Shown here one piece after another: positions 1 through 64,000 of a stretch of DNA of 64,000 nucleotides. The stretch is from assembly GCF_002067135.1 (NCBI RefSeq), contig NZ_CP020105.1, positions 2,542,001 through 2,606,000 of the forward strand, in the 5' to 3' direction. Source of the stretch: Spirosoma rigui. Its GTDB lineage: Bacteria > Bacteroidota > Bacteroidia > Cytophagales > Spirosomataceae. Under the pieces are notes generated by a model. That model had not been told where the DNA came from. It saw only the letters and a list, made by a program, of their open reading frames with translations, and did no database searches. The position numbers and the translations under genes are program-made. Position 1 is the stretch's first letter; the number at the start of each line of letters is the position of its first letter.

Positions 1-236
1 ACTACTTCGGCATCAGCAGGTGCTTCTGTCGATTCAGCGGCTGCTTTAGCGGCTTTTTTCTTCGTGGCTTTTACGGGTTTTGGCTCGTCGTCGGCAAGTT
101 CCATTGCGGCAACTTCCTGTTTAGCCGCTTCTGATGAGGTGCCGGCAGTGGCGGCCATTTCAGTAGCCAGTTGTTCAATCTGGTCGAGAGACAGGACACC
201 ATCCTGCGTTTCGCCTTTGGTTTTTTTCGTTTTCAT
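1..236 (-). CDS. N-terminal part of an Ala/Lys-rich protein, cut by the window edge
   Basis: Reading leftwards from an ATG at 236 there is an open frame to base 1, giving 78 residues with no stop. The start reads MKTKKTKGE, then an acidic-polar stretch with LDQIEQLATEMAA, then a Lys/Ala-rich stretch (KATKKKAAKAAA) and further Ala/Glu/Pro. Such sequence is typical of a disordered, charged N-terminal extension in front of a folded domain that lies outside the window. I do not recognise the family, so no function is given. The low-complexity Lys/Ala content could suit a nucleic-acid-associated protein, but that is only a guess. Confidence 0.6.
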   Translation of the reverse strand, partial: MKTKKTKGETQDGVLSLDQIEQLATEMAATAGTSSEAAKQEVAAMELADDEPKPVKATKKKAAKAAAESTEAPADAEV

Positions 237-763
237 TAACTTGGAAAATTGATAATAAACTGTCCAAGCGAAGACGAGTATGTGCCAGTGAACGGCGCGA
301 TAATGCAGGAATTGCCCAACGAATGATTGCCCAAACCGACCCACCAAGGACCAATCTCCCTAACCTATCAAAGGGAGAAGACAATATATTTGAATGACTA
401 TTAGCCCACGCGCTAGGTCCCGCTCACGGCGGGACGTCCACACAGAAACCCATCTGAACATCCGTATCAGGTATCTCGTACCGGACTCTGTCGGACCTAA
501 CTCAGCGTGTAAAAAAGGAGAGAGACAGAGATGCGACGGATGCCGCTTGTAAATCTGGTGCAAAATTACGCAATTTATTCGAAAAAATCAAGTGTATAGC
601 TTAAATAAATAGGACTCTCGTTAGATGTCAGCTGGCCCATCAATCAGCTAACGACCGGTCGATAAGTCATTTAACCAGCTGATAGACACCGGGCACTACT
701 GGCCTGAATTGTACATTAGCTTTATCCGTAGCAGTCAACGCTACTCTTTTATTTAGTATATCC
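237..763. other. Intergenic region, no gene seen
   Basis: About 530 bases between two divergent genes. The short open frames here have no recognisable composition or motif. I see no tRNA-like fold, no tandem repeat and no clear TAnnTTTG promoter box. It must hold the promoters of both flanking genes, but I cannot place them. Confidence 0.5.
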
Positions 764-2830
764 ATGGCTTCCAGACCTATACAATCATCGGCAGAAACCA
801 GTCTGGCACAGCGGGAAACGCTGCTGCGCATGACTGCTCCCGAAGCATTTGACCAGGCCAGAGAACGTGTCATTAACGACAACGATATTCTACCGCTCAA
901 CTTCCTTAGCCTTGGGGAGAAAGCGGCCCGATCAGTAGTCCGGGTCATTGTACCGCAGCCGAACGGCCAGACGTTTTTTGGAACGGGTTTTATGGTGTCG
1001 CCCAGGCTCATGCTCACGAACTACCACGTGTTCGACGATCAGCCCGCTACGTCCGGGCAGGCGCTGAATGAGCTGGCGGCTAATGCACTGATCGAGTTCG
1101 ACTATGTACTCGACGACAATGGAATACCCGTGGACAGTACGCGGTTTCAGTTACGTCCCGACGCGTTTCTGGCCTCCAGCCCGCCCGATGCCCTGGATTA
1201 TGCACTCGTGGCCGTTGAACAAGTATCGATCGATGACCCCGGCCGGTCGCTTCCCGAATTTGGCTACCTGAAACTGGTTGGTATTCCGGGAAAGGCCGCC
1301 ACCAACGAAAAGCTCAGTAGTATCCACCATCCCAAAGGTGAGTTCAAGGCAATTTCGATCCGGGATAAGAAGCTGACGGAGTTTGTGGACGAGAACTTTA
1401 TTCAGTATGAAATTGATACGGAGCGGGGTTCATCGGGGGCGCCGGTATTTAACGACCAGTGGCTCGTGGTTGCGTTACATCACGAAAGTGTTCCCGAGCG
1501 ACGCGGTACCGACATCATCAATATCGACGGTACGGTCCACCAACCCGGTGAGCCTGATACCCTTATTCACTGGATTGCTAACAAGGGAATTCGCATCAGC
1601 GCGATCATTAATGATCTAAAGCGGAGTTTTGCCGAGGATACCTCTCTGCTGATTCCCCTGTTTAACCTGAACCGGTTGAAGAACGTACCGCCCAAACCAG
1701 CGGTCTTGGCGGCAACCGAATCCACTAAAACCGGTCTGCCTGCTAACCCGGTTTTACCCACCAATGGCCTGTCAGAACTGGACACGACCGGAGCCGATAC
1801 CTCACTGGCCCCTACCGGGCAGCAAAAGGACCAGGCCACTACGGTCGGCACAACCATGCAGTTCACCATTCCGCTCGAAGTTAGTATCCGGGTTGGTAAC
1901 GTCGTATCGGGTGTATCGGTAGGGGGTAGTCCAGTAGCAGCCAACCCTGTTGCCGGTGAGTCCCAACGATTTGAAAAGACAGTGGCGGCACCCGGCAGTT
2001 ATGTAGACCGGAATGGCTACAACCCGGCTTTTCTGACGGGAACGCCCCTCTCGTTCGATAAGCTGCTGGCTCCGGTCAAGGCGCAACTGGCGCTGACCAA
2101 CGACCAGAAAACAGTACTTACCTATCGAAACTTCAGCGTGGCTATCAACCGGAACCGGCGCATGGCTGTGGCTACGGCCGTCAACATTGATGGGAAGCGA
2201 TCTCAGGCCCAGGGACGAACCGATATATGGATTCTGGACTCGCGCATGAATGAGCAGTTTCAAACGGGTCCCGAGGTATACAGTAACAACGACCTGGATC
2301 GGGGACACATGGTTCGTCGACTCGATCCGGTGTGGGGCAACCAGGCAACCCAAGCCAACAACGACACCTTTCATTTCACCAACTCCTGTCCCCAGCATAA
2401 AAACCTGAACCAGAAAACGTGGGCCGATCTGGAGGACTATATCCTCGCTAACACCAAGCTGGAACAGCTGAAAGTCTCGGTGTTTACCGGTCCCGTCTTC
2501 AGTGATGCCGACATCCCTTATCGGGGTGTGTTGCTGCCGCTTCAATTCTGGAAAGTAGCAGCGGTCATTAAAAAGGATGGTAAACTATCCATGTCGGCTT
2601 ACATACTGAGCCAAAAAGATCTGGTGACGAACCTGACCGAGAATATAGCGGAGAGCGGATTTGGTCAGTACCGAACCTACCAGGTGCCGCTAACCCTGGT
2701 GCAGTCGCTGACCAAACTTAATTTCAGTCCCTACTTCGCCAATGATCCGCTGAACCGGTCTACGGCTAGTCGTTTCGAAGCCGCTACCGATCTGCGTGAA
2801 GTGCGGGAAACCAACGACGTAATTCTGTAA
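764..2830 (+). CDS. Trypsin-like serine protease fused to a DNA/RNA non-specific endonuclease
   Basis: A 688-residue two-enzyme fusion. Residues about 50-270 look like a trypsin/V8-type peptidase: catalytic His88 in LTNYHVF, Asp145 in DALDYALV and Ser224 in RGSSGAP. Residues about 290-410 are a Pro/Thr/Ala-rich linker containing a beta-like stretch (FTIPLEVSIRVG). Residues about 425-680 are an endonuclease of the Serratia/NUC1 (beta-beta-alpha metal) family: DRGH at 512-515 with catalytic His515, then TNSCPQHKNLNQ supplying the metal-ligand Asn. All key residues of both enzymes are present. No signal peptide or membrane segment is visible, so it probably acts in the cytoplasm or leaves by an unusual route. 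The domain call is from motifs; a regulated toxin or conflict-effector role is inference. The ATG at 764 is the first plausible start. No partner gene sits beside it. Confidence 0.88.
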   Translation: MASRPIQSSAETSLAQRETLLRMTAPEAFDQARERVINDNDILPLNFLSLGEKAARSVVRVIVPQPNGQTFFGTGFMVSPRLMLTNYHVFDDQPATSGQALNELAANALIEFDYVLDDNGIPVDSTRFQLRPDAFLASSPPDALDYALVAVEQVSIDDPGRSLPEFGYLKLVGIPGKAATNEKLSSIHHPKGEFKAISIRDKKLTEFVDENFIQYEIDTERGSSGAPVFNDQWLVVALHHESVPERRGTDIINIDGTVHQPGEPDTLIHWIANKGIRISAIINDLKRSFAEDTSLLIPLFNLNRLKNVPPKPAVLAATESTKTGLPANPVLPTNGLSELDTTGADTSLAPTGQQKDQATTVGTTMQFTIPLEVSIRVGNVVSGVSVGGSPVAANPVAGESQRFEKTVAAPGSYVDRNGYNPAFLTGTPLSFDKLLAPVKAQLALTNDQKTVLTYRNFSVAINRNRRMAVATAVNIDGKRSQAQGRTDIWILDSRMNEQFQTGPEVYSNNDLDRGHMVRRLDPVWGNQATQANNDTFHFTNSCPQHKNLNQKTWADLEDYILANTKLEQLKVSVFTGPVFSDADIPYRGVLLPLQFWKVAAVIKKDGKLSMSAYILSQKDLVTNLTENIAESGFGQYRTYQVPLTLVQSLTKLNFSPYFANDPLNRSTASRFEAATDLREVRETNDVIL

Positions 2831-2861
2831 CAGAAAAGCGATAGTCAGCGTTAGTTGCCTG

Positions 2862-3088
2862 ATGAATCCTACGTTCGGCAAATACATCATGCTCCTGGGG
2901 GCGCACTGGTCCTGATCGGGGCAATCGTGTTCTTTTTGGGCGATAAGTTAACCTGGCTGGGGCGGTTGCCGGGCGACATTCGGATCATGGGCAAAAACGG
3001 GGGTGGGTTTTATTTTCCCATCGTCACCTGTATTGTTATCAGCGTGCTGCTGAATCTGCTCATCGGTCTGATCCGGCGCTTTTTTTAG
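2862..3088 (+). pseudogene. DUF2905 small membrane protein, apparent frameshift in a G-run
   Basis: DUF2905 proteins are about 70 residues with two membrane helices and a central WLGRLPGDIRI motif. Here the family N-terminus (MNPTFGKYIMLLG) starts at ATG 2862 but its frame stops at 2913-2915. The rest (ALVLIGAIVFFLG, WLGRLPGDIRI, then FYFPIVTCIVIS) continues in the -1 frame to the stop at 3086-3088. The switch must occur near the five G's at 2897-2901. One missing G, real or a base-call error, explains it; a -1 slip on the G-run is also possible. A TTG at 2855 opens the second frame but gives an N-terminus unlike the family. The gene ends inside the convergent gene that follows, overlapping it by 29 bases. 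Confidence 0.8.
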
Positions 3089-4631
3089 TCGTCGCACTGG
3101 CTGGTTTTTCGGGTACAGACTCGGCGCTGTAGGTTAGTTTGTTCAGGTAAAATACTTCCCGCTGAACCGGATTGGTCCGGGACGGTGCAATCTTCTGAAA
3201 CCCGCAGGCCAGAAAGTGCCGATCATACCAGGCCATGAGGTTATCCTGCGCCGAGAACGTTACCCGTTCCTCTTCAGGGCCCGTTTTGAGCTTGAACTTC
3301 TCGGTTTCTTTCAGGACTTTACTTCCCTGAATAACCTCGGTATTGATCTCCCCGTCGTTGGGGTAGGCCAGCACAATCTTGTCACCCTGCTGCGATAGCT
3401 GAACCATCTCCGTCAGGTCGGGGCTGAGCAGTTCTTTAATGGGCAGGCAGTTATCCCAGAGTAGATTACCTTTTCGATCGAAGCCGCACACGAAGGCGTG
3501 CGTATACCGGAACCCCTCATAGCGATCCGCTCCCCGTAGGTAGCCACCGTAGGCCAGGGTATTGCCCCGGTACTGGGGGTAATATACTTCGGCAACGAGG
3601 GTAAGACCGTCGGCGGTGGGTTTCAGATCGTGGACCAGCAGCCGGTACCGGAATTTGTAATCTTTTCCTTCTTCCTTTTTCTTCTTGGCTTTAGCCAGCA
3701 GTTTTTGCTGCCGGTGGGGTTTCATGTAGTTGAAAAAATTCTGGAGTTGCGAAAACTCAAAGTACCGAATGTTGCTGATGGCGTCGGCTGCGGCATCCAC
3801 CGATGGGTCGCCGTGTTTAATACGGGTTATGTATACTCCCTGCGAATAGGGCGTACAATCGGCCGAGTAGTTCCCTACCAGTAAGGATTCATGCTCATCG
3901 ACGGGCAGGAGCTTACCCGAGATCAGACTGTTTCTGGCCCCGTCGAAATCGATCGTCCGTACGAGCTTGCTATCGTAATTGTACGTGCGGATTGAGAAGC
4001 GGCAGCGACGCCGGGACGAATGAACCAGTACGTTCACCTCGTTCCGGGTTTCATCGACCTCCAGGCTACTGATCTCCATGTGGTTGACATACATGCCCGG
4101 TAGTACCTTGGCCGTGCCGTCGAAAAACGAAAAGGCCATCACAACCGGCCGGCCGTGGTGGTAGCCACCGACGTAGGCCAGGCTGCCCATCACTTTAAAC
4201 TGCTGAACATCGAACTGATCGAGCAGGATGCCTTCAAAGGAATCAATGATCCCATCGTCGAGGTGAAGCCTGACAAACTGGTATTTGTTGGTATCATACT
4301 CCCGAAAGAGGTGATACACGTACCGATCGTTGTTGTAGATCTGGATAGAGCGGTATTTGATATCCTGCTTGAATGTCCGTTGCCAGATCTGTTTCAGGTC
4401 GACATCGTACTTTTTGAAATCAAAGACCGCGGGGGTATTGTCATAGAAACCACCCGTCCGGATCGTCATCAGCACCCCCCGGTCATCGAGGGGCGTTACG
4501 TCGAAGGCTTCGGCCTGGTTGGGGTCAGACGGGATCTCGAGCCGGAGCGACTGGGCCAGCTGGGCGCAGGCCGGTACGTACCCAATCAGGCTTAGCAGCA
4601 ACAGGGACCATATGTACCGGAGACGAACCAT
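3060..4631 (-). CDS. Secreted protein of unknown function
   Basis: 523 residues starting MVRLRYIWSLLLLSLIGY, a signal peptide with probable cleavage after PACAQ near residue 24. The rest is soluble and beta-rich, with repeated motifs such as FVRLHLDDG, VMAFSFFDGT and FVCGFDRKGNLLWDN that recall the short strands of WD40/Kelch-like propellers. A basic stretch (KAKKKKEEGKDYKFRY) lies near residue 315. I do not recognise a named family; similar long secreted proteins are common in Cytophagales. The ATG at 4631 is well placed directly downstream of a promoter box. A periplasmic or surface location is inferred from the signal peptide only. Confidence 0.75.
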   Translation of the reverse strand: MVRLRYIWSLLLLSLIGYVPACAQLAQSLRLEIPSDPNQAEAFDVTPLDDRGVLMTIRTGGFYDNTPAVFDFKKYDVDLKQIWQRTFKQDIKYRSIQIYNNDRYVYHLFREYDTNKYQFVRLHLDDGIIDSFEGILLDQFDVQQFKVMGSLAYVGGYHHGRPVVMAFSFFDGTAKVLPGMYVNHMEISSLEVDETRNEVNVLVHSSRRRCRFSIRTYNYDSKLVRTIDFDGARNSLISGKLLPVDEHESLLVGNYSADCTPYSQGVYITRIKHGDPSVDAAADAISNIRYFEFSQLQNFFNYMKPHRQQKLLAKAKKKKEEGKDYKFRYRLLVHDLKPTADGLTLVAEVYYPQYRGNTLAYGGYLRGADRYEGFRYTHAFVCGFDRKGNLLWDNCLPIKELLSPDLTEMVQLSQQGDKIVLAYPNDGEINTEVIQGSKVLKETEKFKLKTGPEEERVTFSAQDNLMAWYDRHFLACGFQKIAPSRTNPVQREVFYLNKLTYSAESVPEKPASATTKKSAGSDR

Positions 4632-4638
4632 AGTATAC

Positions 4639-4646
4639 CAAAAATA
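4639..4646 (-). promoter_or_regulatory. Promoter -7 box (TATTTTTG) for the secreted protein gene
   Basis: On the minus strand this is an exact match to the Bacteroidota -7 consensus TAnnTTTG. It ends only 7 bases before the ATG at 4631, so transcription would start almost at the start codon and the mRNA would be nearly leaderless. No clear -33 TTG was identified. Confidence 0.45.
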
Positions 4647-4716
4647 CGACTATTCGGCGGCTGGATTGCAAGCCGGACGCTGGATAAATGGCGCTGTTTT
4701 TTGAACGGGGCAAAAA

Positions 4717-5526
4717 CTATACCTGCCAGCGCTGTTTCAGGTAGTCTTTCATAAATACGTTGATGTCCCACTGGTTGGCTACCGGCTGGTTGGTATAGGG
4801 GAGGGTAGGCAGATAGCCCGGCGCCGGACCAAACTCGCACGTGACGGTGAGCAGCGGAGCGTTGGCCTGCTGCATGCGTTTACGAATGGCGTCCCACCAG
4901 ACGGTGTGTGTTTCGAGGGCCGCTTTCCACTCCGGCGCGCGTGGGTCCGATACCTGCGGGGCTTCGGGCTGTCCCACGCGGCAATGAATATGGTCGCTGA
5001 CGGCAATGGCGCGGTTGACATTTTCGGCCTGGTCGTCGAGGTACGACTCGGCTACGTTGACCCAGTGCGAATAATCGGCCGTCAGGCGGAGTTCGGGAAT
5101 TTTAAGCAGGTAATATTGAATAGCGGGGGCGCTATAGGAGAAACGGCCCCGGTGTGTTTCGTGCAGAATGCGTACGCCGGTTTGCTTTTCCACAGCCATG
5201 GCGATTTGAATCAACTCCGCATTTTGCTCGAAGGTAAAATAATCGTGGCCCGTATGGCTGTTGATAAACAAGGGCTTATAGGAAGCAATGTCCAGCAGGT
5301 CGTCATGAAATTTCTTCTTGTGCTCCGAAAACACCTTGCCCCCGCCAAATGCCATCAGAATTAGTTCCAGACCCTGGTCGTGGGTAACCTGTACCGCTTC
5401 ATTGCGTTTGTCGGGACCGGCCGCAATTTCCATTCCGTCGTAGCCGACGGCTTTAACACGGTTGGCGGCTTCGGTATAGGACAGGTTTTCCATGCCCCAG
5501 AGCGGGCAGAAGAATTGCGTTTTCAT
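4717..5526 (-). CDS. Sugar phosphate isomerase/epimerase (xylose isomerase-like TIM barrel)
   Basis: 269 residues from the ATG at 5526 (MKTQFFCPLWGMENLSY). The open frame extends further upstream, but the added residues are not family-like. The metal-binding scheme of xylose isomerase-like TIM barrels is visible: Glu in LHETHRGRFSY, Asp/His in LTADYSHWV, His in HIHCRVG and Glu in TCEFGPAPGY. It lacks a signal peptide, so it is cytoplasmic. Members of this family isomerise, epimerise, dehydrate or cleave sugars and keto-sugars, so the substrate cannot be named. It diverges from fbaA and stands alone. The upstream region contains CAAAGTA and CAAAAG stretches that could be promoter boxes read on this strand. 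Confidence 0.85.
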   Translation of the reverse strand: MKTQFFCPLWGMENLSYTEAANRVKAVGYDGMEIAAGPDKRNEAVQVTHDQGLELILMAFGGGKVFSEHKKKFHDDLLDIASYKPLFINSHTGHDYFTFEQNAELIQIAMAVEKQTGVRILHETHRGRFSYSAPAIQYYLLKIPELRLTADYSHWVNVAESYLDDQAENVNRAIAVSDHIHCRVGQPEAPQVSDPRAPEWKAALETHTVWWDAIRKRMQQANAPLLTVTCEFGPAPGYLPTLPYTNQPVANQWDINVFMKDYLKQRWQV

Positions 5527-5764
5527 GGGTATTAAAGGGAAAAAGACTAGCTGCAAAGTAGGTACAAAAGGCGCTACCGACAAGCCTTATACCCACTGCC
5601 TACCCGCCCGAACGGGGCACGAATACTGCCCGCCCGTTTGTTATAGCACTAATACGACCGAAACTGGAAGGCGTTTATGGGTTAGGGTAGCAATATTCCA
5701 CGAATATCCCCAATTTTACCCACCGGAACCGGATCGTATTACCAATCAGCTTTTTGGTAAAAAA

Positions 5765-5772
5765 TATCTTTG
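5765..5772 (+). promoter_or_regulatory. Promoter -7 box (TATCTTTG) of fbaA
   Basis: Exact TAnnTTTG match 35 bases before the ATG at 5808. It lies inside the upstream extension of the fbaA open frame, which supports 5808 rather than 5754 as the true start. No convincing -33 element is visible. Confidence 0.6.
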
Positions 5773-5807
5773 ACGAATCCAATAATCAACCGTTTTGTGC
5801 CCTAATT

Positions 5808-6887
5808 ATGAGCGAAGTAGCCTCCCGATTCAGCCCCGGTGTTATAACCGGCGAAGGCGTCACCGAAATTTTCCGCCACGCTAACGAAAATGATTACGCC
5901 CTGCCCGCCGTCAATGTCGTCGGTACGGACTCGGTTAATGCCGTACTCGAAACGGCCCGCGCCGTTAACTCGCCGGTGATCGTACAGTTCTCTAACGGGG
6001 GCGGTATTTTCTACGCCGGAAAAAGCCTGCCTAACGACAAACAGCAAGCGGCCATTGCCGGATCGATTTCGGGCGCGCTGCACGTTCATCGCGTTGCTGA
6101 ATTGTATAACGTTCCTGTTATCCTGCACACCGATCACTGCGCCAAGAAACTCCTGCCCTGGATCGATGGCCTGCTGACGGCCGGCGAAAAGCACTTCGAT
6201 CAAACGGGTAAGCCCCTTTTCTCGTCGCACATGCTCGACCTGTCGGAAGAGCCGATCGAAGAGAACATCGAAGTTTGTTCGAAGTACTTCGAGCGGATGG
6301 CCAAGATTGGCATGACCATCGAAATCGAACTCGGTGTAACGGGTGGCGAAGAGGATGGCGTTGACAATACCGACGTTGATGATTCCAAGCTCTATACCCA
6401 GCCTTCGGAAGTGGCCTACGCCTACGAAGAGCTGAGCAAAATTTCGCCCAACTTTACCATTGCTGCTGCTTTTGGTAACGTTCACGGCGTATACAAGCCG
6501 GGTAACGTAAAACTGTCGCCGATCATTCTCGACAACTCGCAGAAGTATATTCAGGAGCATTTCGGTACGGGTCCGCTGCCAGTGAACTTCGTATTCCACG
6601 GTGGTTCGGGTTCGAGCCGCGAGGAAATCCGCGAAGCCATCCGCTACGGTGCGGTGAAGATGAACCTCGACACCGACATGCAGTGGGCGATGTGGGAAGG
6701 TATCCTGAAATACTACAAAGCGAAGGAAGGCTATCTGCAATCGCAGTTGGGCAGTCCCGATGGACCTGACTCGCCGAACAAAAAATACTACGATCCACGG
6801 GTGTGGCTGCGTAAGGGCGAAGAGAGCATGGTGGAGCGCCTGAAAATTGCGTTTGAAGACCTGAACTGCATCAACCGGCTGGCCTAA
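5808..6887 (+). CDS. fbaA: Class II fructose-bisphosphate aldolase
   Basis: Zinc-dependent aldolase that splits fructose 1,6-bisphosphate into dihydroxyacetone phosphate and glyceraldehyde 3-phosphate in glycolysis and runs the reverse step in gluconeogenesis. With the start at MSEVASRFSPG the protein is 359 residues, the same as the E. coli class IIA enzyme, and the key residues fall at the same numbers: Asp109 and zinc ligand His110 in HTDHCAKK, Glu174 in EIELG, His226 in NVHGVYKPGN and His264 in FHGGSGSS. It is cytoplasmic and monocistronic: its own promoter box lies just upstream and a strong hairpin just downstream. Confidence 0.97.
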   Translation: MSEVASRFSPGVITGEGVTEIFRHANENDYALPAVNVVGTDSVNAVLETARAVNSPVIVQFSNGGGIFYAGKSLPNDKQQAAIAGSISGALHVHRVAELYNVPVILHTDHCAKKLLPWIDGLLTAGEKHFDQTGKPLFSSHMLDLSEEPIEENIEVCSKYFERMAKIGMTIEIELGVTGGEEDGVDNTDVDDSKLYTQPSEVAYAYEELSKISPNFTIAAAFGNVHGVYKPGNVKLSPIILDNSQKYIQEHFGTGPLPVNFVFHGGSGSSREEIREAIRYGAVKMNLDTDMQWAMWEGILKYYKAKEGYLQSQLGSPDGPDSPNKKYYDPRVWLRKGEESMVERLKIAFEDLNCINRLA

Positions 6888-6910
6888 TCTGCACCGGAGA
6901 AGCTTGATAC

Positions 6911-6950
6911 TTGGGGTAACTGATTGTGTGTCATCAATCGGTTACCCCAA
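6911..6950 (+). terminator. Terminator after fbaA
   Basis: 16-base arms (TTGGGGTAACTGATTG and CAATCGGTTACCCCAA, one G-T pair) around an 8-base loop, followed by TTTCGTTTTA. It starts 24 bases after the fbaA stop. Confidence 0.85.
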
Positions 6951-7356
6951 TTTCGTTTTAAACAGCGACAGCGTCTAGCCGGTCATTATGGCTGTACCAA
7001 TTAAAGACTACGCTGGCCGGTATAGTAGGATTGATCACTATGGATCTTGTTTAGCCGGGAGCCGGTATGGGCATAAAACAACCCTACAGCCGGGATGAGT
7101 GATTCTACTCAAACCGGTGCTTGGTGCAGAAATTGAACTGGTGCACACCAACGGAAAAACTCGACAGAGCGGATGTAGAACGATTTCTATCGTCGGGCAA
7201 ATTCGTTAAATTTCAGTGAGACATCGTATTGTATATAATGGATCACTGAAAAAATTGGCTTTTGATTATTGCCTTCTTTTGTTTCTATGCAAACGAAGCG
7301 TACGTAGAGCCGACCAGCCAGGTGAGCGGGGATTTCTAAGGTATTTTTAATCGAAT
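6951..7356. other. Intergenic region before the RND pump
   Basis: About 400 bases without a supportable gene. Several CCGG-containing short repeats (GCCGGT, GCCGGG) recur but do not form one clear structure. The promoter of the efflux operon must lie here; no exact TAnnTTTG box was found close to the start at 7357. Confidence 0.5.
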
Positions 7357-10300
7357 ATGAATCTAATACGATCAGCGTTACGCAAGCCAATAACAGTCCT
7401 GGTATTAGTTGCTAGCTTATTTTTCTTCGGTATAAGTGCAGTCCGTACCATCAAGATTGACATTTTCCCCAACCTCAATTTACCGGTCATTTATATTTCG
7501 CAACCATTTGGTGGGTATACCCCCAACCAGATGGAATCGTTTTTCGGTAAGCAGTATGTCAACCTGTTGCTCTACGTATCCGGCGTCAAGAGCATCGAAA
7601 CCAAAAATATTCAGGGATTAACGCTGCTCAAGCTATCGTTCTACGAAGGTACCAACATGGCGCAGGCAGCCGCTGAGGTGTCCGCCTATTCAAACCGGGC
7701 GCAGGCGATCTTTCCGCCCGGCTCCCAACCGCCCTTCATCCTGCGGTTCGATGCGTCGACGCTGCCCGTGGGCCAGCTGGTACTCAGCAGTCCCAACCGC
7801 TCCAACAACGAATTACAGGATCTGGCCAACGTATACGTCCGATCGGGCTTCAGCTCGATTCCTGGTCTGGTAGCGCCCGCCCCGTTCGGGGGTAACTCCC
7901 GAACGATCGTTATCAAGGCAGATCCATCTTTACTGCGTTCACACAACCTCACGCCCGATCAACTCGTGGCGGCCCTCCGTATTAACAACCAGGCCAGCCC
8001 GGCCGGTAACGTCCGGATCGGTGACCTGAATTACTTCACGCCCGCCAACACCACCCTCAGAACGCTTAAGGATTTTGAAAATATTCCGCTCTATACCGGT
8101 ACGGTCCAGAACCTGTTCCTGAAAGACGTAGCAACGATTGAAGATGGGGCCGACATCACGGCGGGATACGTACTGGTCAACGGCAAACGGTCGGTTTATC
8201 TGCCCATTACCAAATCGTCCGATGCGTCGACCTGGGAGGTGGTGCAGAACTTAAAGGCGGCACTGCCCCGGTTCCAGGCCCTGTTGCCCGAAGATGTGAA
8301 GCTGACCTATACCTTCGATCAGTCGGTCTACGTTATCAACGCCGTTGAAAGCCTCATGACCGAGGGGGCCATTGGGGCTATCCTGACGGGTCTGATGGTG
8401 CTGCTCTTCCTGGGCGATGCGCGGGGTGCGCTGATCGTCATCATCACCATTCCAACCTGTATCATTTCGGGGGTTCTATTCCTGTCGCTGCTGGGTCAGA
8501 CCATCAATATCATGACGCTCAGCGGTCTGTCACTGGCCATCGGTATTCTGGTCGATGAGTCGACGGTAACGATCGAGAATATCCACCAGCATATGGATAT
8601 GGGGAAACCCAAGGTGCTGGCGATCTGGGACGCCTGTAAGGAGATTGCCTTCTCCAAGCTCCTGATTCTGTTCTGTATTCTGGCCGTGTTCGCGCCTGCC
8701 TTTACCATGACGGGTATTCCCGGCGCGCTGTTCCTGCCGCTGGCACTGGCGATCTCGTTCTCGATGATCACGTCTTACGTGATGGCGCAGACGCTGGTAC
8801 CCGTGCTGGCCAACTGGATGATGAAGGAGCACAAGCACGTGAGTAACGGCCAGCACATTCCCAAACCCAAGAGCCGTATCCGGCGGTTGCTGCGGATGAG
8901 CAGCAAAGCCAACGGTCGGGATGACCGGGCCGCGCTGTTGCGGGAGAAAGAAATTCTGGCTAACCGGGAAGACCTCGACAACGACGGTAAGATCAACCTG
9001 TTTGAACGGGTGCGGGCGCGGTTCAACCGGTTCATTGCCCGTACGATTCCGTACCGTAAACCCATCGTGCTGATCTACGTCGTAGGAGCCATGGGGCTGG
9101 CCCTCCTGCTGATTACGACGATTGGCCGCGACGTATTGCCTAAGGTGGAAGGTGAGCAGTTTCAGGTACGTTTGCGGGCTCCGGACGGTACCCGGCTCGA
9201 AAAGACCGAGACAACCATGCTCAAAGCCATCGACGTGCTCTACGGTATCGTCGGCAAAGAAAATGTGGAGATCACATCGGCAATGGTCGGGATGCACGGT
9301 TCGCAGTTCTCCACCAGTCCCATCTATCTTTTTATGGCCGGGCCACAGGAGGGTGTGTTGCAGGTGAGCCTCAAATCGGACTACGACACCGACCTCGACC
9401 AGCTAAAAGACAAGTTTCGGGGGCGGATGAAAAAGGAACTGCCCGATATTAAGTTGTCCTTCGAACCAATCGAACTGACCGACAAAATTCTGAGCCAGGG
9501 ATCGCCAACGCCCATTGAGGTGAAACTGTCGGGTAAGAACAAGAAGCAAAACGAAGAGTATGCCAACAAGGTAATCGCCAAACTGAACGAAATTCCGTAC
9601 CTGCGCGATGTTCAGATCGGTCAGTCGACCAAGTACCCCACCATCGATGTCACCATCGACCGCACACGCGCGTCTCAGTTGGGCACCGACATATCGGCCA
9701 TTTCGCGCTCGCTGATTGCCTCGACTTCATCCTCCCGTCTGACCGAAAAAAGTGTGTGGATCGATCCGAAATCAGGACAGAGCTACAGCGTTCAGGTGCA
9801 GGTACCCGAAAATCAGATGGCCAGTGTGAGCGATCTGGGCGAGATACCTATTCTGCCAAACACCAACCGGCCCGTGTTGAGCGATGTCGCGACCCTGCAA
9901 AAAGGGACCACCAATGGCGAAAACGATAACCTGGGTGCTATTCCGGTGCTGTCGGTGACGGCGAATCTGAACGATATGGATCTGGGAACGGCGGCTACGG
10001 CGGTGCAGAAAGCCATCGACTCGCTGGGCGATCCTCCGCGGGGATTGACCATCAAAATGCAGGGCCTGAGCCAGGTGTTGATCGATACACTCGATAGTCT
10101 GCAAAATGGACTGCTGGTAGCCATCGTGGTGATCTTTCTGATGCTGGCGGCCAACTTCCAGTCGTTTAAAGTGTCGCTGGTCGTGCTGTGCACCGTACCG
10201 GCCGTACTGGTTGGGTCGCTGGCGCTGCTGATGCTCACCGGCTCAACGCTTAATCTCCAGTCGTATATGGGCATGATTATGTCGGTGGGGGTGTCCATCT

Positions 10301-10659
10301 CCAATGCGGTGCTGCTGGTCACCAACGCCGAAGAGCTACGCATGCGTAACGGCGATGCGCTACTGTCGGCCAAAGAAGCGGCTTCGGTCCGGATTCGTCC
10401 TATCCTGATGACCAGCGTTGCGATGGTTGTGGGTATGATTCCTATGGCCTCGGGGCTGGGTGAAGGTGGTTCGCAGGCAGCTCCGCTGGGTCGGGCCGTG
10501 ATTGGTGGTTTGATCGCGTCGACATTTGCGGCCCTGTTTATTCTGCCGTTGGTGTTTGCCTGGGTGCAGGAGAAAACCTCTACCGACTCGGTATCGCTGG
10601 ACCCTGAAGACAAAGACAGTAAATTTTATATTCCCTCCCCCTATGAATCGGCTAACTGA
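7357..10659 (+). CDS. RND efflux transporter permease
   Basis: 1100-residue inner-membrane pump of the AcrB/MdtB (HAE1-like) family that exports drugs or other compounds using the proton gradient. The first helix (LVLVASLFFFGISA), the periplasmic porter domains, the six-helix blocks near 330-490 and 560-1090, and the usual internal duplication are visible. The proton-relay helix reads GILVDESTVTIEN, so the usual Asp-Asp pair is Asp400-Glu401, and the AcrB TM10 Lys position appears not to be Lys (VSISNAVLLV). The cytoplasmic loop between the halves (about 500-560) is long, charged and contains a complete EF-hand loop (DLDNDGKINLFE, 539-550). The stop overlaps the adaptor gene by 17 bases. No TolC-like gene follows, so the outer-membrane partner must be elsewhere. 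Confidence 0.95.
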   Translation: MNLIRSALRKPITVLVLVASLFFFGISAVRTIKIDIFPNLNLPVIYISQPFGGYTPNQMESFFGKQYVNLLLYVSGVKSIETKNIQGLTLLKLSFYEGTNMAQAAAEVSAYSNRAQAIFPPGSQPPFILRFDASTLPVGQLVLSSPNRSNNELQDLANVYVRSGFSSIPGLVAPAPFGGNSRTIVIKADPSLLRSHNLTPDQLVAALRINNQASPAGNVRIGDLNYFTPANTTLRTLKDFENIPLYTGTVQNLFLKDVATIEDGADITAGYVLVNGKRSVYLPITKSSDASTWEVVQNLKAALPRFQALLPEDVKLTYTFDQSVYVINAVESLMTEGAIGAILTGLMVLLFLGDARGALIVIITIPTCIISGVLFLSLLGQTINIMTLSGLSLAIGILVDESTVTIENIHQHMDMGKPKVLAIWDACKEIAFSKLLILFCILAVFAPAFTMTGIPGALFLPLALAISFSMITSYVMAQTLVPVLANWMMKEHKHVSNGQHIPKPKSRIRRLLRMSSKANGRDDRAALLREKEILANREDLDNDGKINLFERVRARFNRFIARTIPYRKPIVLIYVVGAMGLALLLITTIGRDVLPKVEGEQFQVRLRAPDGTRLEKTETTMLKAIDVLYGIVGKENVEITSAMVGMHGSQFSTSPIYLFMAGPQEGVLQVSLKSDYDTDLDQLKDKFRGRMKKELPDIKLSFEPIELTDKILSQGSPTPIEVKLSGKNKKQNEEYANKVIAKLNEIPYLRDVQIGQSTKYPTIDVTIDRTRASQLGTDISAISRSLIASTSSSRLTEKSVWIDPKSGQSYSVQVQVPENQMASVSDLGEIPILPNTNRPVLSDVATLQKGTTNGENDNLGAIPVLSVTANLNDMDLGTAATAVQKAIDSLGDPPRGLTIKMQGLSQVLIDTLDSLQNGLLVAIVVIFLMLAANFQSFKVSLVVLCTVPAVLVGSLALLMLTGSTLNLQSYMGMIMSVGVSISNAVLLVTNAEELRMRNGDALLSAKEAASVRIRPILMTSVAMVVGMIPMASGLGEGGSQAAPLGRAVIGGLIASTFAALFILPLVFAWVQEKTSTDSVSLDPEDKDSKFYIPSPYESAN

Positions 10660-11785
10660 TAAAATTTCCTATAGCATCCTTACGGCTTTCGGTAGCCTGT
10701 TTTTGTTCGGTACGTTAAGCGGTTGTCATTCATCGGCGGGCAAAGAAGGCGAAAAGGACGATGTGAAAACTAAAACCGAAGCGGTAGAAGCCCCGGCGGC
10801 CGTTGAGGTATTCAGCCTGCAGCGCGGCAAGCTGGCGTCGTCGCTGCAGGTGCCGGGCGAACTGGTAGCGTACCGGGATGTGGACATTTACGCCAAAGTA
10901 AGCGGGTACATCAAAACGCTGAACGTTGATATAGGCTCCGAGGTAAAACAGGGTCAACTGCTCGCCTTGGCCGAAGCACCCGAACTCAGCGCGCAATTGT
11001 CATCGGCCGAGTCGAAGCTGAAAGCCCAAGAGGCACTCTCCATTGCCAGCCGGGCCAACTACGAGCGTATTCTTGAAGCCAGTAAGTTCTCGGGTGCCGT
11101 ATCGAAAAACGACGTTGACCAGGCGCTGGCCAAACGCAACGCCGACAATGCCCAGCTTGAAGCCGCTAAATCAGCCTATCGCGAAGTGGCAAACCTACGG
11201 CAGTACTTACAGATTCGCGCGCCCTTCGGCGGTATCATCAGCGCCCGTAATGCCAGCACGGGTGCCTACATCGGGCCGGCGGGCAAGGGTTCTGAATTTC
11301 CGCTTTTTGTGCTCACCGAGCAGAAGCGGCTTCGTCTTGTCATCTCGGTGCCCGAAGCCTATACGGGCTACGTCGATCAGAACAACCAGGTAAGCTTCAA
11401 CGTCAAAGCCTTCCCCGACCAGAAATTTACGGGGCAGGTAAAACGACAGTCAGGAGCGCTCGACAAGCGGCTTCGTTCAGAGCGCGTAGAAGTCGACGTG
11501 ATGAACAGCGATAAAAAACTTCTGCCTGGCATGATTGCCGAGGTAACCGTACCGTTGCCCACGAAAAGTAACACCCTGATCGCCCCAAAATCGGCCATAG
11601 TAAACTCGTCAACCGGCGTGTTTGTGATCCGGGTGAAAGATAACAAGGCCGAATGGGTACCCGTGAAGCGGGGTCTGGAAGCCGACGAGAAAGTTGAACT
11701 CTTTGGTCCCTTGAACGAAGGCGACAAGCTCATTAAGACGGCCAGCGAAGAAATTCGGGACGGGTCGCCCGTAACGGTCAAGTAA
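10643..11785 (+). CDS. RND efflux periplasmic adaptor lipoprotein
   Basis: 380-residue membrane fusion protein (HlyD/AcrA family) that links the pump to an outer-membrane channel. The ATG at 10643 is chosen because it gives a lipoprotein signal peptide (LFLFGTLSGC, lipobox LSGC); the open frame extends upstream inside the pump gene without family likeness. After a charged linker come the first half of the biotinyl-like barrel (VSGYIKTLNVDIGSEVKQGQ), an alpha-helical hairpin (about 110-185), the second half (LQIRAPFGGIISARNAS) and the beta-barrel and membrane-proximal domains. It overlaps the permease gene by 17 bases, so the two are co-translated. Confidence 0.95.
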   Translation: MNRLTDKISYSILTAFGSLFLFGTLSGCHSSAGKEGEKDDVKTKTEAVEAPAAVEVFSLQRGKLASSLQVPGELVAYRDVDIYAKVSGYIKTLNVDIGSEVKQGQLLALAEAPELSAQLSSAESKLKAQEALSIASRANYERILEASKFSGAVSKNDVDQALAKRNADNAQLEAAKSAYREVANLRQYLQIRAPFGGIISARNASTGAYIGPAGKGSEFPLFVLTEQKRLRLVISVPEAYTGYVDQNNQVSFNVKAFPDQKFTGQVKRQSGALDKRLRSERVEVDVMNSDKKLLPGMIAEVTVPLPTKSNTLIAPKSAIVNSSTGVFVIRVKDNKAEWVPVKRGLEADEKVELFGPLNEGDKLIKTASEEIRDGSPVTVK

Positions 11786-11797
11786 TAGCAAGAAAGC

Positions 11798-11827
11798 GGC
11801 AGGGGCAGATTTGCGTCTGCCCCTGCC
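11798..11827. terminator. Bidirectional terminator hairpin
   Basis: Perfect 12-base arms (GGCAGGGGCAGA and TCTGCCCCTGCC) around a 6-base loop between the convergent adaptor and M24 peptidase genes. It lacks a strong T-run on either side, so it may depend on stem strength. Confidence 0.7.
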
Positions 11828-11852
11828 CCAACCACCAAAACCACGGAACTGA

Positions 11853-13235
11853 TTACTTGACGTAGCCCAGTTTTCTTGGTATTGTGAAAATTTCGGTCTG
11901 GCGGCCGTCGATGTAGCGGAACGACTGACCGTCGAAGAAACCATCTTCTTCGAGCATGATGCGGATGGTCTTTTTCCAGTCGGGGAGTTCCACGGCGGCA
12001 TTGAGTTCGATGGAATAGGCCGTATTGGCCAGGAGGGGGTAATCACCCGATCCCGCTACGCCTTTCTGCTGATCCCACAGGCCGATGGTTGGCCCGGCCG
12101 CGTGGCCGTGTACCCCGATGGGGTGCGAATAAATGGTACCGTTGATACCTTCTTTCTTCGCCTGATCCAGTGCGGCCAGCAGCAGTTGGTTACCCGTTCG
12201 GCCCGCTCTGAACTGATCGGTCAGGATTTCCTGCAGGCGATTTCCCTGTTTGAACGCAGCTTTGATCGACTCGGGAACGTCTGTTTCGCCGGGTTTCAGG
12301 ATATAGGCGTGTTGCTGCTGGTCGGTATTCAGGCGCAGGTAGGTAATGCCAAAGTCAACGTGGATCAGATCGCCCGGCATAATTACCTGTTTGTCGGGCC
12401 GTTTCGAGAACGTGCGGAGATGGTTGAAATCATTCTGATCGGGCCGCTGTACATCAACCGTCGGATGAAACCAGGTATCCAGTCCGAGGCTGGTGATGCG
12501 CTGCCGGAACCACCACACCACATCGTCGGTCGTGGTCACGCCCGGCTGAATGACCGCTTCTGAGAAACCTTCCTGAATGATCTGGTGCGACAGCCGGCAG
12601 ATCATGGGGTAAAGTGTCATTTCCTTTTCGGTTCGGGTTTCGAGCCAGCCCACGGCAACTTTCTCCGCCGATACAATTCGTTTCTGATACGTATCGGGTA
12701 GTTTCTCCAGAAACTCCTTGTGTTCGGTGAACGATAGGCCATCGGCGTGGGCGTAGTTGGTCGATGTGTTCAGCCCAATTTTTTTAGGCTTCCGGTCTTC
12801 GATGATCTTGGCCAGGGCTTCCCACTGGTTAGGCCGCACATCAATGTCCCAGGCTCCTTTCAGTAGATTGCCCACGTCGTAGCGGGCAATGGCCAGTTTC
12901 TCAATTCCTTTGTCGACTCCCTTGGCATCGACTCCCTGATCGTAGAACACCATAATGGTGCGTCGACGGGCCGACAGCCAGGTGCTGGGCAGCATCGTCT
13001 TCAGTACGGGATCTTCGTTGTATTCGCGCGAGATAATAATCCACATGTCCAGCCCTTCGCGACGCATGAGCTGGGGTAGCAGGTTGGTAAATCGGTCTTC
13101 CAGCATTTCATCGACGAGACGTGCCCGGTCCCGTTCGGTCAGGATGGCAACGTCCGGGTAGGTGGCGGCAGGCTGCGCGACGGCGTTGATGGTGATGAAG
13201 AGAAAAAACAGGGGTGTAAAGAGACGTTTTAACAT
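11853..13235 (-). CDS. Secreted M24 family metallopeptidase (Xaa-Pro aminopeptidase-like)
   Basis: 460 residues from the ATG at 13235, chosen because it opens a signal peptide (MLKRLFTPLFFLFITINAVAQ). The N-terminal half (about 25-220) is a creatinase-like domain and the C-terminal half the pita-bread catalytic domain. The five expected metal ligands are present: Asp294 in IHVDFG, Asp305 in LNTDQQQ, His near 378 in VHGHAAGP, Glu410 in YSIELN and Glu near 430 in MLEEDGFF. It should therefore be an active dinuclear metal enzyme removing N-terminal residues ahead of proline in the periplasm or outside. It is transcribed alone, convergent with the efflux operon. Confidence 0.92.
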   Translation of the reverse strand: MLKRLFTPLFFLFITINAVAQPAATYPDVAILTERDRARLVDEMLEDRFTNLLPQLMRREGLDMWIIISREYNEDPVLKTMLPSTWLSARRRTIMVFYDQGVDAKGVDKGIEKLAIARYDVGNLLKGAWDIDVRPNQWEALAKIIEDRKPKKIGLNTSTNYAHADGLSFTEHKEFLEKLPDTYQKRIVSAEKVAVGWLETRTEKEMTLYPMICRLSHQIIQEGFSEAVIQPGVTTTDDVVWWFRQRITSLGLDTWFHPTVDVQRPDQNDFNHLRTFSKRPDKQVIMPGDLIHVDFGITYLRLNTDQQQHAYILKPGETDVPESIKAAFKQGNRLQEILTDQFRAGRTGNQLLLAALDQAKKEGINGTIYSHPIGVHGHAAGPTIGLWDQQKGVAGSGDYPLLANTAYSIELNAAVELPDWKKTIRIMLEEDGFFDGQSFRYIDGRQTEIFTIPRKLGYVK

Positions 13236-13452
13236 ACAGGCTGGTACAGTTTGGGGCAATATACACACGCGCTTAGGGATTTTTAACAAATGCGCCGGGC
13301 AACGATTTGGCCGATAAGTGCATCATCTCTGTGGAATGAGAGGTACTTGACGCGTTAAACCCGTAAAAACGGCCGTTTGTGGAGGAACACGCGGTCGGCT
13401 CTCGTTCCTTTAGTACATTCGGGGAGGAAGTTCGCCACAATACGCACGTTTC

Positions 13453-16146
13453 ATGAAGTTCTGTTTATTGCTCTTTACACTGTTAACCGTAGCTGCTCAC
13501 GCTCAAACGGGTTTACGCGGTACGGTTAAAAACGCACAGGGCGATGTTTTGCCTTACGCAGCGGTCATTATCAAGGGAACCCCCTCCGGTACAATCACCA
13601 ATGCCGAAGGGCGGTACGAAATCGCGCTGGCACCCGGTACCTACGAAGTTGTCTTTCAGTTTCTGGGCTTCCAGTCGGTGCAGAAGCCAGCCGTTGTCAG
13701 CACTGGTTACGCTACGCTCGACGTCACGCTGGAAGAGCAGGCCTTCCGGCTGGCGGAGGTTCAGACCAAAGCCGGTAATGAAGATCCGGCCTACACCATC
13801 ATGCGCCGGGCAATTGCCAAAAGCCGGTTCCACCAGTTACAGGTGCAGCGGTTCCGGGCGCGGGTCTACACCAAGTCGAGCGCGACCATCACCGACTTGC
13901 CAAACCTCGCCGAGATGGCGTTTCGCAAGCAGTTGAAAGAAGCCGAGCGGGATTTCAACTTTAAAGTCGGCGTTCCCATTCTGAACGAGAACGTATCGGA
14001 AGTGTCATTTAGCCAGCCCAATACGTATCGGCAGAAGGTCATTGCCAACCGCAACTCGCAGGGCGATTTCCTGAATCCGAGCCGCTTTTTCAACGTTAGC
14101 TTCTACTCGCCAACTGTATCGGATGTCGTTTCGCCCTTATCGCCGAAAGCCTTTGCCTACTACAAGTTCGAATACAAAGGCACTTTCCGCGAACAGGGAC
14201 CTGATGGCGTTCCGGTCGAAATCAGCAAGATTCAGGTTATCCCGCGCCAGTACGGTGAGGGCGTTTTCCGGGGATCGATCTTCATCATCGAAAATACCTG
14301 GGCTATTCACAGTCTGCAGCTGGAAACAGTAAACAACATCGGGTTGTCGTTCACGATCCGGCACGTGTGCAGTCCCGTAAAAGGCGTCTGGATGCCAACC
14401 AATCAGCGTTATAACGTAGCCGGTTCCTACTTGGGCGTAAAAGGACACGGGCAGTACGTGCGTAGTATCACCTTCAACGAATTTGTGGTCAACCCGGCTT
14501 TTGTAGAGGACATTCAGGTGGCCGACGAGAAAAAGGGACCCCCGTCCGAGACGCTGGCCAAGCGGGACATCAAGGGTAAGCAACTGGAAGACCTGGTGAA
14601 AAAACAAAAAGAGTTCTCGACCAAGAATCTGCGTCAGATGGTCAAGGAGTACGAAAAACAGGAAAAACTGGCCCGCAAGAACCGAAAAGAAGACGTAACC
14701 GTCGTGCGCGATGATTCGCTCGTGATTGACTCGCTGGCTCAGAAACGCTCCAACATGTTCTGGGACTCACTGCGGTCAGTCCCGCTGACGAATGCAGAAG
14801 CGAAAAGCTACCAAAAATACGACAGCCTGAAAATTGTCCGGACGGTTGATAAAGTGAAAGTCGACAGCACCGGTAAGCGTGATACAACCCGCAAGGCACC
14901 CAACCGGTTTTCGCCGGGGCAGTTACTATCGGGCAAGACGTGGGCCCTGAACAAACAAACGGCGCTGATCTACACCAGTCCGATTACCCGAATTGAGTAC
15001 AATACGGTCGAAGGATACGCCATCGAAGGGGCGCTCAACCTGCGCTATCGGGCAAAAGTTGATTCGATCAGTCGCTTCCGGCAGATTCCCCTGGGCGAGT
15101 GGAACATCGGCGGTACGGGTCGCTACCAGTTTGGCCGGAAGCAACTGGTGGGGTTTGGTCTGGCCAGCTACCAGCACAAGAATACGAAAGTAAGCCTGTC
15201 GGGCGGGCGGTACCTGTACCAGTTTAACCCCGAAAACCCCATCAGCCCGGTACTGAACACCCTGACGACGCTGCTGTTCGAGCAGAATTTTGCCAAGCTA
15301 TACCAGAAAGATTTCGTAAACCTGACCGTCACCGCATCGCCATTCAACGAGCGGGTGATGCTGACTGGCAGTATCGAACAGGCACAGCGGGCGGAACTGG
15401 CTAACTTTAAAGAGGACATCAAGCCGTGGATCAACTGGCGGAATCGCACTTTCACGCCCAACCGGCCCGGAAATGCCGAACTGAACGGGACCGAGTCGAC
15501 AGGCTTTCCGCGGCATCAGGCTACGGTCCTGGACCTGACCGCTTCGGGTCGGCTGGGTGCTACCCAGTACGTTATTCGAAACGGTCGGCGGACGGCCCGA
15601 CGGGATAACGATAGTCCCTTGCTTACCGTGAATTACCGCAAAGGTATGGGTGATGTTGACTACGATTTTCTACAGGTGTCCGTTGCCCATTCGTTTGAGA
15701 CGGGTATCCGTAGCCGGTTGAATTATAAACTGGCCGCTGGTGCGTTTCTGAACGATAATAAACTGTATTTCCCCGACTTCAAACACTTCGCCGGTAACGA
15801 ATTCTTCCTCCAGCAGGGTGATGTGGTATCGGGGTTCCGGCTGCTACCGTACTACCAGTACAGCACGGGCAAGCGGTTTGCCGAAGCCCATGTGCTGGCT
15901 GAGTTTCGCAAGTTTCTGATCACGCAGCTAACCCTAGTCCGACTGACAGGATTGAAGGAGAACGTATTCGTACATTATCTCTATACGCCCGCGTCGAAAA
16001 ACTACACTGAAGTCGGTTATGGTCTCGACGGGCTCATTCCGCAGGTGCTCCCTTTCTTCCGGGTTGAAGTGATTTCGCAGTGGCAGGACGCCCGCTACAA
16101 AGGTCTCGGTTTTCGGATCGGCACAACGCTCAAATTCGGTCGGTAA
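13453..16146 (+). CDS. DUF5686 / carboxypeptidase-like regulatory domain outer-membrane protein
   Basis: 897 residues with a clear signal peptide (MKFCLLLFTLLTVAAHAQ). Residues about 20-105 form a carboxypeptidase D regulatory-like beta-sandwich (LRGTVKNAQGDVLPYAAV, then GTYEVVFQFLGF) as seen at the front of many TonB-linked and secreted Bacteroidota proteins. The remainder matches the DUF5686 pattern: a charged helical section near 370-430, then a long C-terminal half rich in alternating polar and aromatic residues ending in IGTTLKFGR, as in outer-membrane beta-barrels. The role of DUF5686 is not known. The gene stands alone. A near-match promoter box (TACATTCG) lies about 35 bases upstream. 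Confidence 0.85.
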   Translation: MKFCLLLFTLLTVAAHAQTGLRGTVKNAQGDVLPYAAVIIKGTPSGTITNAEGRYEIALAPGTYEVVFQFLGFQSVQKPAVVSTGYATLDVTLEEQAFRLAEVQTKAGNEDPAYTIMRRAIAKSRFHQLQVQRFRARVYTKSSATITDLPNLAEMAFRKQLKEAERDFNFKVGVPILNENVSEVSFSQPNTYRQKVIANRNSQGDFLNPSRFFNVSFYSPTVSDVVSPLSPKAFAYYKFEYKGTFREQGPDGVPVEISKIQVIPRQYGEGVFRGSIFIIENTWAIHSLQLETVNNIGLSFTIRHVCSPVKGVWMPTNQRYNVAGSYLGVKGHGQYVRSITFNEFVVNPAFVEDIQVADEKKGPPSETLAKRDIKGKQLEDLVKKQKEFSTKNLRQMVKEYEKQEKLARKNRKEDVTVVRDDSLVIDSLAQKRSNMFWDSLRSVPLTNAEAKSYQKYDSLKIVRTVDKVKVDSTGKRDTTRKAPNRFSPGQLLSGKTWALNKQTALIYTSPITRIEYNTVEGYAIEGALNLRYRAKVDSISRFRQIPLGEWNIGGTGRYQFGRKQLVGFGLASYQHKNTKVSLSGGRYLYQFNPENPISPVLNTLTTLLFEQNFAKLYQKDFVNLTVTASPFNERVMLTGSIEQAQRAELANFKEDIKPWINWRNRTFTPNRPGNAELNGTESTGFPRHQATVLDLTASGRLGATQYVIRNGRRTARRDNDSPLLTVNYRKGMGDVDYDFLQVSVAHSFETGIRSRLNYKLAAGAFLNDNKLYFPDFKHFAGNEFFLQQGDVVSGFRLLPYYQYSTGKRFAEAHVLAEFRKFLITQLTLVRLTGLKENVFVHYLYTPASKNYTEVGYGLDGLIPQVLPFFRVEVISQWQDARYKGLGFRIGTTLKFGR

Positions 16147-16191
16147 GGGTGGATACGTCTAGCATCAGAACATAGGTACCGATGATTAACG

Positions 16192-16224
16192 CTGATTTAA
16201 GCCGCCAAAATCAGTTTAAATCAG
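16192..16224. repeat. Intergenic hairpin in a degenerate ATCAG-rich stretch
   Basis: Perfect 9-base arms (CTGATTTAA and TTAAATCAG) around a 15-base loop, within a 65-base stretch that also contains ATTAACG and ATCCGTGTAATCAGTG. Such AATC(A/C)G(T/C)G-rich intergenic sequence recurs in many bacterial genomes. It may end the DUF5686 transcript, but has no T-run. Confidence 0.5.
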
Positions 16225-16257
16225 TTCTATCCGTGTAATCAGTGTTCTTCTCTTATC

Positions 16258-17343
16258 ATGCAACGACGCGTATTCATTCAAACATCGCTGGCGGCAACAG
16301 CGGGTCTTAGTCAGCTTAGCCTGGCTGCACCGCTGGCCTTACCTGAGCCAAAGCCGAACAAGCTGCCACGCTGGCGGGGTTTCAACCTGCTCGAAAAATT
16401 CGTGGCGGGAAAAACCGGACCCGAACCGGCAGGACCCTATAAAGAGCAGGATTTTGAGATGATTGCCGACTGGGGCTTCAACTTCGTGCGGCTACCCATG
16501 TCGTACCATTGCTGGGCGACACCTGACCCGGCGCACTGGACGAAGCTGGACGAGCGGGTGCTGAAAGAAGTCGATCAGGCCGTGGATTTTGGTAAACAGC
16601 ATAAACTCCACGTCAACCTGAACCTTCACCGCATTCCGGGCTACTGCGTTAATCCACCTGCCGAACCACTCAACCTCTGGACGGATGAGCGCGCGCTTGA
16701 GGCTGCCGTTTTCCACTGGAAACACCTCGCCGAACGCTACAAAGGACGGCCTAACCGGGAGGTGTCATTCGACCTTATCAACGAGCCGAATACGGACGAA
16801 GCGAGTTACGTACGGGTAGTCACGGCGCTGGTCGAAGGGATACGCTCCGTCGACCCGAACCGACTCATTATTGCCGATGGACTGCAGTATGGAAACCAAC
16901 CGGTCGCCAGGCTGGCGAGCCTCAAACTAGCGCAGAGTACTCGGGGCTACCTGCCCATGAATGTCAGCCATTGTAAGGCGGAATGGGTACCTATGCTCAA
17001 GGATTTACCCCCGCCAACCTGGCCGGCTACCTGGATGAATACCACCTGGAACGCTAAAACGCTGAAATCTTTTGCTATCGATCCGTGGAAAAAACTTCAA
17101 AAGCAGGGCGTTGGCGTGCACGTTGGCGAATGGGGCTGTTACAATAAAACGCCCCATGACGTAGCACTTCAGTGGATGGAAGACCAGCTGAAGCTATGGA
17201 AGGAGGCTGGCTGGGGCTGGTCGCTGTGGAATTTCAGAGGGGCGTTTGGCATCCTGAACAGCGAGCGTAGCGATGTCACTTATAAGAACTACAAGGGTAT
17301 GCAACTGGACGAAAAAATGCTGGCCCTGCTGCGTGATTATTGA
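16258..17343 (+). CDS. Glycoside hydrolase family 5 (cellulase-like)
   Basis: 361 residues, a TIM-barrel glycosidase acting on beta-linked glucans or mannans by the retaining mechanism. The acid/base Glu176 lies in LINEPN and the nucleophile Glu291 in HVGEWGCY; other GH5 marks are GFNFVRLPMSY near 73-83 and a closing WGWSLWNFRG. The N-terminus (QRRVFIQTS followed by a hydrophobic stretch ending near AAP) resembles a twin-arginine signal, so the enzyme is probably exported folded. The substrate cannot be named. The gene that follows is also exported with a twin-arginine-like signal. Confidence 0.9.
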   Translation: MQRRVFIQTSLAATAGLSQLSLAAPLALPEPKPNKLPRWRGFNLLEKFVAGKTGPEPAGPYKEQDFEMIADWGFNFVRLPMSYHCWATPDPAHWTKLDERVLKEVDQAVDFGKQHKLHVNLNLHRIPGYCVNPPAEPLNLWTDERALEAAVFHWKHLAERYKGRPNREVSFDLINEPNTDEASYVRVVTALVEGIRSVDPNRLIIADGLQYGNQPVARLASLKLAQSTRGYLPMNVSHCKAEWVPMLKDLPPPTWPATWMNTTWNAKTLKSFAIDPWKKLQKQGVGVHVGEWGCYNKTPHDVALQWMEDQLKLWKEAGWGWSLWNFRGAFGILNSERSDVTYKNYKGMQLDEKMLALLRDY

Positions 17344-17430
17344 GTACGTATGAACAGCGCAGAAAGCGGAGTGCATATTTCCTAACATATTAATAACCAT
17401 GCGGTAACGACCTGGTGGGTAGGGGCGTCG

Positions 17431-17438
17431 TACTTTTG
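17431..17438 (+). promoter_or_regulatory. Promoter -7 box (TACTTTTG)
   Basis: Exact TAnnTTTG match 17 bases before the ATG at 17455, which supports that start over the TTG at 17446. It implies that the phosphoesterase gene has its own promoter. Confidence 0.5.
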
Positions 17439-17454
17439 GCAAACCTTGTATCGC

Positions 17455-18375
17455 ATGCACCGTCGCGACGTAGTCAGGCAAATGGGGGCTGGTCTGGCCG
17501 CCCTTTCCATCAGTAACCGGGTTACCGCCTACCCAACAACCCCAGCGCCCGCCCGGGCCCTGCGCATTGCTCACCTCACCGATGTTCACGTTCAGCCCCT
17601 CGTGGGCGCGGCCAAAGGGTTCGAGAAGTGCCTGCATCACGTGCAGCATATGGCCGATAAACCAGACCTGATCATCAACGGGGGCGATGCGATTATGGAA
17701 GCCCACGGGCGTGGTCAGGATAGTGTCCGGCGCCAGTGGAATCTGTATAATGACGTATTGCGCAGCGAAAACGCGCTACCTCTGGTAAGCTGCATCGGCA
17801 ACCACGACATCTGGATGAGGCAGGAAACTGCAGCTGCATTCGGGGCTGGCCGGCAGTGGGCTATGGATGAGCTAAAACTGTCCAAACGGTATTACAGCCT
17901 CGACCGGAATGGCTGGCACATTGTGGTGCTGGACTCTGTTCAGCCCAAAGCCGACGGTAGCTGGTATACCGCCTGTCTGGACGAGGAGCAGTTCAACTGG
18001 CTTGCCGATGATCTGAAAGCAACGCCAGCTACCCTGCCAGTTTTGGTCGTTTCGCATGTGCCGATTCTGGCGGCCTGCGTATTCTTCGATGGGCAGCGTT
18101 TTTCGGGCGATAACTGGAACGTGCCGTCCCGCTGGATGCACAGCGATACGGTCCGGATCACCAGTCTGTTTCGCGAACACCCTAACGTTAAGGCCGCCCT
18201 CAGCGGCCATATTCATTTAGTCGACCGCGTCGACTATGCCGGTGTTTCGTACTTCTGCAATGGAGCCGTCAGTGGGGCCTGGTGGTTTGGCAATTACCAT
18301 CATACCGCAGCCGGTTACGCCGTCGTCGATCTCTATGACGACGGCACCGTTCGCAATTCGTACGTCAACTACTGA
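17455..18375 (+). CDS. Exported metallophosphoesterase (calcineurin-like)
   Basis: 306 residues. Starting at ATG 17455 gives a twin-arginine-like leader (MHRRDVVRQMGAGLAALSIS). The five calcineurin-type metal motifs are in order: LTDVHV, NGGDAI, GNHD, VSHVPI and SGHIHL. It should be a dinuclear metal phosphatase or phosphodiesterase; the substrate is not evident. The spacing of motifs fits the large family of secreted Bacteroidota phosphoesterases. It follows the GH5 gene by 111 bases and has its own promoter box. Confidence 0.92.
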   Translation: MHRRDVVRQMGAGLAALSISNRVTAYPTTPAPARALRIAHLTDVHVQPLVGAAKGFEKCLHHVQHMADKPDLIINGGDAIMEAHGRGQDSVRRQWNLYNDVLRSENALPLVSCIGNHDIWMRQETAAAFGAGRQWAMDELKLSKRYYSLDRNGWHIVVLDSVQPKADGSWYTACLDEEQFNWLADDLKATPATLPVLVVSHVPILAACVFFDGQRFSGDNWNVPSRWMHSDTVRITSLFREHPNVKAALSGHIHLVDRVDYAGVSYFCNGAVSGAWWFGNYHHTAAGYAVVDLYDDGTVRNSYVNY

Positions 18376-18410
18376 CGTGCATGGGCACGATACCTGAACT
18401 GCTCTGTAAC

Positions 18411-18418
18411 TAATTTTG
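18411..18418 (+). promoter_or_regulatory. Promoter -7 box (TAATTTTG)
   Basis: Exact TAnnTTTG match 40 bases before the GTG start of the MOSC gene. No clear -33 TTG. Confidence 0.45.
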
Positions 18419-18458
18419 GCTGCTGGCGTTAATTCCAGACAAGCCCGTTTAGAAAACA

Positions 18459-18971
18459 GTGCAGAACATAAATGATTTATTCGACGTATTCCCCCGCGCC
18501 GGCCGGGTGGAATGGATTGGTATCCGGGCCGAACGGCGCGAGCCAGTACTGGTTGTGCCGTCGGTGGCCGTTTCCGAGAAGAAAGGGCTCATCGGCGATC
18601 ACTACAGCGGGCAATCGGGCAACCGGCACGTTACGCTTATGCAGGCCGAGCACCTGCCTGTTGTGGCCGCGATGACCGGACGCGACACGCTTGATCCGGG
18701 CCTCGTTCGCCGGAATGTTGTGGTATCCGGCCTGAACCTGCTGGCGCTGAAAGACCACACGATTCAGATTGGCGATGTCTTGTTGAAGATAACTGGCCAG
18801 TGTCATCCCTGTTCCAAAATGGAAACCATACTCGGGCCGGGGGGGTACAATGCCATGCGCGGTCACGGGGGGATGACGGCAAAGGTGCTGAAAGGCGGTA
18901 CCATTCAGGTAGGCGACGAGGTTGTGGTGCAGGCGAAGGAAGGTACGGCAACGAACGGAGACCGTAGCTGA
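18459..18971 (+). CDS. MOSC domain-containing protein
   Basis: 170 residues, starting at a GTG (VQNINDLFDVFPRAG). MOSC domains occur in molybdenum cofactor sulfurases and in YiiM-type proteins that handle N-hydroxylated substrates or sulfur carried on a Cys. The likely functional Cys pair is Cys115 and Cys118 in GQCHPCSKME; GLIGDHYSGQSGNRHVTL near 43-60 and the closing IQVGDEVVV are also typical. It is a stand-alone MOSC protein and cytoplasmic. The stop codon abuts the stop of the next gene on the other strand with no base between them. Confidence 0.9.
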   Translation: MQNINDLFDVFPRAGRVEWIGIRAERREPVLVVPSVAVSEKKGLIGDHYSGQSGNRHVTLMQAEHLPVVAAMTGRDTLDPGLVRRNVVVSGLNLLALKDHTIQIGDVLLKITGQCHPCSKMETILGPGGYNAMRGHGGMTAKVLKGGTIQVGDEVVVQAKEGTATNGDRS

Positions 18972-19730
18972 TTAATTTTCCGGGTCGGCCCTGATGCGGC
19001 TGGGTCGGTTAAACCCGTTACGAAAGCGGTTGCGAAGCTGCTGGATGGTATTGATCAGATCGTAGTCGGTGGCCTGAAGCAGAAATTCGTCATCAAGCTC
19101 GGCAAAGTCGACAAACCGATCGATATCGTCGCCCTTCAGGTCGGTTGCCTGATCGATCAGCAGCCGCAGCCGTTCCGTTGCCAGGGCATGCCGACGATCC
19201 TGTTGCATGATCACGTAAGCCTTCCGGTCGGACTTGGGCCGTTTGCCAAACATCTCGTAAAGCAGCGTAATACCCGCCCCGTCGGCTACCCGGTCGAATG
19301 CCTGTTCGCCGGTGACTTTTTTCGACGCGGTAGGTTCTGCCAGGATCTGCTGAATTTCCCGTTTCACTTCTTCATAGCGCTTGGCGGTCACCGTCACCTC
19401 GGCGAGGTCGACCACCCGGTAGGGCATGGGCGGTAAGGCGCGGGCCACAATGGTTGGGTTTTCCGAACCGTCGTAGCGTATAGCGGCCCGGCTGTAGAGC
19501 TGGCTGGTCAGGATCAGCGAGTCGCCGGGCTGTATGGTCAGAAAGAAGCGGCCGCTGGTGTTAGTACGGGCGCGCTGCCGGGTACGCTGGTTCACAACCG
19601 TAGCCCGATCGACCGGTTTGTTGGAAACCTGGTCAAGAACGGTACCAATCACATACTTCCCCTGCGCCCACGTCCGGCCTGGTCCGGCAGCTGTGACCAG
19701 CAACAGCACAAGGATGAAGATATAGCGCAT
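18972..19730 (-). CDS. Secreted protein with carboxypeptidase-like regulatory domain
   Basis: 252 residues with a signal peptide (MRYIFILVLLLVTAAGP, cleavage near TWAQG). Residues about 25-115 form a beta-sandwich of the carboxypeptidase regulatory-like type (VIGTVLDQVSNKPVDRATV, then VDLAEVTVTAKR). The C-terminal half is helical and charged, with no enzyme motif. Such proteins are common single-copy secreted proteins of unknown role in Cytophagales. The ATG at 19730 opens the signal peptide directly. Confidence 0.8.
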   Translation of the reverse strand: MRYIFILVLLLVTAAGPGRTWAQGKYVIGTVLDQVSNKPVDRATVVNQRTRQRARTNTSGRFFLTIQPGDSLILTSQLYSRAAIRYDGSENPTIVARALPPMPYRVVDLAEVTVTAKRYEEVKREIQQILAEPTASKKVTGEQAFDRVADGAGITLLYEMFGKRPKSDRKAYVIMQQDRRHALATERLRLLIDQATDLKGDDIDRFVDFAELDDEFLLQATDYDLINTIQQLRNRFRNGFNRPSRIRADPEN

Positions 19731-19754
19731 AGGGTTACGTATCAGGGTAAAACA

Positions 19755-19787
19755 ACGCGTGCCACGACGTTGAGCCGTGGCACGTGT
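19755..19787 (-). terminator. Terminator downstream of the HAD phosphatase gene
   Basis: 12-base arms (ACGCGTGCCACG and CGTGGCACGTGT, one G-T pair) around a 9-base loop. Read on the minus strand it is followed by TTGTTTTA. It lies between the HAD gene and the next minus-strand gene and would separate their transcripts. Confidence 0.75.
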
Positions 19788-19836
19788 CAGTACCGTAAAA
19801 TTATGGAATTTAAGGCTGTGTCTTGTGGACAGAGCG

Positions 19837-20499
19837 TTAAAAAACGTTAATCAGCTTCCGCAGCCGGTCGGGTGTCATCTCGGTGAAATCCCGAATTACA
19901 TCGTCTACGAAGGGTCGTAGCTCATCGGCTGTCTGGGTTGTTGCCAGCCCAACAACGGCAGCGCCTGATGCTTTAGCCGCCTGAATGCCGGTCATCGAGT
20001 CTTCAAAAATGACGCTGTCGGCGGGTTCAACGCCCAGTTCGGCCATGGCTTTCTGATAAATTTCCGGGTCAGGCTTGGGGTGGCTCACCATGCTTTCGTT
20101 CAGGAGGGCATCGAAGTACTGCCGGATGTCGAGCGCTTCCATCACGAAATCCAGGTTTTCGACCGGCGCTGAAGTGGCAACGGCGGTGCGGATGCCAGCG
20201 GCTTTGAGCGATTTAAGAAAGTCGACCAGCCCACTGACGGCAACGATTTCAGGTTTGTACAACTCCCGGAACAGGGCTTCTTTCTCGTTACCGAGCCGCG
20301 TTATCTCGTCAGGCGTCAGGGTCTGGCCCGCAAACAGGTGAGCCACAATATGAGTATTGTGTTTGCCTGAGACATGCTCAACGAAATCGTCGTCACTGAG
20401 GGTTTTGCCGTAGCGCTGGTAGTATTCACGCCAGGCGGTTTTGTGGTGCGGGTTCGTATCAACGATAACCCCATCCATATCAAAAATTACTGCTTTCAT
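19837..20499 (-). CDS. HAD family phosphatase (beta-phosphoglucomutase-like)
   Basis: 220 residues from the ATG at 20499, chosen because it puts the HAD nucleophile motif FDMDGVIVDT at residues 6-15 (catalytic Asp near 7 and 9). Motif II (VATSAP), motif III Lys (SHPKPDPEIY) and motif IV (VIFEDSMTGI) follow, with a helical cap from about 15 to 85. This is the layout of beta-phosphoglucomutase and small sugar-phosphate phosphatases. The exact substrate is not visible. It is cytoplasmic and followed by its own terminator. Confidence 0.92.
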   Translation of the reverse strand: MKAVIFDMDGVIVDTNPHHKTAWREYYQRYGKTLSDDDFVEHVSGKHNTHIVAHLFAGQTLTPDEITRLGNEKEALFRELYKPEIVAVSGLVDFLKSLKAAGIRTAVATSAPVENLDFVMEALDIRQYFDALLNESMVSHPKPDPEIYQKAMAELGVEPADSVIFEDSMTGIQAAKASGAAVVGLATTQTADELRPFVDDVIRDFTEMTPDRLRKLINVF

Positions 20500-20517
20500 A
20501 GGGGCGGGAAGGAGCGG

Positions 20518-20590
20518 GCGTAGGAGCCGCAAAAAGACGGAAGAAGCTGACGTATCTATTTTGCTGCTCGTCCTTTTACTGCTCCTACGC
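20518..20590. repeat. Inverted repeat with a 53-base loop
   Basis: Perfect 10-base arms (GCGTAGGAGC and GCTCCTACGC), extended outwards with two mismatches (GGAGCGG against TCGTTCC). It fills most of the gap between two minus-strand genes and begins right before the HAD start codon. It may be a transcript-end structure for the MFS gene or a small palindromic repeat. Confidence 0.5.
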
Positions 20591-20601
20591 TCGTTCCTCC
20601 A

Positions 20602-21810
20602 TTAGAATAAATTAACAATACGGGATAGCCAGGCCGAGATCAGGAGTATTACCGCCACAAAACCCAGGCCATAATACAGGCCAAAGCCTTCGGCAACGAA
20701 GCCAATGACGGGTGGGCCGGCCAGAAACCCGATAAAACTAAACGTAGCAAACGTAGCCAGCCCCGCAGCCGGTGGAATACCGGGTACGCGCAGGGCTGCG
20801 GCATACAGAATGGGTGCTCCCAGCGAGCAGCCCGCTCCCAGCAACGCAAACCCGATAAGGGCCGTTGTCGGGTAGGGTAGGGCAATGGCGAAAAATAAAC
20901 CCGATGCGGCCAGCACACCACCAATCTGCAGCCATCGTTTAGCGCCAATTTTTGGAATAATGGCATCACCCAGAAAACGGAAGCTTGTCATGGTCAGCGA
21001 AAAACTACCGAAGCCGAGGGCTGCTATCTGGCTGCTGGCACCGAGTGTTTCGCGCAGGTAAACGGCGCTCCAGTCAAAAGCAGCGCCTTCGCCCATGGCC
21101 AGGGCCAGCCCAATCAGAATCATCAGCAGCAGGTCGCGGTTGGGTTTCACAAACGATGACCCCGTCTTCTCACCCGTCTCGGTCTGGCTGCTTGAAGGTA
21201 TGTCGGCCAGCGTCGATTGCAGGGCCAGGGTCATCAGTAACACCAGACCAGCCATGACCATGACGTGGATAGGGGGCGATACGTGCAGGGCAATAACGGC
21301 TCCCGCAATACCAGACCCCAGCAGTCCCCCCAAGCTCCACATGCCGTGGCAGGATGACATGATGACAATGCCCCGTGCCCGTTCCAGATTGGTAGCGCAG
21401 GTATTCATCGCTACGTTGATGAGCGCAGCGTTGACGCCCAGCAAAAACAGGCCAAGCGCTAGAATAACGGGATTGGGAGCGTTGAGAGGAATACAAATCG
21501 ACACGCATAACCCCACCGCCGACCAGAAACAGGCCCGCGCTTCACCGAGTCTGGCAATGACCCAGCCCGTTATGGGATTCATGGTCAGCAAACCTACGGG
21601 CATAGCAAACAGGAGCAGCCCCAGCTCCGAATCAGAGAGGTGCAATTTGGCTTTTACGTAGGGGATGTGCGCTACCCAGCTGCCAAATAGAATGCTGTCG
21701 GAGGCAAAGACCAGCCCAATAACCAGCGCCTGCCTGTTGAGGAAAAATGTCATCAGGTTCCGCACGAACAGATTCCGGTGCGGCTGATCCAACGATATAC
21801 TTGAATTCAT
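20602..21810 (-). CDS. MFS transporter (YbjJ-like)
   Basis: 402 residues with about 12 hydrophobic helices and a short hydrophilic N-terminus. A central hydrophilic loop near 205-230 (SSSQTETGEKTGSS) separates the two six-helix halves. The loop after helix 2 (PITGWVIARLGEARA) resembles the MFS signature, and the pattern MNTCATNLERARG with CHGMWSLGGLLG matches the YbjJ-type branch. The substrate is unknown. The ATG at 21810 lies just downstream of a promoter box. Confidence 0.88.
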   Translation of the reverse strand: MNSSISLDQPHRNLFVRNLMTFFLNRQALVIGLVFASDSILFGSWVAHIPYVKAKLHLSDSELGLLLFAMPVGLLTMNPITGWVIARLGEARACFWSAVGLCVSICIPLNAPNPVILALGLFLLGVNAALINVAMNTCATNLERARGIVIMSSCHGMWSLGGLLGSGIAGAVIALHVSPPIHVMVMAGLVLLMTLALQSTLADIPSSSQTETGEKTGSSFVKPNRDLLLMILIGLALAMGEGAAFDWSAVYLRETLGASSQIAALGFGSFSLTMTSFRFLGDAIIPKIGAKRWLQIGGVLAASGLFFAIALPYPTTALIGFALLGAGCSLGAPILYAAALRVPGIPPAAGLATFATFSFIGFLAGPPVIGFVAEGFGLYYGLGFVAVILLISAWLSRIVNLF

Positions 21811-21814
21811 GGTA

Positions 21815-21822
21815 CAAAAATA
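21815..21822 (-). promoter_or_regulatory. Promoter -7 box (TATTTTTG) of the MFS gene
   Basis: Exact TAnnTTTG match on the minus strand ending 4 bases before the ATG at 21810. Same near-leaderless layout as the gene starting at 4631. Confidence 0.4.
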
Positions 21823-21898
21823 GCCGGCAACTACCGGCTTATTTTCTAATCTGTTATCCGTTTCCGGTGCTGTATTACCCTATCAGGCGCAGCTTTAA

Positions 21899-22558
21899 TT
21901 AATTCATCGTTAACGACGTATTGTTTTTGAGGTGACCTGCCATTGCTTTGCGTAATTTTTCGACCTTTGGCAGCGACACCCGCTGGATATATGGCTGGTC
22001 GGGGTGGAGGGCAAAGTAGTTCTGGTGGTAGTTCTCGGCCGGGTAAAAAACGGTGAACGGGGTTACCTCCGTTACAACCCGGTTGGGGTAGTGTTTCGAG
22101 TCGTTGGTGCGCTTGATGGCCGCCATAATTTCTGCTTTTTCGGCGGGAGTGCGGTAAAAAGCGACAGACCGGTAATCGCGGCCTACATCGGGACCCTGTC
22201 GGTTAAGCGTGGTAGGATCATGCCCGGCAAAGAAGGCATCGAGTAACTGGGCGTAGGTAATGACGGTTGGATCGTAATAGACCTGAACCGATTCGGCATG
22301 GCCGGTCTGGTCGGTACCGACCTGCTCATAGGTTGGATTCTTGACGGTACCACCGGCGTAACCTGAAATGACTTCACGAACGCCCTTCAGCTGGTTCATG
22401 CCTTCTTCCATTGCCCAGAAGCAACCGCCCGCAAAGGTGGCTACCGCTTCGCCTGCTTTGGGCGTAGGTAGTTTGGCCGGTGCGTAGTCGCTCGATTGAG
22501 CCAGTGTGCAGTTTGCCAGCATCAGCAGGCTAAGCACGTATAAATGAATTCGTTTCAT
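21899..22558 (-). CDS. msrA: Peptide-methionine (S)-S-oxide reductase, exported
   Basis: Repairs methionine S-sulfoxide in proteins. 219 residues from the ATG at 22558, which opens a signal peptide (MKRIHLYVLSLLMLANCTLA), so the enzyme works in the periplasm or on the envelope. Catalytic Cys46 lies in GGCFWAMEE; SGYAGGTVKNPTYEQVGT and GHAESVQVYYDP complete the substrate site, and EKAEI and AENYHQNYF are typical of the C-terminal part. The open frame runs on upstream across the AraC gene in antisense, but that part is a shadow. It diverges from the AraC regulator. Confidence 0.95.
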   Translation of the reverse strand: MKRIHLYVLSLLMLANCTLAQSSDYAPAKLPTPKAGEAVATFAGGCFWAMEEGMNQLKGVREVISGYAGGTVKNPTYEQVGTDQTGHAESVQVYYDPTVITYAQLLDAFFAGHDPTTLNRQGPDVGRDYRSVAFYRTPAEKAEIMAAIKRTNDSKHYPNRVVTEVTPFTVFYPAENYHQNYFALHPDQPYIQRVSLPKVEKLRKAMAGHLKNNTSLTMN

Positions 22559-22588
22559 GTTGGTTTGTGTTATCGATCCGATACCATA

Positions 22589-22598
22589 CAAACGTTTG
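22589..22598. promoter_or_regulatory. Palindrome CAAACGTTTG between msrA and the AraC gene
   Basis: Perfect 10-base palindrome in the 99-base divergent gap. It could be an operator shared by both promoters; there is no second copy nearby to support this. Confidence 0.25.
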
Positions 22599-22657
22599 AA
22601 ATACCGTTCCGGTTTCCTGTCCACGGAGGTCAGCCAATAAAGAAAATTCAGTGTCGT

Positions 22658-23506
22658 ATGAAGCTCCAGTTTGAGAAGATTGAACCCGAAGCCGGCAGTT
22701 CGTTCAAGGTCATCCACGAAACAAAGGCTAAATCGTGTTGGGTGTACTGGCACTACCATCCAGAGTACGAAATTGTCTACATCCCGTTCGGAGACGGGCA
22801 GCGCCGGGTGGGGACCAACGTGTCGAGTTACGAACAGGGAGAGCTTATATTCATCGGACCCAATCTGCCGCATCTGAACTTTAGTTATGGTAAAGAAGGG
22901 CAATACGAAGAAATTGTGGTGCAGCTGCGCGACGATTTTCTGGGAGCGCCTTTCCTGCAGGCGCCCGAACTGGCTACGGTCCGGCGGTTGTTCGAGCGGG
23001 GGCACATGGGGCTCACGTTTGGGCTCGAAACAAAGCAACGGGTGGGACCTTGGCTGGCCCAGATGCCGGAACAATCGTCGTTCGACCGGATGCTGACGCT
23101 GCTACGGGTGCTGAACGAACTCTCTGTGGCACCGGACGCCCAGCCCCTGCACGCCGACGGCGTTCACTTCGATCTTAATCCGAAGGAACAGGAGCGTTTC
23201 AACCGGATCTGCCAGTATGTCGAACAGCACTATGCCGAACCCGTTGACGTGCGGGCCGTTGCCGATCTGGCCAGCCTGACCGTACCCGCTTTTTGCCGCT
23301 ACTTCAAACGAATGACTCACCTGACGTTCACCGATTTTGTGAATGAGTACCGCGTCAATCAGGCCCGCAGGCTGCTCCACTCCGCCCGAACCGTTGCCGA
23401 CGTCAGCGCCGATGTTGGCTTCAATAACCTGTCGCATTTCAACAAGACGTTCCGGGCGGTGACGGGCCAAACGCCAAGTACGTATCGAAAAGCGCTGGTA
23501 GGCTGA
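22658..23506 (+). CDS. AraC family transcriptional regulator
   Basis: 282 residues from the ATG at 22658 (MKLQFEKIEPEAGSSF). The N-terminal cupin-like sensor domain (about 1-110) has the HYHPEYEIVYIP motif that binds small ligands, often sugars. The C-terminal 100 residues carry the two AraC helix-turn-helix motifs: VRAVADLASLTVPAFCRYFK and the conserved end FNNLSHFNKTFRAVTGQTP. Regulators of this layout usually act beside the genes they control, so msrA is one candidate; the sugar-sensor type of N-terminus makes that uncertain. Confidence 0.93.
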   Translation: MKLQFEKIEPEAGSSFKVIHETKAKSCWVYWHYHPEYEIVYIPFGDGQRRVGTNVSSYEQGELIFIGPNLPHLNFSYGKEGQYEEIVVQLRDDFLGAPFLQAPELATVRRLFERGHMGLTFGLETKQRVGPWLAQMPEQSSFDRMLTLLRVLNELSVAPDAQPLHADGVHFDLNPKEQERFNRICQYVEQHYAEPVDVRAVADLASLTVPAFCRYFKRMTHLTFTDFVNEYRVNQARRLLHSARTVADVSADVGFNNLSHFNKTFRAVTGQTPSTYRKALVG

Positions 23507-23603
23507 TGGTTCGAGCCCGTTCACTTGCCAATTACCTTGCCGGAACCCATAAACAGTAAGGCGTCCCCCGTCGTTACGATTGCTACGCTAATGGCGATAC
23601 GTT

Positions 23604-24656
23604 ATGAAAAAGGGATGGACTATTGCGCTGATACTGCTGCTGCTGGGTGTAGCGGGTGCTTATATCTGGTACAGCCGGTTGCGAAGCAACGCGGCTGCCG
23701 AAGGGGGGGCGTATGATAACACGCTCAAACCACGGCTGGAGATGAGCAACGCTACGATTACCAACATCGACAATGACAAGATCGACATGACCGTCCGGAT
23801 GCTGATCGATAACCCACTGCCGGTTGGTTTCAAGGCAAGTCGGCTCAACTACACGGTACTCATGGCCAATACGCCCATTGTGCAGGATACGTATGAGAAA
23901 GCGATCGAGATCAAGTCGGGCGATAGCACCTACGTGACGCTGCCCATGAAAATACTGGTCAAAAAACTGATGCAGGTCCTGGAAACGCTCGACAAAAAAG
24001 ACATCGACAGCACGACCTATACCATACGTAGTACGTTCGACCTCGATGTTCCCATTCTTGGCGATCGTACTTTCAAAACGACCATCGAAAAACGGTTGCC
24101 AACCTACTACGTGCCGGAGATAAAGATCGATGACATTGACCTGGGTAAAGTAGGGTTGAAGCGTACCGACGTTGCGGCTAAAGTACGGGTTATCAACAGG
24201 AACAAATTTCCGTACAACTTTACCGATACGCATTACTCGGTCATCATCGATGGCAAGCAAATTTCCGAAGGAGACCAGCCGGAACCCATTCTGATCAAGG
24301 CGCAGGCAACAACGCCGGTTGTGTTTCCCGTGACCATTAAACCGGGGCAGGCGCTCAGCCTGATACCCGACGCCCTGTTTAACAAAGAGACGACACCGTA
24401 TGTCATCAATTTCCAGTGCAGGATCGTTGACAAGGACAACAGCCCAATGTTCAGCAACAGTAAGTTAACCACGCAGATCAAGGGAACCCTGGCCGATTTC
24501 AAGAAGCTGGCCAGTGACGCTGCCGATAAGAAAGCGGCCCAGAAAGATGCGGAGAAAGCCGAAAAGAAAGAAGAGCGGCAGGAGAAACGGGAAGAGCGTA
24601 AAGAAGAACGGCAGGAGCGCCGGGACGAACGTAAAGAGGCTAAAAACAACGCATGA
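23604..24656 (+). CDS. LEA type 2 family protein with a charged C-terminal tail
   Basis: 350 residues with one N-terminal membrane anchor (TIALILLLLGVAGAYIWY). Two LEA2/WHy-like beta-sandwich units follow, about 45-150 (VRMLIDNPLPVGFKASRLNY) and 165-285 (VRVINRNKFPYNFTDTHYS), each with the Asn-Pro or Asn-Lys turn typical of the fold. Residues about 300-350 are almost only Lys, Glu, Arg, Asp, Gln and Ala, probably one long charged helix. LEA2 domains are linked to desiccation and stress tolerance in plants; the bacterial role is unclear. The stop overlaps the next start by 4 bases (ATGA), so translation is coupled to the flavin reductase. Confidence 0.85.
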   Translation: MKKGWTIALILLLLGVAGAYIWYSRLRSNAAAEGGAYDNTLKPRLEMSNATITNIDNDKIDMTVRMLIDNPLPVGFKASRLNYTVLMANTPIVQDTYEKAIEIKSGDSTYVTLPMKILVKKLMQVLETLDKKDIDSTTYTIRSTFDLDVPILGDRTFKTTIEKRLPTYYVPEIKIDDIDLGKVGLKRTDVAAKVRVINRNKFPYNFTDTHYSVIIDGKQISEGDQPEPILIKAQATTPVVFPVTIKPGQALSLIPDALFNKETTPYVINFQCRIVDKDNSPMFSNSKLTTQIKGTLADFKKLASDAADKKAAQKDAEKAEKKEERQEKREERKEERQERRDERKEAKNNA

Positions 24657-26122
24657 AAGCACATTATGACCTGATTGCCATTGGGGCCGGCTCGGCCGGG
24701 CTGGGCGTCGCCATTGCTATGAAACGGCTTGGCTTCGACGTATTGCTTGTCGACCGTTACGACCACCGCATCGGGGGCGACTGCCTGAACGACGGCTGCG
24801 TACCGAGCAAAGCGCTGATCCACGTGAGCCGATTGATCCACAACGCCAAGCGTACCGCGCCGTTCGGCTGGAAGGTAGAAGGCAAGACCGATCTGGCGGC
24901 TGTGATGAGCTACATCCGGGAACGGCAGGACGTGATACGGGCGCACGAAAATGCCGACTACCTGCGCAATACTGAAGGGCTGGATGTTGAACTGGGCACC
25001 GCCCGGTTTGTGGGTAAACAGGATATAGAGATTACCCGGGAGGATGGATCAAGCGCGCGGACATCGGCCAAAAACATTGTTCTCTGTACGGGGTCGAAAC
25101 CAATAACACTCGATGTGGAAGGTATCGACAAAGTAACCGTATACACCAACGAAAATATCTTCTCGCTCAATACCCTTCCCAACCGGTTGCTCGTTGTGGG
25201 GGCGGGGCCCATTGGCATTGAAATGAGCCAGGCCTTTCAGCGGCTCGGAAGTCAGGTGACCGTCGTGGGCAGCGACGACCGTATACTGACTAAAGAACTG
25301 CCGGAGGTGTCGGAACTGCTGCAAAAACGGCTGGTGGGGGAGGGCGTTACCATCAAACTTAACCGGAAATTGAAAGCCTTCGCCGATGCGAATACGGCTA
25401 AAGTGGAGCTGGAAAGCGGCCTGACGGAGCTGATTCCCTTCGACGTCGTGCTGGTTGCTGTTGGGCGGACTTTTGCGTTCGATGCCCTGGATTTGCCAAC
25501 GGCCGGTATTGATCTGAACGAAAAAGGCCAGCTCAAACTCAATGACTACCTACAAACGACCAACGAACACGTGTTCGCGGCTGGCGACGTAGCGGCTGGT
25601 GCCCCCGCCGGGACCCGCTATTTCTCCCACGCGGCCGAACTGCACGTATCGACTCTGATTAGTAATTTTATTACGCCCGGAAAAGTGCTGGATAAGAAGC
25701 TGGACTACGACTCGTTTTCGTGGGTAACCTTCACCGATCCCGAAGTCGCTACTTTCGGATTACTGGAACAGGAACTGAAAGAACGTGCAAGTACGTATGA
25801 GCGTATTGAGTACGATTTTGCCCATGACGACCGGGCTATTATTGAGGAATACACTTACGCCCGGCTGATACTCTTTGTGACAGGTGGTGGCCTTAACCCA
25901 TTCGGAAAAAAAATTCTGGGCGGTACCGTTATTGCTCCCAATGCGGGTGAGTTGGCGCAGGAGCTAATTCTGGCCGTGGGGCAAAAACTGACGGCCGGTG
26001 ATTTTTTTAATAAAATATACCCCTATCCTACGGCCAGTCGCGTGAATAAATCAGTTTGGGTTGATCACATCGCTGACGGGCTGCCGGGCGTAGCCAGGAA
26101 AGTAGTAAAGTTACTGTATTGA
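24653..26122 (+). CDS. Pyridine nucleotide-disulfide oxidoreductase (lipoamide dehydrogenase/MerA-like)
   Basis: 489-residue class I flavin disulfide reductase. It has the FAD-binding GAGSAGLG (11-18), the redox pair Cys44/Cys49 in GGDCLNDGCVPSK, the NAD(P) motif GAGPIGIE near 183-190 and the second FAD motif VFAAGDVA. The C-terminal dimer domain follows from about 345. The His-Glu acid/base pair of lipoamide dehydrogenase (normally HPTxxE) is replaced by YPYPTAS, so it is unlikely to be a genuine dihydrolipoyl dehydrogenase. The redox partner is unknown. It overlaps the LEA2 gene by 4 bases, pointing to a shared job, perhaps in stress protection (inference). Confidence 0.9.
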   Translation: MKAHYDLIAIGAGSAGLGVAIAMKRLGFDVLLVDRYDHRIGGDCLNDGCVPSKALIHVSRLIHNAKRTAPFGWKVEGKTDLAAVMSYIRERQDVIRAHENADYLRNTEGLDVELGTARFVGKQDIEITREDGSSARTSAKNIVLCTGSKPITLDVEGIDKVTVYTNENIFSLNTLPNRLLVVGAGPIGIEMSQAFQRLGSQVTVVGSDDRILTKELPEVSELLQKRLVGEGVTIKLNRKLKAFADANTAKVELESGLTELIPFDVVLVAVGRTFAFDALDLPTAGIDLNEKGQLKLNDYLQTTNEHVFAAGDVAAGAPAGTRYFSHAAELHVSTLISNFITPGKVLDKKLDYDSFSWVTFTDPEVATFGLLEQELKERASTYERIEYDFAHDDRAIIEEYTYARLILFVTGGGLNPFGKKILGGTVIAPNAGELAQELILAVGQKLTAGDFFNKIYPYPTASRVNKSVWVDHIADGLPGVARKVVKLLY

Positions 26123-26227
26123 GGATTCTATAAGCAAAATGTGCCGCAGCAAGGGGTGTGTGTTGGCGATGATCTACCCTTTTACTACATTGTTGCCGAA
26201 GTGCTCCCTTAACCAAGCGGTCCATAC

Positions 26228-26812
26228 ATGAACGTAGCCAAGGCTAAACAGTTTGTTTTAAAAGTGCTAGCCGACGAGCTTTCGGCCACCCTGTATTACC
26301 ACGGTCTGCACCACGTGCTCGATGTGGTGGACGCGTCGGAACGGATTGCCCGGGCCGAATCGGTGACAGATGCCGAATCGCTCGACCTGCTTCAAACAGC
26401 CGCCCTGTTTCACGATGTCGGCTTTCTGTCGACTTACAAAGGGCACGAAGAAGCAGGGTGCACGTACGTTCGACGGGTGCTGCCTGACTTTGATTACACT
26501 GCCGCCCAGATCGATGCCATCTGCGGGATGATTATGGCAACCCGGATTCCGCAGTCACCCAAGACGAAACTAGAGGAAATTTTATGCGATGCTGACCTCG
26601 ATTACCTGGGCCGCGCTGACTTTGAGCCAATCGCCCACTCCCTCTATGAGGAATTGAGGACCCGCGCCATGGTGACCGACGAACAGACCTGGAATCGAAC
26701 CCAGGTCAGCTTTCTGGGAAGTCATCACTACTGGACACCCACAGCTGTTGCCACGCGGCAGGCGGCCAAAGAGCGACACCTGGCCGTACTGAGGGCATTA
26801 GTTGGGGTGTAG
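26228..26812 (+). CDS. HD domain phosphohydrolase
   Basis: 194 residues. The HD-superfamily metal ligands are visible: His near 28-29 in HGLHHVLDV, His62-Asp63 in ALFHDVGFL, a further His in GHEEAG, and Asp121 in CDADLDYLG. HD proteins hydrolyse phosphate esters, often nucleotides or cyclic dinucleotides; here no second domain indicates the substrate. It is cytoplasmic, transcribed separately from the flavin reductase, and ends at a strong terminator. Confidence 0.88.
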   Translation: MNVAKAKQFVLKVLADELSATLYYHGLHHVLDVVDASERIARAESVTDAESLDLLQTAALFHDVGFLSTYKGHEEAGCTYVRRVLPDFDYTAAQIDAICGMIMATRIPQSPKTKLEEILCDADLDYLGRADFEPIAHSLYEELRTRAMVTDEQTWNRTQVSFLGSHHYWTPTAVATRQAAKERHLAVLRALVGV

Positions 26813-26848
26813 GCCCGACAAAAGCGACACTACGCCCTTTGGATACAA

Positions 26849-26892
26849 CACCAGAACGCCCCGCAATCGATCGACTGCGGGGCGTTTTGGTG
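26849..26892. terminator. Bidirectional terminator
   Basis: 17-base arms (CACCAGAACGCCCCGCA and TGCGGGGCGTTTTGGTG, one G-T pair) around a 10-base loop, between convergent genes. The GC-rich core is flanked by T-rich sequence on the plus strand side. Confidence 0.88.
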
Positions 26893-26928
26893 TAATGAGA
26901 TAGCCGTTCAGAACGACGGTTGATTTTA

Positions 26929-28203
26929 TTACAGTTGTGGCTGTTCGAGCACAACGGTTTCATCGACAGCGCCGGTTTTACGGTTACGGAGCCAGAAAAA
27001 CAGAGCGATGAATGCAAAGATCAAAATGATGGGGAACGTCATCATGGTCGACAGCGTGGCCTGGCCGGTAGCCAGTTCAAGCGCAGAACCCGTCAGGCCA
27101 GCGGCTTCTTTTTCGGCGTGGTTCGAGTCAATCCACTTACCAATGATAGGCTGGAAGATAGACGTCGACAGCATACCTACCCCGCCAATAATGGACATGC
27201 CCAGCGCACCACTCAAGGGAACCCGCTGCGCTACGAAACCAATCATGGTTGGCCAGTTGAAACAGACGCCAAGACCAAAGATGACCGCAGCCAGGTAAGC
27301 AACCGGACCGGTAACCGTGCTGAACATATAGATGCCGATGGTGGCTAAAATGGCACCACCTAGTAACACACCCGTCTGGCCAAACTGCGCCACAACGGGA
27401 CCCGTGAACAGGCGACCCAGGGTCATGACGCCGAAGGTCAGCGCTAACACCAGCATAGCATCGGCTCCGCTGCTGCTCAGGACAACGGCTACCCACTGGT
27501 TAGGACCAAATTCGGTGATGGCGGTCAGGGCCATGCAGCAGAACAGGACAATGTACAGGGGGGTAAGCATTGCCTGGAAGTTTTTCGACAGCGACGTAAC
27601 ACCCTCTACTTTTGGTTTCGGGAACGCCTGACCGAAGAACAGAAACGCATATACCACCGTTGGCAGCATCAGCACCCAGATTTGCGCCTGCCAGGTAAAG
27701 CCGGCATCGGTCATAAACTTGGAGATCAAACTACCAATTACGATGCCACCGGGGAACCACATGTGGAAACGGCCCAGCATTTTATTCAGCTTGTTGCTGG
27801 AATACATGTCGGCGATCATGGGGTTACAGGCAGCCTCGGTGCAGCCGTTACCAAAGCCGATGAAGAAGGTCGAGAACAGCAGACCCGTATAGCCTCCCGC
27901 GTAGATCGTCAGCAAAATACCGAGTGTGTGCGCAACGACGGCCACCTGCATGATGATTTTTGGCCCTACCGTGTGGTATACCAGTCCACCGATGACCATC
28001 GAAATAGGGAAGCCAAAAAAGAACATGGAATTGATAAAGCCTAACTGCTCGCCGGTTAGCCCGAAGTCCTTGGCCAGCTGAGGCAGGATACCCGCCCGGA
28101 TACTGAAGGAAAAGGCTGTAGTGATAATGGCAAGGCAACTGGCCAAAAAGAGCCGTGAAGGGTTGACCGTTGAATTCAACGACTGGTCGTATGTGGTGCT
28201 CAT
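26929..28203 (-). CDS. MFS sugar transporter
   Basis: About 424 residues with 12 predicted helices, taking the ATG at 28203 (MSTTYDQSLNSTV); an ATG at 28215 would add four residues. Features of the sugar-MFS branch are AGILPQLAKDFGLTGEQLGF after helix 1, GGLVYHTVGPKI, and GNGCTEAACNPMIADMY in helix 4-5. It diverges from two sugar dehydrogenase genes and a sugar isomerase-like gene, so it most likely imports the sugar or glycoside they process (inference from context). Confidence 0.88.
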   Translation of the reverse strand: MSTTYDQSLNSTVNPSRLFLASCLAIITTAFSFSIRAGILPQLAKDFGLTGEQLGFINSMFFFGFPISMVIGGLVYHTVGPKIIMQVAVVAHTLGILLTIYAGGYTGLLFSTFFIGFGNGCTEAACNPMIADMYSSNKLNKMLGRFHMWFPGGIVIGSLISKFMTDAGFTWQAQIWVLMLPTVVYAFLFFGQAFPKPKVEGVTSLSKNFQAMLTPLYIVLFCCMALTAITEFGPNQWVAVVLSSSGADAMLVLALTFGVMTLGRLFTGPVVAQFGQTGVLLGGAILATIGIYMFSTVTGPVAYLAAVIFGLGVCFNWPTMIGFVAQRVPLSGALGMSIIGGVGMLSTSIFQPIIGKWIDSNHAEKEAAGLTGSALELATGQATLSTMMTFPIILIFAFIALFFWLRNRKTGAVDETVVLEQPQL

Positions 28204-28760
28204 GGGGTTTGGCAAAGGGGCTAGGTTATGTATGAAAAAAGTATGTCTGAGAATTAGATAAACAAAAATAGCAATTATGCCCTAAAAACAACGAAACGGC
28301 CCATTCTACTTGTATAAGCGCAGCCAAGATTGATGGATCTGGTTTTGACTTGTAGGCTGGGGCTGCCAGACCATTGATGAACTTCGTATCGGGTAGCGGG
28401 GCCATCAACATGACGAGTTCGTCGGGTTCCAACGCGGCTGACGTGAACAGTACGACTGAGTTTGGTTTTGGCGTCAAGTACACGACGGCCAGGAATCCCA
28501 ATAGGCAGGGTGACATTACTGTCTCTAATTACAGTACGGTGGTGTATGTGTCGCGTACCGATCAGGTCCGGGGCACTTCCAGTACGCTGAGCTTTTTTGT
28601 GTAGCTGGAATACTGATAAATCACATAGCCAGCGGAAGTTAGCGGCAGTTGCATGAGTAAAAAGCAGTGAGGACGTCCTTACAAAAAGGCCGAAAGCACA
28701 TTCTTTTCAGCCTTTTTCCATAAGTTGCAGGCTGAATTCTGCTGTCAACTTTTCTCAACA
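28204..28760. other. Divergent intergenic region of the sugar locus
   Basis: About 560 bases between the MFS gene and the first dehydrogenase. It holds a likely gene remnant (28377-28604) and must contain both promoters. A short CG-rich hairpin (AAAAAGGCCGAAAG...CTTTTTCC) lies near 28683-28718. No exact TAnnTTTG box with good position was found. Confidence 0.5.
28377..28604 (+). pseudogene. Possible remnant of a secreted beta-rich protein
   Basis: A 75-residue open frame (MNFVSGSGAINMTSSSG to the end SSTLSFFV) preceded by an in-frame stop 24 bases upstream. It has no signal peptide but its Gly/Ser/Thr-rich, alternating pattern with FGFGVKYTT and VVYVSRTDQVRG looks like the C-terminal beta-sandwich of secreted Bacteroidota proteins. 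I read it as a decayed C-terminal fragment; chance coding cannot be excluded. Confidence 0.35.
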
Positions 28761-29918
28761 ATGATACATCGTAAATTACGCATGGGGCAGATCGGGGGTA
28801 GCCTCGACGCCTTTATAGGAGCTGTTCACCGGCGAGCCGCTGGTTTCGACAACGAAATTGAGCTGGTTTGTGGCGTATTCAGTCAGTCGGTCGAGAAATC
28901 GAAAGCAACGGGCCATGCGCTCTACCTGCCGGAAGACCGGGTATACGAAAACTTCGAGCAGATGATTCTGCGTGAGAAAGAACTGCCCGAAGGCGAACGC
29001 ATGGATTTTGTCAGTATCGTGACACCTAATCACATGCACTTCCCGCCCGCCAAGATGGCCCTCGAAAACGGGTTTCATGTCATTTGCGATAAACCCATGA
29101 CACTGACGCTGGAACAGGCTAAAGACCTGGCCCAGATTGTTGAACAAACCGGGCTCGTTTTCGGGCTGACGCACAACTACACGGGCTATCCCATGGTGAA
29201 AGAAGCTCGGGACATGATCAAAAACGGGAAACTCGGCAAACTGCGTAAAGTAGTGGTTGAGTATCCCCAGGGCTGGCTGTCCCGCGCCGAGGAACATAAC
29301 GATTATAAACAGGCTATCTGGCGCACTGATCCAACCAAATCGGGGGCTGCTGGCGCCATGGGTGACATTGGCACCCACGCCGAGAACCTCGCTGAGTACG
29401 TAACGGGGCTAAAAATCGAAGAGCTCTGCGCTGATCTGAGTACGTTCGTGCCCGGCCGTCAGCTCGACGACGATGGTAACGTGCTGCTCCGTTTCGAAGG
29501 GGGCGCCAAAGGCGTGCTGCACGCCAGCCAGATCAGCAACGGGGAGGAGAACGCCCTCAAAATCTACGTATATGGCGAACTGGGTGGCCTGGAATGGCAC
29601 CAGATGGAGCCCAATACGCTCTACTACAAAACGCAGGAGGGGCAACGACTTATCCGGACGAACGTAGGCGAAATGTCGCCCGCGGCTAAAGCCCACCTCC
29701 GGATGCCCGCCGGGCACCCGGAAGGTTTCTTTGAAGCTTTTGCGAATATATACCGCAATTTCGCCTTCGCGGTCAAGGCGCACATGGACGGTCGGGAAGC
29801 CGATCCGCTCTATGACTTTCCAGGCGTAGCAGACGGTGTACGGGGCCTTGCCTTTATCGATACCGTCATCGCATCGAGCCGGGACGACTCTAAAAAGTGG
29901 ACTAAGTTTGTACAGTAG
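28761..29918 (+). CDS. Gfo/Idh/MocA family oxidoreductase
   Basis: 385 residues from the ATG at 28761 ([13 protein letters not shown]); the frame upstream is not family-like. The N-terminal Rossmann fold has a variant nucleotide loop ([17 protein letters not shown]), then [18 protein letters not shown] and the catalytic-site motif [12 protein letters not shown] with its Lys. The C-terminal alpha/beta domain contains [19 protein letters not shown] with the His expected near the active site. Such enzymes oxidise or reduce sugars and cyclitols, several of them at C3. First gene of a three-gene plus-strand unit with another dehydrogenase and a TIM-barrel isomerase. Confidence 0.92.
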
Positions 29919-29934
29919 AGAAAATTATTACCCG

Positions 29935-30003
29935 GAAATTCGCAGTGTTAAAAAGAGATACGCGGAGAAATCTGTGCGTATTCTCTTTTACACTGCGAAT
30001 TTC
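29935..30003. repeat. Long inverted repeat between the two dehydrogenase genes
   Basis: Arms of 29 and 28 bases (29935-29963 and 29976-30003), identical except for a one-base shift in an A-run and near the tip, around a 12-base loop. The core reads CGCAGTGT...ACACTGCG. It fills most of the 111-base gap and would form a very stable mRNA hairpin. It could uncouple the levels of the two genes, protect the upstream mRNA, or be a small palindromic mobile repeat. Confidence 0.7.
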
Positions 30004-30029
30004 TGTACAACAACCATAACCCCAAACCA

Positions 30030-31178
30030 ATGCAAAAAATCAAAATAGGCGTTGTCGGCACTGGATTTATCGGACCCGCCCACATTGAAGCCCTCCGTCG
30101 GCTACCCAACACAGATGTTATTGCACTCTGTGAAGTGACGCCCGAACTCGCCCGTCAGAAAGCCGATCAACTGGGTATTGAACGGTCGTGTACGTTTGAG
30201 GAACTGCTTCAGATGGAGGATATCCAGGTTGTACACGTCTGCACGCCTAACTTCCTGCACTATAGTCAATCGAAAGCGGCCTTGCTGGCCGGTAAGCACG
30301 TCGTGTGCGAAAAGCCCCTCGCCAAAGACCTCCACGAAGCCAAAGAACTAGTCGAACTAGCCGCGCAAACAGGCCTCGTCAACGCAGTGCATTTCAACCT
30401 GCGCTACTATCCGCTGGTTCGGCAGATGCGTGTAATGCGCGAGAAGAGCGACCTGGGCGATGTCTATAGCGTCATTGGCTCGTACCTGCAGGACTGGCTT
30501 TTCTACGAGACGGATTACAACTGGCGTCTCGAACCGGATAAATCGGGTGATTCGCGGGCAATTGCCGACATTGGCTCCCACCTGATGGACAGCCTGGAAT
30601 ACATCACTGGTCTGAAAACGGTAGCCGTTATGGCCGATTTCAATACCGTTCACAAAACCCGGAAAAAGCCGCTGAAACCCGTTGAGACCTACTCAGGTAA
30701 GATGCTCCAGCCGGAAGATTACGCCGATGTACCCATCTCGACCGAAGACCACGCCAACGTGCTGCTGCGGTTCGACAATGGCAACCGGGGAGTCATCACG
30801 GTTTCGCAGGTAGCAGCGGGCCGGAAAAACCAGATGAAACTGGAGATTTCGGGTTCGAAGAAAACCGTGCACTGGAACTCCGAATCGCCCAACGAAATGT
30901 GGATCGGTAACCGCGACGGTGCTAATGAGTCGTTCATGCGCGACCCATCCCTGGCATACCCCGAAGCTCGTTCGGTCATCTCGTTCCCTGGCGGTCACAA
31001 CGAAGGATTTCCTGATACATCAAAGCAGCTCTTCAAAGAAGTGTATGAAGCCGTTGCCGCTGGCAAACAGCCTGAGAACCCCACGTTCCCAACTTTCGCT
31101 GATGGCTACCGCGAACTGCTGATCTGTGAGAAAATCCTCGAATCCAACCGTAAACAGGGATGGGTAACAATCGAGTAA
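30030..31178 (+). CDS. Gfo/Idh/MocA family oxidoreductase
   Basis: 382 residues. The Rossmann motif is canonical (GVVGTGFIGPAHIEAL), followed by VHVCTPNFLHYSQSKAAL and CEKPLAKDLHEA with the catalytic Lys. The C-terminal domain has the family's DIGSHLMDSLEYITG with an active-site His. It shares the fold but little sequence with its upstream neighbour, so this is a pair of different enzymes rather than a recent duplicate. Paired dehydrogenases of this kind could catalyse successive redox steps on one sugar (inference). No signal peptide. Confidence 0.94.
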   Translation: MQKIKIGVVGTGFIGPAHIEALRRLPNTDVIALCEVTPELARQKADQLGIERSCTFEELLQMEDIQVVHVCTPNFLHYSQSKAALLAGKHVVCEKPLAKDLHEAKELVELAAQTGLVNAVHFNLRYYPLVRQMRVMREKSDLGDVYSVIGSYLQDWLFYETDYNWRLEPDKSGDSRAIADIGSHLMDSLEYITGLKTVAVMADFNTVHKTRKKPLKPVETYSGKMLQPEDYADVPISTEDHANVLLRFDNGNRGVITVSQVAAGRKNQMKLEISGSKKTVHWNSESPNEMWIGNRDGANESFMRDPSLAYPEARSVISFPGGHNEGFPDTSKQLFKEVYEAVAAGKQPENPTFPTFADGYRELLICEKILESNRKQGWVTIE

Positions 31179-31191
31179 TTGAATGGGTAGT

Positions 31192-31251
31192 TTAATGTCC
31201 TGAAAGCAAATACTTTCACTTTTAAGTATAAAAGGAAGTCTGCGGACATTA
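31192..31251. repeat. Structured inverted repeat between dehydrogenase and isomerase genes
   Basis: Outer arms TAATGTCC and GGACATTA enclose smaller inverted segments (GAAAGcaaataCTTTC, and ACTTTT paired with AAAAGG-GAAGT-like sequence). It lies in the 143-base gap of the operon, mirroring the hairpin in the preceding gap. Confidence 0.5.
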
Positions 31252-31321
31252 GCACATTGAACCTGGAAAGCGGGGTGGTAACCCTGACTACGTCAGCACC
31301 TTATAACCAAACTACAGAAGA

Positions 31322-32374
31322 ATGAAAACAATGAAAGGACCTGGTATCTTTCTCGCTCAGTTTCTGGGCGATCAGGAACCGTTCAATTCGCTCGATTCGA
31401 TTGCCCGGTATATGGCCGGTCTTGGCTATAAAGGCATACAGATCCCAACCTGGGACCCCCGCCTGATCGATCTTAAGCAAGCGTCCGAAAGTCAGACGTA
31501 CTGCGATGAGCTGAAAGGTAAGCTCAAGGATATTGGTGTTGAAATCACCGAACTTGCTACGCACCTGCAAGGGCAGCTCGTAGCGGTGCACCCCGCCTAC
31601 GGCGCTATGTTCGATGGCTTCGGCCCGGCCGAACTGGCGGGTAAGCCCAAAGACCAGCAAGCCTGGGCTGTTGATCAGCTGATTATGACGGCGAAAGCCA
31701 GCAAAAACCTGGGATTAGTGGCTAGCCCTACTTTTTCGGGGGCGCTGTTGTGGCCCTTCGTTTATCCGTGGCCACAACGTCCGTCAGGACTGGTAGAGAC
31801 GGGTTTCAAAGAGCTTGCTGATCGCTGGCTGCCCATTCTGAACGCTTACGACGAAGCGGGTGTCGACGTAGCCTATGAGCTGCACCCCGGAGAGGATCTG
31901 CACGATGGCATCACGTTCGAGATGTTCCTGGAGAAAGTGGGTAATCACCCCCGCGCCGGTATTAACTACGACCCGAGCCACTTTGTCCTACAGCAACTGG
32001 ACTACCTGCAGTTTATTGATTTCTACCACGACCGTATTTTCGCCTACCACGTGAAAGATGCCGAGTTCAACCCAACGGGTAAGCAAGGCGTATATGGCGG
32101 ATACCAGGGTTGGGTAGAGCGGGCCGGTCGGTTCCGTTCGCTGGGTGACGGACAGGTTGATTTTGCGGGTATCTTCTCCAAACTGGCGCAGTACGATTAC
32201 GATCGCTGGGCGGTGCTGGAGTGGGAGTGTGCCATCAAGCACCCCGAGCAGGGCGCAGCCGAAGGGGCACCGTTCATTGCCGATCATATTATCCGCGTTA
32301 CTGAACGGGCTTTCGACGATTTTGCCGGAACGGGCGCGGATGAGAACTTCAACAAAAAGGTGCTGGGACTCTAA
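31322..32374 (+). CDS. Sugar phosphate isomerase/epimerase family protein
   Basis: 350 residues, a xylose isomerase-like TIM barrel. Metal-binding residues are visible: Glu in AYELHPGEDL, Asp/His in NYDPSHFV, His/Asp in YHVKDAEF and Glu in VLEWECAIKHPEQG. It is clearly longer than, and different from, the other TIM barrel in this window (4717-5526). In other Bacteroidota, TIM barrels of this fold next to Gfo/Idh dehydrogenases act on 3-keto-sugars; that role is possible here but not shown. Last gene of the unit, followed by a strong terminator. Confidence 0.92.
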   Translation: MKTMKGPGIFLAQFLGDQEPFNSLDSIARYMAGLGYKGIQIPTWDPRLIDLKQASESQTYCDELKGKLKDIGVEITELATHLQGQLVAVHPAYGAMFDGFGPAELAGKPKDQQAWAVDQLIMTAKASKNLGLVASPTFSGALLWPFVYPWPQRPSGLVETGFKELADRWLPILNAYDEAGVDVAYELHPGEDLHDGITFEMFLEKVGNHPRAGINYDPSHFVLQQLDYLQFIDFYHDRIFAYHVKDAEFNPTGKQGVYGGYQGWVERAGRFRSLGDGQVDFAGIFSKLAQYDYDRWAVLEWECAIKHPEQGAAEGAPFIADHIIRVTERAFDDFAGTGADENFNKKVLGL

Positions 32375-32435
32375 GCATTCCAGACAACCAGTAAGACTAG
32401 GCTGCGAACCTGATCTTACTCAGTCACCAGTGTAT

Positions 32436-32465
32436 AAAGCCGGGTTTTCGAACCCGGCTTTTTTT
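32436..32465 (+). terminator. Rho-independent terminator of the sugar operon
   Basis: Perfect 11-base arms (AAAGCCGGGTT and AACCCGGCTTT) around a TTCG tetraloop, followed by a run of T's. This is the clearest intrinsic terminator in the window. Confidence 0.95.
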
Positions 32466-32735
32466 GCGTTGCGACGTCCCGTTGCGAAACGGTCCGTGCG
32501 CAAAAAAGGTGGGTAGCCATTGAATGTGGCATCCAGACAGCCCGTTTTTTGCCCACCTGATAGTCGTGCATGTTTATGCACCGAAAACTACGAATCAACG
32601 ACACAGACATGGCCTGAACAGAACGGATTTTTAAGTTGGTTGGGCTTAACTGGTCCTAGTACAATTTCAGACTGCAGCAGACAATTTACCGGCAATGGCG
32701 GTTAAGAACAGGCAACCTGTTTCCTGTGTATCATT
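32466..32735. other. Leader region of the SMR exporter gene
   Basis: 270 bases with two small hairpins, CCGTTgcgaAACGG near 32480 and GTGCATgtttATGCAC at 32566-32581. I looked for the guanidine-I, -II and -III riboswitch cores that often precede guanidinium exporters and did not find them. No gene seen. Confidence 0.45.
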
Positions 32736-33056
32736 ATGTCGTGGTTACTGCTTATCCTCGCTGGCCTTTTCGAGGTCGGTTTCACAACCTGTCTCAAACT
32801 ATCCGATAATTTTCGAAACCTTGGCTGGGCTGCTGGCTTCCTGGTCTGCACCGTGCTCAGCTTTTATTTCCTCAATAAAGCTGCTCAGGTTATTCCGCTG
32901 GGTACTGCCTATGCCGTCTGGACGGGTATTGGGGCGGTAGGGACGGTCATCATTGGGATGGCGTTCTTCCGGGAGCCCAGCGATTTCTGGCGGCTGTTTT
33001 TCATCGTGCTTCTGATCGGGTCGGTCATTGGGCTCAAGGCCGTATCGGCCCACTAA
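32736..33056 (+). CDS. gdx: SMR family exporter, guanidinium (Gdx/SugE) type
   Basis: 106 residues in four transmembrane helices, functioning as a dual-topology dimer in the inner membrane. Glu13 in AGLFEVGF is the essential proton and substrate site. The sequence IPLGTAYAVWTGIGAVGT in helix 3 is typical of the guanidinium-exporting Gdx (SugE) branch rather than the multidrug EmrE branch. The gene is single; such exporters often occur as one gene. The subtype call rests on these motifs only. Confidence 0.88.
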   Translation: MSWLLLILAGLFEVGFTTCLKLSDNFRNLGWAAGFLVCTVLSFYFLNKAAQVIPLGTAYAVWTGIGAVGTVIIGMAFFREPSDFWRLFFIVLLIGSVIGLKAVSAH

Positions 33057-33098
33057 CGAAGACGGGGCTGATCATTGCATGAAACAGCCCCGCTTCGT
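33056..33098. terminator. Bidirectional terminator
   Basis: Arms ACGAAGaCGGGGCTG and CAGCCCCGCTTCGT (one bulged base) around a 14-base loop, between the convergent exporter and mutS2 genes. It begins on the last base of the exporter's stop codon. Confidence 0.85.
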
Positions 33099-33114
33099 TC
33101 TGGAATCTATCGTA

Positions 33115-35535
33115 TTACTTCATCTTCACAATCGTCACGCCAGCGCCACCCCGGTCGGCGTGTTCGTCTTCCATCTTGCCGACCTGCTTATAGCCGCGCA
33201 GGTGATTTCTCACTAGGGTTCGGAGGATGCCGTCACCCTTACCATGAACGATGCGTAGTTCGGGGTAACCAAGCATAAGCGCATCATCGAAGAAACGGTC
33301 GACTTCGCCAATGGCTTCTTCGCCCCGTTTGCCCCGGATGTCGAGGTTGAAGCTGAAATTCAGCATCTTTTCGTTCATATCCATGCCCTGGCTGCGGGGC
33401 CGGTCGTCGCGTACGTCGGTCGCTTCCTTGAACGTTTTCCGACTTACCTTTTCGAGCCGGTTTAGTTTGATGTTCGATTTTAGATCGCCAATACGTACTT
33501 CGGCGTCTTTACCCCGTAGTGACAGCACTTCACCGATGGTATTTTGCCCCGTAATGCGAACGTAGCTCCCTACACTGATAACGCCATTGTCGCTTTCAAA
33601 CTCGGGTTCGGTAGGCCGCGGTTTTTCGACCGGAACGATTGCTTCCGGCTTCAGATCTTTTTGCTCAAAGCGCTCCAGTTCCTGTCGTACCTGTTTGGTT
33701 GGTTCCCGTTCGGCTTTGTTTTCCTTGATTTCGCGAATCGTCGTTTCAATGCGCTGATTGGCTTCCTGAACGAGAGCCTTGGCTTTTTGCTTGGCGTCGT
33801 TGATGAGTTGCTTCTGTTCGTTGTCCAGCCGTGTTTTCAGCGCTGTGTACTCGGCCAGTTGCTGGGCTACCTTGCGCTGGTTGATACTGATCTCGAGGTT
33901 TTTCTCGGCAAAGACCCGTTTCTCGATGTCCAGCTCCTTCAGCAGCTTTTCGAAATTGACCTGCTGGGTACCCAGTTTCTCCTTGGCGCGGTCAATAACA
34001 CCTTTGGGAAGCCCGATTTTCTGAGCAATTTCAAACGCAAACGAAGACCCCGGCCGACCCGTTTCAAGTTGGTAAAGTGGTTCCAGATGCTCGCCATCGA
34101 AGCGCATGGCCCCGTTGACCAGCCCCGGCGTTTTGTCGGCAAATACTTTCAGGTTTGTGTAGTGCGTGTTGATGACGCCATAGGCCCCCGACTTATTGAG
34201 GTCCTCCAGAATCGATTCGGCAACGGCACCACCCAGGCCCGGTTCCGTACCAGTACCAAATTCGTCGATCAGGAAGAGAGTCCGCTTGTGGGCCCCGATC
34301 AGGAACTGCTTCATTGCCGTCAGGTGCGACGAATACGTACTGAGGTCGTTTTCGAGCGACTGTTCATCACCGATGTCGATAAACAGGTTCTGAAAAACGC
34401 CGACGTCCGAATACTCGACCAGTGGCACCAGCAGGCCACATTGCAGCATGTACTGAATAAGGCCGATGGTTTTGAGCGCAACTGATTTACCCCCCGCGTT
34501 GGGACCGGAGATGATCAGAATCCGTTGCTGTTCGTTGAGTTCGATACTGAGCGGCACGACACTTTTCCCCTGCTTGGCAAAGGAAAGGTGCAGCAGCGGG
34601 TGCCGGGCATTGGTCCAGTTCATGACCGGCCGATTGTGGAACATGGGCATACCGGCGTCCAGCTGAATGGCCAGTTTGGCCTTCGCCCGGATAAAGTCGA
34701 TCTGCCCCAGAAAGTTTACTGCCCGCTTCAAACTCTCCAGGTGAGGGCGAATCTGATCAGTAAGGGCGAGCAGGATGCGGTAAATCTCGCGCCGTTCGGC
34801 GTATTCGAGCTCACGCACTTCGTTGTTGGCGTCGAACACTTCGGCCGGCTCCAGAAAAACCGTCTGCCCCGTCTGGGACTCGTCGTGTACGAAGCCTTTG
34901 ATCTTGCGTTTGTGCTCGGCGGCAATGGGAATTACCAGCCGACCTCCGCGAACGGTCAGGTTGAGGTCGTCGGGTATCCAGCCATTTTGCCGGGCCTGAC
35001 GCACGATGGTGTCGAGCCGTTTTCGCAGGTTTGACTGCTCGCTGATAATCCGTCGGCGAATGCTGGCCAGCTCGGGCGAGGCCGAGTCGCGCACGAGACC
35101 GCGGTCGTCGATAATCCGATCGAGCGAGGCCACCAGACCTTTATCGACGGCGACCGGGCCCGCCAGTTCCTTAAGGTAAGGGAAAGGAGTTTCGTCTTCC
35201 CGCTTTTCGAGGAAGCGCAAACAATCCTGAATGGTTCTGAGGGCGAGTTTGAGATCGAAAAACTCGGCTTCCGTCAGGGCCAGCCCTTCAACGCGGGCGC
35301 GGCTAAGCTGCTCCCGAACGTCGATATAATTCGACTGCGGGAAGTCGTTTTCATACTGAACGATCTGCTTAAACTCGTACGTCTGACGCAGTAGTTTATC
35401 GATCAGCGCGTGATTATCGGAAAAGCGAACCCGGTCAACATAGTCCTGTCCCAATGGGCTGATGCAGGCCTGTTTGATGAGCTCACGAATTTTGTCGAAA
35501 CCTAGTTTGGATTCTAGCGTGGTAGGGTAAAGCAT
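33115..35535 (-). CDS. mutS2: MutS2 ATPase/endonuclease
   Basis: 806 residues. MutS2 proteins act on recombination intermediates and on stalled, collided ribosomes, depending on the species; they lack the mismatch-binding domain of MutS. Helical clamp and core domains occupy about 1-320, the ATPase domain has Walker A at 344-351 (GPNAGGKS) and Walker B-like LFLIDEFGTGTEP, then a long coiled coil (about 520-640, rich in Lys, Glu and Gln), a KOW-like segment (YVRITGQNTIGEV) and a C-terminal Smr nuclease domain (LDIRGKRGEEA, IVHGKGDGILR). The HGKGDG motif needed for Smr activity is intact. Single gene. Confidence 0.95.
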   Translation of the reverse strand: MLYPTTLESKLGFDKIRELIKQACISPLGQDYVDRVRFSDNHALIDKLLRQTYEFKQIVQYENDFPQSNYIDVREQLSRARVEGLALTEAEFFDLKLALRTIQDCLRFLEKREDETPFPYLKELAGPVAVDKGLVASLDRIIDDRGLVRDSASPELASIRRRIISEQSNLRKRLDTIVRQARQNGWIPDDLNLTVRGGRLVIPIAAEHKRKIKGFVHDESQTGQTVFLEPAEVFDANNEVRELEYAERREIYRILLALTDQIRPHLESLKRAVNFLGQIDFIRAKAKLAIQLDAGMPMFHNRPVMNWTNARHPLLHLSFAKQGKSVVPLSIELNEQQRILIISGPNAGGKSVALKTIGLIQYMLQCGLLVPLVEYSDVGVFQNLFIDIGDEQSLENDLSTYSSHLTAMKQFLIGAHKRTLFLIDEFGTGTEPGLGGAVAESILEDLNKSGAYGVINTHYTNLKVFADKTPGLVNGAMRFDGEHLEPLYQLETGRPGSSFAFEIAQKIGLPKGVIDRAKEKLGTQQVNFEKLLKELDIEKRVFAEKNLEISINQRKVAQQLAEYTALKTRLDNEQKQLINDAKQKAKALVQEANQRIETTIREIKENKAEREPTKQVRQELERFEQKDLKPEAIVPVEKPRPTEPEFESDNGVISVGSYVRITGQNTIGEVLSLRGKDAEVRIGDLKSNIKLNRLEKVSRKTFKEATDVRDDRPRSQGMDMNEKMLNFSFNLDIRGKRGEEAIGEVDRFFDDALMLGYPELRIVHGKGDGILRTLVRNHLRGYKQVGKMEDEHADRGGAGVTIVKMK

Positions 35536-35660
35536 TTAACTGAATAGGAGGGCATTGGACATGACACCCGATAGTACAACGTTTTTAAGAATTAGGAGGT
35601 TCGCCAATAAAAAGTAGTACGAATTGTGTGACCAATAAGATGAATCGCGTCCTAAATGTA

Positions 35661-35712
35661 AATTTTAGTGGCAGATGAGTGAATGTAATGAAATCTATTT
35701 GCTACTAAAATT
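35661..35712. repeat. Inverted repeat upstream of a small orphan gene
   Basis: 13-base arms (AATTTTAGTGGCA and TGCTACTAAAATT, one G-T pair) around a 26-base loop, in AT-rich sequence 65 bases before the ATG at 35777. It may be a regulatory site or the leader hairpin of the small gene. Confidence 0.5.
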
Positions 35713-35776
35713 CGAATAAGTACTACCACCTAACACACTAAACGGTATTCGACCCCTTTAACGGAAACACACTACC

Positions 35777-36085
35777 ATGAAAAATTACCTCGTCGTTTAT
35801 TATGGCCGCATGAAACCCACGTTTTTATACGCCAGCACTGTAGAAGAAGCCCGGTCTTATGCACTGATGGTCCTGACCAGCCAGTATAGCCGCTCAAACG
35901 ATGTACTTTCCATTGTAGAGGTCAGCACAGACGCTGTCGTTGACTACGGTAAACGCGACGATCTGCTGGACAAATATAATCTGATTGAAAAGCAGGTTCC
36001 CGTAGCCCGTTCGACCTGGTCTTTTTCGTTGAAGCCTGTTCTGAACTGGATAAGCCTCAAACTAGCCAAACCAACGGTGGGCTAA
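35777..36085 (+). CDS. Small protein of unknown function
   Basis: 102 residues starting MKNYLVVYYGRMKPTF. The first half looks like a small alpha/beta unit (FLYASTVEEARSYALMVL, then VLSIVEVSTDAVVDYG) and the rest is basic and partly hydrophobic (NWISLKLAKP). No signal peptide, membrane helix or enzyme motif. I do not recognise it. Codon use is like the neighbours and a long AT-rich leader precedes it, which supports a real gene. Confidence 0.6.
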   Translation: MKNYLVVYYGRMKPTFLYASTVEEARSYALMVLTSQYSRSNDVLSIVEVSTDAVVDYGKRDDLLDKYNLIEKQVPVARSTWSFSLKPVLNWISLKLAKPTVG

Positions 36086-36119
36086 TTCGAGGCTTATCGA
36101 TTACGGTTCGTATCCTGTT

Positions 36120-38603
36120 TTATTTACCGCTTCCCAGCTTTCCTGCTTTGTTGGCCGGAGAGGCATCTTTCGGATTCTTAACGTAGGTATCCAGCCAGCC
36201 ATTCATCTCCCACAGCATGTGAAGCAGCGATTCTTTCGCAGTGTAGCCATGGCTCTCGTAAGGTAGGAAAACCAGCTTCGTCGTTGCCCCAAATCCTTTT
36301 AGCGCGTTATAATACCGCTCGGACTGAATCGGGAAGGTACCCGTGTTATTATCGGCTTCGCCATGAATTAACAGCAGGGGCGATTTCATTTTGTCGGCGT
36401 TCATAAACGGCGACATTTTGTTGTATACATCCGGTGCCTGCCAGTAGGTCCGCTGCTCGTTCTGGAAACCAAAGGGCGTCAATGTCCGGTTGTAGGCTCC
36501 GCTCCGGGCAATGCCACCTCGAAATAGTTTACTGTGGGTGAGCAGATTGGCCGTCATGAACGCCCCGTAGGAGTGGCCACCTACCCCCACGCGGGTCGAG
36601 TCGACAACGCCCAGCCGCACTCCTTCGTCAATAGCGGCTTTCGCACTTGCCACCAGTTGTTCAACATACGTGTCGTTGGGTTCTTTGTCGCCTTCGCCCA
36701 CGATGGGAATACTGGCGTTGTCGAGAATAGCGTAGCCCATAGTTACGAAGGCAGCCGCCCCCCAGTAACTGATCCGGTTGAACTGGTAAGGCGAACCAGA
36801 CACTTGCCCGGCGGCATCTTTACTTTTGAACTCGGCAGGATAAGCCCATAAAAACGTGGGCAACGGCCCTTGCTCTTTCTTGTAATTGGGTGGTAGATAA
36901 AGCGTGGCAGTCAGGTCAACCCCATCGGCGCGTTTGTACCGAAGTTGCTGCTTCTGAACACCTTTTAATTGCGGGTAGGGGTGAGGGAAGTTCGTTACGG
37001 CTACGGGAGCGATGCGGGCTTTCAAATTCCGGACGTAGTAGTTCGGGCTTTCGTCAGGCGTTTCGCGGGTAGTCAGGATCACCTGCCGGGCCGCGTCGAG
37101 AACGGTAACAGGACGCTCGAAATACGGGGCCGTTGACCGCCATAGTTCACGGCTTTTACCCGTATTCAGGTTCAGCAGGCTAACGAATGGTCGGTCGCCT
37201 TCGGGCGATGCGCCTTGGCTGTTCAGCATCAGGACTTCGCTGTTCGGCAGCAGATTCAGCACATCACGGCCGTACTGGTTGTGCCGGGTATCGGGCTGAC
37301 CGGGATTACTGTAGCGGTCTTCATACGAGCGGTCGAACAGCACCTTCGTCTGGTTGGTTTGCGGGTTGAAAACCCGAACGATCTGTTTACGGGTCTGCCA
37401 CCACTGCTCCGTTGCCAGTGCTGTGGTTTCGTTGCCCCACTCAAATCCTTCGAACCGGAACGCGGCTGCGTAAATCTCTTTAGGAGCGGCCTGGAATGGC
37501 GAATCCATCATAAACACCTTGTCGCGAATATCAGCCTTTACCTTAGGATCACCGTTATCCTGCGCTACGGTATAATAGACCGAAGCCGGGGCATCGGCGC
37601 GCCAGGCAAAATCGCGGGGTCCCGTGGGCGCTCCGTCGGGGCTGTAGGGTACGTTATCCTGTAGGGGACCATCGTTGAGGGTCTTCACCAGAGTACCGCC
37701 CATTGCAAATACATCGGTTTTTGTGGGAAACCGGTAAACCGGCACTACGTAGGAGAAAGGCTTATGAACGGTTTGAATCAGCACAAACTTTCCATCGGGC
37801 GAAGGGTCGGCGGAGGTGATAACACCCGGCTCGCCAATGGCGGAAGCCTGCCCGTCGAGGCTAACCCGCATAACCTGTGAGGTAGCGTAGTAGGCAAATT
37901 GCCGTTCGTCGGAGGGGCTTTTGAGCAAGTCCTGGTAGGTAGGGGCCTGCGATTTACGACCCAGATTCTCCTGGGTAGCTGGGCCCGTTGGCACACGGCT
38001 CACGTCGGGAGCGGATTGCCGGCCGGTTGGAATAGCTTTGACAACGAGACTTTTACTGTCGGATACCCACCGGAAAGGGGCTCCCAGTACAGCGTTCAGG
38101 GCTACAGACCCAACCTTTTGGGCCGTTCCCGTGGCTACGTCAGCCACATAGAGGTCAATACGGGTATCGGTCGAGTTGGCAAATGCAAATCTGGACTCGT
38201 CCGGCGACCATTGTACAAAGCTGATGAGCGGTGTAGCGGGCAGGCCTTTGACCGGCATTTCGTCGGTAGCAGCTCCCTTGCCAATCCGTTTCAGTTTCAG
38301 GCCGGTTATGTACCGGGCGCGGCTGGGACCATTGTTGGCGGGGTTCATGCGTAAACCCGCCAGCTTCAGTTCCGGCTGTGCCAGTTCGGCAATGGTTGGC
38401 GCAGAAGCCTGCTCCAGAATAAGCATGACGTCACCTTTGCCCGTTACGCTAACCCCCGGCGTGGGCGGAACAGTAACCAGATCGGCCAGCGCTTTGGGTG
38501 GCGTCTGGTAAGAGGTAGCATCCTGAGCGCGGCCCGTGATCACAAAAAGCGAGACGAGAGCGAGCAGGAGGCTGCCGCGTGCGGTAGTTTTTTTACGTGT
38601 CAT
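36120..38603 (-). CDS. Secreted prolyl oligopeptidase family (S9) peptidase
   Basis: 827 residues with a signal peptide (basic MTRKKTTARG, then LLLALVSLFVITG, cleavage near RAQ). Residues about 100-560 form a beta-propeller that screens substrates (repeats such as PDESRFAFA and PDGKFVLIQT). The C-terminal alpha/beta hydrolase has nucleophile Ser678 in GGHSYGAFM, Asp in HGEADNNTGT and His in YESHGYT. It is longer than classic prolyl oligopeptidase and resembles acylaminoacyl and glutamyl endopeptidase-like members. It probably trims peptides in the periplasm. Single gene. Confidence 0.93.
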   Translation of the reverse strand: MTRKKTTARGSLLLALVSLFVITGRAQDATSYQTPPKALADLVTVPPTPGVSVTGKGDVMLILEQASAPTIAELAQPELKLAGLRMNPANNGPSRARYITGLKLKRIGKGAATDEMPVKGLPATPLISFVQWSPDESRFAFANSTDTRIDLYVADVATGTAQKVGSVALNAVLGAPFRWVSDSKSLVVKAIPTGRQSAPDVSRVPTGPATQENLGRKSQAPTYQDLLKSPSDERQFAYYATSQVMRVSLDGQASAIGEPGVITSADPSPDGKFVLIQTVHKPFSYVVPVYRFPTKTDVFAMGGTLVKTLNDGPLQDNVPYSPDGAPTGPRDFAWRADAPASVYYTVAQDNGDPKVKADIRDKVFMMDSPFQAAPKEIYAAAFRFEGFEWGNETTALATEQWWQTRKQIVRVFNPQTNQTKVLFDRSYEDRYSNPGQPDTRHNQYGRDVLNLLPNSEVLMLNSQGASPEGDRPFVSLLNLNTGKSRELWRSTAPYFERPVTVLDAARQVILTTRETPDESPNYYVRNLKARIAPVAVTNFPHPYPQLKGVQKQQLRYKRADGVDLTATLYLPPNYKKEQGPLPTFLWAYPAEFKSKDAAGQVSGSPYQFNRISYWGAAAFVTMGYAILDNASIPIVGEGDKEPNDTYVEQLVASAKAAIDEGVRLGVVDSTRVGVGGHSYGAFMTANLLTHSKLFRGGIARSGAYNRTLTPFGFQNEQRTYWQAPDVYNKMSPFMNADKMKSPLLLIHGEADNNTGTFPIQSERYYNALKGFGATTKLVFLPYESHGYTAKESLLHMLWEMNGWLDTYVKNPKDASPANKAGKLGSGK

Positions 38604-38768
38604 AGGGAAACGTTGTAAGTCGAAGAAGGCTTAAAAATACACCCAAACGGGCAAGATAAGAAGTATGACGTAAAAGTGTTTTGTTTATGAGGGACTATAA
38701 GCCATAAACAGGTAACTTGCTTTACCGTTGAGCACAATCCGTCTCCTTCTGCCAGCGTCACACCGTTC

Positions 38769-41700
38769 ATGCCTGCCGCTCAGCCCGTTTCTCTTTCGTT
38801 GTCTCAATTATTCGATGCATTGCCCGATGGTGTTGTCTACTTTCAGCCGGTACGGGATGCCGTTGATCAGCAGATTATCGATTTTGAAGTAGCCTACGCT
38901 AATCCGGCAACGTACAGAGCCGCCAATAACCAATACAAGACCGCTCCCGGCACCTCCGTTCGGTACGACAACCAGCATGATCCAGCCATTACCCAGCGAA
39001 TGCTGGCCCAACTGACAGCCATTCTCGAAACCGGACAGCCCGACGAGTTCGAACGCTACAATCCGATCATGGGCGAGTGGCTGTCCGTGTCGCGTACCAA
39101 AGCCGGCGACGGTGTACTGACGGTGACCCGTATCATTACCGCCAGCAAACAGGCTGCTATCAATAATGAACAACAGCAAGCGTTGCTGAGCAGTATCCTG
39201 AATACGTCGCTCAATGCGACCTTCGTGCACGAGGCCATCCGCGACGAGTCCGGACAGATTCAGGATTTCAGGGTGCTGCTGGTCAATGAGCGGGCGCGGC
39301 AGGACGTCATTAGCCGGCTGGGTATTGATCCGATGGGTAAAACCCTGCTGACGGTTAACCCCAGTTCCCGGGAAAAGGGCCAGTTCAACCTGTTCTGCCA
39401 AGTCATAGAAACGGGCGTACCCATTCAGGTAGAGCAGTTTTACCAGAACGTACAGGAATCCTGGTACAACACGGCCATCACCAAGCTGAACGACGGGGTG
39501 GTTGTGACGGGTATCGATATTACCACCCAGAAACGTAATGCCCTGGAAGCCGAACGGCAGTCCAGCGAGATAAAGCGGCAGAGCGATTTTGTCAATAACG
39601 TGCTGGACGGTTCGATCAGTGGCATCATTGCCGCCGAATCGATCCGTAATCCGGCAGGAGAGATCACCGATTTTCGGTTCTTGACGGCTAACCAGGCGGC
39701 CTTCACGCTACTCGGCAAAACCGCCGATGAATTGTTGGGCAACACCGTGCTCACCATGTTTCCCGGGCACAAAGAAACGGGTCTGTTTGCGCTCTATACC
39801 GATACTGCACAAACCGGCAAACCGGGCCACAAACAAGTGTACTACCACCTGGATGGACTCGACTTCTGGCTCGACGTAACGGCGCGTAAACTCGACGACG
39901 GGCTGGTCATTACGTTTACCGATGTATCGGAAGCCAAGCGGGGAGAACTGGCGCTGGAACAAACCAAGGCCGACCTGCAGGCCGTGATTGATAGCTCACA
40001 GACGGGTATTTTCGTGTTTAGCCCGGTCTATGATGAGCAGGGGGACGTCGTCAATTTCCGGTTCAAGATCATCAACCGGATGGTAGCCGCTCTGATTGGC
40101 GAATCACCCGCAGCTATCACCGGAGCGCTGGCTTCCGATTGGTTTACCAGCTACCGGGAAACGTCGACCTTCACGCATTACAAACACACTCTGCGCACAG
40201 GTGAGGAGCAGCGCTTCGACGTGAACTACAATGTTGATGGGCTCGATGTCTGGTTTGATGTTAAATCAGTCAGGTTTGGCGACGATGTGCTCGTTACGTT
40301 CACCGACTACACGGATCTGAAACGGGCTCAACTGGCGCTGGAACAGGTATCGGCCGACAACAAGCGGCAGGCCGAACTATTGAACAGGGTGCTCGACGGC
40401 TCCATTAATGGTATTATGGCGTTTGAGTCGGTGCGGGATGAGGCCGGTGTCATTACCGACTTCATCTTTCTATCCAGCAACGAAGCCGCCAACCGTATGG
40501 TGAACCGCCCGGACGGCGAACTGGTGGGCAAACGGTTACTATCGGTATTCCCCGGCAATAAAGAATCCGGACTGCTCCAGCAATACATCAATACAGTAGA
40601 AACGGGTGAGCAAACCCGCGTGGAAACCCACTACACGCTCGACGGGCTGGATATATGGTTCGCCATATCGGCCCAGAAACTGGGGGATGGGTTTGTGGTG
40701 ACGTTCTCCGACATATCGGAAGTAAAACGGTCGGCCAAATTCATCGAACGGTCGGCGGCTGAACTTCAAATGGTCATCGATACTTCCCAAACCGGCATTT
40801 TTCTGCTGAGTCCCGTTCGTGACCCGTCGGGTGAGGTTTATGATTTCCGTTTCAGGCTGGCCAACCGGATGCTGGCCAGCTACGTTGGGCAGGAGCCGAC
40901 GACCGTTGTGGGGTCACTGGCGGGACGCTGGTTTCCGGACTACAAAACCAACGGCCTGTTCGATGCCTACCTGAAGACCTATCTCACCGGCGAAGACCAA
41001 CGGTTCGATATTCACTACCATGGGAGCGGTATCGATGCGTGGCTTGATATTCTGACGTCGAAAGTAGAGGACGAAGTGCTGGTAACCTTTGGCGATTATA
41101 CCCCACTCAAGCGGATGCAGCAACGCCTTGAATCGTCCATCATCGATTTGCAGCGATCCAACGCCAACCTGGAGCAGTTTGCCTACGTTGCCAGCCACGA
41201 TCTGCAGGAACCACTTCGCAAGATCCAGGCCTTCGGTGATATTATCGAAACGCAATATGGACCCGTCATTGGCGAACAGGGGGCCGATATGATCCGGCGC
41301 ATGCAGTCGGCAGCGGCCCGGATGCAGATCCTCATCAAGGACGTACTGGCCTACTCACGCATTGCCACGAAGCGTGATTCCATCGTCTCGGTAGATCTGA
41401 ATTTACTGCTGGCCGAAGTACTTGATGATCTCGAAACGGCCATTGCCGATCAGCAAGCCATCGTAACGGTTGATCCAATGCCTATCGTTACCGGCGATGC
41501 GGGGCAACTGCGGCAGTTGTTCCAGAACGTGCTCAGTAATGCGCTCAAGTTTACCAAAACATACCATACCGCCGGCGTGAGTCTGCCTCCGGAAGGCGGA
41601 GCCTTGATTCGGGTATCTACCCGGACGGTCCGGGGTCGGGACTCCGGGTTCATTACCGCACCCGGCGATGTCGACAAGCTGTTTCACCTGATCGAAATTG

Positions 41701-41903
41701 ATGACAATGGCATTGGTTTCGAGCCGCATCAGGCAGACCGTATTTTTCAGGTGTTTCAGCGGCTGCATAACCGGAGTACGTATCAGGGAACGGGTATCGG
41801 GCTGGCAGTTGTTAAAAAAGTGACCGAGAACCACAACGGTTATATTCAGGCGATTGGCCGACCCGGCGACGGCGCAACGATCCGGATTCTGCTGCCGGTC
41901 TGA
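38769..41903 (+). CDS. Multi-PAS sensor histidine kinase, soluble
   Basis: 1044 residues with no signal peptide or membrane helix, so a cytoplasmic sensor. I count six PAS-like units: about 8-130, 140-265, 274-390, 400-525, 536-655 and 664-790, each ending in a VTF or similar beta strand plus a polar linker. They are followed by the HisKA helix with phospho-acceptor His810 (VASHDLQEPLRK) and the HATPase domain with N box (LFQNVLSNALKF), G1 (IDDNGIGF) and G2 (GTGIGLAVV). There is no receiver domain, and no response regulator gene adjoins. PAS units 3-4 and 5-6 are a duplicated pair. Confidence 0.95.
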   Translation: MPAAQPVSLSLSQLFDALPDGVVYFQPVRDAVDQQIIDFEVAYANPATYRAANNQYKTAPGTSVRYDNQHDPAITQRMLAQLTAILETGQPDEFERYNPIMGEWLSVSRTKAGDGVLTVTRIITASKQAAINNEQQQALLSSILNTSLNATFVHEAIRDESGQIQDFRVLLVNERARQDVISRLGIDPMGKTLLTVNPSSREKGQFNLFCQVIETGVPIQVEQFYQNVQESWYNTAITKLNDGVVVTGIDITTQKRNALEAERQSSEIKRQSDFVNNVLDGSISGIIAAESIRNPAGEITDFRFLTANQAAFTLLGKTADELLGNTVLTMFPGHKETGLFALYTDTAQTGKPGHKQVYYHLDGLDFWLDVTARKLDDGLVITFTDVSEAKRGELALEQTKADLQAVIDSSQTGIFVFSPVYDEQGDVVNFRFKIINRMVAALIGESPAAITGALASDWFTSYRETSTFTHYKHTLRTGEEQRFDVNYNVDGLDVWFDVKSVRFGDDVLVTFTDYTDLKRAQLALEQVSADNKRQAELLNRVLDGSINGIMAFESVRDEAGVITDFIFLSSNEAANRMVNRPDGELVGKRLLSVFPGNKESGLLQQYINTVETGEQTRVETHYTLDGLDIWFAISAQKLGDGFVVTFSDISEVKRSAKFIERSAAELQMVIDTSQTGIFLLSPVRDPSGEVYDFRFRLANRMLASYVGQEPTTVVGSLAGRWFPDYKTNGLFDAYLKTYLTGEDQRFDIHYHGSGIDAWLDILTSKVEDEVLVTFGDYTPLKRMQQRLESSIIDLQRSNANLEQFAYVASHDLQEPLRKIQAFGDIIETQYGPVIGEQGADMIRRMQSAAARMQILIKDVLAYSRIATKRDSIVSVDLNLLLAEVLDDLETAIADQQAIVTVDPMPIVTGDAGQLRQLFQNVLSNALKFTKTYHTAGVSLPPEGGALIRVSTRTVRGRDSGFITAPGDVDKLFHLIEIDDNGIGFEPHQADRIFQVFQRLHNRSTYQGTGIGLAVVKKVTENHNGYIQAIGRPGDGATIRILLPV
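39585..41115 (+). repeat. Tandem duplication of a two-PAS module
   Basis: Within the kinase, the unit starting VLDGSISGI (near residue 280) recurs as VLDGSINGI (near 543), and the unit with SQTGIFVFSPV (near 408) recurs as SQTGIFLLSPV (near 671). Both pairs are offset by exactly 263 residues (789 bases), so a module of two PAS domains was copied in tandem without net insertion or deletion at these points. The copies have diverged at the DNA level, so the event is not recent. Confidence 0.85.
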
Positions 41904-42079
41904 GCATACCAGGCGAATTTGCTGGCGCTGATGCGTGGCGAAAAACCCGGTTGAAGACGCGTATCCAAGGACCTTTTTCGGCTGTTCGGGCCCTTTTCCG
42001 TAGCCTCACCCTCGATTTTACGCCCGATTCCGGTCGTTTCGTCGTTACTTTGACACTTAATCAACCCAATTATACATTC

Positions 42080-42967
42080 ATGCGTGTTCTCGTTTTCTTA
42101 ATTGGCTTGCTGGGTTTTACGGCCTGCAAACTTGACGTACCGAGTGTGAACCTCGCTCAATTTTCGTCTGATCCGAGGGTAACGTCAGTAGCGCCCGGTC
42201 AGATAGACGAAGCGTCAGGAATGGCGGATAGTCGTAGCCAGCCCGGAAATATCTGGATTCAGCAGGATAGCGGGAGTCCGGCAGAACTGGCCTTGCTGGG
42301 CTACGATGGCGTAGTCAAAGGCAAGATTGCCGTACCATCCGTCGAAAACCGGGATTGGGAAGAACTAGCTATGGGGCCGGGTCCCCGGGATGGTGTCAAT
42401 TACCTGTATATTGGCGAGATTGGTGATAACAATGGCCAGTACCCGTTCTGTCAGATTTATCGGCTGCCCGAGCCGACGGATCTGCAGACCCCCATTACGC
42501 AGGTCGAGCGGATCAATTTCCGTTATCCCGATGGCCCCCGTGATGCCGAAGCGATGTTCGTAGACCCGCAAACGAAAGATATCTATATTATCTCGAAGCG
42601 GGAGCCTAACGTGCATCTTTACCGGTTGCCATATCCGCAGAACATCAACGAAGTAACCGTTGCGCAGGCTTACGGCCAGATGCCGTCGTTTGGGCAGGGC
42701 TTACCCGCCTACGTGACGGGAGCTGCTATCTCGCCCGATGGAAACGAAATTATCGTGCGTACTTATTCGGCTTTGTTCTACTGGAAACGCAAAGCCGGTG
42801 AGAGCATTGCCGATGTACTGCAAAACGGTTCCAGTCGTCAGCTGCCCTACCGGTTGGAGCCGCAGGGCGAAGCGGTCTGCTTCGACAAAGACAACAAAGG
42901 GTATTTCACCATCAGCGAGAAAGCAAGCGCGTCATCGGTGAACCTGTACTACTACGCCAGAAAATAA
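42080..42967 (+). CDS. Lipoprotein of unknown function, propeller-like
   Basis: 295 residues from the ATG at 42080, which opens a lipoprotein-like signal peptide (MRVLVFLIGLLGFTAC). The frame extends 43 codons upstream but without a sensible N-terminus. Repeated short beta motifs (SGMADSRSQPGNIWIQQDSG, LYIGEIGDNNGQY, DIYIISKREPNVHLYRL, GEAVCFDKDNKGYFTIS) suggest a six-bladed propeller. No enzyme motif stands out. A near-match promoter box (TTACTTTG at 42045-42052) lies 27 bases upstream. It is followed after 7 bases by the carotenoid desaturase gene, so the two are probably co-transcribed. Confidence 0.8.
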   Translation: MRVLVFLIGLLGFTACKLDVPSVNLAQFSSDPRVTSVAPGQIDEASGMADSRSQPGNIWIQQDSGSPAELALLGYDGVVKGKIAVPSVENRDWEELAMGPGPRDGVNYLYIGEIGDNNGQYPFCQIYRLPEPTDLQTPITQVERINFRYPDGPRDAEAMFVDPQTKDIYIISKREPNVHLYRLPYPQNINEVTVAQAYGQMPSFGQGLPAYVTGAAISPDGNEIIVRTYSALFYWKRKAGESIADVLQNGSSRQLPYRLEPQGEAVCFDKDNKGYFTISEKASASSVNLYYYARK

Positions 42968-42974
42968 GAGAAAC

Positions 42975-44528
42975 GTGAAGACGGTTGCGGTTATTGGGGC
43001 TGGCATTGCCGGCATTGCTGCCTCGATCCGGCTGGCTGTGGCGGGCTATGCGGTCGATGTGTATGAGGCTAACCCGTATCCGGGGGGTAAACTGTCGACG
43101 TTCGAGCACATAACGGCCGACGGACGGCTGTATCGGTTCGATGCCGGTCCCTCGCTGTTCACGATGCCCCATCTGGTTGATGAGCTGTTCCTGCTTGCCG
43201 GGCGAAACCCCGCCGATTACTTCACGTATAGCCGCCTGGATGAAACCTGTCGTTACTTTTGGGACGACGGTACCCGCCTGACCGCCTGGGCCGATCATAT
43301 CCGGTTTGGCCGGGAGATAGAACGCGTACTGGGTGAGCCCGCCGACCACCTGCACGCTCACCTTGCCGATAGTGCCCTCAAGTACGACGTTACCGAGAAG
43401 CTGTTCCTGCACCGGTCGCTCCATAAAGTTTCGACCTGGTTCAACCGGGACGCCCTGCGTGGTTACCTGAACATGCCCAGATTAGGAGTATTCAGCACAA
43501 TGAATCGGGCCAATGAGCGCCGGTTCAGGCACCCCAAACTGGTTCAGCTGTTCAACCGCTACGCTACCTATAACGGCTCTGATCCGTACCAGACGCCGGC
43601 CACGCTGAATATCATCCCGCACCTGGAGTACAATATCGGTGCTTTCTTTCCCAAAGACGGCATGGTTAGTATCACCGACAGCCTGGTCCGGCTGGCCGAA
43701 GAGCTGGGTGTCCGGTTTCACTACAACACCCGGGTTACGGAAATCCTGACGGAAGGGAAGCGGGTATTGGGGTTGACAACCCTTTCCTCGTCCTCGCTTC
43801 CCCAGACCGAGGGGAACAAACTGCCGGAAGCCGTCCATCCGTCAGCTTCCCACGCTCCCCAACGGAGAGCTGCTGACCTGGTTATCTCTAATATGGACGT
43901 TGTCAGTACGTTCCGGAAGCTGCTGCCCAGAGCCCGTCAGCCGGAACGTATCCTGCGCCAGCCCAAATCCAGCTCGGGGCTCATATTTTACTGGGGTATC
44001 CGGGGGGCGTTTCCTGAGCTGGACCTTCATAATATTTTCTTCAGCAATGACTACAAGACCGAATTCAATACGTTGTTCGGGAACCATCAACTGGCCGACG
44101 ATCCAACGATCTACCTGAATATAACTGCCAAACACAAGCCCGACGATGCTCCGCCCGGCTGCGAAAACTGGTTTATTCTGCTCAATGCGCCCAATAATAC
44201 GGGCCAGGACTGGGACACCATCATTGAGCAGGCCCGCGCCAGTGTCATTCGCAAGCTGAGTCACGCACTGGGGGTAGATGTGGGTGCGCTGATCGAAACC
44301 GAATCAGTGCTGGACCCCCGTAGTATTGAGTCGCGCACGTCATCGTCGCAGGGCGCGTTGTACGGAAACAGTTCCAACAACCGGTTTGCGGCTTTCCTGC
44401 GCCACGCTAATTTCTCGCACGAATTCGCCAATTTATATTTTGTGGGCGGTAGTGTGCATCCGGGTGGTGGTATCCCCCTTTGCCTGTTGTCGGCAAAGAT
44501 TGCGGTCGAGCTGGCAACAAATAGCTAG
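42975..44528 (+). CDS. CrtI/CrtD-family carotenoid desaturase
   Basis: 517 residues, starting at a GTG. FAD-binding Rossmann motif GAGIAGIAAS at 8-17, then EANPYPGGKLSTFE and FDAGPSLFTMP. The C-terminal signature VGGSVHPGGGIPLCLLSAK is typical of CrtI-type desaturases. This family introduces double bonds into phytoene or hydroxycarotenoids; Cytophagales use both phytoene desaturase and a CrtD-like 3,4-desaturase to make red and orange pigments, and I cannot tell which this is. Near residues 275-298 there is a Ser/Pro-rich insertion (LSSSSLPQTEGNKLPEAV and on) before DLVISNMDVV, absent from the usual family layout. No other pigment gene adjoins. Confidence 0.9.
   Translation: MKTVAVIGAGIAGIAASIRLAVAGYAVDVYEANPYPGGKLSTFEHITADGRLYRFDAGPSLFTMPHLVDELFLLAGRNPADYFTYSRLDETCRYFWDDGTRLTAWADHIRFGREIERVLGEPADHLHAHLADSALKYDVTEKLFLHRSLHKVSTWFNRDALRGYLNMPRLGVFSTMNRANERRFRHPKLVQLFNRYATYNGSDPYQTPATLNIIPHLEYNIGAFFPKDGMVSITDSLVRLAEELGVRFHYNTRVTEILTEGKRVLGLTTLSSSSLPQTEGNKLPEAVHPSASHAPQRRAADLVISNMDVVSTFRKLLPRARQPERILRQPKSSSGLIFYWGIRGAFPELDLHNIFFSNDYKTEFNTLFGNHQLADDPTIYLNITAKHKPDDAPPGCENWFILLNAPNNTGQDWDTIIEQARASVIRKLSHALGVDVGALIETESVLDPRSIESRTSSSQGALYGNSSNNRFAAFLRHANFSHEFANLYFVGGSVHPGGGIPLCLLSAKIAVELATNS
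43798..43850 (+). repeat. Palindromic insertion inside the carotenoid desaturase gene
   Basis: Two perfect 6-base inverted repeats lie in the inserted segment: TTCCCC-agaccga-GGGGAA (43798-43816) and GGAAGC with GCTTCC (43826-43850). The DNA is in frame and encodes about 24 extra residues. The layout recalls small palindromic elements that insert into coding sequence. Confidence 0.4.
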
Positions 44529-44559
44529 GCACCAGGCTAGGGAGTCCGTCGTTTGGCTC

Positions 44560-44567
44560 TACTTTTG
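44560..44567 (+). promoter_or_regulatory. Promoter -7 box (TACTTTTG)
   Basis: Exact TAnnTTTG match 60 bases before the antiporter start at 44628. No -33 TTG at the usual distance. Confidence 0.4.
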
Positions 44568-44627
44568 CCTACAGCCTTCCTGTACTGGCCAGCGACCACC
44601 CAATCGATGGCTTACTATTAACTGCCC

Positions 44628-45800
44628 ATGGATTCCTCGATATTAATAATTGTGTTGAGTTTGTCGGTGCTGATCTCTTACGCATTTGACTTATTCAGCA
44701 GCCGTTTCAACACACCGTCGGTGCTCCTGCTGTTACTGTTGGGCATGATTACGCGCGAGGCAACAAACTATTTTAACGTTCAGGTACCGTATGTCGACAC
44801 GATTCTACCAACGCTGGGCACGCTGGGCCTGATCCTGATTGTGCTCGAAAATGGTCTCGATCTGGAACTGCATACCGAGAAACTGAGCCTGCTTCGTCGA
44901 ACATTACTGGCTTCGCTGCTGGCAATTATTGGGGCTACCCTGCTCATGGCCAGTGTGCTTTACCTGCTGCTAAACGATACGTTCTACCACTGCCTGATTG
45001 CTGCTCTGCCGTTCTCGATCATCAGCAGCGCTGTGGCCATTCCAGGCGTCGCGAACGTATCGCAGCTCAAGCGTGAATTTGTGGTCTACGAGTCAGCTTT
45101 TGCGGGTATTCTGGGCGTAATGGCATTTAACTTTCTGTTGTTGAGTCGTTACTCAATCTGGAGTGCCGTCTGGATGTTCACCCGCGATACGCTGACGATG
45201 GCCCTGCTGTCGCTGATCTGCTGTTTTCTGCTCCTGTACCTGATTGGCCGGATTAATCACCGCATCAAGTTTCTCCCCATCATTTCGGTACTCTTTCTGG
45301 TCTACGCCATTGCCGAGTTAAACCATCTGTCATCGCTGCTGCTGATCCTGATCTTCGGCCTCTTTCTGAACAACACCGAACTATTCGTTCGGGGTCGTTT
45401 GAGTCTGGTCCTGAAAAATGATCTGTTTGAGAAAGAGCTGGAACAGTTGAAAAACCTGACGGCTGAGGGAGGATTTGTTGTCCGGACGTTCTTTTTCCTC
45501 ATTCTGGGGTATTCCATCGTACCCCGTGCGTTGATCGACATCGACGCAATCATTGTCAGCTCTCTTTTTATTGCCCTCATTATTGCCTGGCGCTGGCTCA
45601 CGCTGCGGATTACCTTTCAGGGACGGTCAACACCACTGCTCTGGATTGCACCCCGTGGGCTCATTACCATTTTGCTCTACCTCAACATCCCGCAGGACCT
45701 GCGTTTACTCGGCTTTCGCGAAGGGATTCCTGTACTGGTCGTCGTCATTTCCTCCCTCGTCATGGTAGCCGGTGTGCAACGGGGCGGCCAGGAAACGTAA
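44628..45800 (+). CDS. Cation:proton antiporter (CPA/NhaP-like)
   Basis: 390 residues forming about 12 helices with short loops. The first helices (FNTPSVLLLLLLGMITR, then LGTLGLILIVLENGLDLEL) match the monovalent cation/proton antiporter fold, and IAPRGLITILLYL near 345 is the usual late-helix motif. The core motif that often reads TDPVAV is here SSAVAIPGVANV, so ion specificity may be unusual. No C-terminal TrkA or other regulatory domain. It exchanges Na+ or K+ for protons across the inner membrane (family knowledge). Confidence 0.85.
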   Translation: MDSSILIIVLSLSVLISYAFDLFSSRFNTPSVLLLLLLGMITREATNYFNVQVPYVDTILPTLGTLGLILIVLENGLDLELHTEKLSLLRRTLLASLLAIIGATLLMASVLYLLLNDTFYHCLIAALPFSIISSAVAIPGVANVSQLKREFVVYESAFAGILGVMAFNFLLLSRYSIWSAVWMFTRDTLTMALLSLICCFLLLYLIGRINHRIKFLPIISVLFLVYAIAELNHLSSLLLILIFGLFLNNTELFVRGRLSLVLKNDLFEKELEQLKNLTAEGGFVVRTFFFLILGYSIVPRALIDIDAIIVSSLFIALIIAWRWLTLRITFQGRSTPLLWIAPRGLITILLYLNIPQDLRLLGFREGIPVLVVVISSLVMVAGVQRGGQET

Positions 45801-45836
45801 GAGGACGTAGCCGTTGACCCTACAGCTTTAAACGAC

Positions 45837-46175
45837 TTACGACTGATTTTTCAAGTACTGCCAAAAAGCCCAGAACCGCCGGGTTTTAAGGTACGTCAGG
45901 TCAGCATCATTGGTGAACGCTTCGCGCTCGAAGCTGATATTCCGGTAGGCCGCGTAATGATCGCGGTACTGAAGCCAGCGAATACCATATTCGATACCAT
46001 ACCAGAGGTAGAACGCCAGAATACCCATCTCGGCCTGTTGGCGCAGGTGAATCCGTTCGTGGTTGATGAGGGCAGGGCTGGGGTTAGGCTGCCGCACGAG
46101 AATAAACGGAAACAACGCCATTCCGTCGGGGCCGAGGGAAGGAATTCTGATGATGAATTTACGGATGCTTGCCAA
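45837..46175 (-). CDS. Small protein with HExxH motif
   Basis: Up to 112 residues, starting at a TTG (46175); an internal ATG at 46121 would begin MALFPFILVRQ. It contains LINHERIHLRQQAEM, an HExxH sequence as in zincins, then an aromatic amphipathic stretch (FYLWYGIEYGIRWLQ) and a conserved-looking end (YRNISFEREAFTNDADLTYL, then TRRFWAF). I believe it belongs to a small uncharacterised Bacteroidota family with this layout. Whether it is a metallopeptidase is unknown, and it lacks a signal peptide. It is divergent from nhaD. Confidence 0.65.
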   Translation of the reverse strand: MASIRKFIIRIPSLGPDGMALFPFILVRQPNPSPALINHERIHLRQQAEMGILAFYLWYGIEYGIRWLQYRDHYAAYRNISFEREAFTNDADLTYLKTRRFWAFWQYLKNQS

Positions 46176-46291
46176 GGGTTTGACAGGTTGGGTATCGTTA
46201 GCCCGATTGGGTGGGTGTCGTTTTTGTCGTTTCTTTGCCGTAAGGCTGTTGCCTGTATGACAAAAAATGGATAACTTCGGTTTCCTACCCT

Positions 46292-47590
46292 ATGATTGCC
46301 ACGCTGCTCATTCTTTTCATTGCCGGTTACCTGCTCATCACCCTCGAACACGTTATTGATGTCAACAAAACGGCAACTGCTCTTATCACGGGCGTTCTCT
46401 GCTGGACTGTTTACGCCGTTTTTCACCATGACGCCGAATCCGTAAGCCACCAGCTTGGTGAACACCTGACGGGCACTGCCGAAATTCTGTTTTTCCTGCT
46501 GGGCGCTATGACCGTCGTTGAACTGATTGACGCGCACGATGGGTTCACGCTGATTACCGATCGTATTGCCAGCCGGAACACCCGCGTACTACTATGGGTG
46601 ATTTCAATCCTTACCTTTTTCCTGTCGGCTCTGCTGGACAACCTGACGTCGTCCATTGTGATGGTGTCGGTAGCGCGCAAGCTGGTCAAAAACAACGAGC
46701 AACGGCGGGTAGTGGCCGGGATGATCATTGTAGCAGCCAATGCGGGAGGGGCGTGGTCGCCCGTTGGTGATGTTACGACAACCATGCTCTGGATTGGCGG
46801 TCAGGTAACTACGATGAGTATCATGCGCGAACTGCTCGTTCCCAGTTTGACAGCGCTGCTCGTTCCCCTTGGGATTTTAACGCTGCAATACCCCGCCGAA
46901 ACGCAGGTGGTCACAACCTCCGCCAAGCAGGGCATCAGCCGGCCATACGTTACGCCAGCCGCCCGACGCGATCGGCGGGTCATGCTGTCGATTGGTTTGG
47001 GCGGGATGGTATTCGTTCCCATTTTTAAAACCCTTACCCATTTGCCGCCTTACATGGGCATGATGCTGGTGCTGGGTTGTATCTGGGTAGCATCGGAAAT
47101 TTTGCACAGCGACAAGGATGAGGCCGACCGGCAGAAATACTCGGCGGCCTATGCCCTCAGTCGTATCGACGTGTCGAGTATCCTGTTCTTTCTTGGTATC
47201 CTGCTGGCCGTTGGGTCGCTGGAAGCAACGGGCGTACTACGTAGCCTGGCCGAGTCGCTGAGCCGGTCGGTGGGAAATCTGGACCTCATTGTCATGTTGA
47301 TCGGGCTGGTTTCGGCGGTAGTCGACAACGTGCCGATTGTGGCCGCGGCTATGGGCATGTATGATCTGCAAACCTACCCGCCCGACCATAAACTATGGGA
47401 GTTTCTGGCCTACTGCGCCGGAACGGGCGGTAGCCTGTTACTGATTGGCTCGGCTGCGGGTGTAGCCGTGATGGGAATGGAGAAACTGGCATTCGGCTGG
47501 TATCTCCGCAAAATAAGCTGGCTGGCGCTCATTGGGTACGTGGCTGGTGCACTGGTATATCTGGCCGAGTTTGCGCTGGCGGGTCACTAA
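46292..47590 (+). CDS. nhaD: Sodium:proton antiporter NhaD
   Basis: 432 residues in about 12 helices, member of the ArsB/NhaD ion transporter superfamily. Typical motifs are ITLEHVIDVNKTATALITG near the N-terminus, LSALLDNLTSSIVM (membrane Asp-Asn), AANAGGAWSPVGDVTTTML and SAVVDNVPIVAAAMGMY, the two DN-type motifs at the inverted-repeat active site. It expels Na+ (or Li+) in exchange for protons at alkaline pH. A near-match promoter (TTG at 46249 and TAACTTCG at 46272, 20-base gap) lies upstream. Confidence 0.93.
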   Translation: MIATLLILFIAGYLLITLEHVIDVNKTATALITGVLCWTVYAVFHHDAESVSHQLGEHLTGTAEILFFLLGAMTVVELIDAHDGFTLITDRIASRNTRVLLWVISILTFFLSALLDNLTSSIVMVSVARKLVKNNEQRRVVAGMIIVAANAGGAWSPVGDVTTTMLWIGGQVTTMSIMRELLVPSLTALLVPLGILTLQYPAETQVVTTSAKQGISRPYVTPAARRDRRVMLSIGLGGMVFVPIFKTLTHLPPYMGMMLVLGCIWVASEILHSDKDEADRQKYSAAYALSRIDVSSILFFLGILLAVGSLEATGVLRSLAESLSRSVGNLDLIVMLIGLVSAVVDNVPIVAAAMGMYDLQTYPPDHKLWEFLAYCAGTGGSLLLIGSAAGVAVMGMEKLAFGWYLRKISWLALIGYVAGALVYLAEFALAGH

Positions 47591-47602
47591 AGGTGGGGCT
47601 TG

Positions 47603-47630
47603 TTGAATTGTACGGTATCCGCTACATTTG
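47603..47630 (+). promoter_or_regulatory. Promoter (TTG, 17 bases, TACATTTG)
   Basis: A -33 TTG at 47603-47605 and an exact -7 box TACATTTG at 47623-47630, 26 bases before the ATG at 47657. Identical -7 box and context (GCTACATTTG) to the promoter at 55736-55765. Confidence 0.7.
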
Positions 47631-47656
47631 ATTGCCATCATAAACCACCAAAAATC

Positions 47657-48367
47657 ATGAAGAAGCTATTCGTAGCCCTGCTGTTCATACCAATGCTTAC
47701 GCCGTCGGTAACGGCCCAGACCGCCCCCACCGCCGACGAAATTCTTGCCAAGTACGTGACTGCCATTGGTGGGAAAGACGCCCTGATGGCTGTAACGGAC
47801 CTAACCACAAACATGTCCAGCGAAACGGAGCGGGGTGTTATCATCATTACCCGTAAGCAGAAGCTGCCCAATAAGTTCTCGATGGTCATCAACGCCAATG
47901 GGATGGAAGTGATGAAACAAACCGGGGATGGGCAGAAAGTGATGATGGGGGGAATGCAGGGAAGCCAGACTATTGAAGGAGCAGCTGCCCAGCAGATGAC
48001 TCTGGTCAATACGCTCTTTCCGGAACTTCACTATGCTGAAAACGGAATTAAAACAACGCTCGTAGGACCGGAGAAAATCGACGGAAAAGATACGTACAAG
48101 TTAAGCCACACAACGGCGGATGGTTCGGCAACCTGGTCCGACAATTTCGACGCCACGACGGGTTTAAAAGTACAGTCGGTTGTTACCAGCAAATCGCCAC
48201 GCGGAGAGATGACGACAACGTCGGTCTATTCGGACTACAAAGCCACCAATGGCATCAAATTTCCCATGACGATTGTCCAGCAGTCGCCACGCGGCCCCAT
48301 GACCATGTCGGTCGACAACGTAAAAATCAACAAGGGCTTAAAAGAATCCGATTTTAAGACGCAGTAG
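47657..48367 (+). CDS. Secreted LolA-like protein of unknown function
   Basis: 236 residues from the ATG at 47657, with a signal peptide (MKKLFVALLFIPMLTPSVTAQ). The mature part starts ADEILAKYVTAIGGKDAL, as in LolA/LolB-fold periplasmic proteins, followed by a beta-sheet-rich body with Met-rich and Gly-rich stretches (MMGGMQGSQTIEG) and a repeated SPRGEMTT/SPRGPMTM motif. Proteins of this type may carry lipids or hydrophobic ligands, but no role is shown. The gene has its own promoter and is transcribed alone. Confidence 0.8.
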   Translation: MKKLFVALLFIPMLTPSVTAQTAPTADEILAKYVTAIGGKDALMAVTDLTTNMSSETERGVIIITRKQKLPNKFSMVINANGMEVMKQTGDGQKVMMGGMQGSQTIEGAAAQQMTLVNTLFPELHYAENGIKTTLVGPEKIDGKDTYKLSHTTADGSATWSDNFDATTGLKVQSVVTSKSPRGEMTTTSVYSDYKATNGIKFPMTIVQQSPRGPMTMSVDNVKINKGLKESDFKTQ

Positions 48368-48413
48368 GTAATCGTCCTCATCCCAGAGAATGGGGGTGCG
48401 TATGGTTTACCGC

Positions 48414-49625
48414 CTAGGGCTTGATTCGCTCGCTGCTGTCGGGGGCATCAGGACCGAATTGGTCACTTAAAATGAGACTGACGATAAGGGCGGTTGTAAT
48501 ACCGAGCAGCGTCAGGGTGTTCAGGGAAGTTGTCAGGCGAATACCGATCAGAATAACCGCCAACGCCAGCCGTACGGATATACCGCGTACGAAACTTGGG
48601 TGCGACGGCCCCGCAAAAAGTGTTGTGAGACTGATGCCTGCTTCAATCAGAAAGTACCCCGCCACCGACCCGGCAAGAAGCCACTGAACCGGTGACGATA
48701 ATACGGGTGCGTCGACTCCTTCGATTGTCAGGGTCAACGCGACACCCACCATCGTCAGAGCTATCGTCAGAGGAAGGTGTAAATACAGCCAGGCCGTATA
48801 CGGCCGGGCACTGCGGCCGGCACTCACCTGCCGTACAGCATCGTCATCGAGTCGGTCAAAGTAGGCCCACCACAGGCCAATGATGATGATGCCGCCCAGC
48901 ATCGTTGCTACAACCGTACTGATTTCAAAACCGCTTTTAATCAGGCCCTGCGCTGCGCTGGTGACCGCCTGTCCCAGTACGATGAGTGTAAATAGCCCAT
49001 ACCGTTCGGGTAAGTGCCGCACATCGGGTGGGAATTTGTTATGAAGCCGTCCACCCGCCGAGGTCAGCGGGGTGCCTAACTCAATCAGTAAAGCCACCGC
49101 CCACACACCGTAGCGGAACGGTTCGGGCACGAAGGCGGAGGTAATCCACATCAGGGCCGACAGTCCGAAACCGAGGCAGATATGACGGATGTAGGGCCGG
49201 GCCTCCGGTACGTACAGCCAGGCCCGGCCGTACTCGATCAGTAAAATAAGGCGCACCCCCGAGTAGGTAAGCGCATAGATCATGGACGACGTATTGATCT
49301 CCAGCGCCCTTGGAATCGTGGCGGCCAGTACCAGCAGACCCAGCAGCTGGAGGCTGCCCAGGGCGCGGTGAACAACATCACGATCTGTGTCGAAGCGGGT
49401 TGAATAATGCGTTTCCCCGTTCCAGAGCCACCAGACGGGTATGTACAACAGGAAAAAGCCGCCCAGTGAGAACCCACTGATGGAGATCAGCAGTCGCTGG
49501 GCCAACTGGGCCACAATGACCGTAAATACCAGGTCATTGAGTAATTCGGCCCAGGTCGTACGCCGGATATCATCTTTTTCAGCGGAACGAAGTCGGGGTA
49601 CGTTCGATAACCTGGAATCTGGCAT
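48414..49625 (-). CDS. Low temperature requirement A (LtrA) family membrane protein
   Basis: 403 residues in about 12 helices. The LtrA signature begins the first helix (TTWAELLNDLVFTVIVAQLAQ), followed by a long run of hydrophobic segments and the central HLPERYGLFTLIVLGQAVTS with a conserved Glu-Arg-Tyr. LtrA was named from a Listeria gene needed for growth in the cold; its molecular role is unknown. Single gene, convergent with the LolA-like gene and upstream of nothing in the same direction within 60 bases. Confidence 0.88.
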   Translation of the reverse strand: MPDSRLSNVPRLRSAEKDDIRRTTWAELLNDLVFTVIVAQLAQRLLISISGFSLGGFFLLYIPVWWLWNGETHYSTRFDTDRDVVHRALGSLQLLGLLVLAATIPRALEINTSSMIYALTYSGVRLILLIEYGRAWLYVPEARPYIRHICLGFGLSALMWITSAFVPEPFRYGVWAVALLIELGTPLTSAGGRLHNKFPPDVRHLPERYGLFTLIVLGQAVTSAAQGLIKSGFEISTVVATMLGGIIIIGLWWAYFDRLDDDAVRQVSAGRSARPYTAWLYLHLPLTIALTMVGVALTLTIEGVDAPVLSSPVQWLLAGSVAGYFLIEAGISLTTLFAGPSHPSFVRGISVRLALAVILIGIRLTTSLNTLTLLGITTALIVSLILSDQFGPDAPDSSERIKP

Positions 49626-49688
49626 CAGACAGAAGTGTGTAGGACACTATAACGCAGACTTGTACGCAGTAGTTATGGACACCCGGAC

Positions 49689-50795
49689 TTACGGCCGTGA
49701 GTAAAGCATTGACGGGTCATTTACCGTTATGTTGACCAGTACGAACCCGGCTGCGCCCCGTAGCAGGTGTCCCCGCATCTTTAGCTGACTGATGGTCGTT
49801 ACTGTGCCGTTGGTAAACCACCAGGCGGTGTACAGCGTACGCCCGCGCCTGCGGAGTTCGCCAACGTAGGCGGGGTGCCCATTTACCATTCGTTCACTAA
49901 CGCGATGAAGGTCATAACCACTGCCTTGCCAGCAGGCCATTGGACTGTGGTGTAAGCTGAACCAGTCTGGCTGGGGCTTCAAATAAATAAGCACACCCGG
50001 CCTGGTCAGCTGAACAAAGCCACCCGCCAGTTTTTTACGTCGGTAGCGCCGACCGTCCTCATTCGCGAATCCTGCCTCTTTCAGCAGAGAATTGGTCGTC
50101 GTGGTCCTTGTTTCGGGTATGGTGAGTTTGCTGAATACCCATAGCGCCAGGGCCAGCGGGAACAGCCACCAGCCAGCAAGCCTGATTCCCTGACGGGGAG
50201 GGGTAGCACTCGCCCGCCCAAGCCGTTGCACTAGCCAGCGGGCCAGCAGCCAGGCGGGAAGCCAGGCATAGACACCTATGCAGATCAACCCGATCAGCTC
50301 GTGTGCCCACGAATCGGGCATGGCGCTGAATAAGACCAGCAGTGCAATTCGGAACAGATTGCACAGAACCGTCAGCCCGAACGCGCTTACTGAGTACAGT
50401 ACGGCCCAACCCGCCGGTAGCCGTTTCTGCTGCGCTTTCTCCTGCCCGATGAGAAAAAACAAAGCGACCAGAACCGACACGCCGGTCAACTGCAAACCCA
50501 TGCAGGCCGGGTCAACGGCCATCTCGACTCCATCCCTGATCAGTACGTTTCCCTGCGTTGCTACGTCCAGTCCGGCCAGCCTCAGGCAGTAGCCTGCCCA
50601 CGCGCTGAGCTGTAACCGGATTGGAAAAGTAAACAGGGTCGATATGTAGCGCAAACCGGGGGAGAGCAACAACAAACCGAACAGGCGGTTCAGCCATTGG
50701 CGCTGCCAGCCTGAGTGGGCTGGCTTTTGGCCCGAGACGGCCAAAAAGGCGACGAGAAGAATGACCAGGAGTGTGGTCAGGTCAGGCAGTGGCAT
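49689..50795 (-). CDS. xrtN: Exosortase N with fused EpsI-like domain
   Basis: 368 residues from the ATG at 50795, which overlaps the end of the VIT gene by 14 bases; an alternative start at 50822 would add nine residues. Residues about 1-195 form the eight-helix exosortase core with the catalytic triad Cys98 (DPACMGLQLTG), Arg149 (NLFRIALLVLF) and His165 (WAHELIGL). Exosortases cut and attach envelope proteins with a PEP-CTERM-like tail. After a last helix (210-222) comes an EpsI-like periplasmic domain (about 225-368) with HHSPMACWQGSGY, containing the expected His and Cys. The adjoining substrate and the overlap identify this as the exosortase N type. Confidence 0.92.
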   Translation of the reverse strand: MPLPDLTTLLVILLVAFLAVSGQKPAHSGWQRQWLNRLFGLLLLSPGLRYISTLFTFPIRLQLSAWAGYCLRLAGLDVATQGNVLIRDGVEMAVDPACMGLQLTGVSVLVALFFLIGQEKAQQKRLPAGWAVLYSVSAFGLTVLCNLFRIALLVLFSAMPDSWAHELIGLICIGVYAWLPAWLLARWLVQRLGRASATPPRQGIRLAGWWLFPLALALWVFSKLTIPETRTTTTNSLLKEAGFANEDGRRYRRKKLAGGFVQLTRPGVLIYLKPQPDWFSLHHSPMACWQGSGYDLHRVSERMVNGHPAYVGELRRRGRTLYTAWWFTNGTVTTISQLKMRGHLLRGAAGFVLVNITVNDPSMLYSRP

Positions 50796-53424
50796 GGCGT
50801 TTTTTCCAGACTGTCCAGCCAATTAATAGGGCAACCATGACCAGCAACGCCCATTCATGGGGCTCGGGTACCGCGCCTTCCTGTTTCAGTGTGGCATTAT
50901 CGAGTCCCGAATTGTCTTTTACGATGCCGAAGCGGTCATAGTCGGCGGACGATTCGAGCACGGCGAAACTCGACAACGGCGAAACGACATGGGCTTGCTG
51001 CGCTTCGTGGATTAGGGAGTCAGTTTGGTAGTTCTGATCGAAATAGTGGCGTCCAATGCGCTGCAGCAGGTGATTATACATAAACAGCCGGGCCAGGTGA
51101 TCAGGCGCGGTGTCATCCAGCACTGCTGGCGTTGGCTTCTGCACCTGACGAATGGCCATGCCGGCCTCGGCTAAGGGTACGAAATCGGTTTGGTCAGGCC
51201 GACGGGGAAACGGATGAGCGTTGACTACGTGATTGATGAGATCGGTCGTTGAACCCTGCCTGACCATCACGACGCGCAGCTCGGCCAGGGTTCTCAGGTA
51301 AGGCGATACAAGCGCACCAAGGCAAAATGTCCGGATAGGGGTAATCTGATCCGCTGTCTGCTGCATACGGGTAGCAAAGGCGCTCCCCGTCAGGTCGCTC
51401 AGTGTGGGCGATGCTTTGGTACCTTTGGTTATCAGCAACGCTGTTGCCGGCTGCCGGATTAGATAGAGCGGAAAAAGGCTGAACTGCTGCCGGGCCAGCC
51501 GGTGATAGGTTGCATCCAGATCCGCTTCGGTCAGTTGCGTCAGGCCGTCTTCGAACACCCATACCCGGTTGGGGCAGCGTCGATACGCTTCCCGAAATAC
51601 AGTTTTAAGCTCGTCTAGTTTCCAGGCTGCGTTCAGATCGAGGTAGATGTCGGCGGGCTGGAAAAATTGAATCGCTTCCTGATACGGTTCAACCCGGTAC
51701 GCCTTGTTGTCGAGAACGAACGACTTGGCCGACAGGGCCGGGGCTGCCATCCGGATCGTCCAGTCGGGCGTGTAACTGCCTTCGTGCGTCAGGACTTTCC
51801 CGGTCTGCCTGTCCAGATTCAGGGAAGGAACTACGGTGTTGGGTGCCTGGGTAAATTCAACATGGATCAATTCATTTGCTGACGTAGCCGAGGGTCCGTC
51901 GAAGCGGGGATTCTGATATAGTAATTGTCCATTCGTCAGCGTCAACGGCGATGAAATGCCCAATTTCACCCGCCGTTCCGCATGGGCCGGGCAGGGGAAT
52001 ACCCGTAGCGTAATTCGATTCCCTTCCCGCCAGGATACAATCGAAGGGTCACGCGAAGATTGTCTCGATTCAACATTCACGATCTGGTGATAAGCCGAGT
52101 CGGCTCTGGCTGCGGTAGTCAGGCGGGCGGGTTCTTCCCGACCATTCACCCACAGCGACATTGACGAGATGGCCGAGCCCGGCGGCAAGTAAAAGGTGTA
52201 CAGTGCTTCTTCGGTGGTCGCGGATGATTTATTGACGATATAAAGTGTTTTCTCCGTATAGCTCAATCGGAACTGTGGCCAGATCCGAACCTGAGAAACG
52301 ACACGTTTGGTCGTCAGATTGGCACCGCTCCAAAATTTCCTTTCTGTCATGTGGCGGTTGTCCTGCCATACGTTCAGTACTTTCAGGTAATCGGCATTGG
52401 AGAGGGCATGGCTCGGAAAAAAATGCGTGGCAATGATGGATAGAGGATCGTGAAGCTGGTTGTCGTCCCAACCGGTCCGTTCGGTTCCCAGGCCAAACAG
52501 GCCACCGCCCTGGTTGTCGGATTTCTGGCTACTACGCTGACCGGCCAGCAGAAACTGGCGGGTAAACCAGTTGGGTGTTACCTGTTGAGCAATGAGTACC
52601 CACTCAGGCATGTCGCTGGTTTTCTGAACAAGAGCCTTCATCCGGATGTCTTCCAGCGTATGCAAATGGCTGACCCAGCCCGTCAGAAAAATAGTTACTG
52701 CCACAAGCGGGATCAGCAGGCCAACGCCAACGCCCAGCCGCAGGTGTTCTTCCAGTTTGGCATCCTGCCAGATGCGTTTGATCAGGGTAATGGAAAACGC
52801 CAGCGGAACGAACGTGTGCACCGAAAGGCCGAGGCCAACCAGCAGTGGAAAGCTAATGGGATACAGTTCTCCTACGTACAGCGCCATGTAGACAAACAAC
52901 ACCGCGCCAACTGTCAGCACCGCATACAGAAGCTGCTGGACCCGCACAGGCATGGCTTCTTTCCATGCATAGCCTATCATAGAACTATTCACCAGGAACA
53001 ACGCCCCGCCAAACCACCCGACCGACTCCTGAAAAACGGGTAGCTCACGGTTCAAAGCGTAAGCACTGATCAGCCACAGGATCAGGCAAAGCCAGCGCGT
53101 TGGTCGGCGTTTGCTGTAGCTGGGATGGCGGGCTTTGAAATACCCGCCTGAAACCAGTGGGTACGAGAAACTCAAAGCGACGCCGTAGTGCAGCATGACC
53201 ATCAGACTGTTCAGGGTGCTGCCTTCGCGCAGTAGATCATACAGGAGAAAGGCCCCGCCTGATGACACGACCAGGACAAACCCGGTGTAGTAGGTGGTGC
53301 TCGCAAAGGGCTTCAGCAGCGATTGCAACGCTGGTTGGGGTTCATTACCGGGTTCTGGCAATGACGTGGCAACGGGTGCCGGACTGGTAGACGGGTGCTG
53401 AACCAGCTGATTTTCTGATTCCAT
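50782..53424 (-). CDS. XrtN system VIT domain protein (exosortase substrate)
   Basis: 880 residues from the ATG at 53424. About seven membrane helices occupy 45-250, then comes a VIT (vault/inter-alpha-trypsin) domain near 378-495 (RIWPQFRLSYTEKTLYIVN, TFYLPPGSAISSMSLWVNG, then RITLRVFPCPAHAERRVKLG), then a large soluble part. The C-terminus is a sorting signal: VPEPHEW at 852-858, a hydrophobic helix (ALLVMVALLIGWTVW) and a basic end (KKRHATA). This is the pattern recognised by exosortases, so it is the expected sole substrate of the adjacent XrtN. Its function is unknown. The palindrome just before the start codon marks its own transcription unit. Confidence 0.92.
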   Translation of the reverse strand: MESENQLVQHPSTSPAPVATSLPEPGNEPQPALQSLLKPFASTTYYTGFVLVVSSGGAFLLYDLLREGSTLNSLMVMLHYGVALSFSYPLVSGGYFKARHPSYSKRRPTRWLCLILWLISAYALNRELPVFQESVGWFGGALFLVNSSMIGYAWKEAMPVRVQQLLYAVLTVGAVLFVYMALYVGELYPISFPLLVGLGLSVHTFVPLAFSITLIKRIWQDAKLEEHLRLGVGVGLLIPLVAVTIFLTGWVSHLHTLEDIRMKALVQKTSDMPEWVLIAQQVTPNWFTRQFLLAGQRSSQKSDNQGGGLFGLGTERTGWDDNQLHDPLSIIATHFFPSHALSNADYLKVLNVWQDNRHMTERKFWSGANLTTKRVVSQVRIWPQFRLSYTEKTLYIVNKSSATTEEALYTFYLPPGSAISSMSLWVNGREEPARLTTAARADSAYHQIVNVESRQSSRDPSIVSWREGNRITLRVFPCPAHAERRVKLGISSPLTLTNGQLLYQNPRFDGPSATSANELIHVEFTQAPNTVVPSLNLDRQTGKVLTHEGSYTPDWTIRMAAPALSAKSFVLDNKAYRVEPYQEAIQFFQPADIYLDLNAAWKLDELKTVFREAYRRCPNRVWVFEDGLTQLTEADLDATYHRLARQQFSLFPLYLIRQPATALLITKGTKASPTLSDLTGSAFATRMQQTADQITPIRTFCLGALVSPYLRTLAELRVVMVRQGSTTDLINHVVNAHPFPRRPDQTDFVPLAEAGMAIRQVQKPTPAVLDDTAPDHLARLFMYNHLLQRIGRHYFDQNYQTDSLIHEAQQAHVVSPLSSFAVLESSADYDRFGIVKDNSGLDNATLKQEGAVPEPHEWALLVMVALLIGWTVWKKRHATA

Positions 53425-53430
53425 AAAAGT

Positions 53431-53447
53431 ACTTTGTTTTTCAAAGT
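53431..53447 (-). promoter_or_regulatory. Palindromic operator candidate before the VIT gene
   Basis: ACTTTG-ttttt-CAAAGT, a perfect 6-base inverted repeat 6 bases upstream of the ATG at 53424. It shares its extended flank (AAAGTACTTTG) with the site at 55553-55571, which precedes the first gene of the upstream unit. The arm TACTTTG also resembles a -7 box, so the palindrome may overlap the promoter, as expected for a repressor site. Confidence 0.65.
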
Positions 53448-53469
53448 GAATAATCAAAAGGGCATATGC

Positions 53470-53501
53470 TTTCACGCGTCTGAATAACCAGACGCGTGAA
53501 A
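53470..53501 (-). terminator. Hairpin between the regulator gene and the VIT gene
   Basis: Perfect 13-base arms (TTTCACGCGTCTG and CAGACGCGTGAAA) around a 6-base loop, starting 18 bases after the regulator stop. It divides the minus-strand cluster into two transcription units; no strong T-run follows, so some read-through is likely. Confidence 0.8.
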
Positions 53502-53518
53502 CAGGTTGTAGCCAGAAG

Positions 53519-53815
53519 CTATACGTTCTTTATGAAGTCTTCGAGGGCATTCAGGTGTTCGGAAAATGCCTGCCGGCCACTCGCCGTGGCGGAGTACGTG
53601 GTATTGGGTTTTCGACCAATGAATTGTTTCTGGACGGCCACATAGCCCGACTCCTCCAGTGCCCGCAGGTGGGTGGCGAGGTTGCCGTCGGTGAGGCCGA
53701 GGAGTTCTTTGAGCGCGTTGAAACTCTGGGTGTCGTTAACCATCAGGACCGACATGATATTCAGGCGCGCTTTGCTCTCGAATGCTTTATTAAATTGAGC
53801 CAGCAGGTCTTTCAT
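53519..53815 (-). CDS. Winged-helix transcriptional regulator
   Basis: 98 residues, a compact DNA-binding domain. The helix-turn-helix lies near 20-60 (SVLMVNDTQSFNALKELLGL, then TDGNLATHLRALEESGYV as recognition helix) and the wing is FIGRKPNTTYSATASG. It resembles the small stand-alone winged-helix family used by Bacteroidota beside membrane proteins. Its start overlaps the stop of the membrane protein gene by 4 bases, so the two are coupled. I infer that it binds the two palindromes of this locus; it has no sensor domain of its own, so the membrane partner may supply the signal. Confidence 0.9.
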   Translation of the reverse strand: MKDLLAQFNKAFESKARLNIMSVLMVNDTQSFNALKELLGLTDGNLATHLRALEESGYVAVQKQFIGRKPNTTYSATASGRQAFSEHLNALEDFIKNV

Positions 53816-54459
53816 GCGGTATTTCGTTCGTATTTATAGTACATCGCCAGGCCATAGACGATATGTAAGAGACCAAAGCCCACCGCCCAGGCCAGCAGGT
53901 TATAGCCCGGCCAGAACAGCGATAACAGGCCCAGGCCAATTTCACAGTAAGCCAGCGACTCCACATCGCGCAGCGTGTACTTGCTGCCATTGAGCAGGGC
54001 GAGGCCGTAAAAGATAAGCGTGGCAGGGAGGGCCAGCCAGATAAGATCGTAGCGGAACAGCGCCAGGCAAAAGAGGCCCCCGGCAGCCAGCGGTACCGCC
54101 ATTGCCCAGACGAGCCGTTTGGAACTGGCATTCCACACCGTCTGTCCCTGCCGACGCGCCTTCCGGACCGTGAAGTAGGTACCCGCCAGCAGCGCGCCTA
54201 CCATTACGGCCAACCCTACGGTAATGAGAAACTGAGCGATCTGGGCATGAGCTGCCGTATCGTAAAGTTCGAGCCGGTTGTAGTTGAGGACCCGGAACCA
54301 GTCGGTTTGAAGCCGGCCGTACACAACGCCTGCTCCGGCCAGCGCCACTACTCCCGCCGATACGCCCGACAGGCCACTTAGCGACAGAAATTTGGCCGAG
54401 CGCTCCATCAGACTGCGGATTTCCGTCAGCGTCTGTAAATGTTCACGCGATTCGTACAT
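53812..54459 (-). CDS. Membrane protein of unknown function, partner of the regulator
   Basis: 215 residues. The cytoplasmic N-terminus (MYESREHLQTLTEIRSLMER) is a short amphipathic helix, followed by about six helices in two groups: near 27-50 (SGVSAGVVALAGAGVVYG), 75-98, 115-145 and 160-205. No transport or enzyme motif. Pairs of a small winged-helix regulator and a six-helix membrane protein overlapping by ATGA are frequent in this phylum. The membrane protein may sense the envelope and control the regulator (inference). Confidence 0.75.
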   Translation of the reverse strand: MYESREHLQTLTEIRSLMERSAKFLSLSGLSGVSAGVVALAGAGVVYGRLQTDWFRVLNYNRLELYDTAAHAQIAQFLITVGLAVMVGALLAGTYFTVRKARRQGQTVWNASSKRLVWAMAVPLAAGGLFCLALFRYDLIWLALPATLIFYGLALLNGSKYTLRDVESLAYCEIGLGLLSLFWPGYNLLAWAVGFGLLHIVYGLAMYYKYERNTA

Positions 54460-54488
54460 AGTAAGTCAATAATCAACAGTCGTTATAA

Positions 54489-54860
54489 TCAGCTAAGGAG
54501 GATGTCGAGCAGCCGCCCGCCCAGAATGAATAATCCCACGGTAACGGCAACAATGGCCAGAATCAGGACTGCACCGGAAGCCATGTCTTTGATCGCCTTG
54601 ATTTGAGGGTGAATACCCGGCGACACGAAATCACACAGTTTTTCGAGGGCGGTGTTGATGGCTTCTGCCGCCCAGACCAGCCCGATCTGCGTGACCAGGA
54701 TGGCCCACTCAACCCGGCTGATTTCTAGCCAGGAACCCAGCACCACAACCAGTATGGCGACGAGTAAATGCACTCTGGCGTTGTTCTCGTAGCGAAACAG
54801 ATCAACGATTCCCTGTCCCGCAAACCGAAAACTGCGCACGACCTTACGCCCGTTTATCAT
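54489..54860 (-). CDS. dgkA: Diacylglycerol kinase (DgkA family)
   Basis: 123 residues, a three-helix membrane enzyme that phosphorylates diacylglycerol or a related lipid such as undecaprenol. The N-terminal amphipathic helix (SFRFAGQGIVDLFRYENNAR) is followed by the active-site motif EAINTALEKLCD and by KAIKDMASGAVL with the conserved Lys-Asp. The size and motifs fit the Gram-positive-type UndK/DgkA family. It overlaps the DUF1361 gene by 17 bases. In an exosortase locus it might recycle the lipid carrier used for protein or glycan attachment (inference). Confidence 0.93.
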   Translation of the reverse strand: MINGRKVVRSFRFAGQGIVDLFRYENNARVHLLVAILVVVLGSWLEISRVEWAILVTQIGLVWAAEAINTALEKLCDFVSPGIHPQIKAIKDMASGAVLILAIVAVTVGLFILGGRLLDILLS

Positions 54861-55542
54861 AATCGACGTACCAGTAGAACGCTACGTACAAAACAACCAG
54901 CACAAACCCGTAGGAAAGCGTTAGCTTAAGGCTTAAATGGTCGTGAAAAACACGGGACAGGGCATCAACCAACGCAAATGGCTTCGTTAGTATATCCCAG
55001 CTGTTCCACCGACCAAACCGCCCCAGGTAAATGCCAAACCCCGAAAGCAGCTGAGTGCCGGTCATGAGCGCCCAGGCGATCCAGGCACCCGTAAGCGGAC
55101 GCACCATTCGGTGGACGATGAGTGTTGAGTAGAGGCCAGCCAGCAAACCCGTCTGCGCAAATAGAAAAAGCGTCATCGTGTCGAACCAGAGCAGCGGGGC
55201 ATCGACGTTTTTGATGTGAAAAAGGTCCGTGATGATGTAGGGTGCGTTGGGCAAAAATGCCAGCCATACCGCCAGACCACCCGCCATGAGCCAGCGGCTG
55301 AGAAAACCCGCCGTGCGCAAATCCCGCAGGACCAGCACAACGCCCAGTGGAAAAAAAGCCAGAAACAGGTTCCAGGTCAGCATGATGAAAAACCACCAGT
55401 TACCCGTTAACAGCCCCCGGGTGGTTACCAGACACAATCCGGCCATGGCTAAACCCGCCAGCGCTACCAGCCCTTTGCCGGCCTTGAGGTGGCCCGGCTG
55501 CTCAATCAGCGTGCGGGCAAATGGAGAAAGCGATTGTTGCAT
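54844..55542 (-). CDS. DUF1361 family membrane protein
   Basis: 232 residues in about seven helices. DUF1361 marks are FLPNAPYIITDLFHI near 100-114 with the preceding AVWLAFLPN, and GIYLGRFGRWNSWDI near 172-186. The function of the family is unknown. It is the first gene of the unit that also encodes DgkA, the membrane partner and the regulator, and its start codon sits 10 bases after the palindrome at 55553-55571. Confidence 0.88.
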   Translation of the reverse strand: MQQSLSPFARTLIEQPGHLKAGKGLVALAGLAMAGLCLVTTRGLLTGNWWFFIMLTWNLFLAFFPLGVVLVLRDLRTAGFLSRWLMAGGLAVWLAFLPNAPYIITDLFHIKNVDAPLLWFDTMTLFLFAQTGLLAGLYSTLIVHRMVRPLTGAWIAWALMTGTQLLSGFGIYLGRFGRWNSWDILTKPFALVDALSRVFHDHLSLKLTLSYGFVLVVLYVAFYWYVDYDKRA

Positions 55543-55552
55543 GGATTTAAAG

Positions 55553-55571
55553 TACTTTGAGTTGCAAAGTA
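55553..55571 (-). promoter_or_regulatory. Palindromic operator candidate before the DUF1361 gene
   Basis: TACTTTG-agttg-CAAAGTA, a perfect 7-base inverted repeat 10 bases upstream of the ATG at 55542. It matches the site before the VIT gene in both arms, spacing and flank. Together the two sites head the two units of the exosortase N locus. Confidence 0.65.
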
Positions 55572-55735
55572 GAGCAGCGTTTTTTGATCCACCAACTAAT
55601 TCGACTGATTTCTTTTAAATGGTATCCCCGGACGAATGGACCAGCGTACGTAAGGCTGGTGAACAGGGTGTCGTAGGTGGCTGCTGGTCAACTGATTGAC
55701 AAAGAAAATAGTCATTAACGAGCCAACGCGTTACT

Positions 55736-55765
55736 TTTGACCATTGGCTGTATCGGCTACATTTG
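55736..55765 (+). promoter_or_regulatory. Promoter (TTTG, 18 bases, TACATTTG)
   Basis: TTTG at 55736-55739 and an exact -7 box TACATTTG at 55758-55765, giving a leader of about 45 bases before the ATG at 55819. This is the best promoter match in the window. Confidence 0.8.
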
Positions 55766-55818
55766 TTCTGAACAGTGCGTAATTATCTAATCAGAAACCA
55801 GTTATCCGGGCTTTCGTA

Positions 55819-56922
55819 ATGAACAGTAGTGACCCAATAGCCGTATCAACACCCGGCCGCATATGTCTTTTTGGCGAGCACCAGGATTATCTGGGCTTGC
55901 CCGTAATTGCCGCAGCCATCTCCCGGCGCATGTATCTGACGGGTGTTCCGCGCACTGACCAACAGGTCGTTATTCAATTGCCGGATCTTGGTCAATCAGA
56001 ATCATTCTCGTTAATTGGTCCTCTGGCTTACGTAGCCAGACGGGATTATTTCAGGAGTGCCGTCAACGTAGTCCGTCGCGAAGAGGGTGCAACTTTCTCG
56101 CGGGGGGTCGATGTAACCGTGCGCGGGACTATCCCCATCAACGCCGGTACTTCCAGCTCATCGGCGCTGATCGTAAGCTGGGTCAATCTGTTGCTCCAAC
56201 TGGCTGATGAACCACAAACGCGCAGTCGGGAGGCAATTGCTGGCATAGCCCACCGGGCTGAAGTGCTGGAATTTGGTGAACCGGGTGGCATGATGGACCA
56301 CTACGCCACCGCCGTAGGCGATGTTATCTATCTGGAGTCGGAGCCAGCCATTCAGATCACGCACCTGAGGCCGGCACTGGGTACATTTGTGCTGGGCGAC
56401 TCCGGCGAACCCAAAGACACGCTGGGAATCCTGAAGCACGTGAAGTTCGGAATGCTGGATGCGCTGAAGAAAATTCACGCCTACCAGCCAACGTTCGATC
56501 TGACTACGGCCCCGCTCGACTCGGCTAACGACTACCGCCACCTGCTAACGGCCGATGAATTAAGCCTGTTGCGAAGCAACCTGTCGGACCGGGATATTTT
56601 GCGCGAAGCGCTTATCGTACTCGACGCCCCCCGCATCGACGATAGCCGGTTTGGCGAACTGCTGAACCGGCACCAGGATAATCTGCGGGAGGCCAAGCGG
56701 ATCTCGACGCCAAAAATTGATCGGATGCTGACGGCGGCCCTACAGGCCGGGGCGTTGGGCGGAAAAATCAATGGGTCCGGTGGGGGCGGGTGTATGTTTG
56801 CGTATGCCCCCCAAAATCCGGAAGCCGTAGCCGCGGCTATCGAACAACAGGGGGGGCAAGCATATATTATTACGGTCGACAGTGGAACACGGAATGAATC
56901 GGCAGCGGTTCTTACCGCGTGA
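55819..56922 (+). CDS. GHMP family sugar kinase (galactokinase-like)
   Basis: 367 residues. GHMP motifs are in order: PGRICLFGEHQDYLG near 12-26 (galactokinase signature GRxxxxGEHxDY), the phosphate loop PINAGTSSSSALIVSW near 104-119, and the C-terminal KINGSGGGGCMFAYAP near 315-330. The first signature favours a galactokinase-type sugar kinase over mevalonate or homoserine kinase, but the substrate could be another sugar such as an arabinose or a uronic acid. It is cytoplasmic, with its own promoter. Confidence 0.9.
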   Translation: MNSSDPIAVSTPGRICLFGEHQDYLGLPVIAAAISRRMYLTGVPRTDQQVVIQLPDLGQSESFSLIGPLAYVARRDYFRSAVNVVRREEGATFSRGVDVTVRGTIPINAGTSSSSALIVSWVNLLLQLADEPQTRSREAIAGIAHRAEVLEFGEPGGMMDHYATAVGDVIYLESEPAIQITHLRPALGTFVLGDSGEPKDTLGILKHVKFGMLDALKKIHAYQPTFDLTTAPLDSANDYRHLLTADELSLLRSNLSDRDILREALIVLDAPRIDDSRFGELLNRHQDNLREAKRISTPKIDRMLTAALQAGALGGKINGSGGGGCMFAYAPQNPEAVAAAIEQQGGQAYIITVDSGTRNESAAVLTA

Positions 56923-57017
56923 AGTCCTGACCCCTAAGGAACCGTACAGAGCTGGCGAATAGCTGACTGAAAGCCGTATCTGACCGTAGTGTAGCTCATT
57001 TACTCGTATCTTTACGT

Positions 57018-57854
57018 ATGACGTTTACTGAAATGACCCCCCGCCGTCAGACGCAGTTACTGGCGTTCGACCGGCTACTGACCATCATGGACGAACTGCG
57101 CGAGCAGTGCCCCTGGGACCGCAAACAAACGCTGGAAAGCCTGCGCCACCTCACCATCGAAGAAACTTACGAGCTTTCTGATGCTATCCTGGAGAACGAC
57201 CTGTCCGAAATTCGCAAGGAGTTGGGCGACATTCAGTTGCACCTGGTTTTTTATGCTAAAATTGCCTCGGAAGCAGCGGCCAGTTCGCCCGGCCGGTTCG
57301 ATATGGCCGACGTGCTGAATGGTGTTTGCGACAAGCTAATTAGTCGGCATCCGCATATCTATGGCGATGCTACCGGCCAAAAAGTCGTGGCCGATACCGA
57401 AGAGCAGGTCAAAGCCAACTGGGAGCAGCTAAAACTAAAAGAAGGTAATAAGTCGGTACTGGGTGGCGTACCCGGTTCATTGCCTGCGCTGGTGAAAGCC
57501 ATGCGTATTCAGGAAAAAGCGAGGGGCGCGGGCTTCGACTGGGACGAGAAGCAGCAGGTGTGGGAGAAGGTTGAAGAAGAGATGCAGGAGTTCAAGGCAG
57601 AGTTCAATGTCGATACGGGCGAGTCGATCAATACCGAACGGGCGGAAGGTGAATTTGGGGATCTGCTGTTCTCGCTCGTCAACTACGCCCGGTTCATTGA
57701 TATAAATCCGGAAACGGCGCTGGAACGCACAAACAAAAAGTTTATCAAACGCTTTCAGTACCTGGAGGAGCGTGCACGGGCCAACGGTAAAGCCCTGGCC
57801 GATATGACGCTGGCCGAAATGGATGTTTACTGGAACGAAGCTAAAACGGTATGA
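57018..57854 (+). CDS. mazG: Nucleoside triphosphate pyrophosphohydrolase MazG
   Basis: 278 residues with two MazG domains. The N-terminal one has REQCPWDRKQTLESLRHLT and EETYELSDAI with the Mg-binding Glu; the second starts near 165 (KAMRIQEKARGAGFDW, then EKVEEEMQEFKAE and FGDLLFSLVNYAR). It hydrolyses NTPs to NMPs and diphosphate, removing damaged or excess nucleotides. A near-match promoter box (TATCTTTA) lies 10 bases before the ATG. The stop overlaps the next start by 4 bases. Confidence 0.95.
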   Translation: MTFTEMTPRRQTQLLAFDRLLTIMDELREQCPWDRKQTLESLRHLTIEETYELSDAILENDLSEIRKELGDIQLHLVFYAKIASEAAASSPGRFDMADVLNGVCDKLISRHPHIYGDATGQKVVADTEEQVKANWEQLKLKEGNKSVLGGVPGSLPALVKAMRIQEKARGAGFDWDEKQQVWEKVEEEMQEFKAEFNVDTGESINTERAEGEFGDLLFSLVNYARFIDINPETALERTNKKFIKRFQYLEERARANGKALADMTLAEMDVYWNEAKTV

Positions 57855-58582
57855 GAATTGCGTTTATAACCGATCTGCATATCGGAGCCGACGGTGAGAA
57901 GCCGACGGATGTCGATGTCCGACAAAACTTTCTGAAGGCGCTCGCTTTTCTGCCTCAGATCAAACCGGCCTGCGTGGTACTGGGTGGGGATCTCTGTCTG
58001 GAAACCGGCGACCGGGCCGTCTACACCTGGATTCGGGAAGAACTCGAAAAACTGCCCTACCCGTATCGGGTCATTGCCGGAAATCACGATAGCTCGGCCC
58101 TGATGGCCGACGTATTCGGTCTGTCGCACCACCTGCACGGCAACGAGTTGTACTACGCATTGCCGCTCGAAGGCCGGCCGGCTTTGTTTCTGGATTCATC
58201 GGCGGGGGAGTTTTCGCCGGCTCAGTGGACATGGCTGGGCGACTACATGGATGCGCTCCGGGGTAATAACCTGCTGGTATTCATGCACCACCCACCCCTG
58301 CCTGCCGACGTAACCTTCATGGACAGTCACTATCCTTTTCGCCAGAGCGACCAGTTTCTGGATATGGTGCGCGATTTGCCCTGCCACGTGACGGTTGTAT
58401 GCGGCCATTACCACGTGGAAAAAATGGTGCAACGGGGTAACCTGCTTGCCCTGCTCACACCGTCGACGTACCTGCAGATGAAACACGATTCTGTGGAAAT
58501 GGTCGTGGACAACTTCAGCATCGGCGTTCGGGAAATCAACCTGACCACACACGGTACCAACAGCACCGTACACTATATCTAA
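57851..58582 (+). CDS. Metallophosphoesterase (CpdA-like)
   Basis: 243 residues without a signal peptide, so cytoplasmic. Calcineurin-type metal motifs: FITDLHIGA, LGGDLCLE, AGNHDSSA, FMHHPPLP and CGHYHVEK. The size and motif order fit class III cyclic nucleotide phosphodiesterases such as CpdA. Whether it uses cAMP is not shown. It overlaps mazG by 4 bases (ATGA), so both nucleotide-directed hydrolases are made together. Confidence 0.9.
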   Translation: MRIAFITDLHIGADGEKPTDVDVRQNFLKALAFLPQIKPACVVLGGDLCLETGDRAVYTWIREELEKLPYPYRVIAGNHDSSALMADVFGLSHHLHGNELYYALPLEGRPALFLDSSAGEFSPAQWTWLGDYMDALRGNNLLVFMHHPPLPADVTFMDSHYPFRQSDQFLDMVRDLPCHVTVVCGHYHVEKMVQRGNLLALLTPSTYLQMKHDSVEMVVDNFSIGVREINLTTHGTNSTVHYI

Positions 58583-58595
58583 GCCCGGATGTCAA

Positions 58596-58669
58596 AAGAG
58601 GATTCGGATGGTGTTCAGGAGTACCGAATTCTATGAATTCTAAAGCCAGCGAACCATCCAAATCCTCTT
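58596..58669 (+). terminator. Terminator after the mazG operon
   Basis: 17-base arms (AAGAGGATTCGGATGGT and ACCATCCAAATCCTCTT, one mismatch) around a 40-base loop that itself contains GAATTC-tat-GAATTC, followed by AAAATCC. Convergent with guaB, so it may stop both transcripts. Confidence 0.8.
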
Positions 58670-58685
58670 AAAATCCTGCTTCCGA

Positions 58686-60158
58686 TCACCGCGCCGAATA
58701 GTTCGGGGCTTCTTTCTGGATCTGAATATCGTGGGGGTGGCTTTCGCGCACACCGGCCGATGTGATCTTTACAAATTTGGCTTGCTGCAGGGTGGGTATA
58801 TCAATAGATCCGCAGTAACCCATACCGGCTTTCAGACCACCGACCATCTGGTAGACGATCTCCGACACCCGGCCTTTGATGGGAACGCGACCCACAATGC
58901 CTTCGGGAACTAGCTTCTTGATGTCGTCCTCGGCGTCCTGAAAATACCGGTCTTTGGAACCATCTTCCATCGCTTCAACCGAACCCATACCCCGGTACGT
59001 TTTAAAGCGCCGTCCTTCATACAACACGACTTCGCCGGGTGCTTCTTCGGTACCGGCCAGGAGCGAACCGATCATAACCGTGCTGGCTCCACCCGCGAGG
59101 GCTTTTGTAATATCGCCCGAGAAGCGGATACCGCCATCGGCAATAACGGGAACGCCCGTACCCTGTAAGGCTTTCGACGATTCGTACACCGCGGTCAGCT
59201 GCGGCATTCCGATCCCGGCAATGATCCGGGTGGTGCAGATACTGCCGGGGCCAACGCCAACTTTAACGGCATCGGCACCGGCGTCGGCCAGCGCTTTGGC
59301 ACCTTCGCCCGTTGCTACGTTACCCGCAATAACCTGTAGTTTTGGAAACTGCTCCTTGATACCCCGAACGGCGTCGAGCACCCCTTTCGAATGTCCGTGT
59401 GCCGTATCGACGCTGATCACATCGACACCCGCTTTCACCAGCGCTTCAATGCGCCGGTTGAGGTCAGGCGTAACGCCTACGGCGGCTCCTACGCGCAACC
59501 GGCCCAGCTCGTCTTTGCAGGCGTTGGGGTGGCTCTTTTTCTTCAGAATATCTTTGTAGGTGATCAGACCAACGAGTTGGTAATCATCGTTCACGATAGG
59601 CAGCTTCTCAATGCGGTACTGTTGCAGGATGCTCTCCGCTTCTTCGAGGGTCAATCCTTCCCGCGCCGTAATCAGGTTGTTGCGGGTCATGATGTCCGTG
59701 ACGGGCTGCGCGAGGTTACTCTGGAAACGCAGGTCACGGTTGGTCAGGATACCAACGAGTTTATTGTTGTCGTCAACGACCGGAATACCCCCGATCTTGA
59801 ACTCCCGCATGATCTTCAGCGCGTCGGCCAGGGTTGCCGTTTCGAGCAGCGTGATGGGGTCGATGATCATGCCGCTTTCCGACCGCTTTACCTTGCGGAC
59901 TTCGTCGGCCTGGGCCTCAACGCTCATGTTCTTGTGGATAATGCCGATGCCGCCTTCCTGCGCCATTGCAATAGCCAGTGACGATTCCGTAACCGTGTCC
60001 ATAGCCGCCGAAATGAGCGGAATGTTCAGTTTGATCGTCCGGGTAAGTTGGGTGACCGTCGTCGTGTCGCGGGGAAGGACCTCCGAGTAGGCAGGTAAAA
60101 GCAGTACGTCGTCGTAGGTGAGAGCCTCGTAGAGAAACTTGCTGGTATCTAAGCTCAT
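58686..60158 (-). CDS. guaB: IMP dehydrogenase
   Basis: 490 residues. Oxidises IMP to XMP with NAD, the first committed step of GMP synthesis. The TIM-barrel catalytic Cys308 lies in [13 protein letters not shown]; two CBS domains sit in an insertion at about 96-205 ([17 protein letters not shown], then [17 protein letters not shown]) and allow nucleotide control. The flap and end motifs [12 protein letters not shown] and [12 protein letters not shown]-like [14 protein letters not shown] are present. It is transcribed alone from a promoter at 60190-60197. Confidence 0.97.
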
Positions 60159-60189
60159 GGCAAATAAACAGGGGATGTTATTTGCCGGA

Positions 60190-60197
60190 CAAAACTA
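60190..60197 (-). promoter_or_regulatory. Promoter -7 box (TAGTTTTG) of guaB
   Basis: Exact TAnnTTTG match on the minus strand, 31 bases before the guaB ATG at 60158. A possible -33 TTG lies at 60221-60223, 23 bases further upstream. Confidence 0.6.
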
Positions 60198-60274
60198 GCA
60201 CTTTTATTTCAGTATTATGACAATTCGCCCGCAAATACGCCTACAATCACATAAGTACTTTGAATAATACGCTT

Positions 60275-60697
60275 TCAGATCAGTTTAATGCTGATGGATT
60301 TGCCACCGTCGCCAACGCTGAACTGGCAATCGCTGAACTTGGGAGCCGACATGACAGGTTTGAAATTATTACTGAATCCGTAGGGTTCCTTAGGAATACC
60401 AAACATCCGTGTATCCATTTTGCCGTTGTCGTTCTCATCGTGATACACCGCAATTGCGTAATCGCCCGGTTCTACCGAAAAGGTAGTGTGGAGGCTTTTG
60501 CTGCCTACATACAGTTTTTTCCCTTCCAGGGGTTTCCCTTCGGGAAAATCTTTGCCAGGGGTGAACAGCGCGATATAGACAGTACCCTTCACAACCCGAA
60601 CATTCTGAATGTCAACCCGGAGGTTGGTTTTGCCATTGGGAGTCGAAGGAGTGGGAGGAGAAAGGAACAGGTTGAGGAGCGAGAGCAAAATGAGCAT
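60275..60697 (-). CDS. DUF2141 secreted protein
   Basis: 140 residues with a signal peptide-like N-terminus (MLILLSLLNLFLSPP). The DUF2141 core follows: VVKGTVYIALFTPG, GDYAIAVYHDENDNGKMDT and FGIPKEPYGFSNN. The fold is a beta-sandwich; the DENDNGKMD stretch may bind calcium. The role is unknown. It is divergent from recJ with a gap of only 40 bases, so the promoters of both must overlap. Confidence 0.9.
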   Translation of the reverse strand: MLILLSLLNLFLSPPTPSTPNGKTNLRVDIQNVRVVKGTVYIALFTPGKDFPEGKPLEGKKLYVGSKSLHTTFSVEPGDYAIAVYHDENDNGKMDTRMFGIPKEPYGFSNNFKPVMSAPKFSDCQFSVGDGGKSISIKLI

Positions 60698-60737
60698 AGA
60701 TTGGGTGTTTTTGTAAAAACGGATTTATCTTGCAATT

Positions 60738-62492
60738 ATGATAGCCCAGCCGCCACCCCCTCAAAAACGATGGATCACCAAACCGTTTCCTGATTCGACC
60801 AGCGAGCGGATGGCGATCGAGTCGCTGACTGGTTCGCTCGGCGTTAGTCCCTTCCTGGCTGCCCTGCTGGTGCAGCGGGGTGTGTACACCTACGACGATG
60901 CACGGGCGTTTTTTCGGCCTGAGATCGGTCATCTCCACGATCCGTTTACGATGAAAGACATGGACCGGGCTATTGAGCGCCTGGAACTGGCGATGCGTAC
61001 CGGACGGGAGGAGAAAATTCTGATCTACGGCGATTATGATGTAGATGGAACAACCTCGGTGGCGCTGGTGTACGGCTTTTTAAAGAACTACCACGCAAAT
61101 ATAGACCACTATATTCCGGATCGCTATAAAGAAGGATACGGCATTTCGAAGCAGGGTATTCAGTGGGCGGCCGACAATGGATTTTCGCTCATCATTGCCC
61201 TCGACTGCGGAATCAAGTCGGTCGATCGGGTGGCCGAAGCGAAAGCACTCGGTGTCGATTTTATCATTTGTGATCACCACCGTCCCGGCGCCGAACTGCC
61301 CGACGCGGCTGCCGTGCTGGACCCTAAACGCGACGACTGCACGTATCCCTACAAGGAGCTGAGTGGTTGTGGCGTCGGTTTCAAGCTCCTGCAGGCGTTC
61401 TGCACAAGACGGGGGCTTCCGCTCGAACAGCTCTACCCGTACCTCGATCTGGTTGCGGTTAGCATCGCATCGGATATTGTTCCCATCACCGGCGAGAACC
61501 GGGTTATGGCGTTCTATGGGCTGAAGCACTTGAATGCCGCTCCCCGGACGGGGCTGAAAGCTCTGATCAAGGTGGCAGGATTCTCGCGCGAACTGGACAT
61601 CACGAATCTGGTCTTTGGACTTGGGCCACGTATCAACGCGGCCGGTCGCATCCAGCATGCCAAAGCCGCCGTGCAACTGCTGCTGGCCGAGTCTGAATCG
61701 GAAGCCGACGCCTTTGCGATGGCCATTAACAAGCACAATAATGATCGGCGTACCTTCGACAGCACCATGACCGAGCAGGCGCTGGCCATGATTCGGGAGA
61801 GCGACGGAATGAGCCGCGCCAAATCGACGGTGTTATTCGACGCCAGCTGGCACAAAGGCGTGATTGGCATTGTGGCGTCGCGCTGCATCGAGCATTTTCA
61901 CCGCCCCACCATTATCCTGACGCAGTCGCACGATAAAGCCGCGGGATCGGCCCGGTCGGTGCCGGGTTTCGATGTGTACGAAGCAATTGAAGAATGCGCC
62001 GACCTGCTTGAGCAGTTTGGCGGCCACACGTTTGCCGCTGGTATGACCATGCCCGTCGATAACATCGACGCGTTCCGGAAAAAGTTCGAAGAGGTAGTAT
62101 CGCGACGCATCAAGGAGGAGCACCTCACGCCCCTGATCGATATTGACCTGCCTATGGACTTCACGGAGATCGATGCCAAACTCGTTCGGATTCTGAAGCA
62201 GATGGGTCCCTTCGGTCCGCAAAATCCCCAGCCGGTTTTCATGACCGACGAGGTGTATCTGGCCAGTGAGCCAATCATCATGAAGGAAAAGCACCTGAAA
62301 ATAAATGTGTATCAGGGCGGCCCGTCGCACCGCGGGCATACCCTCACAGCGGTGGGGTTTGGCTTTGCACACATGGCCAGCCAGCTGCAGCCAGGTAAGC
62401 CTTTCGCTATCTGCTACCAGGTCGAACAAAATTTCTACAACGGCAACGTAACGTTGCAGCTTATGCTGAAGGACATAAAGTGCAGCGACTAG
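60738..62492 (+). CDS. recJ: Single-stranded-DNA-specific exonuclease RecJ
   Basis: 584 residues. 5'-3' exonuclease for recombination and mismatch repair. DHH-family motifs: IYGDYDVDGTTS at 96-107, LDCGIKSV, and the DHH motif CDHHRPG near 178-184; the DHHA1 domain follows with ARSVPGFDVYEAI and FGGHTFAAGMTM, and a C-terminal OB-like domain (PFGPQNPQPVFM on). All metal-binding residues appear present. The ATG at 60738 is preceded closely by the divergent DUF2141 gene. Confidence 0.96.
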   Translation: MIAQPPPPQKRWITKPFPDSTSERMAIESLTGSLGVSPFLAALLVQRGVYTYDDARAFFRPEIGHLHDPFTMKDMDRAIERLELAMRTGREEKILIYGDYDVDGTTSVALVYGFLKNYHANIDHYIPDRYKEGYGISKQGIQWAADNGFSLIIALDCGIKSVDRVAEAKALGVDFIICDHHRPGAELPDAAAVLDPKRDDCTYPYKELSGCGVGFKLLQAFCTRRGLPLEQLYPYLDLVAVSIASDIVPITGENRVMAFYGLKHLNAAPRTGLKALIKVAGFSRELDITNLVFGLGPRINAAGRIQHAKAAVQLLLAESESEADAFAMAINKHNNDRRTFDSTMTEQALAMIRESDGMSRAKSTVLFDASWHKGVIGIVASRCIEHFHRPTIILTQSHDKAAGSARSVPGFDVYEAIEECADLLEQFGGHTFAAGMTMPVDNIDAFRKKFEEVVSRRIKEEHLTPLIDIDLPMDFTEIDAKLVRILKQMGPFGPQNPQPVFMTDEVYLASEPIIMKEKHLKINVYQGGPSHRGHTLTAVGFGFAHMASQLQPGKPFAICYQVEQNFYNGNVTLQLMLKDIKCSD

Positions 62493-62637
62493 CGCCTGCC
62501 TCTGATACGTATCCAACCGGCGAACGCAACCTGACTTCTTAAAAAATGTTATGGATGAACTGAGCAGGAGTTTATGCGTTCTTTCTATGGAACCCTGCCA
62601 GTTGGCGAAGCGGTAGTTAGTTGGTAAATAACCATTC

Positions 62638-63369
62638 ATGATTCTCAGAACCGAAAATTTAATTAAGAAATACGGGTCACGGTTGGTCAACAACAATGTA
62701 TCGTATCAGGTAGCGCAGGGCGAAATCGTGGGCTTGCTTGGCCCCAACGGAGCCGGAAAAACAACCTCGTTCTACATGGCCGTTGGCCTGGTGAAGCCCA
62801 ACAGCGGTAAGGTATACATCGATGATACGGATGTGACCGACTTGCCCATGTACAAACGGGCGCGGCTCGGTCTGGGCTACCTGGCGCAGGAAGCATCCGT
62901 TTTTCGGGATCTGTCGGTCGAAGAAAACGTGCTGGCAGTGCTGGAAATGAGCGATGTGCCTAAAAACCAGCAGAAGGAAAAAGTTGAGCAACTACTGGAA
63001 GAGTTCAGCCTCACACACGTCCGAAAGAGTAAGGGGAAAGTGCTGTCCGGTGGTGAACGCCGTCGTACCGAAATTGCCCGTGCCCTGGCCGTCGATCCCA
63101 AATTTATTCTGCTCGATGAGCCCTTCGCCGGTGTCGACCCTATTGCGGTGGAAGATATCCAGAGTATTGTGGCCAAACTCAAGCACCGCAACATTGGTAT
63201 CTTGATTACCGACCACAACGTAAACGAAACCCTGTCCATCACCGATCGGGCTTACCTGTTGTTCGAAGGGAAAATTCTCAAGCAGGGAACCGCCGAAGAG
63301 CTTGCCAGTGATGAGCAGGTTCGGCGTTTGTACCTGGGGCAACACTTCGAATTGAAACGTAAGGTATAA
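62638..63369 (+). CDS. lptB: LPS export ABC transporter ATP-binding protein LptB
   Basis: 243 residues, the ATPase that powers lipopolysaccharide transport to the outer membrane with LptF/LptG. Walker [10 protein letters not shown] at 35-43, Q-loop [15 protein letters not shown] (the AQExSVF motif is typical of LptB), signature [15 protein letters not shown], Walker [13 protein letters not shown] and the H-loop [11 protein letters not shown]. It is separated from recJ by 145 bases. LptF/G are not in the window. Confidence 0.96.
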
Positions 63370-63403
63370 CTACGCTTCGGGCAATTCCCGTTACAGAAAG
63401 CAG

Positions 63404-63432
63404 ACCCGGACCAGTACGATCCGGGTTTTTTT
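63404..63432. terminator. Terminator between lptB and recO
   Basis: Arms ACCCGGA and TCCGGGT around a 9-base loop, followed by seven T's on the plus strand. Clear intrinsic terminator for lptB and possibly a partial stop for recO. Confidence 0.88.
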
Positions 63433-63439
63433 AGTGGCC

Positions 63440-64000
63440 TTATCCCAGCACTTCCCGCAACACCGGCAGCGATTTCACTTCGCCAATGGAATCGATGTGT
63501 ATCTGGTAATAGGCGACCAGCGCGTCCAGTAAATCGTTGCGTGACGCGCGGGCCAGTTTGATCGGTGTGCCGAAGGGATAACGCAGCATGATATTCAGGG
63601 CCGTTTCGGTTTCTGCATCGGGGAGGAACGGGTAGGAGTTTTCTCGCAGCTGGCTTTCAAACTCGCGGTCGCTTTCGGGGCCGAAGCCCAGAAAGAAAGA
63701 AAGCTTGAGCAGAAAAGCGAGGTGAAAGTTTTCAAAATCGGTTTGGGCCTCCTCCAGAAATATCACCGACTCGGCCAGAAACCGGAACAGGGTCGGGCTG
63801 CTCGCTTCTTCTTTCAGGACTTTGTTGAGTATCTCCGTTACGAACATGGCAATGGTCGATTTGGCCACATCGAAAGGCAGGCTCTGGAACGGATAACTCG
63901 TTTTCACTTCCGAGAGTCGGTGCAGGTCGCGGTCGTTTTTGTAATAAACGACCATCTCGAGCAGCGTCAGCGGCTGAAACAGGGCAATGCGATTGTTCTT
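63440..64000 (-). CDS. recO: DNA repair protein RecO, cut by the window edge
   Basis: The visible 186 residues are the C-terminal part; the frame is open to base 64000 with no stop, reading KNNRIALFQPLTLLEMVVYY at the edge, so the ATG at 63955 is internal. Bacteroidota RecO marks follow: SLPFDVAKSTIAMFVTEILN, LKEE, ENFHLAFLLKLSFFLGFG. RecO loads RecA on gapped DNA together with RecR. The N-terminal OB fold lies outside. The zinc-finger Cys residues of some RecO proteins are absent, as in this phylum. Confidence 0.9.
   Translation of the reverse strand, partial: KNNRIALFQPLTLLEMVVYYKNDRDLHRLSEVKTSYPFQSLPFDVAKSTIAMFVTEILNKVLKEEASSPTLFRFLAESVIFLEEAQTDFENFHLAFLLKLSFFLGFGPESDREFESQLRENSYPFLPDAETETALNIMLRYPFGTPIKLARASRNDLLDALVAYYQIHIDSIGEVKSLPVLREVLG

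Follow-up and report, generated by a model that had tools for sequence, protein, structure and literature searches.

Two copies of one palindrome, which precede the two adjacent transcription units of an exosortase N locus in Spirosoma rigui, are candidate binding sites and very probably those of the small winged-helix regulator encoded between them. With good confidence, we propose that a dimer of this HTH_34 protein on ACTTTG-N5-CAAAGT-ACTTT controls three units in the genome, that the site before its own unit serves autorepression, and that a co-encoded membrane protein acts as its sensor. Comparison across genomes shows that site, regulator and membrane protein go together and that the site stands before the XrtN unit.

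An exact pattern search of the window, the whole 64-kb stretch of DNA that was analysed, located ACTTTG-N5-CAAAGT at 53431-53447 and 55554-55570 with the common flank AAAGTACTTTG, in agreement with the original prediction of two palindromes of the same form and flank at these positions and of no third full copy in the window, where the exact search found none. Under a first-order Markov model, 0.0038 exact copies are expected per 64 kb, giving P ~7e-6 for two by chance. The whole 5.83-Mb genome contained only three exact copies, namely the two window sites and one at C1:298068, against none for the reversed-pattern control, which upholds the expectation that the 17-base motif would have few copies genome-wide. 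One-mismatch places in the same genome were rarer than those of the control (8 versus 18), so only exact own-genome copies are meaningful, and degenerate ones were not counted. Operator 1 (53426-53447, minus strand), which reads ACTTTGAAAAACAAAGTACTTT, precedes the VIT-xrtN unit, and operator 2 (55549-55570, minus strand), which reads ACTTTGCAACTCAAAGTACTTT, precedes the unit of DUF1361, dgkA, membrane protein and regulator; they score 35.8 and 35.2 bits, respectively, with a weight matrix trained on a set containing both. The core sites end 6 and 11 bases short of the start codons, so that the first of the predicted distances (6 and 10 bases) stood and the second was one base short. The third site, 2.3 Mb away, heads a gene for a 419-aa, probably polytopic protein without a Pfam family, relatives of which carry the site in other genomes and stand directly behind the regulator in some loci. 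Some sites occur in tandem: a degenerate second copy with CAAAGTACTTTT kept lies ~115 bp beyond the third site (L001, about 1609-1636), and two family genomes (G032 and G076) each hold two exact copies 121 bp apart.

All genes of the locus lie on the minus strand, and their calls are borne out by Pfam and TIGR scores. The regulator (53519-53815, 98 aa), a putative binder of both operators, matches HTH_34 (PF13601) at 100.8 bits, above the gathering cut-off of 27, and is the sole above-cut-off match in the genome. Its start is overlapped by 4 bases by the gene of the partner membrane protein (53812-54459, 215 aa, no Pfam family), preceded by the diacylglycerol kinase gene dgkA (54489-54860; PF01219, DAGK_prokar) and by the first gene of the unit, encoding a DUF1361 membrane protein (54844-55542; PF07099). 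The second unit comprises a VIT-domain substrate of the XrtN system (50782-53424; TIGR04477, 794.1 bits, curated cut-off 250) and the adjacent exosortase N (49689-50822; TIGR04476, 241.6 bits, curated cut-off 200), and with both proteins above the curated cut-offs the pair belongs to the described exosortase N/VIT system. Between the two units, the predicted perfect 13-bp hairpin with a 6-base loop was found at 53470-53501 by stem and fold computation, and the surrounding 73-base stretch folds at -26.1 kcal/mol. The hairpin was absent from the output of the terminator scan and has no immediate T run, with TTTT following 10 bases past the stem; it may signal the end of the regulator unit.

The palindrome proved to be conserved in related loci. 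The extended site was searched as exact ACTTTG-N5-CAAAGTACTTT, with the reversed pattern as control, in 150 genomes of the family and 295 of the class, which we name Spirosomaceae and Bacteroidia after the named regulator loci. In the family set, 107 of the 150 genomes carried the site (2 matches overall for the control) and 129 a regulator match; the site occurred in 107 of the 129 genomes with a regulator and in none of the 21 without, counts taken from lists compared by eye, from which the family table for the Fisher test was drawn up, one of the 21 (taken as G147) being assigned by difference. Within genus g12, the two of 16 genomes that have the regulator also have the site, and the remaining 14 have neither. 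In the class set, the site was found in 66 of the 295 genomes (control, 0), all of them among the 93 with a regulator ortholog, defined by matches at 1.1e-37 or better, with the next match, to paralogs, at 6.5e-24. As the genomes are related, the Fisher values for this association overstate independence. The exact extended site is missing in 27 of the 93 class genomes with an ortholog and in 22 of the 129 family genomes with a regulator match.

A third set of named loci was chosen by the regulator protein alone and, being the best 80 of 584 regulator loci, leans towards the window's relatives; it includes Spirosoma, Flavobacterium, Dyadobacter, Pontibacter, Butyricimonas and uncultured Bacteroidales. 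Here, 67 of the 80 loci had an exact core site near the regulator, with 3 sites in the other 813,757 bases. The weight matrix, partly trained on the loci that it scored, placed a site in 76 of these 80 best loci, nine of them with near-copies at the same two places and no exact core, and found none in four, three of which are Runella. Among 114 sites listed, 82 lie near the module and all 82 are oriented in its direction. Gene starts were set by a simple longest-frame caller that missed the regulator frame in some of the 80 loci, and the counts that matter rest on regulator match coordinates, not on called frames. One record titled Flavobacterium sp. SUN052 (L144) holds a locus built in full like that of the window (DUF1361, dgkA, membrane protein, regulator, VIT and xrtN) with both sites and a regulator 77% identical, representing either a locus transfer or a mislabelled record. 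Assembled genomes titled Ignavibacteria (L188, L197 and L202) contain regulator relatives of 61-62% identity, which may reflect a unit extending beyond the class or mislabelled bins.

The membrane protein was found in exactly the 93 class genomes that have the regulator, directly upstream of it and on the same strand in all 93, with a median gap between matches of 15 bases and a largest of 662. The conserved core of the system is this protein together with the HTH_34 regulator, with targets that vary. Its predicted structure (pLDDT 88.8) has an N-terminal helix, which bears a conserved EIR..MERS stretch, and six long helices, and a structure search returned no PDB match at E <= 0.001. A role as sensor or holder of the regulator fits this arrangement and is likely. 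The partner is ~370-380 aa long in three genomes of genus g32 and in Dyadobacter loci (L092, L093, L097, L157, L163 and L190), where it carries about 165 additional residues at the C terminus.

The regulator model (pLDDT 94.9) contains a helix at residues 43-55, which by position would be the recognition helix, and strands at 59-66 and 69-76 that would form the wing. At the place of this helix, DGNL is invariant in 49 aligned orthologs, followed by A and, two places on, H in at least 90% of them, whereas 20 paralogs read GN[LI]S-x-Q. None of these 20 had a site in the fetched flanks (1.5 kb; one shortened by a contig end), and two of them (L265 and L266) come from genomes that also hold an ortholog. 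The sole PDB sequence relative of the regulator at E <= 0.001 is PH1061 (1UB9; E 3.8e-13), and the best Foldseek matches of the model are the PadR protein Rv3488 and 1UB9, while the PadR Pfam score (PF03551) of 20.3 bits is below the cut-off of 27.

A VIT substrate match was present in 22 of the 150 family genomes, and among the 21 measurable genomes, the window's included, the site preceded the VIT gene in 18, with an exact core in 15 and one mismatch in 3. The VIT gene in one of the other genomes (G065) is without a site, and two (G027 and G102) have no site within 400 bases of the VIT match start, their VIT gene lying ~1.6 kb past a site that stands before a different gene. Six of the 18 VIT sites belong to genes at least 300 kb from the regulator or on another contig, which in draft genomes is no proof of distance, and five of the six come from genus g16; that these remote genes have the site suggests that, in the family, the exosortase N unit keeps it when it is not the regulator's neighbour. 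Most regulator-bearing family genomes lack a VIT match, so XrtN is one target among several. Further genes with the site include CreD, DUF4153, DUF2809, an MpaB-like oxygenase and others; among the best 80 of 584 loci, a CreD (PF06123) gene follows the regulator within 3 kb in 41 and a VIT gene does so in 2. Genes right behind sites in L122, L135, L137 and L141 presumably encode proteins resembling CoQ4, a YiiX/NlpC-type amidase and an endonuclease/exonuclease/phosphatase protein. The original prediction of a shared operator read by a regulator of the same locus is supported in that the site tracks the regulator and heads most VIT genes; its restriction to the XrtN locus is too narrow, since the targets vary and a third site lies far outside the locus.

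To describe site anatomy, we collected 248 oriented sites, dropping those with fewer than three of the five letters of ACTTT, and retained 221 after removing near-copies. Left arm plus flank is T[TA]ACTTTG in 164 of the 221, 88% have A at the second spacer position, and the right arm is succeeded by a third half-site, ACTTT; the family and class sites were picked by the exact extended pattern, so the conservation of its fixed letters is partly by construction. In the best 80 of 584 loci, where ACTTT was not required in the search, sites stand behind the regulator in 50 loci and before it in 59, and an exact ACTTT accompanies 38 sites in the former position and 44 in the latter. The half-sites are 11 bp apart, which would position both recognition helices of a dimer on the same side of the DNA. 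The published flavobacterial sigma-A -7 box is TAnnTTTG at -12 to -5 (PMC9723704), and the left arm of the sites before the regulator unit fits a -7 box in many relatives. If this placement is valid here, transcription would begin with the final base of the spacer, right next to the right arm. At the same sites, a TTG stands where the -33 element is expected. Operator 2 has this TTG 25 bases upstream (55593-55595, minus strand), at the position enriched in related sites, and its putative -7 box, CTACTTTG, departs from T[TA]ACTTTG by a single letter.

The overlap of the arms with a -7 box, as originally proposed, is supported for the sites before the regulator unit (hereafter first sites) and less so for those behind the regulator (second sites), the type found before VIT-xrtN. 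In the 67 of the best 80 of 584 loci with an exact core, TTG occupied -26 to -24 in 53 of 60 first sites and in 0 of 50 second sites, whereas a T run of six or longer was present in 49 of 50 second sites and 3 of 60 first sites, being T7 or T8 in 45 of the 49. The distance from the T run to ACTTTG was 8 or 9 bases in all 49 (L142-L221), including four in which the run lies 73-291 bases past the regulator stop. The run is thus phased to the operator and not to the stop codon, and 36 of 37 second sites in other genomes have no hairpin of -10 kcal/mol or better at the place of the window hairpin; a reading of the run as a terminator tail was rejected. Nor is the T tract a general promoter trait, since a T6 run at that spacing accompanied only 3 of 1544 other TAnnTTTG boxes in the fetched loci, where no general T-tract promoter class was found. 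These features raise the alternative that the second site is not an ordinary repressed promoter and either belongs to a different promoter type helped by the regulator or forms a roadblock, where bound regulator would halt RNA polymerase that runs in from the first unit and holds only a weak U-rich hybrid. The roadblock would suit sites that immediately follow the regulator; an isolated T7 site (L023), however, with no same-strand frame of 80 aa that ends in the 1.1 kb before it, fits a promoter element better. In addition, five of the six remote VIT sites have TTGAC at -20 and no T6 run, and the window's own operator 1 has TTTT only, plus a hairpin, in place of the long T tract, leading us to regard this alternative as somewhat unlikely. 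Operator 1 also has no TTG at -25, and together with the second sites lacking TTG this means that a sigma-A promoter under VIT is not supported.

Two broader alternatives concern the identity of the site itself. The palindrome might be recognised by another, unlinked regulator, with the HTH_34 gene merely one of its targets, as the variable targets would allow. Against this, co-occurrence of site and ortholog is one-way without exception at two taxonomic depths, site and regulator come together in two of the 16 genomes of g12, and the recognition residues are distinct in the paralogs that lack a site, making an unlinked regulator improbable. The frequency of T[TA]ACTTTG might suit a strong promoter alone, in which a -7 box has an accidentally symmetric sequence after it. 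However, three copies in the genome do not make a general promoter, the right arm and ACTTT lie outside the TAnnTTTG consensus, and the operator is kept at second sites without the -33 TTG, so that we consider this reading highly improbable.

Taking the HTH_34 protein as the binder of the site, we infer binding, repression and sensing by the membrane protein as follows. The protein would bind ACTTTG-N5-CAAAGT-ACTTT as a dimer and control its own unit of DUF1361, dgkA, membrane protein and regulator, as well as the VIT-xrtN unit and the third, distant membrane-protein unit. The left arm of operator 2 would overlap a sigma-A-type -7 box, which in the window, as in relatives, has TTG at 25 bases on its upstream side. 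With the right arm next to the presumed start, bound protein would block transcription, resulting in autorepression. This arrangement, a palindromic operator at the regulator's own promoter and conserved with the regulator, is the one expected of an autoregulated winged-helix repressor. Sensing would likely fall to the co-encoded membrane protein with its six helices, which would release or hold the regulator on envelope change.

A winged-helix autoregulator with a palindromic operator is of an already known kind. LmrR and further PadR proteins act as dimers and use palindromes to repress the units that encode them, and the window regulator shares fold and size with PH1061 and with PadR-like and LmrR-like regulators but differs in the operator sequence and the fixed membrane partner. 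The CreBC-CreD regulon is controlled by a two-component system; it shares the CreD gene with many of the regulator loci, whereas the present system uses a one-gene winged-helix regulator with a membrane protein, and the window locus lacks CreD. Among the open-licence PubMed Central papers listed, we found no regulator of the exosortase N system and no recognisable description of this system of site, regulator and membrane protein. What seems to be new is the set of genes controlled, the constant pairing with a membrane protein and the phasing of a T tract to the second site.

The module appears to switch a small set of cell-envelope genes across a class. More tentatively, it may be an undescribed class-wide envelope control unit, in which one operator is used both over a sigma-A -7 box and, at target genes, behind a phased T tract, by polymerase halt or a T-tract promoter, and which took over exosortase N in this lineage. 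The conserved pair of operator contexts also lends itself to studies of promoter and T-tract function in Bacteroidota. For exosortase N sorting, these comparisons suggest a regulator, an operator and a small defined list of targets, and they link exosortase N with CreD, DUF4153, DUF1361 and diacylglycerol kinase as envelope genes that have one site in common.
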